NCBI GenBank assembly: GCA_030038655.1
Contig: JASHSP010000016.1
Coordinates: forward strand, 1-46,178
DNA: 46,178 nt
Direction of reading: 5' to 3'
Source of the DNA: Thermoplasmata archaeon
GTDB lineage: Archaea > Thermoplasmatota > Thermoplasmata > Lutacidiplasmatales > UBA184
Below the pieces are notes generated by a model. It was not told the DNA's origin, ran no database searches, and saw only the letters and a program-made list of their open reading frames with translations. A program made the translations under genes and the position numbers. Shown here in pieces: positions 1 to 46,178 of the stretch (position 1 is the first letter of the stretch; every line of letters begins with the position of its first letter).

Positions 1-2
1 CC

Positions 3-317
3 TGCTACGTCGCGGGAATCGATTGGGTCCAGGAGCGCGAGGTCATCTACGTCCTGTGGTCGGACGCCCTCCGGGGCTACCTTCATCTCACGACGCGCGT
101 GCCCGCGGATCACGCTCACCTCGAGTCCGCGACCCCGGTCTTCCCGTCCGCCGAATGGCACGAGCGGGAGGCTTGGGAGCTCGTTGACATCACCTTCGAC
201 CACCACCCCGACCTCCGGCACCTCCTCCTCCCGACCGGGTACCAGTTCCACCCCCTCCTCCGCTCGTTCAAGCTCCACGAGCCCGAGGAACTGGAGGTGA
301 AGGTCCGCGATGTCTGA
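3..317 (+). CDS. nuoC: NADH-quinone oxidoreductase subunit C (NuoC-like), 3' part, truncated by window start
   Basis: Open frame from base 3 (..CYVAGIDWVQEREVIYVLWSD..) through FPSAEWHEREAWELVDITFDHHPDLRHLLLP, the NuoC signature; overlaps nuoD start. Confidence 0.85.
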   Translation, partial: CYVAGIDWVQEREVIYVLWSDALRGYLHLTTRVPADHAHLESATPVFPSAEWHEREAWELVDITFDHHPDLRHLLLPTGYQFHPLLRSFKLHEPEELEVKVRDV

Positions 318-1455
318 CATGTGGATCAACATGGGGCCGCAGCACCCCATGACGCACGGCCTCTGGAACCTCCGCGTCCGGATCGACGGCGAGCTCATAC
401 TCGACGTCGACCCGGAGGTGGGCTACCTCCACCGGGGGATCGAGAAGATCAGCGAGGACCGGCACTACAACGAGGTGATCACCCTCATGGACCGCTGCTG
501 CTACGTCGCCGGGCTCGCTTGGGAGCACCTCTACATCCTCTCCGCGGAGCAGGCACTGCACATCACACCGCCGGAACGGTCCGACTACCTCCGCACGATG
601 TGCGACGAGTTCCAGCGGCTCGCGTCCCACATCATGTGGTACGCCGCCTTCGTCCAGGACCTGGGGCTGATGAGCCCGTTCCTGTACGGCATGCGGGACC
701 GGGACTTGGTCCTCGACCTCCTGCAGGACTACACCGGCGCGCGCATGACGTACGAGTACATGCGCGTGGGCGGCGTCCGCAACGACGTGCCGCCCGGGTT
801 CACGGACCGGGCCCGGAAGGTGCTCGACTGGCTCGGCGACCGGCTGCACGAGTACGACCAGCTCTGCCTCGGCTCGGCGATCTTCCGCAAGCGGTGCGAC
901 GGGCTGGGTGTCCTGAAGGCGAACGACTGCGTCGCCCACGGGGTGACCGGTCCGATGCTCCGCGCCGCGGGCGTGAAGCGCGACCTTCGCAAGGACCGCC
1001 CCTACGCCGCCTACGACCGCGTGGAGTTCGACGTGGCCCTCGCGGACGGCGCGGACGTCACCGCGCGCTACCTGGTCCGCATGGAGGAGATGCGCCAGTC
1101 GATCCGGATCCTTCGACAGGTCCTCGACTGGCTCGACCACCACCCCGGCCCCGCGGTCGCGGAGCGGCTCCCCCGGTGGCTCGGGGCGCCCTACGCACCG
1201 ATCGGAAACGAGGGGTACCTCCTGAAGCGCAGCTACCCGAAGGGCGTCGGGTTCTCCTCGGTGGAGGAGCCCCACGGCGAAGCGCAGGCGTACGTGGTGA
1301 ACGAGGGCGGAGAGCACCCGTACCGCGTGAAGTTCCGTTCGCCCGTCTTCGCGAACGTCAGCGCCGCCCGCCAGTACCTGATCGGATACCACGTCGCCGA
1401 CATTCCCCCGATCATGGGCAGCGTGGACATCTGCGTGGGCGAGGTCGACCGCTAG
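310..1455 (+). CDS. nuoD: NADH-quinone oxidoreductase subunit D (49 kDa-type)
   Basis: MGPQHPMTHGLWNLRVRIDGE..DVDPEVGYLHRGIEKI..; C-term ADIPPIMGSVDICVGEVDR. Confidence 0.95.
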   Translation: MSDMWINMGPQHPMTHGLWNLRVRIDGELILDVDPEVGYLHRGIEKISEDRHYNEVITLMDRCCYVAGLAWEHLYILSAEQALHITPPERSDYLRTMCDEFQRLASHIMWYAAFVQDLGLMSPFLYGMRDRDLVLDLLQDYTGARMTYEYMRVGGVRNDVPPGFTDRARKVLDWLGDRLHEYDQLCLGSAIFRKRCDGLGVLKANDCVAHGVTGPMLRAAGVKRDLRKDRPYAAYDRVEFDVALADGADVTARYLVRMEEMRQSIRILRQVLDWLDHHPGPAVAERLPRWLGAPYAPIGNEGYLLKRSYPKGVGFSSVEEPHGEAQAYVVNEGGEHPYRVKFRSPVFANVSAARQYLIGYHVADIPPIMGSVDICVGEVDR

Positions 1456-1467
1456 GGAGGAACGACG

Positions 1468-2598
1468 ATGACCACCACCACGCTCTACTCGGTCTCGTAC
1501 GACCTGTCCCGGGCGCTCCTCGGCGCGGTCGGGTCGGTCCTGCCGCCCGGCGCGCGCGACGCCCTCACGAGCTCGAACGCCGTGACCGCGCTCGCGGTCC
1601 TCGTGTTCTGCGTGATCCTTCTCGCGGCCAGCATGCTGAACACCATCGTGCTCATCTGGTGGGAGCGGAAGCTCCTCGGCCGGTTCATGGACCGGCGCGG
1701 GGCGATGCACGTCGGCTACGCCGGGCTCCTGCAGAACTTCGCGGACGGACTGAAGCTGTTCCGCAAGACCACCGTCTCGCCGCGCGAGGCGGACGGGCTG
1801 GGGTTCTATTTCGGACCGACGGCGTACATGGTCTCCTCGCTCGTCATCTTCGGCATCCTCCCGATCTCCTCCGGCTGGAACGCGGGAGCCCTCCCGCTCA
1901 GCCTCCTCCTCGCGCTGACGATCTTCTCGTTCGCGCCGCTGTTCATCTTCGTGAGCGCGTGGTCGAGCAACAACAAGTACTCGCTGATGGGCGGCCTCCG
2001 TTCCGCGGCGCAGATGATCGCCTACGAGGTGCCGCTCCTCCTCGCGGTGGTCGCCGTCGTCATCGTCTCGGGGAGCTTCGACCTGACGACGATCGTCTAC
2101 GACCAGCGGAACTATTGGTTCTGGGGCCCGTTGTTCCTGGCGCTCGTCGTCTTCGTCGCGGCGATGCTGGCCGAGATGGAGCGCATCCCGTTCGACCTCC
2201 CCGAGGCGGAGGCGGAGCTCGTGGAGGGGTGGAACACCGAGTACGGCGGCATGCTGTTCGCGTTCTTCATGCTCGCGGACTATCTGCGCGCCCTCGTCGG
2301 GAGCATCCTGGTCGTCCTCCTGTTCCTGGGAGGATGGACCCTTCCGTCGTGGGTCCCGGCCGGCCTCACCTCGTTCCCGCTCGCCGGGATCGTCTGGTTC
2401 ATGGTGAAGACCTACGCCGTCTTCGGCCTCTTCGTCTGGATCCGCGCGTCCCTTCCCCGGGTCCGTACCGACCAGCTCCTGCGGGTCGGCTGGAACCGGA
2501 TGATTCCGCTCGCGCTCCTCTCCGTCTTCCTCGCGGCGGCGCTCGTCACCGTCCGCTGCGTGCCGGTCCTCGGATGCGTTCCCTCGGTGGGGGCCTGA
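1468..2598 (+). CDS. nuoH: NADH-quinone oxidoreductase subunit H
   Basis: WWERKLLGRFMDRRGAMHVGYAGLLQNFADGLKLF and IPFDLPEAEAELVEGWNTEYGGM motifs; SD-like GGGAGGA upstream. Confidence 0.95.
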   Translation: MTTTTLYSVSYDLSRALLGAVGSVLPPGARDALTSSNAVTALAVLVFCVILLAASMLNTIVLIWWERKLLGRFMDRRGAMHVGYAGLLQNFADGLKLFRKTTVSPREADGLGFYFGPTAYMVSSLVIFGILPISSGWNAGALPLSLLLALTIFSFAPLFIFVSAWSSNNKYSLMGGLRSAAQMIAYEVPLLLAVVAVVIVSGSFDLTTIVYDQRNYWFWGPLFLALVVFVAAMLAEMERIPFDLPEAEAELVEGWNTEYGGMLFAFFMLADYLRALVGSILVVLLFLGGWTLPSWVPAGLTSFPLAGIVWFMVKTYAVFGLFVWIRASLPRVRTDQLLRVGWNRMIPLALLSVFLAAALVTVRCVPVLGCVPSVGA

Positions 2599-2618
2599 AC
2601 CGAGCGGCGGGATCAACG

Positions 2619-3398
2619 ATGGCGAGCGAGTTCAACGCGACGGAGAAGCCCGATGAGAACCCGGTGCTCTGGGTGGCCCGGCCGATGGCGACCGCGGCCC
2701 GGCAGTTCGCGAAGAGCCTCTTCCGGCCCTCGACCATCATCTACCCCTACGAGCGGCTCGAGGACCCCCGGTTCCGGACGAAGGTCGGGGTCGGTTCCGG
2801 GATGCCCATCGGCGTCGGTCCGGTCTGGGACAACTACCGGGGAGTGCACGCGCTCAACATCGCCACGTGCATCAGCTGCAACCTCTGCGCGTTCTCGTGC
2901 CCCGACCTGTGCATCCAGATGGTGACGGTGCCGGGCGGCGACCCGAAGCACCCGAAGAAATGCCCCGAGATCGACTACGGGAAATGCAGCTACTGCGGGT
3001 TCTGCTCGGACGCGTGCCCCGAGGGGTGCCTCACGATGACGACCCGCTACGAGCTCTCGACCACGAAGCGTTCGGAGATGGTCTACTCGCCGGCGAAGCT
3101 GAACGAGGTGTTCCGCACCAAGCTCCCGATGAATCCGATCCGGATCGAGCTCCCGAAGAACGAGGACTCGATCCTGCTCGACCCGCCGCTGTGCATCGGA
3201 TGCAACGCGTGCGCCCGCGATTGCCCCACGCAGTGCATCACGATGCTCGACATCCCGAAGCCGGAGGCGAAGCCCGGCGAGAAGGTCGCGAAGCGGATCT
3301 GGAAGGAGCCGGTCGTCAACGACTCCGACTGCGTCCGGTGCGGCACGTGCATCAGCGTCTGCCCGAAGGAGTGCCTGTTCTGGGGGGGCTCCAAGTGA
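2619..3398 (+). CDS. nuoI: NADH-quinone oxidoreductase subunit I-like protein with four [4Fe-4S] motifs (259 aa)
   Basis: In-frame ATG inside the long 321..3398 ORF; CISCNLCAFSCP, CSYCGFCSDACP, CIGCNACARDCP, CVRCGTCISVCP; position between nuoH and nuoJ. Confidence 0.92.
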   Translation: MASEFNATEKPDENPVLWVARPMATAARQFAKSLFRPSTIIYPYERLEDPRFRTKVGVGSGMPIGVGPVWDNYRGVHALNIATCISCNLCAFSCPDLCIQMVTVPGGDPKHPKKCPEIDYGKCSYCGFCSDACPEGCLTMTTRYELSTTKRSEMVYSPAKLNEVFRTKLPMNPIRIELPKNEDSILLDPPLCIGCNACARDCPTQCITMLDIPKPEAKPGEKVAKRIWKEPVVNDSDCVRCGTCISVCPKECLFWGGSK

Positions 3399-3883
3399 GC
3401 CTGCCCGAGATCGCGTTCGCCCTGCTCGCGGCCGTCGCCGTCGTGACGGCGATCGCCGCCCTCCTCGTGCGGGAGCTGGTGCACACGATCCTGTGGGTGG
3501 CGGTGTTCTTCGTCGACCTCGCGGCGATCTACTTCCTCCTCGAGGCACCGTTCCTGGGCGTGCTGCAGCTCGGGGTCTACGCGGGGGCGGTGACGATCCT
3601 CCTCCTGTTCGGGGTCATGGTCACCCGCAAGCGCATCTTCTCCCGCGAGGCCGCAACCGGGATCGGGCCGGTCGCGGTGGCGCTGGCGCTCCTCACGGTC
3701 GTCTTCGTCGGGACCGGGCTCGGGGAGCTGCCCCAGGGCGAGGTCACGATCCGGGCCTACGACCCGAGCACGCTCTCGGTGAACCTATTCGGGCCCAACG
3801 GGGCGTGGCTCCTGCTCCTCGGCCTCATCATGCTCGCCGCGGTTTCCGGCGCGATCTTCCTCGTCCGGGAGGGTCGCGAGTGA
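3395..3883 (+). CDS. nuoJ: NADH-quinone oxidoreductase subunit J (GTG start overlapping nuoI stop)
   Basis: VSLPEIAFALLAAVAVV..HTILWVAVFFVDLAAIYFLLEAPFLGVLQLGVYAGAVTILLLFGVMV. Confidence 0.92.
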   Translation: MSLPEIAFALLAAVAVVTAIAALLVRELVHTILWVAVFFVDLAAIYFLLEAPFLGVLQLGVYAGAVTILLLFGVMVTRKRIFSREAATGIGPVAVALALLTVVFVGTGLGELPQGEVTIRAYDPSTLSVNLFGPNGAWLLLLGLIMLAAVSGAIFLVREGRE

Positions 3884-4200
3884 CGACCCTCGGCCCCACG
3901 GGGTTCCTCGCGCTCTCAAGCGCCCTGCTCGGCATCGGCCTGTTCGGGATCCTGACGCGCCGGAACTTCGTCCTGCTCCTGATCTCGATCGAGATCGCGA
4001 CCAACGCGGCCATCCTGAACTTCGTCTACTTCGCGGCGTTCGCTCCGTCCGCACCGCTCGGCATCTCGGGGCAGTCGATCGCGGTCGTCCTGGTCGGGTT
4101 CGCGGCGACCGAGGTCGCCGTGGGCCTCGCGATCGTGCTGGCGCTCAACCGGGCGAAGGGGACGATCAACGTCGCCGAAGTGACCGAGCTCAAGTCGTAG
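3880..4200 (+). CDS. nuoK: NADH-quinone oxidoreductase subunit K (GTG start overlapping nuoJ stop)
   Basis: GIGLFGILTRRNFVLLLISIEIATNAAILNFVYFA..GQSIAVVLVGFAATEVAVGLAIVLAL. Confidence 0.93.
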   Translation: MTTLGPTGFLALSSALLGIGLFGILTRRNFVLLLISIEIATNAAILNFVYFAAFAPSAPLGISGQSIAVVLVGFAATEVAVGLAIVLALNRAKGTINVAEVTELKS

Positions 4201-4221
4201 GGGGAAGGTCGCACGGTCGCT

Positions 4222-6234
4222 CTGAGCGCGCTCTACGGCTGGGCCTTCCTCGTCCCGCTCCTCTCGGTCGTGTCGTTCGTCGTCGTCGGCCTCCTGGGTC
4301 GCCGGATGCCCCGTCTCGAGTGGGGGGGCTGGGTCGCCGTCGTGTGCTCGGGCGCGGCGATGGTGGTGGGGGTACTGATCGGCCTCGGGGAGGTCCTGGG
4401 ACCGGCGACCTACGTCGACCGGCGGTACACCTGGCTCCATCTGGCCCCGTCGTCCGGCTACCCGAACGGATTCTCGCTCGTGGTCGGGACCCTGGTCGAC
4501 CCGCTCTCCGCGTTGATGCTGATCGTGGTCACGGTCGTCGGCTTCCTCGTGATGCTGTACTCGATCGGGTACATGCACCAGGACCGGGGACTGCCCCGGT
4601 ACTACGCGGAGCTTTCGCTGTTCCTCGCGGCGATGAACGGCCTGGTCCTCTCCGACAACCTGCTCGAGTTCTTCCTCTTCTGGGAGCTGGTCGGCCTCTG
4701 CTCCTACTTCCTCATCGGATTCTACTACGAGAAGCCGAGCGCCTCGAGCGCCGCGAAGGAGGCGTTCCTCGTCACGCGCGTGGGGGACGTGATGCTCCTG
4801 CTCGGGATCTTCCTCTTCTTCTACGAGTACGCGGCCGCGGGACCCGTCGGTTCCGGCGGCTGGGCGGCGAACGGGTTCCTGTTCGTGCAGAACGGCCTGC
4901 CGTTCCTCCAGCAGGGCCCGCCCGTCGCGACCGATCCGACGATCCTGACCGTCGCCGGGATCATGATCCTCGGGGGAGCCGCCGGCAAGAGCGCGCAGTT
5001 CCCGCTCCACGTCTGGCTGCCGGACGCCATGGAGGGCCCGACGACCGTCTCGGCGCTCATCCACGCGGCGACGATGGTGGCGGCGGGCGTCTACCTGCTC
5101 GCCGTCACGAGCGTCTTCATCGGATTCACCGCGACCGATTCGCTCGTCATCGTCGCGGTCGGCGGGTTCACGACGTTCTTCGCCGCGACCATGGCCGTCG
5201 TCCACCCCGACATCAAGCGGGTGATCGCCTATTCGACCATCAGCCAGCTCGGGTACATGGTACTGGCCGTCGGCGCCGGTTTCTCGATGGTGGCACTCTA
5301 CCACCTGTTCACGCACGCGTTCTTCAAGGCGCTCCTGTTCCTCGCCGCCGGCTCGGTCATCCACGCCGTCGGCACCCAGGACCTGTTCAAGATGGGCGGC
5401 CTGAAGAAGGCGATGCCGCTCACGGCGGCGGCGTTCGCGATCGGCGGGCTGGCGCTCGCCGGTATCCCGCCGTTCGCCGGGTTCTGGAGCAAGGACGACG
5501 TGCTCGCGTCGGTCTACTCCACCCTCGGGAGCCATCCGTACTACTGGCCGTTCTTTCTCCTCGCGTTCTTCTCCGTCTTCCTGACGGCGTACTACATCTT
5601 CCGCGTCTGGTTCTTGGTCTTCTCGGGCGACCGCCCGCGCGACCCGACCCTGCCCCCCGCCCACGAGGGGCCGTGGGTGATGCGCGTCCCGCTCGTCGTT
5701 CTCTCCGCGTTCGCGGTCGGGGGCGGGGCGCTCGTCTTTTTCCCCGGGTTCCAGCGCCTCCTGCTGAAGGGCGTCGGGTTCGCCGGGTCGCTCGCCGCCG
5801 GGATCCCGCCCGCCTACACGGCGACCGACCTCCTCCTCAGCGGCGGAGGCGTCGGCCTAGCCCTGGGCGGGCTCGCGCTGGCCTGGTGGTTGTGGGGGAA
5901 CGGCCGGGTCGCCCCGCTCCCGAGCTCGACCGCGACCCGGGCGATGCGAAACGTCCTCCTCGAACGGTACTACTTCAAGGCCGGGTACGACTGGATCGGG
6001 GGACGGGGCATCTACACGCTCGCGCGCGCCGCCGACTTCTTCGACCAGTTCGTGATCGACGGGACGGTCCACGGCTTCGAGAAGGGGTTCGCCGCCCTGT
6101 CGGACCGGTTGCGACGGCTCCAGTCGGGGCTCGTGTCGGATTACGCGGCCTACGTGGTGGCCGGCCTCGTCACGGTGTTCGTCCTGCTGCTGCTGGTCGC
6201 CCCGTACCTGGTCGGGCGCTTCGGAGGGACGTAG
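4222..6234 (+). CDS. nuoL: NADH-quinone oxidoreductase subunit L; start probably CTG at 4222 rather than the track's GTG at 4270
   Basis: MHQDRGLPRYYAELSLFLAAMNGLVLSDNLLEFFLFWELVGLCSYFLIG; HVWLPDAMEGPTTVSALIHAATMVAAGVYL; GGGGAAGG upstream of CTG. Confidence 0.88.
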   Translation: MSALYGWAFLVPLLSVVSFVVVGLLGRRMPRLEWGGWVAVVCSGAAMVVGVLIGLGEVLGPATYVDRRYTWLHLAPSSGYPNGFSLVVGTLVDPLSALMLIVVTVVGFLVMLYSIGYMHQDRGLPRYYAELSLFLAAMNGLVLSDNLLEFFLFWELVGLCSYFLIGFYYEKPSASSAAKEAFLVTRVGDVMLLLGIFLFFYEYAAAGPVGSGGWAANGFLFVQNGLPFLQQGPPVATDPTILTVAGIMILGGAAGKSAQFPLHVWLPDAMEGPTTVSALIHAATMVAAGVYLLAVTSVFIGFTATDSLVIVAVGGFTTFFAATMAVVHPDIKRVIAYSTISQLGYMVLAVGAGFSMVALYHLFTHAFFKALLFLAAGSVIHAVGTQDLFKMGGLKKAMPLTAAAFAIGGLALAGIPPFAGFWSKDDVLASVYSTLGSHPYYWPFFLLAFFSVFLTAYYIFRVWFLVFSGDRPRDPTLPPAHEGPWVMRVPLVVLSAFAVGGGALVFFPGFQRLLLKGVGFAGSLAAGIPPAYTATDLLLSGGGVGLALGGLALAWWLWGNGRVAPLPSSTATRAMRNVLLERYYFKAGYDWIGGRGIYTLARAADFFDQFVIDGTVHGFEKGFAALSDRLRRLQSGLVSDYAAYVVAGLVTVFVLLLLVAPYLVGRFGGT

Positions 6235-7710
6235 ATGATCCCAATCCTCTCCCTCGTGCTCGCGACCCTCCTCGCCGGGACGGCGGTCACGTTCCTGGCC
6301 GGGTCGCGAGCGCGCTGGGCGGCCCTGGGCACGGCGCTCGCGTTCCTCGCGGAGGTCGGGTTCCTGTTCCTCGGCTACCCCGGCTGGCCGGGGTACAACG
6401 GCGCGATGGTGCCCGGCTTCGCCGACCAGGAGTCGTACGCGTGGATCCACCTTTACTGGATGCACGTGAACTACACCGTCGGCGTCGACGGGATCTCGCT
6501 CGTCCTGATCCTCCTGACCGCGATCCTCCAGATCGCCACGGTGGTCTACTCGTGGACCGAGTCGAAACGGCCCGCGGCGTACTTCGGCCTCGTGACGCTC
6601 ACCTGCCTCGGGTCGTTCGGCGTGTTCGTCGCCCTGGACGTGCTCCTGTTCTTCCTCTTCTGGGAGGCGGTGCTCATCCCGATGTTCTTCCTGATCGGGT
6701 ACTGGGGCGGGCCGCGCCGCCGGTACGCCGCGATCAAGTTCTTCGTCTACACCCACGTCGCGTCGATCGTGATGCTGGTCGGCCTGCTTGCGCTGGTCTT
6801 CTACTCGGGGGCGACCTCGTTCGATTTCGCGAGCGTCTACGCGGCGGCGCGGGGGCTCTCGCCGGTCGTCCAGGTGTTCCTGTTCCTGCCGCTCCTCTTC
6901 GGCTTCGCGGTCAAGTTCCCGGTCGTTCCGTTCCACACCTGGCTGCCGGACGCGCACGTCGAGGCGCCGACCGGCGGGTCGGTCCTCCTCGCCGGCCTCC
7001 TGCTCAAGCTCGGGGGCTACGGGCTGATCCGCTGGGCCGTGGAGGTGCTCCCCGTCGGGTTCGCGCACGTACGTCCGATCGTCTTCGTCCTCGCGTTCGT
7101 GTCGATCCTGTGGGGCTCGGTCCTCGCGCTGTCGCAGCGGGACCTGAAGCGGATGGTCGCCTACTCGTCCATCAATCACATGGGGATCGTGCTGCTCGCC
7201 ATCGGGCTCGGCAGCTCGCTCGGCCTCCTGGCCGCGGTCCTACTGATGTTCGCGCACGGGATCGTCAGCGCGCTCCTGTTCATGTCGGCCGGGACCGTCC
7301 ACCACACGTTCGGGACCCGCGACATCCCGTCGGTCGGCGGGATCACCCCGACGACCCCGGCGCTCTCGACGATGATGATGACCGGCTCCCTGGCGTCGCT
7401 CGGGCTGCCCGCGCTCATCAGCTTCCCGGCCGAGTTCGTCGCGCTCCTCGCGACCTGGGAGGCCCTCGGGTACCTCGTGCTCCTGCCCCTCGCGGTGCTG
7501 GTCGTGACCGCTGGCTTCTACCTCTGGATGATGCAGCGGATGCTGTTCGGTCCGCCGCGCGGGATCCCGGCCGATGCGCACGACGTGCCGACGCACGAGG
7601 GCGTCGCGATGGGACTCCTGGTCGCGCTGAGCGTCCTGTTCGGCGTCCTTCCCGGTCTCCTCGTGAACGTGATCGCGAACTCGCCCGTGAAGGGGTTCCC
7701 CGGGACCTGA
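6235..7710 (+). CDS. nuoM: NADH-quinone oxidoreductase subunit M
   Basis: YTVGVDGISLVLILLTAILQI; FHTWLPDAHVEAPTGGSVLLAGLLLKLGGYGLIR; LKRMVAYSSINHMGIVLLAI. Confidence 0.95.
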   Translation: MIPILSLVLATLLAGTAVTFLAGSRARWAALGTALAFLAEVGFLFLGYPGWPGYNGAMVPGFADQESYAWIHLYWMHVNYTVGVDGISLVLILLTAILQIATVVYSWTESKRPAAYFGLVTLTCLGSFGVFVALDVLLFFLFWEAVLIPMFFLIGYWGGPRRRYAAIKFFVYTHVASIVMLVGLLALVFYSGATSFDFASVYAAARGLSPVVQVFLFLPLLFGFAVKFPVVPFHTWLPDAHVEAPTGGSVLLAGLLLKLGGYGLIRWAVEVLPVGFAHVRPIVFVLAFVSILWGSVLALSQRDLKRMVAYSSINHMGIVLLAIGLGSSLGLLAAVLLMFAHGIVSALLFMSAGTVHHTFGTRDIPSVGGITPTTPALSTMMMTGSLASLGLPALISFPAEFVALLATWEALGYLVLLPLAVLVVTAGFYLWMMQRMLFGPPRGIPADAHDVPTHEGVAMGLLVALSVLFGVLPGLLVNVIANSPVKGFPGT

Positions 7711-7714
7711 ACCG

Positions 7715-9307
7715 ATGGACGCGCTCGCGATGGCCGCCCCGTTCGCCCCCGAGCTCGTCCTCCTCGCGGCGGCGCTGCTCGTCTTCCTCCTGGACGTGCT
7801 CGGGGTCCGACACCTCGAAGCGCTCGGCGCGATCGGAACCGCCGCGACCGGGACCTCGTTGCTCCTCGTGATCGCCGACCTCGGCTTCGGACCGCTGGGG
7901 GCCCTGCGGACCCTCGGGGCGAGCCACCTCGACGCGGTGCCCGCGCCCGGGACGGCGCCGCTCTACGCGTTCTCGTCGTTCGGCCTCGTCTTCCAGGGGC
8001 TGTTCCTCCTGGCCGCGTTCCTCGTCTCGCTCGCCTCGCTCAGCCGGCCGTCCCACGAGCGCGGCGCGGCGGTGTTCTTCGGCCTCCTGCTCCTCGCGAC
8101 CCTCGGGATGCTGCTGGTCGCGATCGCCTCCGACCTGATCTTCCTGCTGCTCGCGATCGAGCTCACGAGCATCGCGTCGTACATCCTGGTCGGCTACACG
8201 CGCCGCGACCCGCGCTCGCTCGAGGCGGCGATGAAGTTCTACATCATCGGCGCGCTCTCCTCGACCCTCTCGTTCTTCGGCGCCTCGCTGCTGTTCGGGG
8301 CGTACGGGACCACGAACCTCTACGCGATCCGCGCGTCCGCCGGCGCGGTCGGCTACCCGGTCCTGGCGCTCCTCGGATTCGGCTTCCTTCTCGCCGGGCT
8401 CGCGTTCAAGACGACCCTCGTGCCGTTCCACGCCTGGGCGGTGGACGTCTACGACGGCGCGCCGTCCGACGTGAGCGCCTTCCTCGCCGGCGGCACGAAG
8501 AAGATCGGGGTCTTCGCGTTCTTCCTGGTCTTCCTCGGGCCGGTCCTCTACCTTCGAGGGACCGGGGGGGCGAACCCGTTCGCGGGCCCGCCGTTCGACA
8601 TCGGGCCGGTCGTGCAGGTGACGCTCGCGGTCGTCGCGGTGCTCACGATGACCGTCGGGAACGTCCTCGCCCTCCTCCAGCGGGAGATGAAGCGGATGCT
8701 CGCCTACTCGTCCATCAGCCAGGCCGGGTACATCCTCATCGGCGTGACGATCGGGACGGCGCCCGCTCTCGCGGGCGCGACGCTCCAGGTCCTCGCCCAC
8801 GTGCTGATGAAGAGCGGGGCGTTTCTCGTGGTGGCCGCGGTCGCCGGCCTCGGCGTCGGGCCGCTGATCGACGACTGGCGGGGCCTCGGGGCCCGCCGTC
8901 CCGCGCTCTCGGTCGCCTTCGCGCTCATGCTGCTGTCGCTCGCGGGCGTGCCGCTCACGGTCGGCTTCGTCTCGAAGTTCGTGCTGTTCAGCGCGGCGGT
9001 CCAGGCGCAGGGCCTGTTCGTCTGGCTCGCGGTGGCGGGCCTTCTCAACAGCGCGCTCTCGGTGTTCTACTACGGCCGGGTCCTGAAGGCGATCTTCTTC
9101 GACCCGGCGACCCCGACGCCCGCCCCGTCCGGCGCGGCTATGGGGGCCGCCGGCCCTCCGCCCCTCGGCGCCGGCGGGATCGGCTACGCCCGCGCGGCCG
9201 CGATCGGGCTGATCGCCGTGGCGATCGTCGCGCTCGGCCTCTACCCGCAGCCGGTCCTGGGCGCGATCCAGAGCGCGGCGACCCATTTCGTGGCGGGCGG
9301 AGCGTGA
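7715..9307 (+). CDS. nuoN: NADH-quinone oxidoreductase subunit N
   Basis: ELTSIASYILVGYTRRDPRSLEAAMKFYIIGALSS; PFHAWAVDVYDGAPSDVSAFLAGGTKKIG; MKRMLAYSSISQAGYILIG. Confidence 0.94.
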   Translation: MDALAMAAPFAPELVLLAAALLVFLLDVLGVRHLEALGAIGTAATGTSLLLVIADLGFGPLGALRTLGASHLDAVPAPGTAPLYAFSSFGLVFQGLFLLAAFLVSLASLSRPSHERGAAVFFGLLLLATLGMLLVAIASDLIFLLLAIELTSIASYILVGYTRRDPRSLEAAMKFYIIGALSSTLSFFGASLLFGAYGTTNLYAIRASAGAVGYPVLALLGFGFLLAGLAFKTTLVPFHAWAVDVYDGAPSDVSAFLAGGTKKIGVFAFFLVFLGPVLYLRGTGGANPFAGPPFDIGPVVQVTLAVVAVLTMTVGNVLALLQREMKRMLAYSSISQAGYILIGVTIGTAPALAGATLQVLAHVLMKSGAFLVVAAVAGLGVGPLIDDWRGLGARRPALSVAFALMLLSLAGVPLTVGFVSKFVLFSAAVQAQGLFVWLAVAGLLNSALSVFYYGRVLKAIFFDPATPTPAPSGAAMGAAGPPPLGAGGIGYARAAAIGLIAVAIVALGLYPQPVLGAIQSAATHFVAGGA

Positions 9308-9311
9308 GCGG

Positions 9312-10412
9312 ATGGAGCGGTTCGACGTGGTCGTGGTGGGCGCGGGCCCCGCAGGGTCCCTTGCCGCCCGCGCCGCGGCCGAGGGCGGCGCGCGCACCCT
9401 CCTGATCGACCACCGCCGCGAGCTCGGGCAACCGGTCCAGTGCGGCGAGTTCCTCCCAGCGGCGGAGGTCCTGTCCGACCTGTTCGACTGCCACGCGCTC
9501 CTCGCCACGGCCTACGAGATCCCCCCCGCGACGGTACTGCGGGAGACCCACTCGATGTCGTGCGTCTCGCCCTACGGGCGTCGGTTCCGGTTCCCGCTCG
9601 AAGGGTTCACCGTCTCCCGCCGAGCCTTCGACAAGGCGCTCGCGGTCCGCGCCGAGGGCCAGGGTGCGGAGCTCCGCTACCCCGTCGGCGCGACCGGAGT
9701 GTCGGGCGAGGAGGTCGTGCTCGCCGGCGGTGCCCGCGTGCGGGCCGGGGTGGTCATCGGGGCGGACGGACCGACCTCGACGGTCGCGCGGTCGGTCGGG
9801 TTCGGACCGACGCGGTCGATGTTCCGCATGATTACGGCGACGGCGGACGGCCCGATGTCGGACGAGATCGAGCTGTTCTTCGGACGGAACGCCCCGCACG
9901 GCTACGCGTGGCGGTTTCCCCGCGCCGCCGACCTCAACGTCGGCCTCGGCGTCGCGGCCGTGCCCCCGTCGACCAGCCTCGGCCGCCTCCTCGACCGGTT
10001 CCTCGAGCGGGAGGGGCTCGGTCGCGCCCGCGAGCGAACGAGCTGGTGGGTGCCGATCGGTCCGCCGCCCGAGAGCCTCGTGGTCGGCCGCACGCTGTTC
10101 GTGGGCGACGCGGCGAACCTCGTGATGGCCACGAACGGCGGCGGCATCCCGACCGCGATGCTCAGCGGGTGGCTCGCGGGACTGGCCGCCGCGCGGCACG
10201 TCCGGTACGGGGCCCCGCTCGCGGAGTACGATGCCGCGTGGCGGCGGGTCCTATACGCCCCGCTCGCGCGCGCCGCGAAGATCCAGCGGTTCTCCGACCC
10301 GTTCACCGTGTTCGAGCCGCTCCTCGCGCTGGGAATGCGCTATATTGGGAGCGCCGGTCTGGACGAGATGATGCGCCTTCGCTGGCCCGGCCGTCTCGGA
10401 GGGGCGTCGTGA
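9312..10412 (+). CDS. Geranylgeranyl reductase family FAD-dependent oxidoreductase
   Basis: FDVVVVGAGPAGSLAARAAAEGGARTLLID (Rossmann GxGxxG); QPVQCGEFLP; FVGDAANLVMATNGGGIPTAMLSG. Confidence 0.88.
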   Translation: MERFDVVVVGAGPAGSLAARAAAEGGARTLLIDHRRELGQPVQCGEFLPAAEVLSDLFDCHALLATAYEIPPATVLRETHSMSCVSPYGRRFRFPLEGFTVSRRAFDKALAVRAEGQGAELRYPVGATGVSGEEVVLAGGARVRAGVVIGADGPTSTVARSVGFGPTRSMFRMITATADGPMSDEIELFFGRNAPHGYAWRFPRAADLNVGLGVAAVPPSTSLGRLLDRFLEREGLGRARERTSWWVPIGPPPESLVVGRTLFVGDAANLVMATNGGGIPTAMLSGWLAGLAAARHVRYGAPLAEYDAAWRRVLYAPLARAAKIQRFSDPFTVFEPLLALGMRYIGSAGLDEMMRLRWPGRLGGAS

Positions 10413-11464
10413 GGGGATCGCCGACCGCTCTCTCCTTCGAGGCGTCCCTCCCCAGCCTGGTCGCCCAGACCCTGGGCGCCGAGGTCGCGGTCGAGCTTTC
10501 CGATCTCCTTCCGACGCTCGTGAGCGACCTCGAGGACGTCGACCGGCGGCTCTCCCAGGTCCTTGGGTCGGCGTACGCCGAGCTCACCGAGTCGGCCCGG
10601 TACGCCTGCTCGACGGGCGGGAAGCGCGTTCGCCCACTCCTCATGGCCGCGGCCGCCCGCGCACTCGGCGCGGAGTCGACCGGCGGGATCGTCTCCCTCG
10701 CGGCGGCCTTCCAGCTGATCCACACGGCGACCCTCGTCCACGACGACGTGATCGACCACGCGGACACCCGCCGGGGCCGGCCGTCGATGCCCCGGGCGTT
10801 CGGAATCCCGCTCGCGATCGTCACCGGCGACTATCTGTTCGTTCGGGCGTTCGAGCTCGCCGCCGAGTACCCCCGCTCCATCATCCTGCGCTGCGGCGAA
10901 TCGTGCGCCGCGCTGGTCGAGGGCGAGGTGCTCCAGGAGGCGTCCCGGTTCGACCTGTCGGTCGGACGGGAGCATTACTTCCGCGTCGCGGAACGCAAGA
11001 CGTCCGCGATCATCGCCGCCGCGCTCGCCTCGGTCGCCGAGTTCGGGGGCGCCGCGCCGCCGGTCGCGGACGCTCTCGCGACGTACGGCCGGTCCCTCGG
11101 CATCGCGTTCCAGGTCCGCGACGATCTGCTGGACGTCTTCGGGGAGACCGACCTCCTCGGGAAGCCGCTGTTCAACGACTTCCGCGAGGGGAACCCCACC
11201 CTGGTCGTGCTGGAGGCGTACGCCCGGCTCGACCCGAGGCACCAGTCGGAGTTCGAGCGGCTGTTCCAGCTCCGCCGCAAGCGTTCGAAGCATCTCCTGC
11301 GCCTGCGCGAGCTGACGGAGTTGTCGGGAGCCGCTCCGGTCGTCGCCCGCGAGGCCGCGGCGTGGGCGGAGCGCTCCGCGGGCGCCCTGGACGGGCTCCC
11401 GGACGGGCCGTACCGTCACCTGCTCGAACGCCTGGCCCACGGGGCCGCCGACCGACGCTCCTAG
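10409..11464 (+). CDS. Polyprenyl synthetase (geranylgeranyl/prenyl diphosphate synthase family); GTG start overlapping upstream stop
   Basis: GGKRVRPLL; LVHDDVIDHADTRRG (DDxxD); FQVRDDLLDVFG (second DDxxD); GKPLFNDFREGNPTL. Confidence 0.92.
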   Translation: MRGSPTALSFEASLPSLVAQTLGAEVAVELSDLLPTLVSDLEDVDRRLSQVLGSAYAELTESARYACSTGGKRVRPLLMAAAARALGAESTGGIVSLAAAFQLIHTATLVHDDVIDHADTRRGRPSMPRAFGIPLAIVTGDYLFVRAFELAAEYPRSIILRCGESCAALVEGEVLQEASRFDLSVGREHYFRVAERKTSAIIAAALASVAEFGGAAPPVADALATYGRSLGIAFQVRDDLLDVFGETDLLGKPLFNDFREGNPTLVVLEAYARLDPRHQSEFERLFQLRRKRSKHLLRLRELTELSGAAPVVAREAAAWAERSAGALDGLPDGPYRHLLERLAHGAADRRS

Positions 11465-11574
11465 ACCGCGGGCGCGGCCAGCGAACGCCCGGCCGCCGGG
11501 GACCCGGCGGGTGTGCCCTTCGAACGAAAGCTACATCTCCCGCCGTCGGGCTCGTTCGCCGCGCGACGGGTCCC

Positions 11575-12033
11575 ATGAGCGTACACGCAACCGCGTCCGG
11601 CGGCGCGACGGCCCCCGGCGCGGTCCAGTTCGAGCGACTCCCCCCGGCCTGGGAGCCAACGCCCGTGCGCCCGCGCCTACCGATCGGCGTGGCGCTCGTC
11701 TCCGCGGTGATCGCCATCTTCGCCGTCATCATGCTGCTCGCCGGGCTTCTCTTCATGCTCGACACCTACTTCGGGAACCTCTTCCCGCCGTCCATCGAGA
11801 TCTTCCAATCGATCGACCTGCTCGGAGCCGCGATCCTCGTGGTGCTCGGCGCGGGACTCCTCTCGATCGCCACGGCGCTCTGGCACCAGGAGACATGGGC
11901 CCTCTGGACCACCGTGATCCTCGTGTTCGCGACGACCGCCTACCTGTTCTTCACCGGGTCGATCACGGTCCTCTTCGTGGTCTTCGTGGTCCTCCTGGTG
12001 TACCTCCTCGCCGTACGGCGATACTTCTATTGA
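11575..12033 (+). CDS. Small integral membrane protein, unknown function
   Basis: In-frame ATG inside the 10903..12033 ORF; several hydrophobic helices; stop overlaps start of the next gene. Confidence 0.7.
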   Translation: MSVHATASGGATAPGAVQFERLPPAWEPTPVRPRLPIGVALVSAVIAIFAVIMLLAGLLFMLDTYFGNLFPPSIEIFQSIDLLGAAILVVLGAGLLSIATALWHQETWALWTTVILVFATTAYLFFTGSITVLFVVFVVLLVYLLAVRRYFY

Positions 12034-12854
12034 CGCGACTTCTCCTCGGCCAGCTCGCGCCCGCGCGCGCGGACCTCGACCGGAACCTCGCGCGGCTGGA
12101 GGCAGCCGTGCAGGCGCGGTCGAGCGACCTGGCCGTCTTTCCCGAGCTGTTCCTCTCGGGCTACAACCTCGGGGACCGCGTCCACGCCCTCTCCCTGCGC
12201 GACGGGGACCCGACCACCGAAGCCCTCCGCCGGATCGCGCGGGACACGAGGACCGCACTCCTCGTCGGGGCCCCGCTCGCGCTCGGAGGGCGGCGCGGCG
12301 AGGTCGAGAACGCCGCGCTCCTGGTGCGGCCCGCGGGCACCGTGTCGACCCAGAGCAAGCGCTACCTTCCCAACTTCGGGCCGTTCGAGGAGGGGCTCGC
12401 CTACACCCCGACCGACGAGAGCCGCCCGTTCGACGTCGACGGCCATCGGGTCGGGGTCGAGATCTGCTACGATGTGTTCTTTCCGGAGGTCGCCCGTGAC
12501 CTCGCTCTCGGGGGCGCCGAGCTGATCGTCAACATCTCCGCGTCGCCGGTCACCAGCCGGCGACTCTTCGAGAAGCTCCTGCCCGCCCGGGCGATCGAGA
12601 ACGGATGTCCCGTCGTCTACGTGAACCGCGTGGGGGTCGAGGACGGGTTCGTGTTCGGCGGCGGGTCCGGGGCGTGGGACTCCCGAGGCGAACCGCTCGC
12701 GGCCGAGGCCGTGGCCTGGGAGACCGCGACGGCGGAGGAGCAGCTCCTCGCCGTGGAGATCGACCTCCCCGCCGCCGCCCGCTGGCGTACGTTCCGACCG
12801 GTGCTGCGCGACGCGGCGACCCGACCGGCCCTCCGTACGCCCCGCTCGGAGTAA
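12030..12854 (+). CDS. Carbon-nitrogen hydrolase (nitrilase superfamily), TTG start
   Basis: E-K-C triad: FPELFLSGYNLG, SKRYLPNFGPFEEG, VEICYDVFFPEVARDLALGGAELIVNISASP. Confidence 0.92.
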   Translation: MTRLLLGQLAPARADLDRNLARLEAAVQARSSDLAVFPELFLSGYNLGDRVHALSLRDGDPTTEALRRIARDTRTALLVGAPLALGGRRGEVENAALLVRPAGTVSTQSKRYLPNFGPFEEGLAYTPTDESRPFDVDGHRVGVEICYDVFFPEVARDLALGGAELIVNISASPVTSRRLFEKLLPARAIENGCPVVYVNRVGVEDGFVFGGGSGAWDSRGEPLAAEAVAWETATAEEQLLAVEIDLPAAARWRTFRPVLRDAATRPALRTPRSE

Positions 12855-12879
12855 GCTCCGTTCGACTCGAACGAGGGCG

Positions 12880-12885
12880 TTATAG
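12880..12885 (+). promoter_or_regulatory. TATA-like box for top6BA
   Basis: GCGTTATAGCGC island in GC-rich background, ~28 nt before GTG 12910. Confidence 0.5.
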
Positions 12886-12909
12886 CGCCGCTCGCGCCGT
12901 CCCCGACCG

Positions 12910-14931
12910 GTGCCTCCCCCCCCGACAATCGCCCAGCAGCTCGCGGCCAAGCAGCGGGAGATCTCGGTCGCCGAGTTCTTCGAGCGCAACCGACAGATTC
13001 TCGGGTTCGACAACCTTCAGCGCGCGCTGCTGACCACCGTGAAGGAGGCCGTGGACAACGGGCTGGACGCGGCCGAGGAGGCGGCGATACTCCCCGAGAT
13101 CACGGTGGAGGTCGCGAAGGAGCGGGAGGACCGGTACCGCGTCGCGGTCACCGACAACGGGCCCGGCATCTTGCGCCGCGAGATCCCGAACGTCTTCGGG
13201 AAGCTGCTCTACGGCTCGCGGTTCCACTCCCACCGACAGGCCCGGGGGCAGCAGGGGATCGGCATCTCGGCGGCCGTTCTGTACGCCAACCTCACGACCG
13301 CCCGGCCCGCGCGGATCACCTCGAAGGTGGAGGAGGAGGACACCGCGCACGTCCTCGAGGTCTTCCTCGACACCCAGAAGAACCAACCGCGGGTCGACTC
13401 GGAGGACGTCGTCCTGTGGGACCGGGCCCACGGCACGCGGATCGAGCTCGAGCTGAAGGCCCGGTACGTCCGGGGCCGCCAGTCCCCGTACGAGTACCTG
13501 CGCGGCACCGCAATCGTCAACCCGCACGCCCGGATCGTGCTGGTCGAGCCGGACGGGACGCGCGTGACGTTCGAGCGGGCGACGACCGACCTGCCGCCGG
13601 CGGCGAAGGAGACGCTACCGCACCCGTACGGCCTCGAGCTGGGCGAGCTCGGGTTCCTCCTCAAGGCGAGCCGACGCCCCACCCTCGGCGAGTTTCTCGC
13701 GAAGGACCTGCAGGGCGTGAGCGCCCGGGCCGCGAAGGACCTCCTCGAGCGGGCGGGGTTGCCCGCCGGCAGCAAGCCGGTGTCGGTCCAGGGGGCGGCC
13801 CAGGAGCGCCTCCTGGCCGCGATGCACGACACCCCGCTCGTCAACCCGTCCGCCGACTGCCTCTCGCCGATCGGCGCGACGCTCATCAAGCGGGGGTTGC
13901 GGAACGTCCTCGGCGACCTCAAGCCCGAGTTCTTCGCGCCGCCCGTGACCCGACCCCCCCGGGTGCGGGGCGGCTTCCCGTTCATGGTCGAGGTCGGCCT
14001 CGTCTACGGCGGCGGTCTGCCGCCCGATCAGCCGGTCCAGATCCTGCGGTTCGCGAACCGGGTCCCGCTCCTGTTCCAGCAGGGCGCGTGCGCGGTCACC
14101 AACGCGATCGGGAACGTGGATTGGCGGCGGTACGGCCTCGACCAGAAGGGAGGCTCCGGTGTCCCGTCGGGCCCGGCGCTCGTCCTCGTCCACGTCGCGT
14201 CCACGAAGGTCCCGTTCACGAGCGAGGCGAAGGAGGCGATCGCGGAGGACCCGGAGATCGACAAGGAGCTCACCCTCGCCCTCCAGGCCGCCGCCCGCCA
14301 CCTGAGGACCCACCTGTCGCGGAAGAGCCGCCGCGACTTCGCGAGCGACAAGTTCGAGATCATCCTGCGGATCCTTCCGAAGCTCGCCGAGCGGACCAGC
14401 CGGATGGTCGCGAAGCCGGTCCCGGACCTCACGCCGGTCATCACGAAGATCATGGACGTGGTGAACGTGGAGACCCGCATCGCCGCCGAGGCGAAGTTCG
14501 TTCGCGTGCCCGTCGAGATCACCAACTACACGCCCCGTCCGCGAGTCCTGGAGCTGTTCGCCGAGGTCCCGCCCGAGCTTCTCGCCCGGGCGACGTTCGA
14601 GCCGGCGCCGGACGGCACGGACGCGACGCTGGGCCGGGTCTGGTGGACCCTGCCGAAGCTCCTCCCGAACGGCCGGACGACGCTGGCCGCGTCGTTTCCG
14701 CCGGGGACCGAGGTCGACGCGAACGATTTCGACTGGTACGTCGCCGGGATCGACGAGGCGCACATCCTGGGGGCGGACCCGCTTCCCGGCGACTGGGATG
14801 TCCGGCTGCCCCGGACGATCGTGGAGGCCGCGGAGATCGCGGCCCAGGAGGGCGCGGCCGCCGCCGGGTCCGACGAGGAGGTGGATTACGATGCCGCCGA
14901 AGCGAGCGCGGACGTCCGCGACGAGGACTGA
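12910..14931 (+). CDS. top6B: DNA topoisomerase VI subunit B
   Basis: [65 protein letters not shown] (GHKL motifs). Confidence 0.97.
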
Positions 14932-16030
14932 GGACCCAGCGCCGAAGGTCCGGGCCGATGCGCTCCGGCCGACGGTCGACATGGCCCGGCAGATCTACGA
15001 CCAGCTCGACCGGGGCGAGATCCCCCGGATGCGCCTCCCCCTCCGGACCAAGCAGAACCTCGCGTTCCTCGCCCGGGACGGTGTCTGGCGGCTCGGGAAG
15101 GCGATGGGCACGCGGAGCGCGCGCAAGCTGGACGGCGCGCTGATGCTGCTGCGCACGTTCTACGTGGTCGATTTCATCAACGAGATGGCCCGCGACAAGA
15201 AGACGTCCACGCTGCGGGAGCTCTACTACATCAGCGAGGGATGGGAGGACGCGAAGTTCCACAGCGAGGACGAGTCGAACCTTCTGATCGAGGATCTGGA
15301 GGTGATGTGCGAGCGCCTCCGCGAGGACTTCCGCCTCCACCCCGAGGAGAACGGGGCGTCCGTGATCGGGGACCTCACGATCAAGGAGCGGAACCGCAAG
15401 GGGCTCGTGAAGAAGATCAACTGCCGGGACGACGTCGGCGACGGGGGGTATGCGCTTCCGTTCAACGTCGAGAAGGAGAAGATTGAGTTCGTGGGCACCA
15501 ACGCGAAGTTCGTGATCGCGATCGAGTGCGGCGGCATGGTCGACCGGCTCGCGGAGAACGGGTTCGACGAAAAGCACGACGCGCTCCTCGTCCACCTGAA
15601 GGGCCAGCCGGCGCGCTCCACGCGCCGGTTCCTGCGCCGGATGTCGGACGAGCTGAAGCTGCCGGTCGTGGTGTTCACGGACGGCGATCCGTGGTCGTTC
15701 CGGATCTTCGCGAGCGTCGCGTACGGGGCGATCAAGACCGCACACCTCTCGAGCTACCTCGCGACGCCGGCGGCCGAGTTCCTCGGCGTGACCGCCTCCG
15801 ACATCGAGAACTACGACCTGCCGTCCGACAAGCTCTCCGAGCAGGACGTCCGGGCGCTGGAGGCGGAGCGGACGGACCCACGGTTCGCGACCGCCGAGTG
15901 GCGGGCCGAGATCGAATTGATGCTCAAGAACGGGAAGAAGGCCGAGCAGCAGTCGCTCGCGAAGTACGGTCTGAATTACGTGACCGACCGCTACCTCCCC
16001 GACAAGCTCACCGCCATGGGCATCGGGTGA
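14891..16030 (+). CDS. top6A: DNA topoisomerase VI subunit A (Spo11-like)
   Basis: [13 protein letters not shown] (catalytic Tyr); [34 protein letters not shown] (Toprim); overlaps top6B 3' end. Confidence 0.96.
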
Positions 16031-16052
16031 CGTCGGGTCCGAGGACGGCGCC

Positions 16053-16074
16053 GCCCGCCCGGTATCGGGCGGGC
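16053..16074. terminator. Perfect inverted repeat after top6A (hairpin, possible terminator)
   Basis: GCCCGCCC-GGTATC-GGGCGGGC, 8-bp stem, 6-nt loop, 23 nt after top6A stop. Confidence 0.4.
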
Positions 16075-16160
16075 CCGACGGCGGCTCCGATTACGGGCCC
16101 GGCCCCCCTCGGGAGACGGCCCGCCGCCTTCCCGGGCGGAAATCCGGCCCCCACCGAACG

Positions 16161-16167
16161 ATTTATG
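16161..16167 (+). promoter_or_regulatory. TATA-like box for aquaporin gene (leaderless)
   Basis: CGATTTATGTGG 27-30 nt before ATG 16191. Confidence 0.5.
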
Positions 16168-16190
16168 TGGCCGGAAACTGCCCCGCTCCG

Positions 16191-16934
16191 ATGCACTGGA
16201 CCGCGGCCCAGAAGTATCTCGCGGAGTTTCTCGGAACGTTCGGTCTTCTCGTCGCCGTCACCGGCGCGGCCCTGTTCTCCCTGAACATCCCCGGCGTGGA
16301 CCTCACGACCCGGTACCTGATGATCGCGCTGTCGATCGGCGGGGGGCTGATCGGCCTCCTCTACGCCCTCGGCGAGATCTCGGGGGGGCACTTCAACCCG
16401 GCCGTGACGGTCGGCGCCTGGGCGTCGGGCCGCATGCCCGCCCGCGACGTGATCCCGTACGTGCTCGCCCAGGTCGCCGGCGCGGTGGTGGCCGTGGCGG
16501 TAATGGCCGCCGTGGCCCACGGTTCCGGGTCCCTCTGGACCACCGTGATCGGGAGCCGCGTCGCCCTGGCCTCCGAGGGATACTCGGGGAACGGATCGCC
16601 GTACTCGGTCGCGGTCGGCTCGGTGTTCCTGCTCGAGGTGGTCCTGACGTTCCTGTTCCTCCAGGCGATCCTCCTCGCGACCCGGTCCGACGGCTCGACG
16701 AAGAACCTCGCCCCCGTGGGGATCGGCCTCACGCTCGTGATGATCCACCTCGCCAGCCTTCCGATCGACGGGACGTCGGTCAACCCGGCGCGCAGCTTCG
16801 CGCCCGCGATCCTCTCGGCCTTCTTCCCGGCCGACCGGTGGGCGATCACGCAGGACTGGCTGTTCTGGGTGGCGCCGATCGTCGGCGCGTTGATCGCCGC
16901 GCTGGTCGAGCGCGCGCTCCGGCCGAAGACCTGA
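16191..16934 (+). CDS. MIP family channel / aquaporin-like
   Basis: GGHFNPAVT and GTSVNPARSFAP (two NPA motifs); TATA-like box 27-30 nt upstream of ATG 16191 favours this start over GTG 16167. Confidence 0.93.
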   Translation: MHWTAAQKYLAEFLGTFGLLVAVTGAALFSLNIPGVDLTTRYLMIALSIGGGLIGLLYALGEISGGHFNPAVTVGAWASGRMPARDVIPYVLAQVAGAVVAVAVMAAVAHGSGSLWTTVIGSRVALASEGYSGNGSPYSVAVGSVFLLEVVLTFLFLQAILLATRSDGSTKNLAPVGIGLTLVMIHLASLPIDGTSVNPARSFAPAILSAFFPADRWAITQDWLFWVAPIVGALIAALVERALRPKT

Positions 16935-16943
16935 GCGGCGCGG

Positions 16944-17345
16944 CTAGGCGAGGCCCAGAGCGCTCCGCCCCGCGGCGGCGAGCAGCGCGTCCGCCCGCTC
17001 CGCGGGGGCGTAGACGTAGCCGGCCGGGCCGGCGGCCGCCCGGCGCCACGACCGCCCGTCCTCCTCGAACTCCGACGGCTCCGCCGCGATCTCGGTCGGG
17101 TTGCCGACCGTCGCCGCGGTCCGGCCGACCCGGAGCACGTCCGCCTCGGAATCTAGGACGACCCAGGCGAGGGGAACCACGACCGTCAGGTGCAGGAGCC
17201 GCGGACGGAGCTGCCGCTCCGTCTCGGTCTCGGTGCGGGTGAAGACGGCGTAGGGGCCGTCGGCGAGGTCCGCGAGCCGCTCGAACTGGAAGGTGCGGTG
17301 GCGGAATTCAAGGACGTTCACCTCGAGGTCGGCGTCCGTCAGCAC
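16944..17345 (-). CDS. Hypothetical protein (133 aa)
   Basis: ORF divergent from eL41 with shared AT island upstream; no family recognised. Confidence 0.5.
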   Translation of the reverse strand: MLTDADLEVNVLEFRHRTFQFERLADLADGPYAVFTRTETETERQLRPRLLHLTVVVPLAWVVLDSEADVLRVGRTAATVGNPTEIAAEPSEFEEDGRSWRRAAAGPAGYVYAPAERADALLAAAGRSALGLA

Positions 17346-17407
17346 GATGGCGCGACGCAGGCCCGATAGAAGAAGCCGCCGGGCCGTCAGCCGTTCGGCG
17401 GGGCAGA

Positions 17408-17416
17408 CTTATTAAG
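17408..17416. promoter_or_regulatory. Near-palindromic AT island between eL41 (+) and hypothetical gene (-)
   Basis: CTTATTAAG flanked by GC-rich sequence between divergent genes. Confidence 0.45.
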
Positions 17417-17453
17417 CGACGGAACTAGGCGCGCGCGTTCGGACGATGGCGTA

Positions 17454-17561
17454 ATGAAACGATCCTCCCGGGTATGGAAAAAGCGCGGCCACATGCGGTG
17501 GAAGTGGCGCAAGAAGCGGATGCGCCGACGCATGCGCGCCCAGAAGATGCGCAAGCAGTGA
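17454..17561 (+). CDS. rpl41e: Large-subunit ribosomal protein eL41 (35 aa; or 22 aa from ATG 17493)
   Basis: Translation MKRSSRVWKKRGHMRWKWRKKRMRRRMRAQKMRKQ; the MRWKWRKKRMRR..KMRKQ core resembles archaeal/eukaryotic L41e (MRAKWRKKRMRRL..KRRKMR); absent from supplied ORF track. Confidence 0.88.
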   Translation: MKRSSRVWKKRGHMRWKWRKKRMRRRMRAQKMRKQ

Positions 17562-17605
17562 GCCCCCCGATCGGAGACGGCGCCGCGCCCGGCGCGGTAC
17601 GACGG

Positions 17606-17833
17606 TCACCACGCGAGACGGTCGAGCTTGCGGCTGTCCCGGGTTGCCTTCTTCCACGCGCGGTAGTGCTCCCGGCACAGGGGCGCGCGGCGGCCCTTCT
17701 CGGGCAGGTCGGGAAACCCCTTCCTCGCCTCCGAGAGCGCCAGGTGACGCACCGACGGGCTCCCGCACCGCGGCACGAGGCACGGCTCGGGTTCCTGTTC
17801 GACCCTCGGCCGGGGACGATCGGCCGGGCTCAT
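17606..17833 (-). CDS. Small Cys/His (putative zinc-binding) protein, 75 aa
   Basis: [76 protein letters not shown]-x4-C and C-x2-H; start overlaps sucD stop. Confidence 0.72.
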   Translation of the reverse strand: MSPADRPRPRVEQEPEPCLVPRCGSPSVRHLALSEARKGFPDLPEKGRRAPLCREHYRAWKKATRDSRKLDRLAW

Positions 17834-18714
17834 CGGCGCGCTCGCGACGCGACGATCTCCGCGACCATGTTCGGGACCTCGTACGGGAACCGCGCCACCC
17901 GCGCTCCGGCGCTCTCGAGGGCGGCGACCTTGGTCGCCGCGGTGCCCCGACCGCGGGCGATGATCGCGCCCGCGTGCCCCATCCGCTTCCCGGGCGGGGC
18001 GCTCCGGCCGGCGATGTAGGCGACCACGGGCTTCGTGAAGTGGTGCCGGATGTAGTCGGCGGCGTCCTCCTCGGCCGTGCCGCCGATCTCCCCGACCATC
18101 ACCATCACGTCCGTATCGGGGTCGGACTCGAAGAGGGGCAGCGCGTCCACGAACGAGGTCCCGACGACCGGGTCGCCCCCGAGCCCGATGCACGTCGACT
18201 GGCCGAGGCCGTGCTCCTTGATGCCGTTCACGATCTCGTAGGTCAGCGTCCCGCTCCGGGATATCACCCCGACTCGGCCGGGTCGGAAGACGACGTTCGG
18301 GATGATCCCGACCTTCGCTCGGCCCGGCGAGGCGATCCCCGGACAGTTCGGCCCGACGATCACCGCGCCGCGGGCCCGGGCGTACCGGTACATCACGAGC
18401 ATGTCGTGGAACGGGATGTGCTCGGTGACGATCACGCACAGCCGGATCCCCGCGTCGACCGCTTCGAGGAGCGCGTCCTTTGCGAACGGCGCGGGCACGA
18501 AGATGCACGTGGCGTTCGCCCCGGTCTTCTCGACCGCGTCCCGGACGGCGTCGAACACGGGAACCCCCTCGACCTCGGTCCCCGCCTTCCCCGGAGTGAC
18601 CCCGGCCACGACCTGGGTTCCGAACGCCTTCATCTGGGCCGTGTGGACCGTGCCCTGGTGACCGGTGATCCCCTGGACCACGACGCGGGTGGTCTCGGTC
18701 ACGAGAACGCTCAC
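17830..18714 (-). CDS. sucD: Succinyl-CoA synthetase (ADP-forming) alpha subunit
   Basis: [69 protein letters not shown] start overlapping sucC stop. Confidence 0.96.
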
Positions 18715-19844
18715 GGGGTGCCCCCCGCCGCGGCGACGACCGCCTCGGCCGAGGCGCGCAGGTCGGGGATCGACGTGACCCCGGCGGCCCGTAGGATCTC
18801 GATGCCTTCCCGCTCGTTGTTGCCGCGTATCCGGGCGACCAGCGGGAACCGGTTCGACTCGGGGACCTGCTGCATGGCGGCGACGAGTCCCGTCGCGACC
18901 GTGTCGCACCGGGTGACGCCCCCGAAGATGTTCAAGAAGACGGCCGTCGGACGGGCCTGCGCCATCAACAGGAACGCCTCGGTGACCTTCCGGGGGTCGT
19001 CGGTCCCCCCGAGATCGAGGAACACCCCCGGCCGCCCGCCGAGCTCCAGGAGCACGTCCAGGGTCGCCATCGTGAGGCCGGCGCCGTTGGCGATCACGCC
19101 GATGTTGCCGTCCAGCTGGACGAACGCGATGTCCTTCTCGCGGGCGATCTCCTCGAGGGGCGTACGGTCGTCTTGGATCTCGGCGTACTCCGGGTGACGG
19201 AACGCGGCGTCGTCCTCGATGATTACCTTCGAGTCGAGCGCGAGGAGGTGGCCGTCGACGACCGCGAGGGGATTGATCTCCACGAGCTCGGCGTCCTCGG
19301 CTTGGAAGAGGGACCACGCGCCGCGAAGCAGGGCGTCCAGCTCGCCGGCGAGCGTCCCGGTGAGCTGGAGCACCCGGGCGGCGCGTCGGCGCTCGTAGCC
19401 GGTGATGCCGGGGAACGGGTCGATGGGCTGGCGGTCGATCGCGCCGTCCGCGACCGTCTCGATCTCCACCCCCCCCTGGCCGCTTGCGATCAGCACCGGC
19501 GCGCGCAGACTGCGGTCGAGGGCGATCGACACGTAGAGCTCGCGGCCGATCGCGACCTTCCCCTCGAGCAGGACCTCCCGGACCTTTTCGCCCTTGAAGT
19601 CGAGCCCCAGGATGGCGGCGGTAGCGTCCCGGGCCTCGGCGGCCGAGCCCGCGAACCGTACGGCGCCGCCCTTCCCGCGGCCGCCTGCGAGCACCTGGGC
19701 CTTCACGACGCACGGTAACGGGACCGACCCTGCGGCGACGAGACGCTCCGCCTCGTCCGCGGACCGGACGACCTGGCCCGACGGAACCGGCATGCCGTAC
19801 TTCCGGAACAGTGCCTTTCCCCGCCACTCGGCGAGCTTGACCAT
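18711..19844 (-). CDS. sucC: Succinyl-CoA synthetase beta subunit
   Basis: MVKLAEWRGKALFRKYGMPVPSG..VVKAQVLAGGRGKGGAV; VEINPLAV; NIFGGVTRCDTVATGLV. Confidence 0.96.
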   Translation of the reverse strand: MVKLAEWRGKALFRKYGMPVPSGQVVRSADEAERLVAAGSVPLPCVVKAQVLAGGRGKGGAVRFAGSAAEARDATAAILGLDFKGEKVREVLLEGKVAIGRELYVSIALDRSLRAPVLIASGQGGVEIETVADGAIDRQPIDPFPGITGYERRRAARVLQLTGTLAGELDALLRGAWSLFQAEDAELVEINPLAVVDGHLLALDSKVIIEDDAAFRHPEYAEIQDDRTPLEEIAREKDIAFVQLDGNIGVIANGAGLTMATLDVLLELGGRPGVFLDLGGTDDPRKVTEAFLLMAQARPTAVFLNIFGGVTRCDTVATGLVAAMQQVPESNRFPLVARIRGNNEREGIEILRAAGVTSIPDLRASAEAVVAAAGGTP

Positions 19845-19979
19845 CGGTGACCCCGCGCCGCGAAAAGGGCGACTCTCTTAACGGCGGCGGGGGCGCGGCC
19901 CCCGTTCGCCGCCCGGGGGTGACGCGTTTCCCCGCCGGGGGGGCGCTTATGTACCCTACCGACCCGACGAACGCGGTCG

Positions 19980-20744
19980 ATGGCGAGCTTCCTCGAGCTC
20001 GTGGTCCTCTCGAGCCTGATGGGGCTCGCGATCTTCCTGTCGCTCCCGGTCGTCCTGCTGAAGGCGGTCCGGTCGCGCACCGTGACCCTCCTGAACGCCG
20101 CCGCGATCGGCATTCTGGTCTTTCTGCTCGCGGACATCTTCTCCGACGCCGCCGCGTTCCTCTACCCGAACGGGGCCCTGGTCGGCAACGCGCGCTACAT
20201 GGTCGCGTTCGGCCTCGGCGTCGCCGCCTGTTACCTGGTGCTGTTCGCGACCGAGCATCCCCCGCAGGGCCGACACCGACCCCAGAGCCCGATGGGCCTC
20301 TCCGTGATCGTGGCCGCGGCGATCGGATTCCAGAACCTGACGGAGGGGCTGGTCTTCGGCGCGGCGTGGGCGGGGGGGCTGGTCGCCCTCTCCACTGTCG
20401 TGTTCGTCGGGTTCTCGCTCCAGAACGTGACGGAGGGATTCCCGATCACCGCGCCGCTGGTCGGGCAAGGGGATCGCCGGGTGGGCGCCATCGTGGCCGT
20501 CTTCCTCCTCGGCGGCCTCCCGACCGTCATCGGGGGAATCGCCGGCTACTTCTACCACAACGCGCTCCTCGACGTCGTCTTCGACGCGCTCGCGATCGGG
20601 GCGATCCTCTACACGATCGTGCCGATGCTGCGGATCTCCTTCCGTCCGGCCGATCCCCCCGAGCCGACCTACCTCAAGCAGCGGCTCGTTTACATCGGGC
20701 TCCTGATCGGGTTCCTGGTTGGCCTCGCCGTGAACGCGATCTGA
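19980..20744 (+). CDS. ZIP-family-like metal transporter
   Basis: Multi-TM; GFQNLTEGLVFGAAW and GFSLQNVTEGFPITAPL resemble ZIP TM4/TM5 (N-x-x-E-G) motifs; TATA-like CTTATGTA ~30 nt upstream. Confidence 0.78.
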   Translation: MASFLELVVLSSLMGLAIFLSLPVVLLKAVRSRTVTLLNAAAIGILVFLLADIFSDAAAFLYPNGALVGNARYMVAFGLGVAACYLVLFATEHPPQGRHRPQSPMGLSVIVAAAIGFQNLTEGLVFGAAWAGGLVALSTVVFVGFSLQNVTEGFPITAPLVGQGDRRVGAIVAVFLLGGLPTVIGGIAGYFYHNALLDVVFDALAIGAILYTIVPMLRISFRPADPPEPTYLKQRLVYIGLLIGFLVGLAVNAI

Positions 20745-20779
20745 GGCCGCGGAACGGCTCGGCCCGGCTGCCGGGGTTG

Positions 20780-22075
20780 TCAGGGACGACGGTCGGCCCG
20801 CACCTTCGAGGGAGCCTTCGGGTTGCGGGTTGGCTCCGGCAGGATGTCTGCCAGCTCACGGCCGAGATCGTCGAGCAACTTCCCCGCGATCTCTGCCTTC
20901 GGCCCGCGGATCCATCGCCGACTCTCCCCCTTCGGCAGAACCAGGATGCTCGCCTCGGTCGCCCCGACCGCCGAGAGATCGTTCGCCACCACCCAGTCGG
21001 CACCGACCTCCTCCCCGAGACGTCGACCCTCGCGCTCCAGCGCCTCGGCACCCCCGCCCGCCAGCAGCTTGTACGCGACCAGCCGAGTCGGGGCGGGGGC
21101 CAGCCGGCGGAGCTCCGGGAGTACCTTGGGGGCGCGGACCAAGCGGAGCGTGAGATGGGGGGTGTCTCTCGAAGGGATCTTGCCGGCGCGGGGGTTGAGG
21201 GTGAAATCCGACAAGGCCGCGGGCACGAGGACCGCGACCGAGCGCCTCAGCTCGGCGCGCCGACGGCGCGCGAGGGTCAGCAGGTCGCCGACGCTGCTCC
21301 ATCGATGGACCGGGATCCAGCCCGGGACCGGTACCTCGAGCGCCCCCGCCCACAGCTCCACCTCCGCTCCGCGGTAGAACGCCGCGGTCGCGAGCGCCAC
21401 CGCGGTCGCGCCCGAGCTCCGGTTCGTCACGGACCGCACCGCATCGACCGGCTCGCGCGACGCACCGCCGATGATCGTCACGCGCGCGCCCTTCCACGGC
21501 CCGACGGCGAGTCGATGCAGGACGGCGGCCGCGACCTCCTCCGGCGAGGCGATCTTCGCCTCCCCTTCGACCGACGGACCGAACAGGACCTCGACGCCCC
21601 ACGAGCGCAGCTTGCCGAGGCTCTCGACGACCGCGGGGTTCTGGCCCATGAGCGAGTGCATCGCGGGGGCGACCAGGATCGGCACACCGCCGCCGAGCGC
21701 CACGGAGGCGCAGGAGGTGACGGGGGTGTCGTCGATCCCGTGCGCGATCTTGGCGATCGTGTTGGCGGTCGCGGGAGCGATCAGGTACAGGTCGACCCGG
21801 CCCTCGCCGGGTCCCAGGAGGGCGACGTGCTCCACTCCGCCGGTGAGCTTGAGGACGGGGGGGTGACCGGTCGCGAACTCGATCGCTTCGGGTGTGATCA
21901 TCCGCGTCCCTTCGCTCGTCATCACGGCCCGGACCTCCGCGCCGTGGCGGATCAGTTCCCGAACGATCTTCGGGACTTCGACCGCCGCGATCGAGCCCGA
22001 GATGCCGACGAGCACGCGTCGCCCGTCCAGCAGGTGGCTCGTGTTCCCCCGGATCGCCCGGCTCGGATGCACCAT
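20780..22075 (-). CDS. coaBC: Bifunctional phosphopantothenoylcysteine decarboxylase / phosphopantothenate-cysteine ligase
   Basis: RRVLVGISGSIAAVEVPKIVRELIRHGAEVRAVMT; APAMHSLMGQNPAVVESLGKL; ASREPVDAVRSVTNRSSG; VANDLSAVG. Confidence 0.93.
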   Translation of the reverse strand: MVHPSRAIRGNTSHLLDGRRVLVGISGSIAAVEVPKIVRELIRHGAEVRAVMTSEGTRMITPEAIEFATGHPPVLKLTGGVEHVALLGPGEGRVDLYLIAPATANTIAKIAHGIDDTPVTSCASVALGGGVPILVAPAMHSLMGQNPAVVESLGKLRSWGVEVLFGPSVEGEAKIASPEEVAAAVLHRLAVGPWKGARVTIIGGASREPVDAVRSVTNRSSGATAVALATAAFYRGAEVELWAGALEVPVPGWIPVHRWSSVGDLLTLARRRRAELRRSVAVLVPAALSDFTLNPRAGKIPSRDTPHLTLRLVRAPKVLPELRRLAPAPTRLVAYKLLAGGGAEALEREGRRLGEEVGADWVVANDLSAVGATEASILVLPKGESRRWIRGPKAEIAGKLLDDLGRELADILPEPTRNPKAPSKVRADRRP

Positions 22076-22163
22076 CGCTCGCTCCGGTCCGGTCGGCCGG
22101 CGACGACCGACCCCGACACCGCGAGGCACACGCCCTTAAAGGTCAGGAGGGCTCGGCGTCGCG

Positions 22164-23036
22164 ATGACCCCCTCTCCCGGAGACGGGCCGGCCCTGTCGG
22201 GACCGGACCCGGACCGATCCCCGGCTTCGGTGCCGCTTCCGGTCGTGAACGCGACCAGCTCGTTCACCGAGGTGCGCCGGCCCGTCCTCGCGCGGGGCGA
22301 GCCCCCGGCGCCGCGAACGGTGGAGCGGGGCGTCGTGCTGTTCGACCTAGACGGCACGATCCTCGACGACCTGGCGCTCATCAGCCGCGTCGCGGCGGAC
22401 GTGATGCACTCGTCGTTCGGCACGCCCCCCGAGGAGGCGCGGCTCCACTATCTCGCGACGACGGGCATGCCGTTCGAGGCCCAGCTGTCGCAGCTGTACC
22501 CCGAAGCCCCCGCCGCGCTTCGCGCGTCGACCGCGCGCACGTTCCACCAGCGCAAGGTCGCCGAGGCGTACTCGCGGGCGGAGCCGTTCCCCGAGGTGCC
22601 GAAGCTGCTCAAGCGGCTCGCCGCCGCGCGGTGGACCCTTGCCGTGACCACCGGCGCCGAAACGGAGATGGCGGATCTGATCCTGGAGCGGGAGGGCCTT
22701 CGGTACTGGTTCGAGGATGTCCTCGGCTCCGCCGACGGGACCAAGCGAGAGCACCTCGCAGAGTACCGGCGCCGGTACCCCGGCGCCCCGGTCTATCTGG
22801 TCGGCGACTCCCGTTTCGACATGGAGGCCGCGCGAGACACGACGGGCGTCGTTCCGCTCGGTCGGGCGAGCCGGCTCCGCGACTGGGCGCTCACTCCCAG
22901 CGACCTCAAGGAATGGGGCGCCGCCTGGGCCGATTACGATCTCGCCGAGCTGCCGGAAGTGCTGGACCGCCTGGCGCGCCCGAAGGCATCGCGCCGGACC
23001 GGCGGCGCACGTCGCCCGTCTTCCCGACGACGGTAG
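22164..23036 (+). CDS. HAD-superfamily hydrolase with low-complexity N-terminal extension
   Basis: VVLFDLDGTILDD; TTGAETEM; YLVGDSRFDMEAAR; TTAAAG box ~27 nt upstream. Confidence 0.9.
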   Translation: MTPSPGDGPALSGPDPDRSPASVPLPVVNATSSFTEVRRPVLARGEPPAPRTVERGVVLFDLDGTILDDLALISRVAADVMHSSFGTPPEEARLHYLATTGMPFEAQLSQLYPEAPAALRASTARTFHQRKVAEAYSRAEPFPEVPKLLKRLAAARWTLAVTTGAETEMADLILEREGLRYWFEDVLGSADGTKREHLAEYRRRYPGAPVYLVGDSRFDMEAARDTTGVVPLGRASRLRDWALTPSDLKEWGAAWADYDLAELPEVLDRLARPKASRRTGGARRPSSRRR

Positions 23037-23143
23037 GGCCGGGACCGAGACTCTCCCGACCGGGGGGGATGCCCCCGGCCGATTTGAACCCGGGTCGAGG
23101 GATCCACAGTCCCCCAGGATAACCAAGCTACCCCATCCCGGCC
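23037..23143 (-). tRNA. tRNA-His(GTG), with G-1 encoded and interrupted by a ~32-nt intron in the T-arm (intron approx. 23049..23080, ambiguous by 2 nt)
   Basis: Minus strand GGCCGGGATGGGGTAGCTTGGTTATCCTGGGGGACTGTGGATCCCTCGACCCGGGTTCAAATC[intron]TCGGTCCCGGCC; acceptor GCCGGGA/TCCCGGC 7/7 pairs, G-1:C73, anticodon loop CTGTGGA, T-stem CCGGG/CTCGG forms only after removing 32 nt. Confidence 0.9.
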
Positions 23144-23196
23144 ACGCCGGTCGGACGCACGGCCCCGAAGAAAAACTTTGCCGCGCGGCCGAGGAG

Positions 23197-23445
23197 TCAC
23201 GTCGGCGGAGGCGGGCGCCTCGGAAGGTCCTCGCCCTCGAGCGCCCGCAGCCGCTCCCGGCGGTCGCGACCCTCCTCCCGGCCGACGTGGACGAAGAACG
23301 CCCCGAACCCGACAGCGATGCCCCCGGCGAGCCACGCCTCGAAAAGGGGAAGGCCGGCTCCGGCCGCGAGGAGGGCGAGCCACAAGGCGATGCCCAGCCC
23401 GAGGGTGATGACGCCGCCGACGACGAACCCCGTCTCCCGGAGCAT
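23197..23445 (-). CDS. Small membrane protein (82 aa)
   Basis: Two hydrophobic stretches (VVGGVITLGLGIALWLALLAAG; AWLAGGIAVGFGAFFV) followed by charged tail. Confidence 0.6.
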   Translation of the reverse strand: MLRETGFVVGGVITLGLGIALWLALLAAGAGLPLFEAWLAGGIAVGFGAFFVHVGREEGRDRRERLRALEGEDLPRRPPPPT

Positions 23446-23489
23446 CGTACTTCAGGCGGGCCGCCGACGCGAGCCCTGGACCGCCGCGA

Positions 23490-24191
23490 TCACCGGTACG
23501 CCCATACGACCGCCTGCCCGAAGAACTGCCACGGCACCCCGACGTGGGGGAACCCGGCACGGACCAGGGCCGCCGTCTCCGCCGCCAGCGTGCACGGGTG
23601 GTCGAACCGCTCGTGCGCGTGCCAGACCTCCTGGGGGCTTCGCCACCGCCCTTCTCGCACCGCGCGGACCCCCCCGCCCGACGCCACGCGGAAGTACTGG
23701 GCATCGAAGACCGTATCCTCGGGCAGATGGTCGTCGCCGTCGCCGAAGTACCCTCCGCGGCCGAGCGACCGATAGACGCGACGGAACAGCTGCCACTTTC
23801 CGGCGTCGGTCATGTGGTGGATCGCGAGAGCGGACAGGACCACGTCGTACTCTCCGTCCCACGAATCCTCCAGCCGACCGGCGCGGAGCTCGGCCCTTCG
23901 CCCAAACCGGCGCAGCCGTCGGCGGGCCCGGGCGATCATGCGGGGTGAGAGATCGATGCCGGTCAGGCGCGCGTGCGGGAACTCGGAAAGGATCGCCGAG
24001 GAGAGCGCGCCGGTGCCGACGCCCAGCTCGAGCACCCGAAAAGCGCGCGTCGAAACGAACGGGATCCCTCGCACCAGGGTCCGGTGGAGCTCGGAGTACC
24101 CCGGCATCGAGGCCCGGGCCGTGCGATCGTACCCCGCGGCCTCCCGGTCAAACTCGCGCCGGGCCGCGGCCGAACCCCTCGACTCCGGCAT
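23490..24191 (-). CDS. Class I SAM-dependent methyltransferase
   Basis: RVLELGVGTGALSSAIL; LTGIDLSPRMIARA; YDVVLSALAIHHM. Confidence 0.9.
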   Translation of the reverse strand: MPESRGSAAARREFDREAAGYDRTARASMPGYSELHRTLVRGIPFVSTRAFRVLELGVGTGALSSAILSEFPHARLTGIDLSPRMIARARRRLRRFGRRAELRAGRLEDSWDGEYDVVLSALAIHHMTDAGKWQLFRRVYRSLGRGGYFGDGDDHLPEDTVFDAQYFRVASGGGVRAVREGRWRSPQEVWHAHERFDHPCTLAAETAALVRAGFPHVGVPWQFFGQAVVWAYR

Positions 24192-24296
24192 CCGCGCAGG
24201 GCCACGGTTCCTCCCTCAAAGAGGTTGGCGACGCCGTAGTGCGACCCCGCAACCGATTTCCGCGGACCCGCACCCCCCAGGGCGGGGGACCCACGC

Positions 24297-24662
24297 GTGA
24301 GCGCCGCCACCGACCATCGCGTTGCCTCGCTGTTCGGCCTTCTCGCCGCCGCCCTGCTCGTCGTCCAAGGGATCCTCGACCTCGTGAGCGGCGTAGTCTA
24401 CCTGGCCGTCGGACACGGTGGGCGCGCGTTCGGTTCGCTTGACGAGAGCCTCATCCTCATCGTGGTCGGCCTCATCGTGGCGTTCTTCGCCGTGACGGGC
24501 CGCTCGCGGGCAAACGAGCGCAGCCTCGGGACCGGTGTGGTGCTCGTCGTGCTCGCGCTCGTGGGGTGGCTGATCCTGGGGTTCGGGGGAACCGTCCTCG
24601 GGCTGCTCGGGACCGTCCTGATACTGGTCTCGGGGGTCGTCTTCCTGGTCGCGGGCCGATAA
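24297..24662 (+). CDS. Small multi-TM membrane protein (121 aa)
   Basis: Four hydrophobic segments; GTG start. Confidence 0.6.
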   Translation: MSAATDHRVASLFGLLAAALLVVQGILDLVSGVVYLAVGHGGRAFGSLDESLILIVVGLIVAFFAVTGRSRANERSLGTGVVLVVLALVGWLILGFGGTVLGLLGTVLILVSGVVFLVAGR

Positions 24663-24723
24663 AGCGGGCGGCCCTGACGCGAACGGCAAGAGGCCCGATG
24701 GCCCCGCCCCCGAGGGCGCCGTT

Positions 24724-25326
24724 ATGAGGGAAACGCGCGGTGGGGCGAGCGTGACGCTGGCCCCGTTCGCCTCGGTGGACCGGAGCGCGCTTCGGTGGCT
24801 CCGCACCTCCGACGCCCCGCTGGAGTTCACCCTCTCGGCCGGCGACGTCCCCGTCGCGGTACTGCGGTGGGCCACGCACCGCGGCTCGTTCGCGACCGCC
24901 GAGACCGCCGGAGGGACCGCGTGGACCCTCAAGCGCACCGGGTTCCTCACCCCGCGCCTGACGGTGCGAGCCGAGGGAACGTCCGTGGATCTCGCCACCC
25001 TAACGGCCCATCTTCGCCATCACTCGATCGAGCTGGCGAGCGGGGACCGCTACCTGCTCCGCCGGGCGAGCCTGCTCCTCCCGGCCTGGACCGTTTCGAA
25101 CGCCGCGGGCGGCGAGGTGCTCCACATCGAGCCCGTCCCGGAGGGACGCAAGCTGGGCGGGGGCGCCGTTCTCGTGGCCCCGAGCGCGAGCCCGTCCGAG
25201 GCGCTCCTGCTCGCGGTGCTCGCCTGGTACTTCATCGGACTGTCCTGGTTCGAGGACGAGACCGCGGAAGCGCTCGCCCCGTTCGAGGGGCCGGACGCTC
25301 CCGAGTCGATCTCCCGACGGTCGTGA
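24724..25326 (+). CDS. Hypothetical protein (200 aa)
   Basis: Coherent ORF with amphipathic beta-rich pattern; no family recognised with confidence. Confidence 0.6.
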   Translation: MRETRGGASVTLAPFASVDRSALRWLRTSDAPLEFTLSAGDVPVAVLRWATHRGSFATAETAGGTAWTLKRTGFLTPRLTVRAEGTSVDLATLTAHLRHHSIELASGDRYLLRRASLLLPAWTVSNAAGGEVLHIEPVPEGRKLGGGAVLVAPSASPSEALLLAVLAWYFIGLSWFEDETAEALAPFEGPDAPESISRRS

Positions 25327-25330
25327 GCCG

Positions 25331-25480
25331 CTACGCCGGGGGAATCGAGCTCGTCCAGAGCCGCTGAAAGCACGTCGGGCAGAGGTTCCGCAGGCGTGGC
25401 CACCCTTCGCTCGGCACCTGCGTGATCCGGCTGATCACCGTGTGGCAGCTGTCGCACACGAGCTTGCCGTCCTCGATCAT
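25331..25480 (-). CDS. Small zinc-ribbon protein (49 aa)
   Basis: MIEDGKLVCDSCHTVISRITQVPSEGWPRLRNLCPTCFQRLWTSSIPPA with two CxxC knuckles; internal start in the 25331..25813 ORF. Confidence 0.65.
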   Translation of the reverse strand: MIEDGKLVCDSCHTVISRITQVPSEGWPRLRNLCPTCFQRLWTSSIPPA

Positions 25481-25527
25481 CCGCTCCGAGTCCCCCGCGT
25501 CGTGACCGACCGGACGGGGCTCCCCTA

Positions 25528-26613
25528 CTAGAGGCTTGTTGGGCCGGAACCCTCGGACCGGAAACCGAGCGCGGCCAGCATGCGAGGCACGAAGACCTCG
25601 TACCGGGGACCGCCGTCCGCGTGGAGGCCGTCGAACTCCTCGTGGTCCACCGTCGCCCCCGCCTCGCGCGCCTTCGCGGCGAACGCCCGGGCCGCGACGT
25701 CCAGGCCGTACTCGTCGCGTCGGCCCCCGTCGACGTACAGGTACCGAAGGCGCCGCGCCGCTTCCCGGTAGGCATCCATTCCGACCATCCGCACGGGATC
25801 CAGGGCGAGCCACCTCGCCCAGACCTCGTCCCGCATCGCCCCGGTCTCCGCATCGAACGGGAGGTCGAACCGCCCCGGTTCGTGGACGCGCGGCGAGTAG
25901 CAGGACGCGTACGCGAAGACGCTAAGGGTCTTCGCGAGCGGCGCCGAGGGCCCGAATCCGCTGATGGGGCGGGTGAAAATCCGACGCAGCAGCGGCTCGG
26001 GGCCCCCCTCCGCGCGGATCTCGCGGAAGGCGATCCAGAAGTCCGGCGGGTAGCAGAGCTCGAACAGCGCGTCGCCGGCGTTGGAGGCCACCGCGGGGAA
26101 GAGCTCCGGATGACGAAGGCCCAGGGACAGCGCCCCGTACCCGCCGCTCGAGGTGCCCATGACGCCGCACGGTCCGGTGCGGTACCGCTCCCGGACGAAC
26201 GGGACGACCTCCCGTACGACGTAATCCTCGTACGGGCCGGTCGCGGAGGAGTTGATGTACTGGCTCCCGCCCAGGGTCGTCAGGCAGTCCGGCGCGACCA
26301 AGACGGCCTCCGGGCACCGGCCGGTGCGGATGAGCCGGTCCAGCCGGCTGACGATCGTGTCGGTCATGTACCGGGGGCGTTGGAAGTGCATCCACCCGGC
26401 CCCCGTGTAACCCGACAGCAGGACGAGGAGGGGCCGGCCCTCGGTCTCACCCGAAGGGGGTAGGTAGACCGGCAGTTCGCGCTCCGCGGGATCCCCCCAG
26501 GGATTCCCTTGCAGCAGGTCGCTCGAGAACCGATGCATCTCGACCCGCCCCCGCAAGGGGCTGGGAAAGATTGCCTCGGTGCGGGCTTCGGTCGGCACGT
26601 GGAACGAGTTCAC
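25528..26613 (-). CDS. Alpha/beta hydrolase (esterase D-like)
   Basis: LLVLLSGYTGAGW; GVMGTSSGGYGAL nucleophile elbow; YLYVDGGRRDEYGLD; EEFDGLHADGG; start may be internal (MHRFSSD, 26538). Confidence 0.85.
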   Translation of the reverse strand: MNSFHVPTEARTEAIFPSPLRGRVEMHRFSSDLLQGNPWGDPAERELPVYLPPSGETEGRPLLVLLSGYTGAGWMHFQRPRYMTDTIVSRLDRLIRTGRCPEAVLVAPDCLTTLGGSQYINSSATGPYEDYVVREVVPFVRERYRTGPCGVMGTSSGGYGALSLGLRHPELFPAVASNAGDALFELCYPPDFWIAFREIRAEGGPEPLLRRIFTRPISGFGPSAPLAKTLSVFAYASCYSPRVHEPGRFDLPFDAETGAMRDEVWARWLALDPVRMVGMDAYREAARRLRYLYVDGGRRDEYGLDVAARAFAAKAREAGATVDHEEFDGLHADGGPRYEVFVPRMLAALGFRSEGSGPTSL

Positions 26614-26833
26614 GGCGGTCCGGGAGGGCGATGGCGCGGGGGCTCATCACCCCGGCGGGCGTTCCATCGGAGCCAGCTCCCACCGTAGGTCCGGGCCGGG
26701 GCGATCGCCCGCGGCCGTCGCCGGGTGGACGCGCTCCGGCGATCCGCAGCGGCCGCGCCCGGGGTTTCGCCGGCGTCCGCCGCGCCCGCCCGGCGGACCC
26801 AAGGGATAAGATTCCGCCGACCGTTGCGACGGC

Positions 26834-27205
26834 GTGCCCGCCGAACCGATCCACCTCCTCGGCCTCGGCGCGTTCGAGGGGAGCCGGCTTCGCCGGGACG
26901 GAACGTGGGCCGTGGCGTTCCTCGCGGACTGGTGCCCTTTCTGCCGGTCGTTCGAGCCGGAGTACGCGAAGGAGGCCGCGCACGGGGGGGCCACGTTCGC
27001 CGTCGTGGACCTCAGCCGCGAGGAGAACCCCCTCTGGGACCGGCTCCGGATCGAGATCGTCCCGACCGTCATCGTGTTCCGGGACGGCCGCGAGGCACTC
27101 CGCCTCCGCGGGCGTTCCGGCCACGGGCTCGACTCGGGCGATCTCCGTACGATGCGGTCCGCGCTCACCGGCGGAGTTCCGAACGCCCCCACGGACCGGC
27201 GTTGA
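26834..27205 (+). CDS. Thioredoxin-fold protein
   Basis: AVAFLADWCPFCRSFEPEYAK (CxxC); IVPTVIVFRDG cis-Pro motif; TATA-like GGATAAGATT ~28 nt upstream of GTG. Confidence 0.88.
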   Translation: MPAEPIHLLGLGAFEGSRLRRDGTWAVAFLADWCPFCRSFEPEYAKEAAHGGATFAVVDLSREENPLWDRLRIEIVPTVIVFRDGREALRLRGRSGHGLDSGDLRTMRSALTGGVPNAPTDRR

Positions 27206-27236
27206 TACGGCCGAGTTCCCCCGAGCGACTGGAGGC

Positions 27237-28046
27237 TCAGGTCGTCGGGACGTTGCGCTCGAGGAGGAACGACCCGAGAACCCCCACGTACAGGTCGGGA
27301 TGGGAAAGCTGCGGGAAGTGACCGACCTCGGGCAGGCGCAATCGGGTCGAGTTCCGCAGGAGCTCCGCGGTACGCTCGGTGGACCGTTGGAGAAACGGTG
27401 CGCTCCGATCCCCGAACGTGACCAGGACCGGGACCTCGATCGCCCCCAGGACCTCCGCGTCGGGCGACGCCAGCTCCGGGTCGTCGAGCTCCTCCGTCCA
27501 GCCTCCCGTGCTCTCCCCGAGGATCGATCGAGCGACCGGTGCCAGCTGCTCCCACTCGCTCACCCCCGACGAGAGGAGCCCAAGGAGCCGCACGATCCGT
27601 CGCGCGGGGCCCTCGGCGGGGGCGGTACGGGCCAGCTCCCGAATCGACCGGAAGGCCGGGTCCGAGTCCTCCCCCGGGCCGGTGCATACCGGTTCGTGGA
27701 CGGCAACGCTGCGGACGAGCTCGGGCCGATCGGCCGCCACGCGGAAGGCGACGGCCCCCCCGTAGTCGTGCGCGATGAGGTGAACCGGTCGAAAGTCGAT
27801 CTCCTCGAGCAGGGCGATCAGGTCGTCCGCATCGTCCCGGACCGGCCGACGGCGCGTCTCGCCCGAACTGCGGCCGTGGCCCCGCCGGTCGTACGCGAGG
27901 ACCTCCATCCCACTCGCCAGGCCGGGCAGCACCGCACCCCATCCACGACGGTCCGTCCACAGACCGTGGACGAGCACCGCGGGGTCCCCCGGCCCCCCGG
28001 CCCGCTCGTAGAACAATTCTGCGTGAGGGACCCGGGCAACGCTCAT
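27237..28046 (-). CDS. Alpha/beta-fold hydrolase
   Basis: VHGLWTDRRGWGAVLPGL; YDRRGHGRSSG; LIAHDYGGAVAFRVA; LPEVGHFPQLSHPD. Confidence 0.9.
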   Translation of the reverse strand: MSVARVPHAELFYERAGGPGDPAVLVHGLWTDRRGWGAVLPGLASGMEVLAYDRRGHGRSSGETRRRPVRDDADDLIALLEEIDFRPVHLIAHDYGGAVAFRVAADRPELVRSVAVHEPVCTGPGEDSDPAFRSIRELARTAPAEGPARRIVRLLGLLSSGVSEWEQLAPVARSILGESTGGWTEELDDPELASPDAEVLGAIEVPVLVTFGDRSAPFLQRSTERTAELLRNSTRLRLPEVGHFPQLSHPDLYVGVLGSFLLERNVPTT

Positions 28047-28266
28047 CGAAGGTGAGTGGCGACGCGGCGTTGGGCCGACCCGCCACACTCCCAGCGATCG
28101 GGCAGGGATAACCTACGGGGCGGGCCCCAGGGGGGGTCGCCCGGCGTCGTTCCGGCATCGCCCGCCGCCCGGGGGCCCGGTCCCGTTCGTCAATTCCGCT
28201 TGACTTCCCCGTGATGTACCGTCGGCCGGGCTCCCCATCGATCATCGTCCGGAGAACTTCGTCCTG

Positions 28267-28734
28267 ATGACGACGGCGATCGTGGTCTACGACCCGTGGT
28301 ACGGTTGTACCCAGGCGGCCGCGGAGGAGGTGGCGCGCGGGCTCTCGGAGGACTCTCGGGTCGTCACGGTGGTGGCGAACGTGAAGTCGGTGACCGTTCG
28401 CCAGGTCCTCGGGCACGAGATCATCGTGGTCGGTTCGCCCAACCACCGCGGCGGGCCGAGCCCTCGCATCCGCCGGCTCCTGGAGGCGATGCGGGCGGTC
28501 GACCTCCGGGGCCGCCGCTTCGTCTTCTTCGACATCTCGGTTGCGCCCAGCCACGGGCGGGCCGTCGGCCGGATGGAAGGGATCCTGCGACACGAGAATC
28601 CGTTCGTCTCCCCCTCGTTCATGGGTCTCTCGGTCATCGCGGCGCGCCCACGGGGCCCGATCCTTCCGGGCGAGTTATCGCGATGTCGGGAGCTCGGACG
28701 ATCCATCGGCAACCACCTCGCCCTCTCCGCCTGA
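28267..28734 (+). CDS. Flavodoxin-like protein
   Basis: AIVVYDPWYGCTQAAAEEVARGL; IIVVGSPNHRGGPSPRIRRLLEAM. Confidence 0.8.
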   Translation: MTTAIVVYDPWYGCTQAAAEEVARGLSEDSRVVTVVANVKSVTVRQVLGHEIIVVGSPNHRGGPSPRIRRLLEAMRAVDLRGRRFVFFDISVAPSHGRAVGRMEGILRHENPFVSPSFMGLSVIAARPRGPILPGELSRCRELGRSIGNHLALSA

Positions 28735-28841
28735 ACCGGGGCCCGCGCGCCCGCCCCCGCAACGCCCGGCGGGCCCACCGGCCGCGTACAATGCCGACGG
28801 CCGCGGCGAACCGTTAAAGTTCGGGGTCGGCTGGATTCGCC

Positions 28842-29612
28842 GTGGCGCCGAGTCGAACCGCGCCGGATTGGAAGCGATGGTTGGGGCGATGGGACGAGCA
28901 GCAGGAGTCGTTCAACCCGGACCGCGAGCGCCGGTTCGGCACGATGCTCGACCTCCTCGAAGCGGGGCTCGGCCGGCGATTCACGGTCCTGGACCTCGGG
29001 TCGGGTCCCGGTTCGCTGAGCCAGCGGATCCTGCATCGCTTTCCGGCGGCCCGGGCGGTCGCCGTGGACTACGACCCCGTCGTCCGGCGGATCGGGGAGG
29101 GGGCCCTCGGCACGCTCGGGGGCCGACTCACGTGGGTCGATGCGAAGCTCGGCCAACCCGGATGGAGCCGGTCGCTGCCCCGCCCGCGGTTCGATGCGGC
29201 GGTGAGCACGACCGCGTTGCACTGGTTGACCCCGGCCGATCTCGCGCGGCTTTACGGCGACCTGGGGCGCATTCTCCGTCCCGGCGGGATGTTCCTCAAC
29301 GGAGACTACCTTCCGTCCGGCCGCCGCGAGCCGCATCTGGACCGGCTCGAGCGCTCGGTCGTGAAGATCCGGTTCCCCCGGAAGCGCGCCGGCGCGGAAT
29401 GGGGTGCATGGGCCCGATGGTGGGACGACGCCCGTCGCGTTCCGGCGCTCCGGGCGGAGTTCCGGGAACACGACCGGCGGTCGGCAAGCCACCCGAAGCG
29501 AACCGACCTCACGCTCGACTACCACGTTCGTCGTCTGCGAGCCGCCGGTTTCCGAACGGTAGCCGTGGTGTGGCAGGACCTTGCGAACCGGGTCCTCTAC
29601 GCCCGCCGTTGA
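28842..29612 (+). CDS. Class I SAM-dependent methyltransferase
   Basis: FTVLDLGSGPGSLSQRIL; AVAVDYDPVVRRI; FDAAVSTTALHWLTP; TTAAAG box 28 nt upstream of GTG. Confidence 0.9.
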   Translation: MAPSRTAPDWKRWLGRWDEQQESFNPDRERRFGTMLDLLEAGLGRRFTVLDLGSGPGSLSQRILHRFPAARAVAVDYDPVVRRIGEGALGTLGGRLTWVDAKLGQPGWSRSLPRPRFDAAVSTTALHWLTPADLARLYGDLGRILRPGGMFLNGDYLPSGRREPHLDRLERSVVKIRFPRKRAGAEWGAWARWWDDARRVPALRAEFREHDRRSASHPKRTDLTLDYHVRRLRAAGFRTVAVVWQDLANRVLYARR

Positions 29613-29793
29613 GCCCGCCCCTGCATGCGTCCGCCCTCCTGCCGCGTGCCCCGGTCCGGGCGCGGACCCCGCGGGGTCTCGGCAGGACGTCGAGGGCCCG
29701 CGCCACCGGCGGGAGGCCGGTCGAGGGTCGCAATGCCCCGGGCCGGAACGTAACGCTTAGTAGCCCTTTCCGGGTGCTGGTGCCGGGCCAGCG

Positions 29794-30084
29794 ATGCCGT
29801 ACTACGCAGTCCTGGGAAGTTGGACGGAAGAGGGGATTCGGGCCGTGAAGCAGTCCCCGCAGCGGGGGGAGGCAATCCGCAAGGCGATCGAAACCGCCGG
29901 GGGCAAGGTCCACGCGTTCCTGAACACGATGGGCGCCTACGACGTAATCACCGTCGTCGAGCTGCCGTCGGACGAGGTCGCGAACCAGGTGCTCCTTCGG
30001 GCCGGGATGCAGGGGTTCGTACGCACCACGACCCTGAAGGGATGGACTCCCGCCGAGTTCGCCCAGCTCGTGCAGCGCCTGTGA
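29794..30084 (+). CDS. GYD domain protein
   Basis: MPYYAVLGSWTEEGIRAVKQSPQRGEAIRKAIETAGGKVHAFLNTMGAYDVITVVELPSDEVANQ. Confidence 0.87.
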   Translation: MPYYAVLGSWTEEGIRAVKQSPQRGEAIRKAIETAGGKVHAFLNTMGAYDVITVVELPSDEVANQVLLRAGMQGFVRTTTLKGWTPAEFAQLVQRL

Positions 30085-30121
30085 GCCGAGTCGATCGTTC
30101 CCGGGCGCGGGGCTCGCAGCG

Positions 30122-30412
30122 ATGAGCGCGATCTTCCAGCGACCGCTCTGCCAGATGGGAGCGGCTTACGACTTCGCCTTCCGGCCGGTCCTCGGGGACC
30201 CGGAATCCGGAAGCGGAGGTCCGTGCGACGACCGTCCGCGCCGGGTCGAGATGGTGGGCGCCGGCGCGGACCCGACCCGCCCGACGGCCGGCTGGCGGCC
30301 GTTCGAGCTGTGCCCGGAGCACGAGGCTCAGCTGCGCCGCGAGGACGCGCGCCTTCGGCGCCAGGGCCCCCCCTCACGCTTCCGGACCCCCGATTCGAAG
30401 GGCCCGGTGTAG
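30122..30412 (+). CDS. Hypothetical protein (96 aa)
   Basis: ORF between GYD and aldo/keto reductase genes; C-terminal LCPEHEAQLRREDARLRR. Confidence 0.45.
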   Translation: MSAIFQRPLCQMGAAYDFAFRPVLGDPESGSGGPCDDRPRRVEMVGAGADPTRPTAGWRPFELCPEHEAQLRREDARLRRQGPPSRFRTPDSKGPV

Positions 30413-30426
30413 GAGGGTCCCCCACC

Positions 30427-31284
30427 GTGCCCGGCCGACCGGAAAAGCTCCCCGACTCCCTCGGCGCGCGGGTGCGAACCAACCAAGGGCTCGAGATTCC
30501 GTGGGTCGGGCTGGGGGTCTTCCAGTCCCCGCCCGGGGCCCCGACTCGCGGCGCCGTGGCCTGCGCGCTCGAGACGGGGTACCGCCTGATCGACACCGCG
30601 GCCCTGTACGGCAACGAGGAGGATGTCGGGGTCGCCCTCCGGGCGAGCCCGGTGCCGCGTGACGAAGTGGTGGTCACCACGAAGCTCTGGCATTCCGAGC
30701 ACGGGTTCGAGCCCGCGCAGGCGGCGGCACGGAAGAGCCTCGAGCGACTCGGCCTGGACCGGATCGACCTCTACCTGATCCACTGGCCCCAGGCGAAATC
30801 GCCCGAGGATCGGCTGGGGTCCTGGCGAGCGCTCGAGAAGCTGCAGCGCGAAGGGGTATGCCGGTCGATCGGGGTGAGCAACTACACCGTACGGCATCTC
30901 GAGGAGCTGCGAACGGCGTCGGGCGTCGTCCCCGCCGTCAACCAGGTCGAGTTCCATCCGTTCGTCTACGACCCGGCCCTCCTGCGGTATTGCGACGAGC
31001 ACGGCATACGTCTCGAGGCGTGGTCCCCCCTCACCCGGGGGCGCCAGTTCGACCACCCCGAGCTCCGCGCGGTCGCGGCCGAGGTCCGCCGCTCGCCCGC
31101 GCAGGCACTGATCCGGTGGGGCCTGCAGCACGGGGTCATCGAACTCCCCAAATCGGTCCACGAGGACCGGATCCGCGAGAACGCCCGGGTGTTCGACTTC
31201 TCGCTCAGCGCCGGTCAGATGGGCCGCCTCGACCGGCTGGCGAACGGTACCCGGGTCGGATGGGACCCGCGCGAGATCCCTTGA
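30427..31284 (+). CDS. Aldo/keto reductase
   Basis: WVGLGVFQSPPG..RLIDTAALYGNEEDVG; DLYLIHWPQ; SIGVSNYTVRHLEEL; NQVEFHPF. Confidence 0.94.
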   Translation: MPGRPEKLPDSLGARVRTNQGLEIPWVGLGVFQSPPGAPTRGAVACALETGYRLIDTAALYGNEEDVGVALRASPVPRDEVVVTTKLWHSEHGFEPAQAAARKSLERLGLDRIDLYLIHWPQAKSPEDRLGSWRALEKLQREGVCRSIGVSNYTVRHLEELRTASGVVPAVNQVEFHPFVYDPALLRYCDEHGIRLEAWSPLTRGRQFDHPELRAVAAEVRRSPAQALIRWGLQHGVIELPKSVHEDRIRENARVFDFSLSAGQMGRLDRLANGTRVGWDPREIP

Positions 31285-31399
31285 TCCTGACGGCGAGCGG
31301 CCGACCGTTTTGGTTCCGGCGCACCCCGGTCCGGGGCTTCTCCGGGCGCGGGGCGAGTTGGAGTAATATACCCCATTCCTGTCGTAAACTCGATAGCTC

Positions 31400-31678
31400 A
31401 TGGTGACGGTCGAGGTCCAGCACGAGAAGTGCACAGGCTGCAGCCACTGTCGGGACGTTTGCCCCGTGACCGTGTTCGAGATGCAGCCGCGCGAGAACTG
31501 GCCGAACGTGGTCGACGACCCCGCGGTCGCCGCGAAGTTCCAGTTCCGTGTGGAGAAGTCTGCGGTGATCCACGGACCGGACTGCATCATGTGCGAGGCA
31601 TGCCTCTTCGAATGCGAGGGGGAGTGCATCACGATCGTCGACGACGAGGGCACGACCCACCAGTCGACGTACAAGTAG
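31400..31678 (+). CDS. 2[4Fe-4S] ferredoxin
   Basis: CTGCSHCRDVCP and CIMCEACLFEC; AT-rich TAATATAC box ~33 nt upstream. Confidence 0.9.
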   Translation: MVTVEVQHEKCTGCSHCRDVCPVTVFEMQPRENWPNVVDDPAVAAKFQFRVEKSAVIHGPDCIMCEACLFECEGECITIVDDEGTTHQSTYK

Positions 31679-31727
31679 GCCGGTACTTCGGACGGGGTCG
31701 GACCTCGCGGTCGAGGAGGAGGCGGGA

Positions 31728-32681
31728 ATGTCGGAGCCCGGCCCCCCGGTCGGCTTCGTCGGCACCGGTGCGATGGGCGCCCCGATCGCAGGGCGACTGC
31801 TCTCGGCGGGTCTTACCCTCATCGTACACAACCGCACTCGCGACCGCGCGGAACCGCTCCTCGGCGCGGGAGCCCGTTGGGCCGAGACCCCCCGGGAGCT
31901 GGGGCGGCTCGCGAGCGGCGGAACGATCTTCACGATGCTCTCGGACGCGCGGGCCGTCCGGGCCACCCTCTTCGGCCGGACGGGCGTCGAGAAGGGGGCC
32001 GGCGCCGGCACGACCGTCGTCGACCTGAGCACCGTGCTGCCGGACGACAGCCGGTCGTTCGCCGAACGGCTGGGTCGTCGCGGGATCCACTTCCTGGACG
32101 TGCCGGTCGGCGGGAGCACCGACGCCGCGGCCGAGGGCCGCCTCCTCGCGTACGCCGGCGGCTCGGAGGACGACCTGGCCCGCGTCCGCCCCTTGCTGGA
32201 CCGCTTCTCGCGTCGGGTCGAGTGGCTCGGTCCCGTCGGCTCCGGTGCGTCCATGAAGCTCGTCAACAACATGCTCTCCATCGGCCACGTGGCGCTCGCG
32301 GCGGAGGCTCTCACCCTCGCCGAGGCGTTCGGCTTGGGCCGGGAACGGTCGATCGCTCTCCTCCTCGACGGGGGCGGCGAGTCGAGGATGCTCAGTTCGA
32401 AGCAGGAGGCGTTCCTGCGGCAGGAGTACCCGGCGCGGTTCCGGCTGGCGCTGGCCCGAAAGGACCTGGGGCTCGTCGACCGGGCGGCCCGCGGCGCGGG
32501 CACCTCGGCGCGGATCACCCGGGAGGTTCGGCGCCTCTACGACGAGGCGATCGCCCAGGGCCAGGGCGAGCAGGACGTCGCCGCGGTGTTCGAGGGGGCG
32601 CTGGCACGCCGACGGGCCGCGCCCTCCCGCGCTCCGGCGAGCGACGGTCCTCCGCCCTCCGGGGCCTCCCCCCCCGGCTAG
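31728..32681 (+). CDS. 3-hydroxyisobutyrate dehydrogenase family NAD(P)-dependent oxidoreductase
   Basis: VGFVGTGAMGAPIAGRLLSAGLTLIVHNRT; FLDVPVGGSTDAAAEGRL; GSGASMKLVNNML. Confidence 0.93.
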   Translation: MSEPGPPVGFVGTGAMGAPIAGRLLSAGLTLIVHNRTRDRAEPLLGAGARWAETPRELGRLASGGTIFTMLSDARAVRATLFGRTGVEKGAGAGTTVVDLSTVLPDDSRSFAERLGRRGIHFLDVPVGGSTDAAAEGRLLAYAGGSEDDLARVRPLLDRFSRRVEWLGPVGSGASMKLVNNMLSIGHVALAAEALTLAEAFGLGRERSIALLLDGGGESRMLSSKQEAFLRQEYPARFRLALARKDLGLVDRAARGAGTSARITREVRRLYDEAIAQGQGEQDVAAVFEGALARRRAAPSRAPASDGPPPSGASPPG

Positions 32682-33661
32682 ATCGCGCGCTCCTTGGGTC
32701 GGTAGAACGCGCGGTGGACCTCGGCGGGCCCCCCGTCCGGCGGGAAGCGGACCCGCACCCCCGGGGAGCGCCCGAACATCGTGAACTCGAGCGAATACCA
32801 CACGGCGGTCCAGCCGCCGGTCGGCTCCTCGAATGCTTCGCCGAAGTGGTACGTCGACTCCAGCACCGCGCTCGCCTTCCGCGCCAGCGGGTACGCCCAC
32901 TCGAGCGCCTGGTCGCCGGACCTCGGCGCCCCCGGGTGCGGCGTCGGCTCGAGGTCGGCCTCCGCGCGGAACGGCCCCGCGACGATCCCGCGGCCGAAGA
33001 CGTACCGCGCCCAGGTCGTACGCTGCCGGCCCGCCGCGGACCGCTCCGACAGGACGAGCCAGACGAACGGGTTGCCCGTGGGAACGACCGAGTCGAAGTC
33101 GCCGAGGGACTTCAGGCGCCGGCCGATGACGATCCGGCCGGCGAGCCGGATCGCGAAGTAGGCGCCGTAGAACACCATCAGGACGTAGACGGTCAGCAGG
33201 TAGATCGAGAACGCGACGTGGTTGCGCTCGACCCCGAGCAGCAGATAGAACGAGGCCACGGAGACCGCGAGGGTGAGGAAGTTGATCGCGCGATCCGCGT
33301 CCAGCTCGAGCTTCTTATCGGAGAACGGGAGGAGCGGCGGGACCGAGAAGTGCGTGAACCCGTCCTGGAGGATGTGGCAGACCCCCCCGACCTCCATCAC
33401 GAGGAAGTAGACGAGCGGGGAACCGGGAGCGAGGAGCGGCGCGATCAGCGCTCCCGCGACCGCGACCAGGCTGACCCCGAACAGCGAATGCGTGATCCCG
33501 TGGTGCCGGAGGATCGGGAACCGGCGCGCGAGCGGGAAGAACAGCGCGTCCGCGTCCGGCAACCCGCCCGCGAGGGCGCCCGCCGCGAGGTACGACGGGT
33601 TGAACCCGACGATCCCGAAGGTGACGAGGTACGCGACCAGGACGTGCGTGAAGAGGTCCAC
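32678..33661 (-). CDS. YdjM/DUF457-like membrane-bound putative metal-dependent hydrolase
   Basis: MDLFTHVLVAYL..GALAGGLPDADALFF..RHHGITHSLFG..HILQDGFTHFS; His/Asp motifs and TM helices. Confidence 0.78.
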   Translation of the reverse strand: MDLFTHVLVAYLVTFGIVGFNPSYLAAGALAGGLPDADALFFPLARRFPILRHHGITHSLFGVSLVAVAGALIAPLLAPGSPLVYFLVMEVGGVCHILQDGFTHFSVPPLLPFSDKKLELDADRAINFLTLAVSVASFYLLLGVERNHVAFSIYLLTVYVLMVFYGAYFAIRLAGRIVIGRRLKSLGDFDSVVPTGNPFVWLVLSERSAAGRQRTTWARYVFGRGIVAGPFRAEADLEPTPHPGAPRSGDQALEWAYPLARKASAVLESTYHFGEAFEEPTGGWTAVWYSLEFTMFGRSPGVRVRFPPDGGPAEVHRAFYRPKERAI

Positions 33662-33679
33662 GGGCCCGCACCCGAGGGC

Positions 33680-33946
33680 CTACAGGAGACCCTCTTCCAT
33701 GACCTCGACCGACTCGACGCCCGGGACCTTCGCGAGGGCGTGCTCGAGCGAGTCGAGGACCCCGCCGGTGTCGTCCATCACCGCCGAGACCAGGAGCGAT
33801 TTCAGGCCGTAGGCGATGTCCTTCACCTGCATCCCCCGGATCTGGACGCCCGCGGGGACCGACTCCTTCACGGCGTTCGCGACGGCCTTGAGGTCGGTGT
33901 CCACACCGTGCGGCATCAAGCGGAGCAGGACCGCGACCGAACCCAT
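33680..33946 (-). CDS. Translation elongation factor aEF-1 beta
   Basis: MGSVAVLLRLMPHGVDTDLKAVANAVKESVP..IAYGLKSLLVSAVMDDTGGVLDSLEHALAKVPGVESVEV. Confidence 0.93.
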   Translation of the reverse strand: MGSVAVLLRLMPHGVDTDLKAVANAVKESVPAGVQIRGMQVKDIAYGLKSLLVSAVMDDTGGVLDSLEHALAKVPGVESVEVMEEGLL

Positions 33947-33956
33947 CGTGGCGTTC

Positions 33957-34127
33957 CTACGGACCTTCGAACCCGCACTTCGGGCAGCGGTACATCACGC
34001 TCTGGTCGCGGCAGCGGGCACACCGTCCGACGGTCGTCTCGCCGCAGCTCGGGCACGGGAACGACGTCGCGCCCGGTGCCGGGATCGCGTTGCCGCACGA
34101 GGTGCACTTGAGCTCGGGTCGGGCCAT
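33957..34127 (-). CDS. Zn-ribbon mini-protein, HVO_2753/RNA-binding type (56 aa)
   Basis: [56 protein letters not shown]; four CxxC knuckles; directly upstream of aEF-1 beta; missing from the ORF track. Confidence 0.85.
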
Positions 34128-34158
34128 CATGCTGGGTTGTCCGCTCCGACCGGGCGCG

Positions 34159-34989
34159 TCACCGCCGCGTTGCGCCTCGCCGGCGCGCGGCCACCCGGGT
34201 TGCCAATATAAAGAGTGTCCCCGCGAACGCCACGATGCCGAGGACGACCCAGACCGTATCGTTGGGCGGCGGTCCCGTGACGTAGAACGTGGTCGAGTAG
34301 ACCGTCTGTCCGTTCGCGAAGAGGACCAGTCCGTGCTCGTTCGCCACGGAGAGGGTGAACGTGTGGTAGCCGGCGGAGAGCCCCGTGGTCGCGTAGTCGT
34401 ACGTCAGGTTGTACGACTCGTTCGCCTTCAGGGTCGGCACTTTCACCGTGCCGACGGGGGACCCGTCAAGGTCGACGATCAGGGTGAACGGGAGGACGGT
34501 CACGGTCGGTCCCGCGACGAGCGTCGCCCAGAGGACGTACGGGTGCACGACCTGGACGACGTACGTGAGCGTGGTCGTGACGTTCGCGCTCCCGAAGCTC
34601 GAGGTGATCCGGACGACGAGCGTCACCGGCTGGGTCCGGTTCGTGACGGTGAGCGTGGTCGTCCCCGGCGCCGCGCTCGTGATCTGGCCGGTCGCCGGCG
34701 AGACGGTGACGTTGGTCGTGTTGGACGCCGTCACGGTCACGTTCCACGCCAGCGTTCCGACGATCGTCCCGTTGGGGGCGACCGCGGGGCCACCGGTCGC
34801 GTTGATGTAGTAGACGCCCGACTCGTTCACCCCGAGCGCGGCCGGGCCCGAGATGTTGCCGGTCACGGGGGACGAGGCGGCGGGGGCCATCGGCACGGCC
34901 AGTGCGCCGGGGGCGGTCCCGAGGACGAGTCCGAGGCCGGCGGCCACGAGCAGGAGCGCGAGGGCGGCGGATCGGAAGCCCGGCCTCAT
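34159..34989 (-). CDS. Secreted, C-terminally membrane-anchored protein with many N-x-S/T sequons (276 aa)
   Basis: [31 protein letters not shown] signal peptide; NITGP/NESGV/NATGG/NTTNVT sequons; C-term TFYVTGP-TM-RRR; overlaps aglB stop. Confidence 0.82.
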
Positions 34990-37900
34990 CGACGCACCCA
35001 CTTCCGGGTCCGCCACCACCGGTAGCCGAGCACGATGCTCGCAAGCGCGATCGCCGGCACGAAGGCGAGGATTGCGATCAGCGCCTCGGGAAGCACGTTG
35101 GGCGCCGGGCCGACCGCCGGGCCCGTCACGTAGAACGTCGAGCTCTTCCCCGGATGGAGGGCCGCGACCGGGACGCGGATCGTGGCGCTCGCGGTCGAGC
35201 CGGTGATGTTCGTGACCGTCGCCGAGACCGTGACCGACCCCGGCGGAACGAACACCGTCTGGGAGGTCGTGAGGTTGATGGCGAACGTCTCGTTCGCGCC
35301 GCCCTCCAGCGTCACCGGCGACGACGTGAGCGTCCCGTTCTGGGTCAACGCGGTCGTCCATCCCAGCGAGTTGAGGGCCCGTTCGTTCACGACCGCGATG
35401 GCGATCTGCTCCGGCGTGTTACCGCGGTTGACCAGGTAGAACGGTACCACGGCCGCCGAAGCCCCCACCTGCACCGGGTCGGTGGGCGTCGGACCGATGC
35501 CGACACCGTAGAACGGCAGCACGTGGACGGTCGGGGCGGGCGTGACCTGCCCGACCGTCGTACCGTTCGTCGTCTGGAAGGAGATCGCGACGGGCGCGTG
35601 GTTGGTCACGGTCCCGGCCGGGACGCCGATGCGGGCCTCGCCCGAGACCGCCGCCCCCCCCGGCTCCAGCGTCACGTTGCCGATCGTGAAGGTGAAGTTC
35701 CAGAACGCCGGGGAGCCGACCGGATGGACGGTGATTGGGACGTTTCCGGTGTCCCGGACGCTGAACGCGAACGTCGCCGCCCCCCCCGCCGAGACCGTGG
35801 CGGAGGTCGAACCGGAGAGCACCGCGGTCGCGGTGGTCTCGACCGGGACGGCCAGCGCGAGGGTCGCGCCGACGTTCCCGGATCGGATGACGACCGTCGC
35901 GTTGGCGGTCGCGTTACCGGCGAAGCCGTGGAGCGTCCCCGGAGCCGTGGCGAGGACCGAGTAGGTCCCGATCGGGAGCGCCAGGTCGAGTGTGGTACCC
36001 ATCGCCACGTCGGGGAAGAGGGTCATGTCGCCGTAGGCGTCCTTCACGGTGACCGCGGCCGCGTTGACGGTCTGGGAGGGAGCGCTCGACGCGACCACGG
36101 AGATCGCCGCGTTCCAGGTGGGGAACAGCGTGATCGTGATGCTGCGAGCGTTGGGCTGCACGAGGGCCCGCCCGAAGGCGGCGTAAGCGCTGCCCGAGGA
36201 AGCGACCGCGTAGACGCGGTACGTCCCCGTCGGCAGCAGGGCGGCGAACGTCCCGTTCGTCGCGTTCAGGGTCGTGACGGAGGTCGAGGGGTAGGGGCCG
36301 ACGAGCCGCAACGTGCCGGGGACCGTGCCGCCGCCCGCGGAACGCACGAGGCTCCCGTTGAACCACGCGGGCAGGACCGTGCCGACGAGGGCGACCGAGC
36401 ACGCCGAGTCGGACGCGCTGACGGCGCACGAGGTGTCCGGGGCGGTCGCCCAGGTCTCCTCGATGCTCCCGTTGGGGCCGGAGGTGGCGACGGTCGTGTT
36501 GACCTCGACGGAGTACGTGCCGTTCGGTGGCAGGACGGCCGAAAAGCTACCGGCACTCGCCGGCGTCACGATCGTGGTACCGCTCCCGCCCACGAGAGTG
36601 ACCGGGGTGGTGAGTTTCAGCGTCGTGCCGTTCGGTGCGACGAGGGTCCCGGATAGCGTCACCGCAGCGTGGTTGAGCACGAGCGTCGGCGCAATGGCGC
36701 CGTCTTCCGCGACGTTGACGTACGTCACGTTCGCGTAACGGAGCCCGGCGGTTGCGTTGGTGCCGTTCACGTGGGCCGTGTAGTTGCCGGCCGCGATGCG
36801 GAATCCGGTCAAGAAGGCAGTCCCGTTGGCGCTGACGGTCAGGGCCGGCGACGCGAAGGAGACCGTCACGTTCGCGGGAACGATCTTCTTCGGCAGGGTC
36901 AGCGAGCCCTTCGCCTTCACCTCCGGAAGCACGCTGATCGTGAAGTGCGCGGAGGCCGCCCCGAACGCCACGGTCGCGTTCACGGCCGCCGGGGAACGGT
37001 AGACGACCGAGCCGTTCGCCCCGGCCGCGGTCACCGCGTACCGTCCGGCCGGGAGAGTCAGCGTGAAGCTCGGCCCCCCGACTACCGATCGGGTGACGGC
37101 GGTCGGGGTCTCGCCGGTCAGGTTGACGGTGACGGGAGTCCCCGTGGGCACGCCGACGACGGACAGGGTCACGGGGACGCCCTGGACCGGCAGGTAGAGC
37201 CGCGTCAGGTTCTGCAGGCTGCCGGGCGTGAGGCCGCAGCGCGTGACCGACTCGTAGCCGGGCGCGGACGCGGCGACGCAGTAGCCACCGGCGGAGAACG
37301 GGATGCTGGACGGCAGGTTGAACCCGACCGCGGACGATGCGGAAGCGAGCGCCCGCACGCCCGGGCCGGACGGTCCGGCCGTGACCGACACGCTCGCCCC
37401 GGCGGCGGCGAAGAAGCCGGTCGACCCGTTCGTCCCGACGGTGAACTGGGGGGTGATCGCGGTCGACGTGTCGAGGTCGAGCGTGGTCGCGTTGGCGATC
37501 GTGGTCGAGCCGAGGGCGGCGAAGCTCTCGGTGGAGCTCGAGCTCAGGCCCTGCAGCGCGAGCACGGAGTACGCGCCGGCCGGGAGGTACATCCCGTACG
37601 ACCCCGTGGTGTTGGCCCACGCGACGAGCTCGCCGCTGCCCGAGCTCGGGTAGGCGATCACGGCGGTCTCGAGGAGCGATTCGCCCGCGACCGGCGGGGC
37701 TTCGCCGGCGAGGCGGTAGGCCGGCGTGAGGTTCAGCAGCAGCGTGGGGCTGGTCGTCCCCCCGGTGACGGTCACGGTCCCCAGCGCGGCCGAGAGCGAG
37801 CTCCCCGCGTACCCGAGAGCGTAGACCGAGTAGCTCCCCGCCCGGAGGGACATCTGGGCGTATCCGGCGGAGTTGGTCATCACAACCGACGTGTCGCCCG

Positions 37901-40900
37901 TCGCGTTCACGGCGGTTTCGATGATGTTGTGCCCCACGCCGGTGAACGAGAGGAGCGGAACGAAGCTCACCGGGACGTCGGCCACGCCCGCCGCGCCCGA
38001 GACCGCTTCGACCGTCACGGTGCCGGTCGGCTCGAGCACGAGGTCCGCTGTCGCGGGCGACGCGGACGAGTTCGCATCGACCGCGACGACGTTCGAACGG
38101 TCGGAGGAGTTGGAACCGACCGCCTGGACTGTGTACGCACCGGGCACGAATCCCTTGAACGAGTACGTCCCCCCGGTCGCGGAGGTGGTCGTGGCCACGA
38201 TGCCGGTGGAGTTGGACAGGCTCACGAGGGCGCCGACGGCGGCGCTTCCGCTCGCCGACCGGACGGTACCGGTGATCGAACCGGTCGCGAGACCGACGGT
38301 GGCGTTCGTCGTCCCGCCGGCGCTCACGTTCTCGCTCGTCTGGTTGAACGTCGTGCCCCCGACCGTCACGGAGTAGTTGTACAGCCCCGGCGGGATCGAG
38401 GGAAGGGAGAACGACCCGCTCGCGTCGGTCACGGCGGTGAACGAATCGAGCCCGCTCTGCGAGAGGGTGACGCGGGCCCCCGGGATCACGAGGTCCGTGG
38501 TCGGCTCGAACGTCGACGAGTTCGCGGTGTTCCAGTAGACGAAGCCGTTGACCGTCCCGCTCGGGATCGTGATCGGCATCACCACCGTCTGCGGGTCGAG
38601 GCTGTAGCCGAGCGCGTCGGGCACGTAGACCTTGATCGAGCGCACGAGGTTGTCGCCGGCCTGGGAGAGCGCGTCGAACGTGCCGGTCGTCAGGTTGATG
38701 GTGTCGTTGCCCGGCGGCAGGATGAGCGAGAACGTCCCGTTCGCGTTCGTCACGTTCGTCATGTGCGGGATCCCGTACCCGTCGTAGACCGTGACGCGGA
38801 CGCCGGGCGCGGGCTTTCCGTTCGGTAGGTGGATCGACCCGAGGACGGGCTCGCCGGGGTAGTAGGCGAGCATCGTCTCGCCGCCTTCGAAGTACGAATC
38901 CGCGGAGGTGTCCGCGGTGCCGTTCGTCTCGTTCGCGACGTGGAGCGCATTGTGCAGGTTGGTGGCGTAGAAGCACGAGGCGCCGGCCGTGGCGTTCTTT
39001 ACGCCGGGGCAAACGTAAGCGGTGTGGTAGACCATCTGGAAGTGCTCGAGCATCCAGCCGGGCTCGAGCGGGGAGGACTGGGCCGCTCCGGTCAGGCCCG
39101 GTATACCGCCGCTCAGTCCGACGTCGGTCCCGTTGTAACCGATGTACTCCCGGTAGATCATCGAGTTGTAGAACGGCGCCGAGTAGTTGATCTCGTACTG
39201 GACGGGGCTCACGTCGGCGGGGACCTGGCCGAGGGGGTAGGTGTTCCCGTCCGATCCGAGGACGGTGACGTTGAAGAACGTGGTCGGCAGGCCGGCGGAG
39301 TTGATGACGCGGCCGGTGAGGTCGGCCGGGGCGTAGAAGATCCCCGTGTCGGAGCCGCTGAAGGGGAACAGGCGGCTGTCGGTCATCGCGTACCGGATCG
39401 TCCAGCCGGTGTAGGCCTGGATGTCGTCGTAGACGCGGGCGACTCCGGTGAGCGAGAGGGACCCGGCGAGGAAGTACGACACCGCGAGGTACATCGCGTT
39501 GTCGTCGGTGATCGTGGAGGGGTTGACGGGCAGGTACTTCTCGGGGTTCCCGACCACGAGGCTGTAATCGTTGCTCTCGTTGACCAAGTAGTTGTGCAAC
39601 TCGGTGAGGTTCACGCCGTCCCTCGCCAGGACCGCGTTGAGGCCGGTGGGCAGCGTCGGGTCGCCCGACTTCTCCTGCTCCGCCTGCAGGAGGGTGGTCG
39701 CGAGCACAGCGATGGCGAGCGACTCGTTCTGGGCGAGCAGGAACTGTCCGGCCGGGTCGATCCCGTTCTGGAAGTTGTCCGCGACGCTCGGATGCTGCCC
39801 CTGGTCGATCGCCTGGAACCCGTAATCCCACCAGCTGACGAATGCCGGACGCTGGGGTTCGGGCAGGTTGGTGTCCTGCGTGGCGAGCCAGTTGTAGGCG
39901 GCGCTGTCGTACTGGTTCGGCGTGTCCAAGGACGAGCCGGCGGCCCCCAGAATGTTGGACGCGGGGGACGACGAGTTGAGCTTGAGCCAGGACGGGATCG
40001 TGTCGTTGATCTGCTGCGCCAACGCGTCCTTCGTGTTGCCGGGGATGCCGGCGTCGACCGAGAGCCAGACGTTCGGGAGGATGAGCGCGACGACGAGGGC
40101 GAGGACGAGCACGTGCCGCGCCTTGAACGCCTTGCGGAAGGCGGCCGCCCGACCCCCGCGGTCCGAGAGGGAGGCGACGGTCCGCCGCAGCGCGGGGTAC
40201 CCGCCCACGTCCAGGGCCCGGTGCAAGGCCTCGGCCGACAGGAGCGCAAACGCGGGGGCCCCGACCACGAAGAACTTCGCGGCCGAGATCGGGAGGTAGA
40301 TCGAGATGATCGAGAAGACCATGAACGCGATGAGGTACCGCTTGAACCGGCCCCGCGCCAGGAAGTAGCCGAACAGCGCGAGTCCCACGAACGCGAGGAA
40401 GAAGGTGAACACCCCGTAGCCTATGACGAGCGCGTCGACCGACGGGGCCTGCGCCTCCGCGATGGTCGAGTAGATCAGGTTCTTGACGAAGTATCCCTGC
40501 CCCGTGACGACGTCCGTGAAGTACCGCGGGAAGACCAGCTTGAGGAAGATCGCGGCCGCCCCCACGAAGGCGACCAACGCGGGAATGGAGAACACCCACG
40601 GGATGTCCCGCATCAGGAGGAACGGCAGCAGGATCAGGAGCACCCCGAAGAACAGGAGGATCGGCACCTCGAGGAACAGGTCGATCTCACCCTGGACGAT
40701 GTAGTACGGAGCGCACATCGGGAACGCGACCAGCCCGATGATCCACGTCGAGACGTACAGCCCGAACGAATCGACCTTGTGGATCCGCTCGACCAGCATG
40801 GCGACCAGTAGCGTGACGCCGATCAGGGCCACTCCGTAGGTGTACCCCTGCCAGGCGAGGGCCAGGGCCCCCAGACAGACCCCCGTGAAGACCGACCATT

Positions 40901-41564
40901 TCACCGCCGTTCGCTCGGTGCGCAGGAAGGCGCGGATCCCCGGGATGTACTGCCCGGGCTTGCGGTAGCTCTCGATCCACCGTCTCGACCCGACCGCCTT
41001 GAGGGTGCGAAGGTAGGCGTAGACCAGGACCATGACGAAGAACGTGTAGAACGTGAGGTAGTTCGCATACCCGAACGTCCCCGAGTCGATGGTCGCGGTC
41101 ATGAACGGGAAGATCAGACAGGCGATCAGGCCCATCCGGCGCCCGCTGACCTCGCGGCCGATGAGGTAGAGGGGGAACACGCCCAGCGCTGCCCACAGCG
41201 GGGGTTCCATGTCGAGGAACCAGGCCCCGGCGGCCACGGCGTTCCCGCCGAACAGCGGCGCGAAGAGTATCCCGAGGACCGCGTTCAGCCAGTCGAACAG
41301 CGGTTCCCGCGGGTTGATCGCCCCGATGGGGAACTTGAGCATCGGGTCGAAGACGAGGTTGTGATGCGTCATGATGATGTACGCCATCACGCGCGAATGG
41401 TAGTACGAGTCCGAGCCGCCCGCGTACGTGTACAGCGCGCCGTACTGCGCGATGATGGGGTACTGCCAGACCGTGTTGATCAGGAGCGTGAAGCCGAATG
41501 CGCTCAGCAGCAGCGCGAGCGTCCACCCGTGGCGCCGCCACCAGCCCACCTGAGTCGAGTCCAT
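34986..41564 (-). CDS. aglB: AglB/STT3-type oligosaccharyltransferase with ~1290-aa C-terminal Ig/carboxypeptidase-regulatory-like extension (2192 aa)
   Basis: Multi-TM N-terminus with GGSDSYYHSRVM, STIAEAQAP (TIxE-like), SWWDYGFQ (WWDYG); then repeated beta-domains; C-term FYVTGP-TM-RR. Confidence 0.93.
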   Translation of the reverse strand: MDSTQVGWWRRHGWTLALLLSAFGFTLLINTVWQYPIIAQYGALYTYAGGSDSYYHSRVMAYIIMTHHNLVFDPMLKFPIGAINPREPLFDWLNAVLGILFAPLFGGNAVAAGAWFLDMEPPLWAALGVFPLYLIGREVSGRRMGLIACLIFPFMTATIDSGTFGYANYLTFYTFFVMVLVYAYLRTLKAVGSRRWIESYRKPGQYIPGIRAFLRTERTAVKWSVFTGVCLGALALAWQGYTYGVALIGVTLLVAMLVERIHKVDSFGLYVSTWIIGLVAFPMCAPYYIVQGEIDLFLEVPILLFFGVLLILLPFLLMRDIPWVFSIPALVAFVGAAAIFLKLVFPRYFTDVVTGQGYFVKNLIYSTIAEAQAPSVDALVIGYGVFTFFLAFVGLALFGYFLARGRFKRYLIAFMVFSIISIYLPISAAKFFVVGAPAFALLSAEALHRALDVGGYPALRRTVASLSDRGGRAAAFRKAFKARHVLVLALVVALILPNVWLSVDAGIPGNTKDALAQQINDTIPSWLKLNSSSPASNILGAAGSSLDTPNQYDSAAYNWLATQDTNLPEPQRPAFVSWWDYGFQAIDQGQHPSVADNFQNGIDPAGQFLLAQNESLAIAVLATTLLQAEQEKSGDPTLPTGLNAVLARDGVNLTELHNYLVNESNDYSLVVGNPEKYLPVNPSTITDDNAMYLAVSYFLAGSLSLTGVARVYDDIQAYTGWTIRYAMTDSRLFPFSGSDTGIFYAPADLTGRVINSAGLPTTFFNVTVLGSDGNTYPLGQVPADVSPVQYEINYSAPFYNSMIYREYIGYNGTDVGLSGGIPGLTGAAQSSPLEPGWMLEHFQMVYHTAYVCPGVKNATAGASCFYATNLHNALHVANETNGTADTSADSYFEGGETMLAYYPGEPVLGSIHLPNGKPAPGVRVTVYDGYGIPHMTNVTNANGTFSLILPPGNDTINLTTGTFDALSQAGDNLVRSIKVYVPDALGYSLDPQTVVMPITIPSGTVNGFVYWNTANSSTFEPTTDLVIPGARVTLSQSGLDSFTAVTDASGSFSLPSIPPGLYNYSVTVGGTTFNQTSENVSAGGTTNATVGLATGSITGTVRSASGSAAVGALVSLSNSTGIVATTTSATGGTYSFKGFVPGAYTVQAVGSNSSDRSNVVAVDANSSASPATADLVLEPTGTVTVEAVSGAAGVADVPVSFVPLLSFTGVGHNIIETAVNATGDTSVVMTNSAGYAQMSLRAGSYSVYALGYAGSSLSAALGTVTVTGGTTSPTLLLNLTPAYRLAGEAPPVAGESLLETAVIAYPSSGSGELVAWANTTGSYGMYLPAGAYSVLALQGLSSSSTESFAALGSTTIANATTLDLDTSTAITPQFTVGTNGSTGFFAAAGASVSVTAGPSGPGVRALASASSAVGFNLPSSIPFSAGGYCVAASAPGYESVTRCGLTPGSLQNLTRLYLPVQGVPVTLSVVGVPTGTPVTVNLTGETPTAVTRSVVGGPSFTLTLPAGRYAVTAAGANGSVVYRSPAAVNATVAFGAASAHFTISVLPEVKAKGSLTLPKKIVPANVTVSFASPALTVSANGTAFLTGFRIAAGNYTAHVNGTNATAGLRYANVTYVNVAEDGAIAPTLVLNHAAVTLSGTLVAPNGTTLKLTTPVTLVGGSGTTIVTPASAGSFSAVLPPNGTYSVEVNTTVATSGPNGSIEETWATAPDTSCAVSASDSACSVALVGTVLPAWFNGSLVRSAGGGTVPGTLRLVGPYPSTSVTTLNATNGTFAALLPTGTYRVYAVASSGSAYAAFGRALVQPNARSITITLFPTWNAAISVVASSAPSQTVNAAAVTVKDAYGDMTLFPDVAMGTTLDLALPIGTYSVLATAPGTLHGFAGNATANATVVIRSGNVGATLALAVPVETTATAVLSGSTSATVSAGGAATFAFSVRDTGNVPITVHPVGSPAFWNFTFTIGNVTLEPGGAAVSGEARIGVPAGTVTNHAPVAISFQTTNGTTVGQVTPAPTVHVLPFYGVGIGPTPTDPVQVGASAAVVPFYLVNRGNTPEQIAIAVVNERALNSLGWTTALTQNGTLTSSPVTLEGGANETFAINLTTSQTVFVPPGSVTVSATVTNITGSTASATIRVPVAALHPGKSSTFYVTGPAVGPAPNVLPEALIAILAFVPAIALASIVLGYRWWRTRKWVRR

Positions 41565-41613
41565 GCTACCGCGCCCTTCCGTTGCGGGGGCGGGCCGCGA
41601 GACCTGGGGGCGG

Positions 41614-41621
41614 TATAAATA
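41614..41621 (-). promoter_or_regulatory. TATA box for aglB operon
   Basis: TATTTATA on minus strand ~50 nt upstream of ATG 41564. Confidence 0.55.
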
Positions 41622-41694
41622 GCCTCCTTAGACCGAGGGCGGCCGGAGCCGAAATGGGCCGTCGAGCGCGGCTTCGCGCCGAGCGGTCGCGGGC

Positions 41695-42243
41695 TCAGCC
41701 GATCGCCCGAAACCGATAGAAGACCCGGCCGTCGGGGACCTCGTAGGACTCGACACGGACGGTCGCCCCGATCTCGAGCTCGTTCCAGGGCCGCCCGTCC
41801 ACGCGGCCGAACAGGCGGAGCGGTGCCCCGTCGAGGTCGACCAAACCCACGGCGAACGGGACGTCGCGCTCCATCCCCTGCGGCGCCCCGGCGAGGACCG
41901 CGCTGAACGCATACAGCCGCCCGCGGTCCGGGAGGTCCACCCACTCGAGCTCCTCGGTGTGGCATCGCGGACACGCCGTACGCGGGGGCCAGTGGAGGAG
42001 GTCGTCCTTCGCGCACCGGGTGGTCGAGAGTCGGCCCTCGCGGAGTCGGTCGAAGAACCGGACGAGCCGCGTCCCAGCTTCCGTCTCGGGAGGGAAGAAA
42101 TCGAGCAAGTAGGGCGGCGGCGCCTCCGCCACCACCTTCTTCCGCCTCGGGGCAGGCGCGGCCGGCGGGACTGGCACCTCGGGGGTCTCGGGCACCACGG
42201 GAAGGGCGACGGAGGCCCGGGTCCTCCGGCGTTCGCGGCTCAT
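41695..42243 (-). CDS. DUF35/OB-fold Zn-ribbon protein (acyl-CoA-associated)
   Basis: FFDRLREGRLSTTRCAKDDLLHWPPRTACPRCHTEELEWVDLPDRGRLYAFSAV; overlap with thiolase stop. Confidence 0.9.
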   Translation of the reverse strand: MSRERRRTRASVALPVVPETPEVPVPPAAPAPRRKKVVAEAPPPYLLDFFPPETEAGTRLVRFFDRLREGRLSTTRCAKDDLLHWPPRTACPRCHTEELEWVDLPDRGRLYAFSAVLAGAPQGMERDVPFAVGLVDLDGAPLRLFGRVDGRPWNELEIGATVRVESYEVPDGRVFYRFRAIG

Positions 42244-43424
42244 GCGGCCCGCCCCCGACGGTAGACCATCACGGAGTGGACGTTCGCGCTGCCCGAGAGG
42301 TTGTGGACGAGCGCCCACTCCGGGTTCGGGACCTGCCGAGCGGAGGGGACGGTTCCCGCGAACTGCTCGAACACTTCGACCGCCTGGGCGATTCCAGTCG
42401 CGCCGAGCGGGTGGCCGCAGCCGAGGAGCCCCCCGCGCGGGTTCACCACGATATCGCCGCCCAGGTCGCTGCGACCGTCCTCGACGAACCGGCCGCCTTC
42501 GCCGGGGGCGCAGAGGCCGAGCGCCTCGTACTCCACGATCTCGGAGATGGAGAAGCAGTCGTGCAGTTCCGCAAAGTCGAGGTCGCGCACCCCGATCCGG
42601 GCCATCTCGAGCGCCTCGCTCGCCGCCCGCTTCAACCCGGGCCACTCGGTGAGCGAGCCGGCGTGGGCGAGGTTGTGGAAATCGGAGTACTGACCCGTCC
42701 CGCGGATCCAGGCCTTCGGGCCGGGGAACTGGCGGACGACGTCCTCCGACGCGAGCACGACGGCGGCGGCGCCGTCGGTCATCGACGAGCAGTCCCCCAG
42801 GCGGAGCGGCGGGGCGACGACGGGAAGGCGCAGGAGCTTGTCGCGCGGGAAGGTCTTCTCGTAGAACTGGGCGTTCGGGTTCGAGTTGGCGAACCGGTGG
42901 TTCTTCTCGGAGACGGCCGCCATCTGCTCCTCCGTGGTCCTGTGCTCCAGCATGTGGCGCTGCGCGACCATCGCGAAAAACGGGGGCGCGGTGGCGCCCG
43001 CCGGTCCGTCCCAGGCGCGGTCCATGACGCACGCCATCGCGGTGTTCGCCTCGGCCATCGAGGGGAGGTTCATCTTCTCCACGCCGACGGCCACGGCGAT
43101 GTCGGAGAGTCCGGAGGCGATCGCGGCATACGCCGACCGGATCGCCGACTGGCCCGACGCGCAGGCTAGTTCGGTCCGTTGGATCACGCGGGTCGGCCGG
43201 ATCCCCATCTGCTCAGCGGCCAGCGGCGCGACGTGCGACTGGAAGGCCAGCCGCTCGGGCATCGCCGCGCCGACGAAGAGCGAGTCGACGTCGCGAGCCC
43301 GGAGATCCGGGACCGCCCGGAACAGCGCCGCGCCGATCTCCTGGGCAAGCTCGCTCCAGGTCGTCGCGCGGACGCCGAACTTGGTCGTGGCACCGCCGAC
43401 GACGGCGACCGTCCGGCCGTTCAT
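42240..43424 (-). CDS. Archaeal thiolase (acetyl-CoA C-acetyltransferase / SCP2-like)
   Basis: ELACASGQSAIRSAYAAIASG; GDCSSMTDGAAAVVLAS; AELHDCFSISEI; NPRGGLLGCGHPLGATG; internal ATG of the long 42240..44441 ORF. Confidence 0.93.
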   Translation of the reverse strand: MNGRTVAVVGGATTKFGVRATTWSELAQEIGAALFRAVPDLRARDVDSLFVGAAMPERLAFQSHVAPLAAEQMGIRPTRVIQRTELACASGQSAIRSAYAAIASGLSDIAVAVGVEKMNLPSMAEANTAMACVMDRAWDGPAGATAPPFFAMVAQRHMLEHRTTEEQMAAVSEKNHRFANSNPNAQFYEKTFPRDKLLRLPVVAPPLRLGDCSSMTDGAAAVVLASEDVVRQFPGPKAWIRGTGQYSDFHNLAHAGSLTEWPGLKRAASEALEMARIGVRDLDFAELHDCFSISEIVEYEALGLCAPGEGGRFVEDGRSDLGGDIVVNPRGGLLGCGHPLGATGIAQAVEVFEQFAGTVPSARQVPNPEWALVHNLSGSANVHSVMVYRRGRAA

Positions 43425-44554
43425 CGCGCCTCCGAGCGAACGGCCGCGGCGACCCGGTCCCCGGCCCCGGAGGTCGTGACCGTCCCGCCCTGGTCGTAGG
43501 TACGCGCGCTTCCCTCCGCGAGGGTCCGCGCGACCGCGCGCTCGAGCCGGTCCGCCTGCGTCGTCATCCGCGGGTCGGCGTGCCGCTCGCCCAGCCAGCG
43601 GAGCATCTGCTCGATCGCGAAAAACGTGGCGAACGGGTTGACCTGATTCTTGCCGGCGTGCTTCGGAGAGCTGCCGTGGACCGGTTCGAACATCGCGTGA
43701 TCCTTGCCGATGTTCGCGCCGGCGGCGAACCCCATGCCCCCCTGAAGGACCGCGGCCAGGTCGGTGATGATGTCCCCCATCATGTTCGGAGCGACCACGA
43801 CCGAATAGTGCTCGGGGTTCCGCACCAGCCACTGGGTGAAAGCGTCCACGTACGCGTAGTCCCGCTGGACCTCGGGGAACTCGGCCCCGACCCGGTCGAA
43901 CGTCTCGCGGAAGAACCGGCACCCCTCGAGCACGTTGGACTTGTCGACGCAGGTCGCGCGTCGGACCCGGTCCTCGGGAGCCCCCCGAGCGCGGGACCGG
44001 GCGAGTTCGTAGGCGTACCGGACGATTCTCTCGGTCCCCTTGCGCGTGATGACGCGGGTGTCGATCGCGACCTCGGTCTCGCCGCCGCGCGCGAGGCGGC
44101 CCCGGGCCGGCGTGTACAGCCCCTCGGTGTTCTCCCGGACGACCACCAGGTCGACGTTCTCGGGCGACCAGACGTCCCGATACGCGCCGCTGATCCGATG
44201 GGTCACGCCGGGGTAGAGCCGACACGGTCGTACGTTTGCGTAGAGGTCGAGCTTCTCCCGAAGCCCCAGGATGAGGGCGCGGCCGGCGAGGTCGCCGTTC
44301 GGCAGCTGGGCTCCGGGCCAGCCGACGGCGCCCACGAGGACCGCGTCGGCCCGGTGCGCCGCCGCCTCGGCCTCGGGCTCCCACTCCCGGCCCCGCAGGA
44401 GGTAGTACTGGCCGCCGCCCGGGTACTCGGTCGCCTTCCACGGCGCGGCGGCTCCCTCGGCCAGCGCCGCCATCACCTTGAGGCCCTCGCGGACCACTTC
44501 GGGCCCGGTCCCGTCGCCGGGGAACACCGCGAGGTCGTACGCCGCGTCCTTCAC
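43421..44554 (-). CDS. leuB: Isocitrate/isopropylmalate dehydrogenase family protein
   Basis: LAVFPGDGTGPEVVREGLKVM; DLVVVRENTEGLY; YAYVDAFTQWLVRNPEHYSVVVAPNMMGDIITDLAAVLQGGMGFAAGANIG; FEPVHGSSPKHAGKNQVNP. Confidence 0.88.
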   Translation of the reverse strand: MKDAAYDLAVFPGDGTGPEVVREGLKVMAALAEGAAAPWKATEYPGGGQYYLLRGREWEPEAEAAAHRADAVLVGAVGWPGAQLPNGDLAGRALILGLREKLDLYANVRPCRLYPGVTHRISGAYRDVWSPENVDLVVVRENTEGLYTPARGRLARGGETEVAIDTRVITRKGTERIVRYAYELARSRARGAPEDRVRRATCVDKSNVLEGCRFFRETFDRVGAEFPEVQRDYAYVDAFTQWLVRNPEHYSVVVAPNMMGDIITDLAAVLQGGMGFAAGANIGKDHAMFEPVHGSSPKHAGKNQVNPFATFFAIEQMLRWLGERHADPRMTTQADRLERAVARTLAEGSARTYDQGGTVTTSGAGDRVAAAVRSEAR

Positions 44555-45087
44555 CGCGGCGCTCCGCCCGCCGCCGCCACCGCGCGACGGGCTTCCAGCT
44601 CCTGACGGACCTTCTCCACGAGTCCCCCCGCTTCGAGGAGGCCCATCAGATGGGCCGGGATCGGCGGGAAGTTCAGCCCACGGCCGGTCGTGACGTTCGA
44701 GATCCGGCCCGCCGCCAGGTCGATCCGGGCCGTTTGGCCCTGCTCGAAGATCTCCCGCACCCCCCGGGCCTCGATCGCCAGCAGGCCCAGGTTGATCGCG
44801 TTCCGGAAGAAGATGCGCGCGAACGAGTCCGCGACGATCGCGCCGACTCCGGCAGCGCGCATCGCCTGCGGCGCGTGCTCCCGGCTCGAGCCCGAGCCGA
44901 AGTTCTCGCCCGCGATCAGGATGTCCCCCGGGCGCGACGACGCCGCGAACTCGGGCAGGGCGATCTCGAAGACGTGCTTCTTGAGCTCGTTCGGGTCGAT
45001 CACCGTGAGGTACTTCCCCGAGATGATCTGGTCCGTGTCAACGTCCCGGCCGAGCGTCCAGACCCGGCCTTCGATGACCTTCTCCAC
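44551..45087 (-). CDS. leuD: 3-isopropylmalate dehydratase / homoaconitase small subunit
   Basis: DVDTDQIISGKYLT; IAGENFGSGSSREHAPQAMRAAGVGAIVADSFARIFFRNAINLGL. Confidence 0.94.
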   Translation of the reverse strand: MEKVIEGRVWTLGRDVDTDQIISGKYLTVIDPNELKKHVFEIALPEFAASSRPGDILIAGENFGSGSSREHAPQAMRAAGVGAIVADSFARIFFRNAINLGLLAIEARGVREIFEQGQTARIDLAAGRISNVTTGRGLNFPPIPAHLMGLLEAGGLVEKVRQELEARRAVAAAGGAPR

Positions 45088-45099
45088 GCGACCCCTCCG

Positions 45100-46178
45100 T
45101 CAGGCGTACTCCCGAGGGTCGGCGATCTCGCCGCGGATGGCGCTCGCCACGACCGCGGCCGGCGACATAAGGTAGATCCGGGCTTCCTTCGCGCCCATCC
45201 GTCCGGGGAAGTTCCGGTTGGACGAAGAGGCGCACGCTTCCTCGGGCGCCAGGATCCCCATGTTCCCGCCGAAACACGCCGAACAGCTCGAGTTGGTGAA
45301 CACCGCGCCGGCGTCGGTGAACGTCTGGATGATGCCTTCCCGCAGGCACTGGTCGTAGATCTTGGTGGAGGCGGGGGAGACGATGAACCGGACCCCCTTC
45401 GCCACCTTCTGGCCCTTCATCAGGGCCGCCCCCTCGCGAAGGTCCTCGATCCGCGCGTTCGTGCACGACCCGAGGAACGCCTGGTCGATCCGGACGTGCT
45501 CGCGGGCGACGTCCGGCAGCGGACGGACGTTGTCGGGGGAGTACGGGCACGCGACCATGGGAACCATCGCGTCCACATCGACGTCGATCGTCCGCTCGTA
45601 CTCGGCGTCGGCGTCTGCCCGAACCGGGTGCATCGCGTGCTTTGCGATCGGCGCCAGATAATCGAACGTCGTCTGGTCCGGGGCGACCATGCCGGCCTTC
45701 GCGCCCATTTCGGTCGTCATGTTGCAGAGCGTGAACCGCTCGGGCATCGAGAGCCGCTCGACCGACGGTCCGGAGTACTCCACCGCGCGGTAGGCCGCCC
45801 CGGTCGTCTTTACCTCGCCGACGATCCGGAGGACGAGATCCTTGGCCGTCACCCCCGGCCCGAACGATCCCCGGACGCGGATCGATATCGAGGTCGGGAC
45901 CTTCAGCCACAGCCGGCCGAGGGCAAGGACCGCGGCCATCTCGGTTGGTCCGATCCCGGTGGCGAAAGCGCCCATGGCCCCCAGCATGTTCGTGTGCGAG
46001 TCGGTCCCGACCGCGAGGTCGCCGGGGACGACCCAGCCGTTCTCGGCGAGGATCTGGTGGCAGATGCCGTGCTGGCCGACGTCGTAGAAGTGCGGCAGGT
46101 GGACCTCCTCGGCGAACTTCCGTAGGATGCGGTGCAGGACCGCCGCCCCCTCCGTGGAGGCGGGGACCCAGTGGTCGA
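45100..46178 (-). CDS. leuC: 3-isopropylmalate dehydratase / homoaconitase large subunit, truncated by window end
   Basis: GTDSHTNMLGAMGAFATGIGPTEMA; FLGSCTNARIEDLREGA; FTNSSCSACFGGNMG (Fe-S Cys ligands); open to end of window. Confidence 0.94.
   Translation of the reverse strand, partial: DHWVPASTEGAAVLHRILRKFAEEVHLPHFYDVGQHGICHQILAENGWVVPGDLAVGTDSHTNMLGAMGAFATGIGPTEMAAVLALGRLWLKVPTSISIRVRGSFGPGVTAKDLVLRIVGEVKTTGAAYRAVEYSGPSVERLSMPERFTLCNMTTEMGAKAGMVAPDQTTFDYLAPIAKHAMHPVRADADAEYERTIDVDVDAMVPMVACPYSPDNVRPLPDVAREHVRIDQAFLGSCTNARIEDLREGAALMKGQKVAKGVRFIVSPASTKIYDQCLREGIIQTFTDAGAVFTNSSCSACFGGNMGILAPEEACASSSNRNFPGRMGAKEARIYLMSPAAVVASAIRGEIADPREYA

Follow-up and report, generated by a model that had tools for sequence, protein, structure and literature searches.

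A T-loop intron in the tRNA-His(GTG) gene of a Lutacidiplasmatales archaeon and its putative bulge-helix-bulge motif

How could a normal tRNA-His be obtained from a gene whose T-loop is interrupted by 32 nucleotides, and which enzyme would remove the insert in a host that belongs to the Thermoplasmatota and not to a Thermoproteales-type lineage? The gene lies in a stretch of 46,178 nucleotides (the window) from the MAG G000, a member of the Lutacidiplasmatales, Thermoplasmatota from acidic soils (PMC9287336). An earlier note on the window had proposed a T-arm intron in tRNA-His, and this was borne out: the spliced form is called by ARAGORN and orthologous introns occur in the genus. The intron lies in a functional-looking tRNA-His(GTG) gene, the only one detected in this Thermoplasmatota MAG, and, beyond what the note had described, the genome contains about a dozen T-loop introns, of which this is one. 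We consider it very probable (roughly 0.85), judging from sequence comparisons, that the gene is interrupted by a vertically inherited archaeal bulge-helix-bulge (BHB) intron at T-loop position 59/60, which would be removed by EndA, with RtcB joining the exons.

Anatomy and conservation of the tRNA-His(GTG) locus

The precursor gene can be read directly on the minus strand (23037..23143), from G-1 (23143) to C73 (23037). It consists of the 5' exon GGCCGGGATGGGGTAGCTTGGTTATCCTGGGGGACTGTGGATCCCTCGACCCGGGTTCAAA (23083..23143; G-1 to A59), the 32-nt intron TCGGCCGGGGGCATCCCCCCCGGTCGGGAGAG (23051..23082) and the 3' exon TCTCGGTCCCGGCC (23037..23050; T60 to C73). The outer parts joined together make a complete tRNA-His(GTG) with G-1 opposite C73, the acceptor stem GCCGGGA/TCCCGGC (7/7), T8, the anticodon GTG and the T-stem CCGGG/CTCGG with one G-U pair, the 5' strand of which (49-53) occupies 23089..23093 and the 3' strand (61-65) 23045..23049. 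All the parts that had been described as canonical are thus present. The anticodon arm is intact and the insertion is located at 59/60, not at the canonical intron site 37/38.

In the scan of the window, the unspliced locus yielded no gene with ARAGORN and no Rfam hit at threshold because the unspliced T-loop intron defeats both; RF00005 scored 18.7 bits on it. In contrast, the spliced form was called tRNA-His(gtg) by ARAGORN. When a T-stem of 5/5, an acceptor stem of 7/7 and T8 were required as fixed rules, this gene was the sole match in the window. Twenty Markov-1 random windows gave 0.30 matches each, none scoring like the tRNA-His locus, and a chance match is excluded by this comparison. 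The model R1 matched the window at 23045-23093 with 61.5 bits.

The insert was found in every same-genus tRNA-His that was read across its 3' part and also in family members from sister genera. Eight of the 61 same-genus genomes searched, all eight 59-85% complete, gave no tRNA-His match, and one match ran off a contig end. Over 87 loci, identity is 96.1% for the exons (the 5' exon is near-invariant in relatives and the 3' exon is kept), 68.2% for the introns and 50.6% for shuffled introns. A convergent HAD-like ORF (22164..23036, plus strand; family named by inspection) is a syntenic neighbour, adjoining the tRNA-His gene in 38 of the 39 other loci tested by tblastn. An AT-rich box (aaagttttt; 23171..23179, minus strand) at about -28 to -36 is likely to be a TATA element; in the A+T profile of the 87 loci, most positions from -36 to -28 reach 0.82-1.00 and those further upstream are mostly below 0.4.

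The low completeness of the MAG (1.5 Mb, only 81% complete, 134 contigs) might suggest that the locus is a pseudogene or an assembly artefact and that a working tRNA-His lies in the ~19% that the assembly lacks. This is extremely improbable, given that the exons are conserved on either side of the insert and that a corresponding intron-bearing copy occurs in a 100%-complete relative, in other >90%-complete ones and in dozens of independent assemblies. The artefact by which the note thought its proposal might fail is thereby dismissed. A second, intact tRNA-His, the other objection that it had raised, was detected neither in the 81%-complete MAG nor in the complete sister genome G028.

Two genomes of the same order (G061, G063) have a tRNA-His (L083, L084) with an anticodon-loop intron and no T-loop intron. 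Lutacidiplasmatales-type tRNA-His genes with the T-loop intron were also met in two GTDB MAGs titled 'bacterium' (L141, L187), and these titles look wrong.

The splice junction and the bulge-helix-bulge structure

From the window by itself, the position of the cut is ambiguous over a shared TC. In the relatives, any of the four bases can stand directly 3' of TTCAAA, the insert is followed by TC(T/C)CGG, and every one of the 121 distinct sequences has T at position 60. Because the relatives vary just after AAA and keep T60, the intron was placed at 59/60, 23051-23082 (TCGGCC...GAGAG), and TTCAAA / intron / T60 is the simplest reading of the junction. The excised segment originally suggested, GGCC...GAGTC with a cut after C61, lies two bases too far downstream.

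In the predicted precursor, the T-stem would serve as the outer helix of the BHB, the exon nucleotides T54 T55 C56 R57 would pair with intron positions -3 to -6, and the 3-nt bulges would be formed by A58 A59|i1 and N N|T60, the remaining intron folding as a hairpin. The consensus of the central helix is TTCR on the exon strand and YGAR on the intron strand. In the window (minus strand), T54-A59 correspond to 23083..23088, with TTCA as the exon strand and A58-A59 starting the 5' bulge, whereas the intron strand (-6 to -3, GGAG) is found at 23053..23056 and the intron stem is made up of CGGCCGGGGG (23072..23081) and CCCCCGGTCG (23057..23066). Clean flanking helices, which the earlier note had failed to find, are present: the central helix is flanked by the T-stem and the 10-bp intron stem. 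The note's candidate for the central helix, GCCG/CGGT, was rejected, as it lies inside the intron stem and belongs to the hairpin of the intron itself.

The structure tested (T-stem, 4-bp central helix, 3-nt bulge, 10-bp intron stem, 3-nt bulge) was paired in 91.4% of cells in a gap-free alignment of twenty-five 49-nt T-arms, and its covariation was 0.604 as against 0.186 +/- 0.020 for shuffled and at most 0.182 for slid versions. Changes on both sides were found at all 10 pairs of the intron stem and at 3/5 pairs of the T-stem, which is 100% paired in the alignment (A1). Among the 121 sequences, T54, T55 and C56 pair with intron -3, -4 and -5 in 94-100%. G57 meets C(-6) in 15/15 cases and A57 meets C in 0/106, its partner being T in 52, G in 52 and A in 2; non-His tRNAs alone gave the same picture (G57-C 15/15 versus A57-C 0/20).

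A fourth central pair is thus supplied by G57-C or A57-T in 67/121 sequences. An exact 3-4-3 BHB is the predicted fold of two isoacceptors unrelated to each other, Arg(TCG) and Gly(TCC) (L232, L249), and at the level of the family two 3-nt bulges, a 4-bp central helix and flanking helices are all found. The window's own intron has three of the four central pairs and an A57-G mismatch, equivalent to a 3-bp helix with an AAA bulge. About half of the introns, this one included, are without the fourth central pair (A57-G in 52/121), so that the motif departs from the strictly canonical form. With RNAfold, only 12/121 minimum-energy structures contain the complete 4-bp central helix.

The T-loop is required for the elbow of tRNA. 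A tRNA-His that retains the insert and works with an enlarged, structured T-loop is therefore hard to accept, although the intron hairpin is well folded throughout (mean z -2.64), as a retained element might be. The partners of T54-R57 co-vary as a BHB demands, unrelated isoacceptors carry the insert at one identical point, and families without it have an ordinary tRNA-His. Retention of the insert seems quite unlikely to us, and removal of a BHB intron is the reading followed below.

Splicing enzymes and comparison with known systems

The genome has one EndA gene, a single ORF with two PF01974 domains, and an RtcB ligase gene. Most of the EndA sequence aligns with the A. fulgidus alpha'2 enzyme, and the catalytic half gives a near gap-free alignment with M. 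jannaschii EndA. The catalytic residues Y270, H278 and K309, identical throughout an alignment of 25 sequences, are confined to the C-terminal half. The AlphaFold model (pLDDT 92.9) has its best structural matches in the M. kandleri and A. fulgidus enzymes, with TM 0.77-0.84 to the latter. By its sequence layout and predicted fold, EndA is one alpha'2-type chain. No CSL-type insertion was found in comparison with the CSL chimera 3p1y; the spacing from YG to LSLIE is 8 residues, as in M. jannaschii and A. fulgidus, and 18 in 3p1y. The protein does not correspond to an (alpha beta)2 or epsilon2 enzyme with CSL/ASL, the ASL being judged via the overall fold only. The relaxed-specificity endonuclease considered in the earlier note was not found, EndA being an alpha'2-type enzyme in one chain that lacks a CSL-type loop. 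Such an endonuclease is probably unnecessary, though the BHB of the window contains the A57-G mismatch.

From the anatomy of the precursor and from archaeal tRNA splicing in general, we infer that the gene is transcribed, that the alpha'2-type EndA would suffice to cut both bulges and that RtcB would ligate A59 with T60, so that a normal tRNA-His results. The homodimeric EndA of Ferroplasma (Thermoplasmatales) cuts a minimal BHB at 30 C (PMC8707768), which makes cleavage in the lineage of the window plausible.

Position 59/60 is on the list of known non-canonical sites, chiefly from Crenarchaeota and Nanoarchaeota, and in Euryarchaeota with alpha4/alpha2 enzymes the canonical position is given as the only one that carries introns (PMC4090602). 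Reviews credit alpha4/alpha'2 Euryarchaeota with few introns and connect non-canonical ones with the special loop of (alpha beta)2 or epsilon2 enzymes (PMC4090602; PMC4033280; PMC6379350). The alpha'2 enzymes are described as limited to the canonical BHB (PMC12397907), and Korarchaeum is the only archaeon described with an alpha2 EndA and non-canonical introns, for which a special loop is credited (PMC4033280). We see even odds that, in this euryarchaeal-type lineage, a strict-class alpha'2 EndA without a specificity loop processes T-loop 59/60 introns that are conserved and genome-wide, about half of them with an imperfect central helix, the universal TTCRA supplying one half of the BHB and a hot spot of insertion. 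If true, this would break the accepted rule by which alpha'2 enzymes without the loop accompany canonical-position introns only.

Alternatively, an alpha'2 EndA alone might be insufficient and its specificity broadened, for instance by a partner protein or by a segment of its N-terminal half, such that the A57-G and 3-bp forms would be cut as well. In the EndA alignment A2, such a segment (RGG...KTP...SER; residues 84-107 of L111) is common to the whole class and absent from A. fulgidus. The 52/121 introns with A57-G favour this explanation, for the literature presents alpha'2 enzymes as strict (PMC12397907; PMC4033280), yet the A57-G motif is not strictly canonical. However, relatives that gave no match to the T-loop model (e.g. 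G061, G063) have the RGG...KTP segment as well, and EndA has no CSL-like insertion. We regard a broadened enzyme as a tentative alternative to cleavage by the alpha'2-type EndA as such.

The introns resemble those of Crenarchaeota and Nanoarchaeota (PMC4090602) in the site 59/60, the BHB at the junction, the presence in several isoacceptors and the occurrence of D-loop and multiple introns per genome, but differ in the Thermoplasmatota host, in an alpha'2 EndA without CSL rather than an (alpha beta)2 enzyme and in showing no sign of recent transposition. With the canonical 37/38 introns of Euryarchaeota, a kind that G061 and G063 have in tRNA-His, they share the 3-4-3 BHB plan and the alpha4/alpha'2 class of EndA, whereas the T-loop site and T54-R57 as the exon strand are different. 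Korarchaeum cryptofilum likewise combines a homodimer-type EndA, a state assigned here by layout only, with non-canonical introns; unlike the enzyme studied here, the korarchaeal EndA reportedly has a specific loop (PMC4033280). In the Asgard Atabeyarchaeia and Freyarchaeia, 92-95% of the tRNA genes have introns, often non-canonical (PMC11291895). These are similarly genome-wide and outside Thermoproteales, but the phylum is unrelated and no single shared T-loop position was found described for them.

No report of T-loop introns in Lutacidiplasmatales was found in the open-access literature, and the word 'intron' is absent from the founding paper (PMC9287336). The introns as such belong to a known kind; no description was found that combines this host, this enzyme and a systemic T-loop position. 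The lineage appears as a large, conserved exception to the pairing of enzyme and intron position given in reviews. It makes testable whether position or motif is the constraint and whether a BHB with A57-G needs a special enzyme.

The genome-wide set and its taxonomic spread

Twelve tRNAs with a 59/60 intron (25-38 nt) were read in G000, namely His, Ser-GCT, Ser-GGA, Ser-CGA, Asn, Gly-TCC, Arg-TCT, Arg-TCG, Gln-CTG, Ala-GGC, Asp and Leu-TAG. The complete sister genome G028 gave 13, adding Lys-TTT and Glu-CTC (Leu-TAG was outside the G028 reading), and the same-genus genome G017 gave 12. One type of intron in ~14 isoacceptors may be explained by the near-universal TTCRA of T-loops, which would supply half of the motif in any tRNA; each tRNA would offer a ready-made half-BHB and the site could be a hot spot of insertion.

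Intron identity is 65.7% for the same tRNA across genomes, 58.4% for different tRNAs in one genome and 58.3% for different tRNAs across genomes. Introns of the same tRNA are more alike across genomes than those of different tRNAs within one, and the set therefore looks inherited, not recently spread. Recent transposition among tRNAs was rejected, as the within-genome identity equals that across genomes.

Of the 121 T-loop-intron genes, ARAGORN called 53 unspliced and 119 spliced. Many tRNAs in these MAGs score under common detection thresholds, and 'missing tRNAs' may be hidden in this way. The archaeal mode of tRNAscan-SE 2.0, used in PMC9287336, may already list some such tRNAs.

In the class, 171 of 400 genomes match R1 at E <= 0.01. 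The home family accounts for 95 of these (seven genera, 3-12 matches each), and 76 genomes outside it have mostly 1-5 each. A separate draw from the phylum gave matches in 31/243 genomes at E <= 0.001. The E-values are rough, and a few weak matches may be due to chance. Spot reading confirmed T-loop introns for many other families, where tRNA-Lys(TTT) was often the gene affected.

Some further introns were noticed. In G062, of the same order and with eight R1 matches, T-loop introns of 13-14 nt occur together with similarly short anticodon-loop introns (L312, L318, L323). Apparent D-loop introns were seen in Lutacidiplasmatales in initiator Met-CAT (L230, L254) and Arg-GCG (L227, L262, L279), and apparently together with T-loop introns in Lys-TTT (L271) and Leu-TAG (L029). 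A probable tRNA-Trp(CCA) of G028 (L269) has a long anticodon-loop intron. The tRNA-Lys(TTT) genes L302 (G204) and L298 (G121) read as triple-interrupted, in the D-loop, the anticodon loop and the T-loop.
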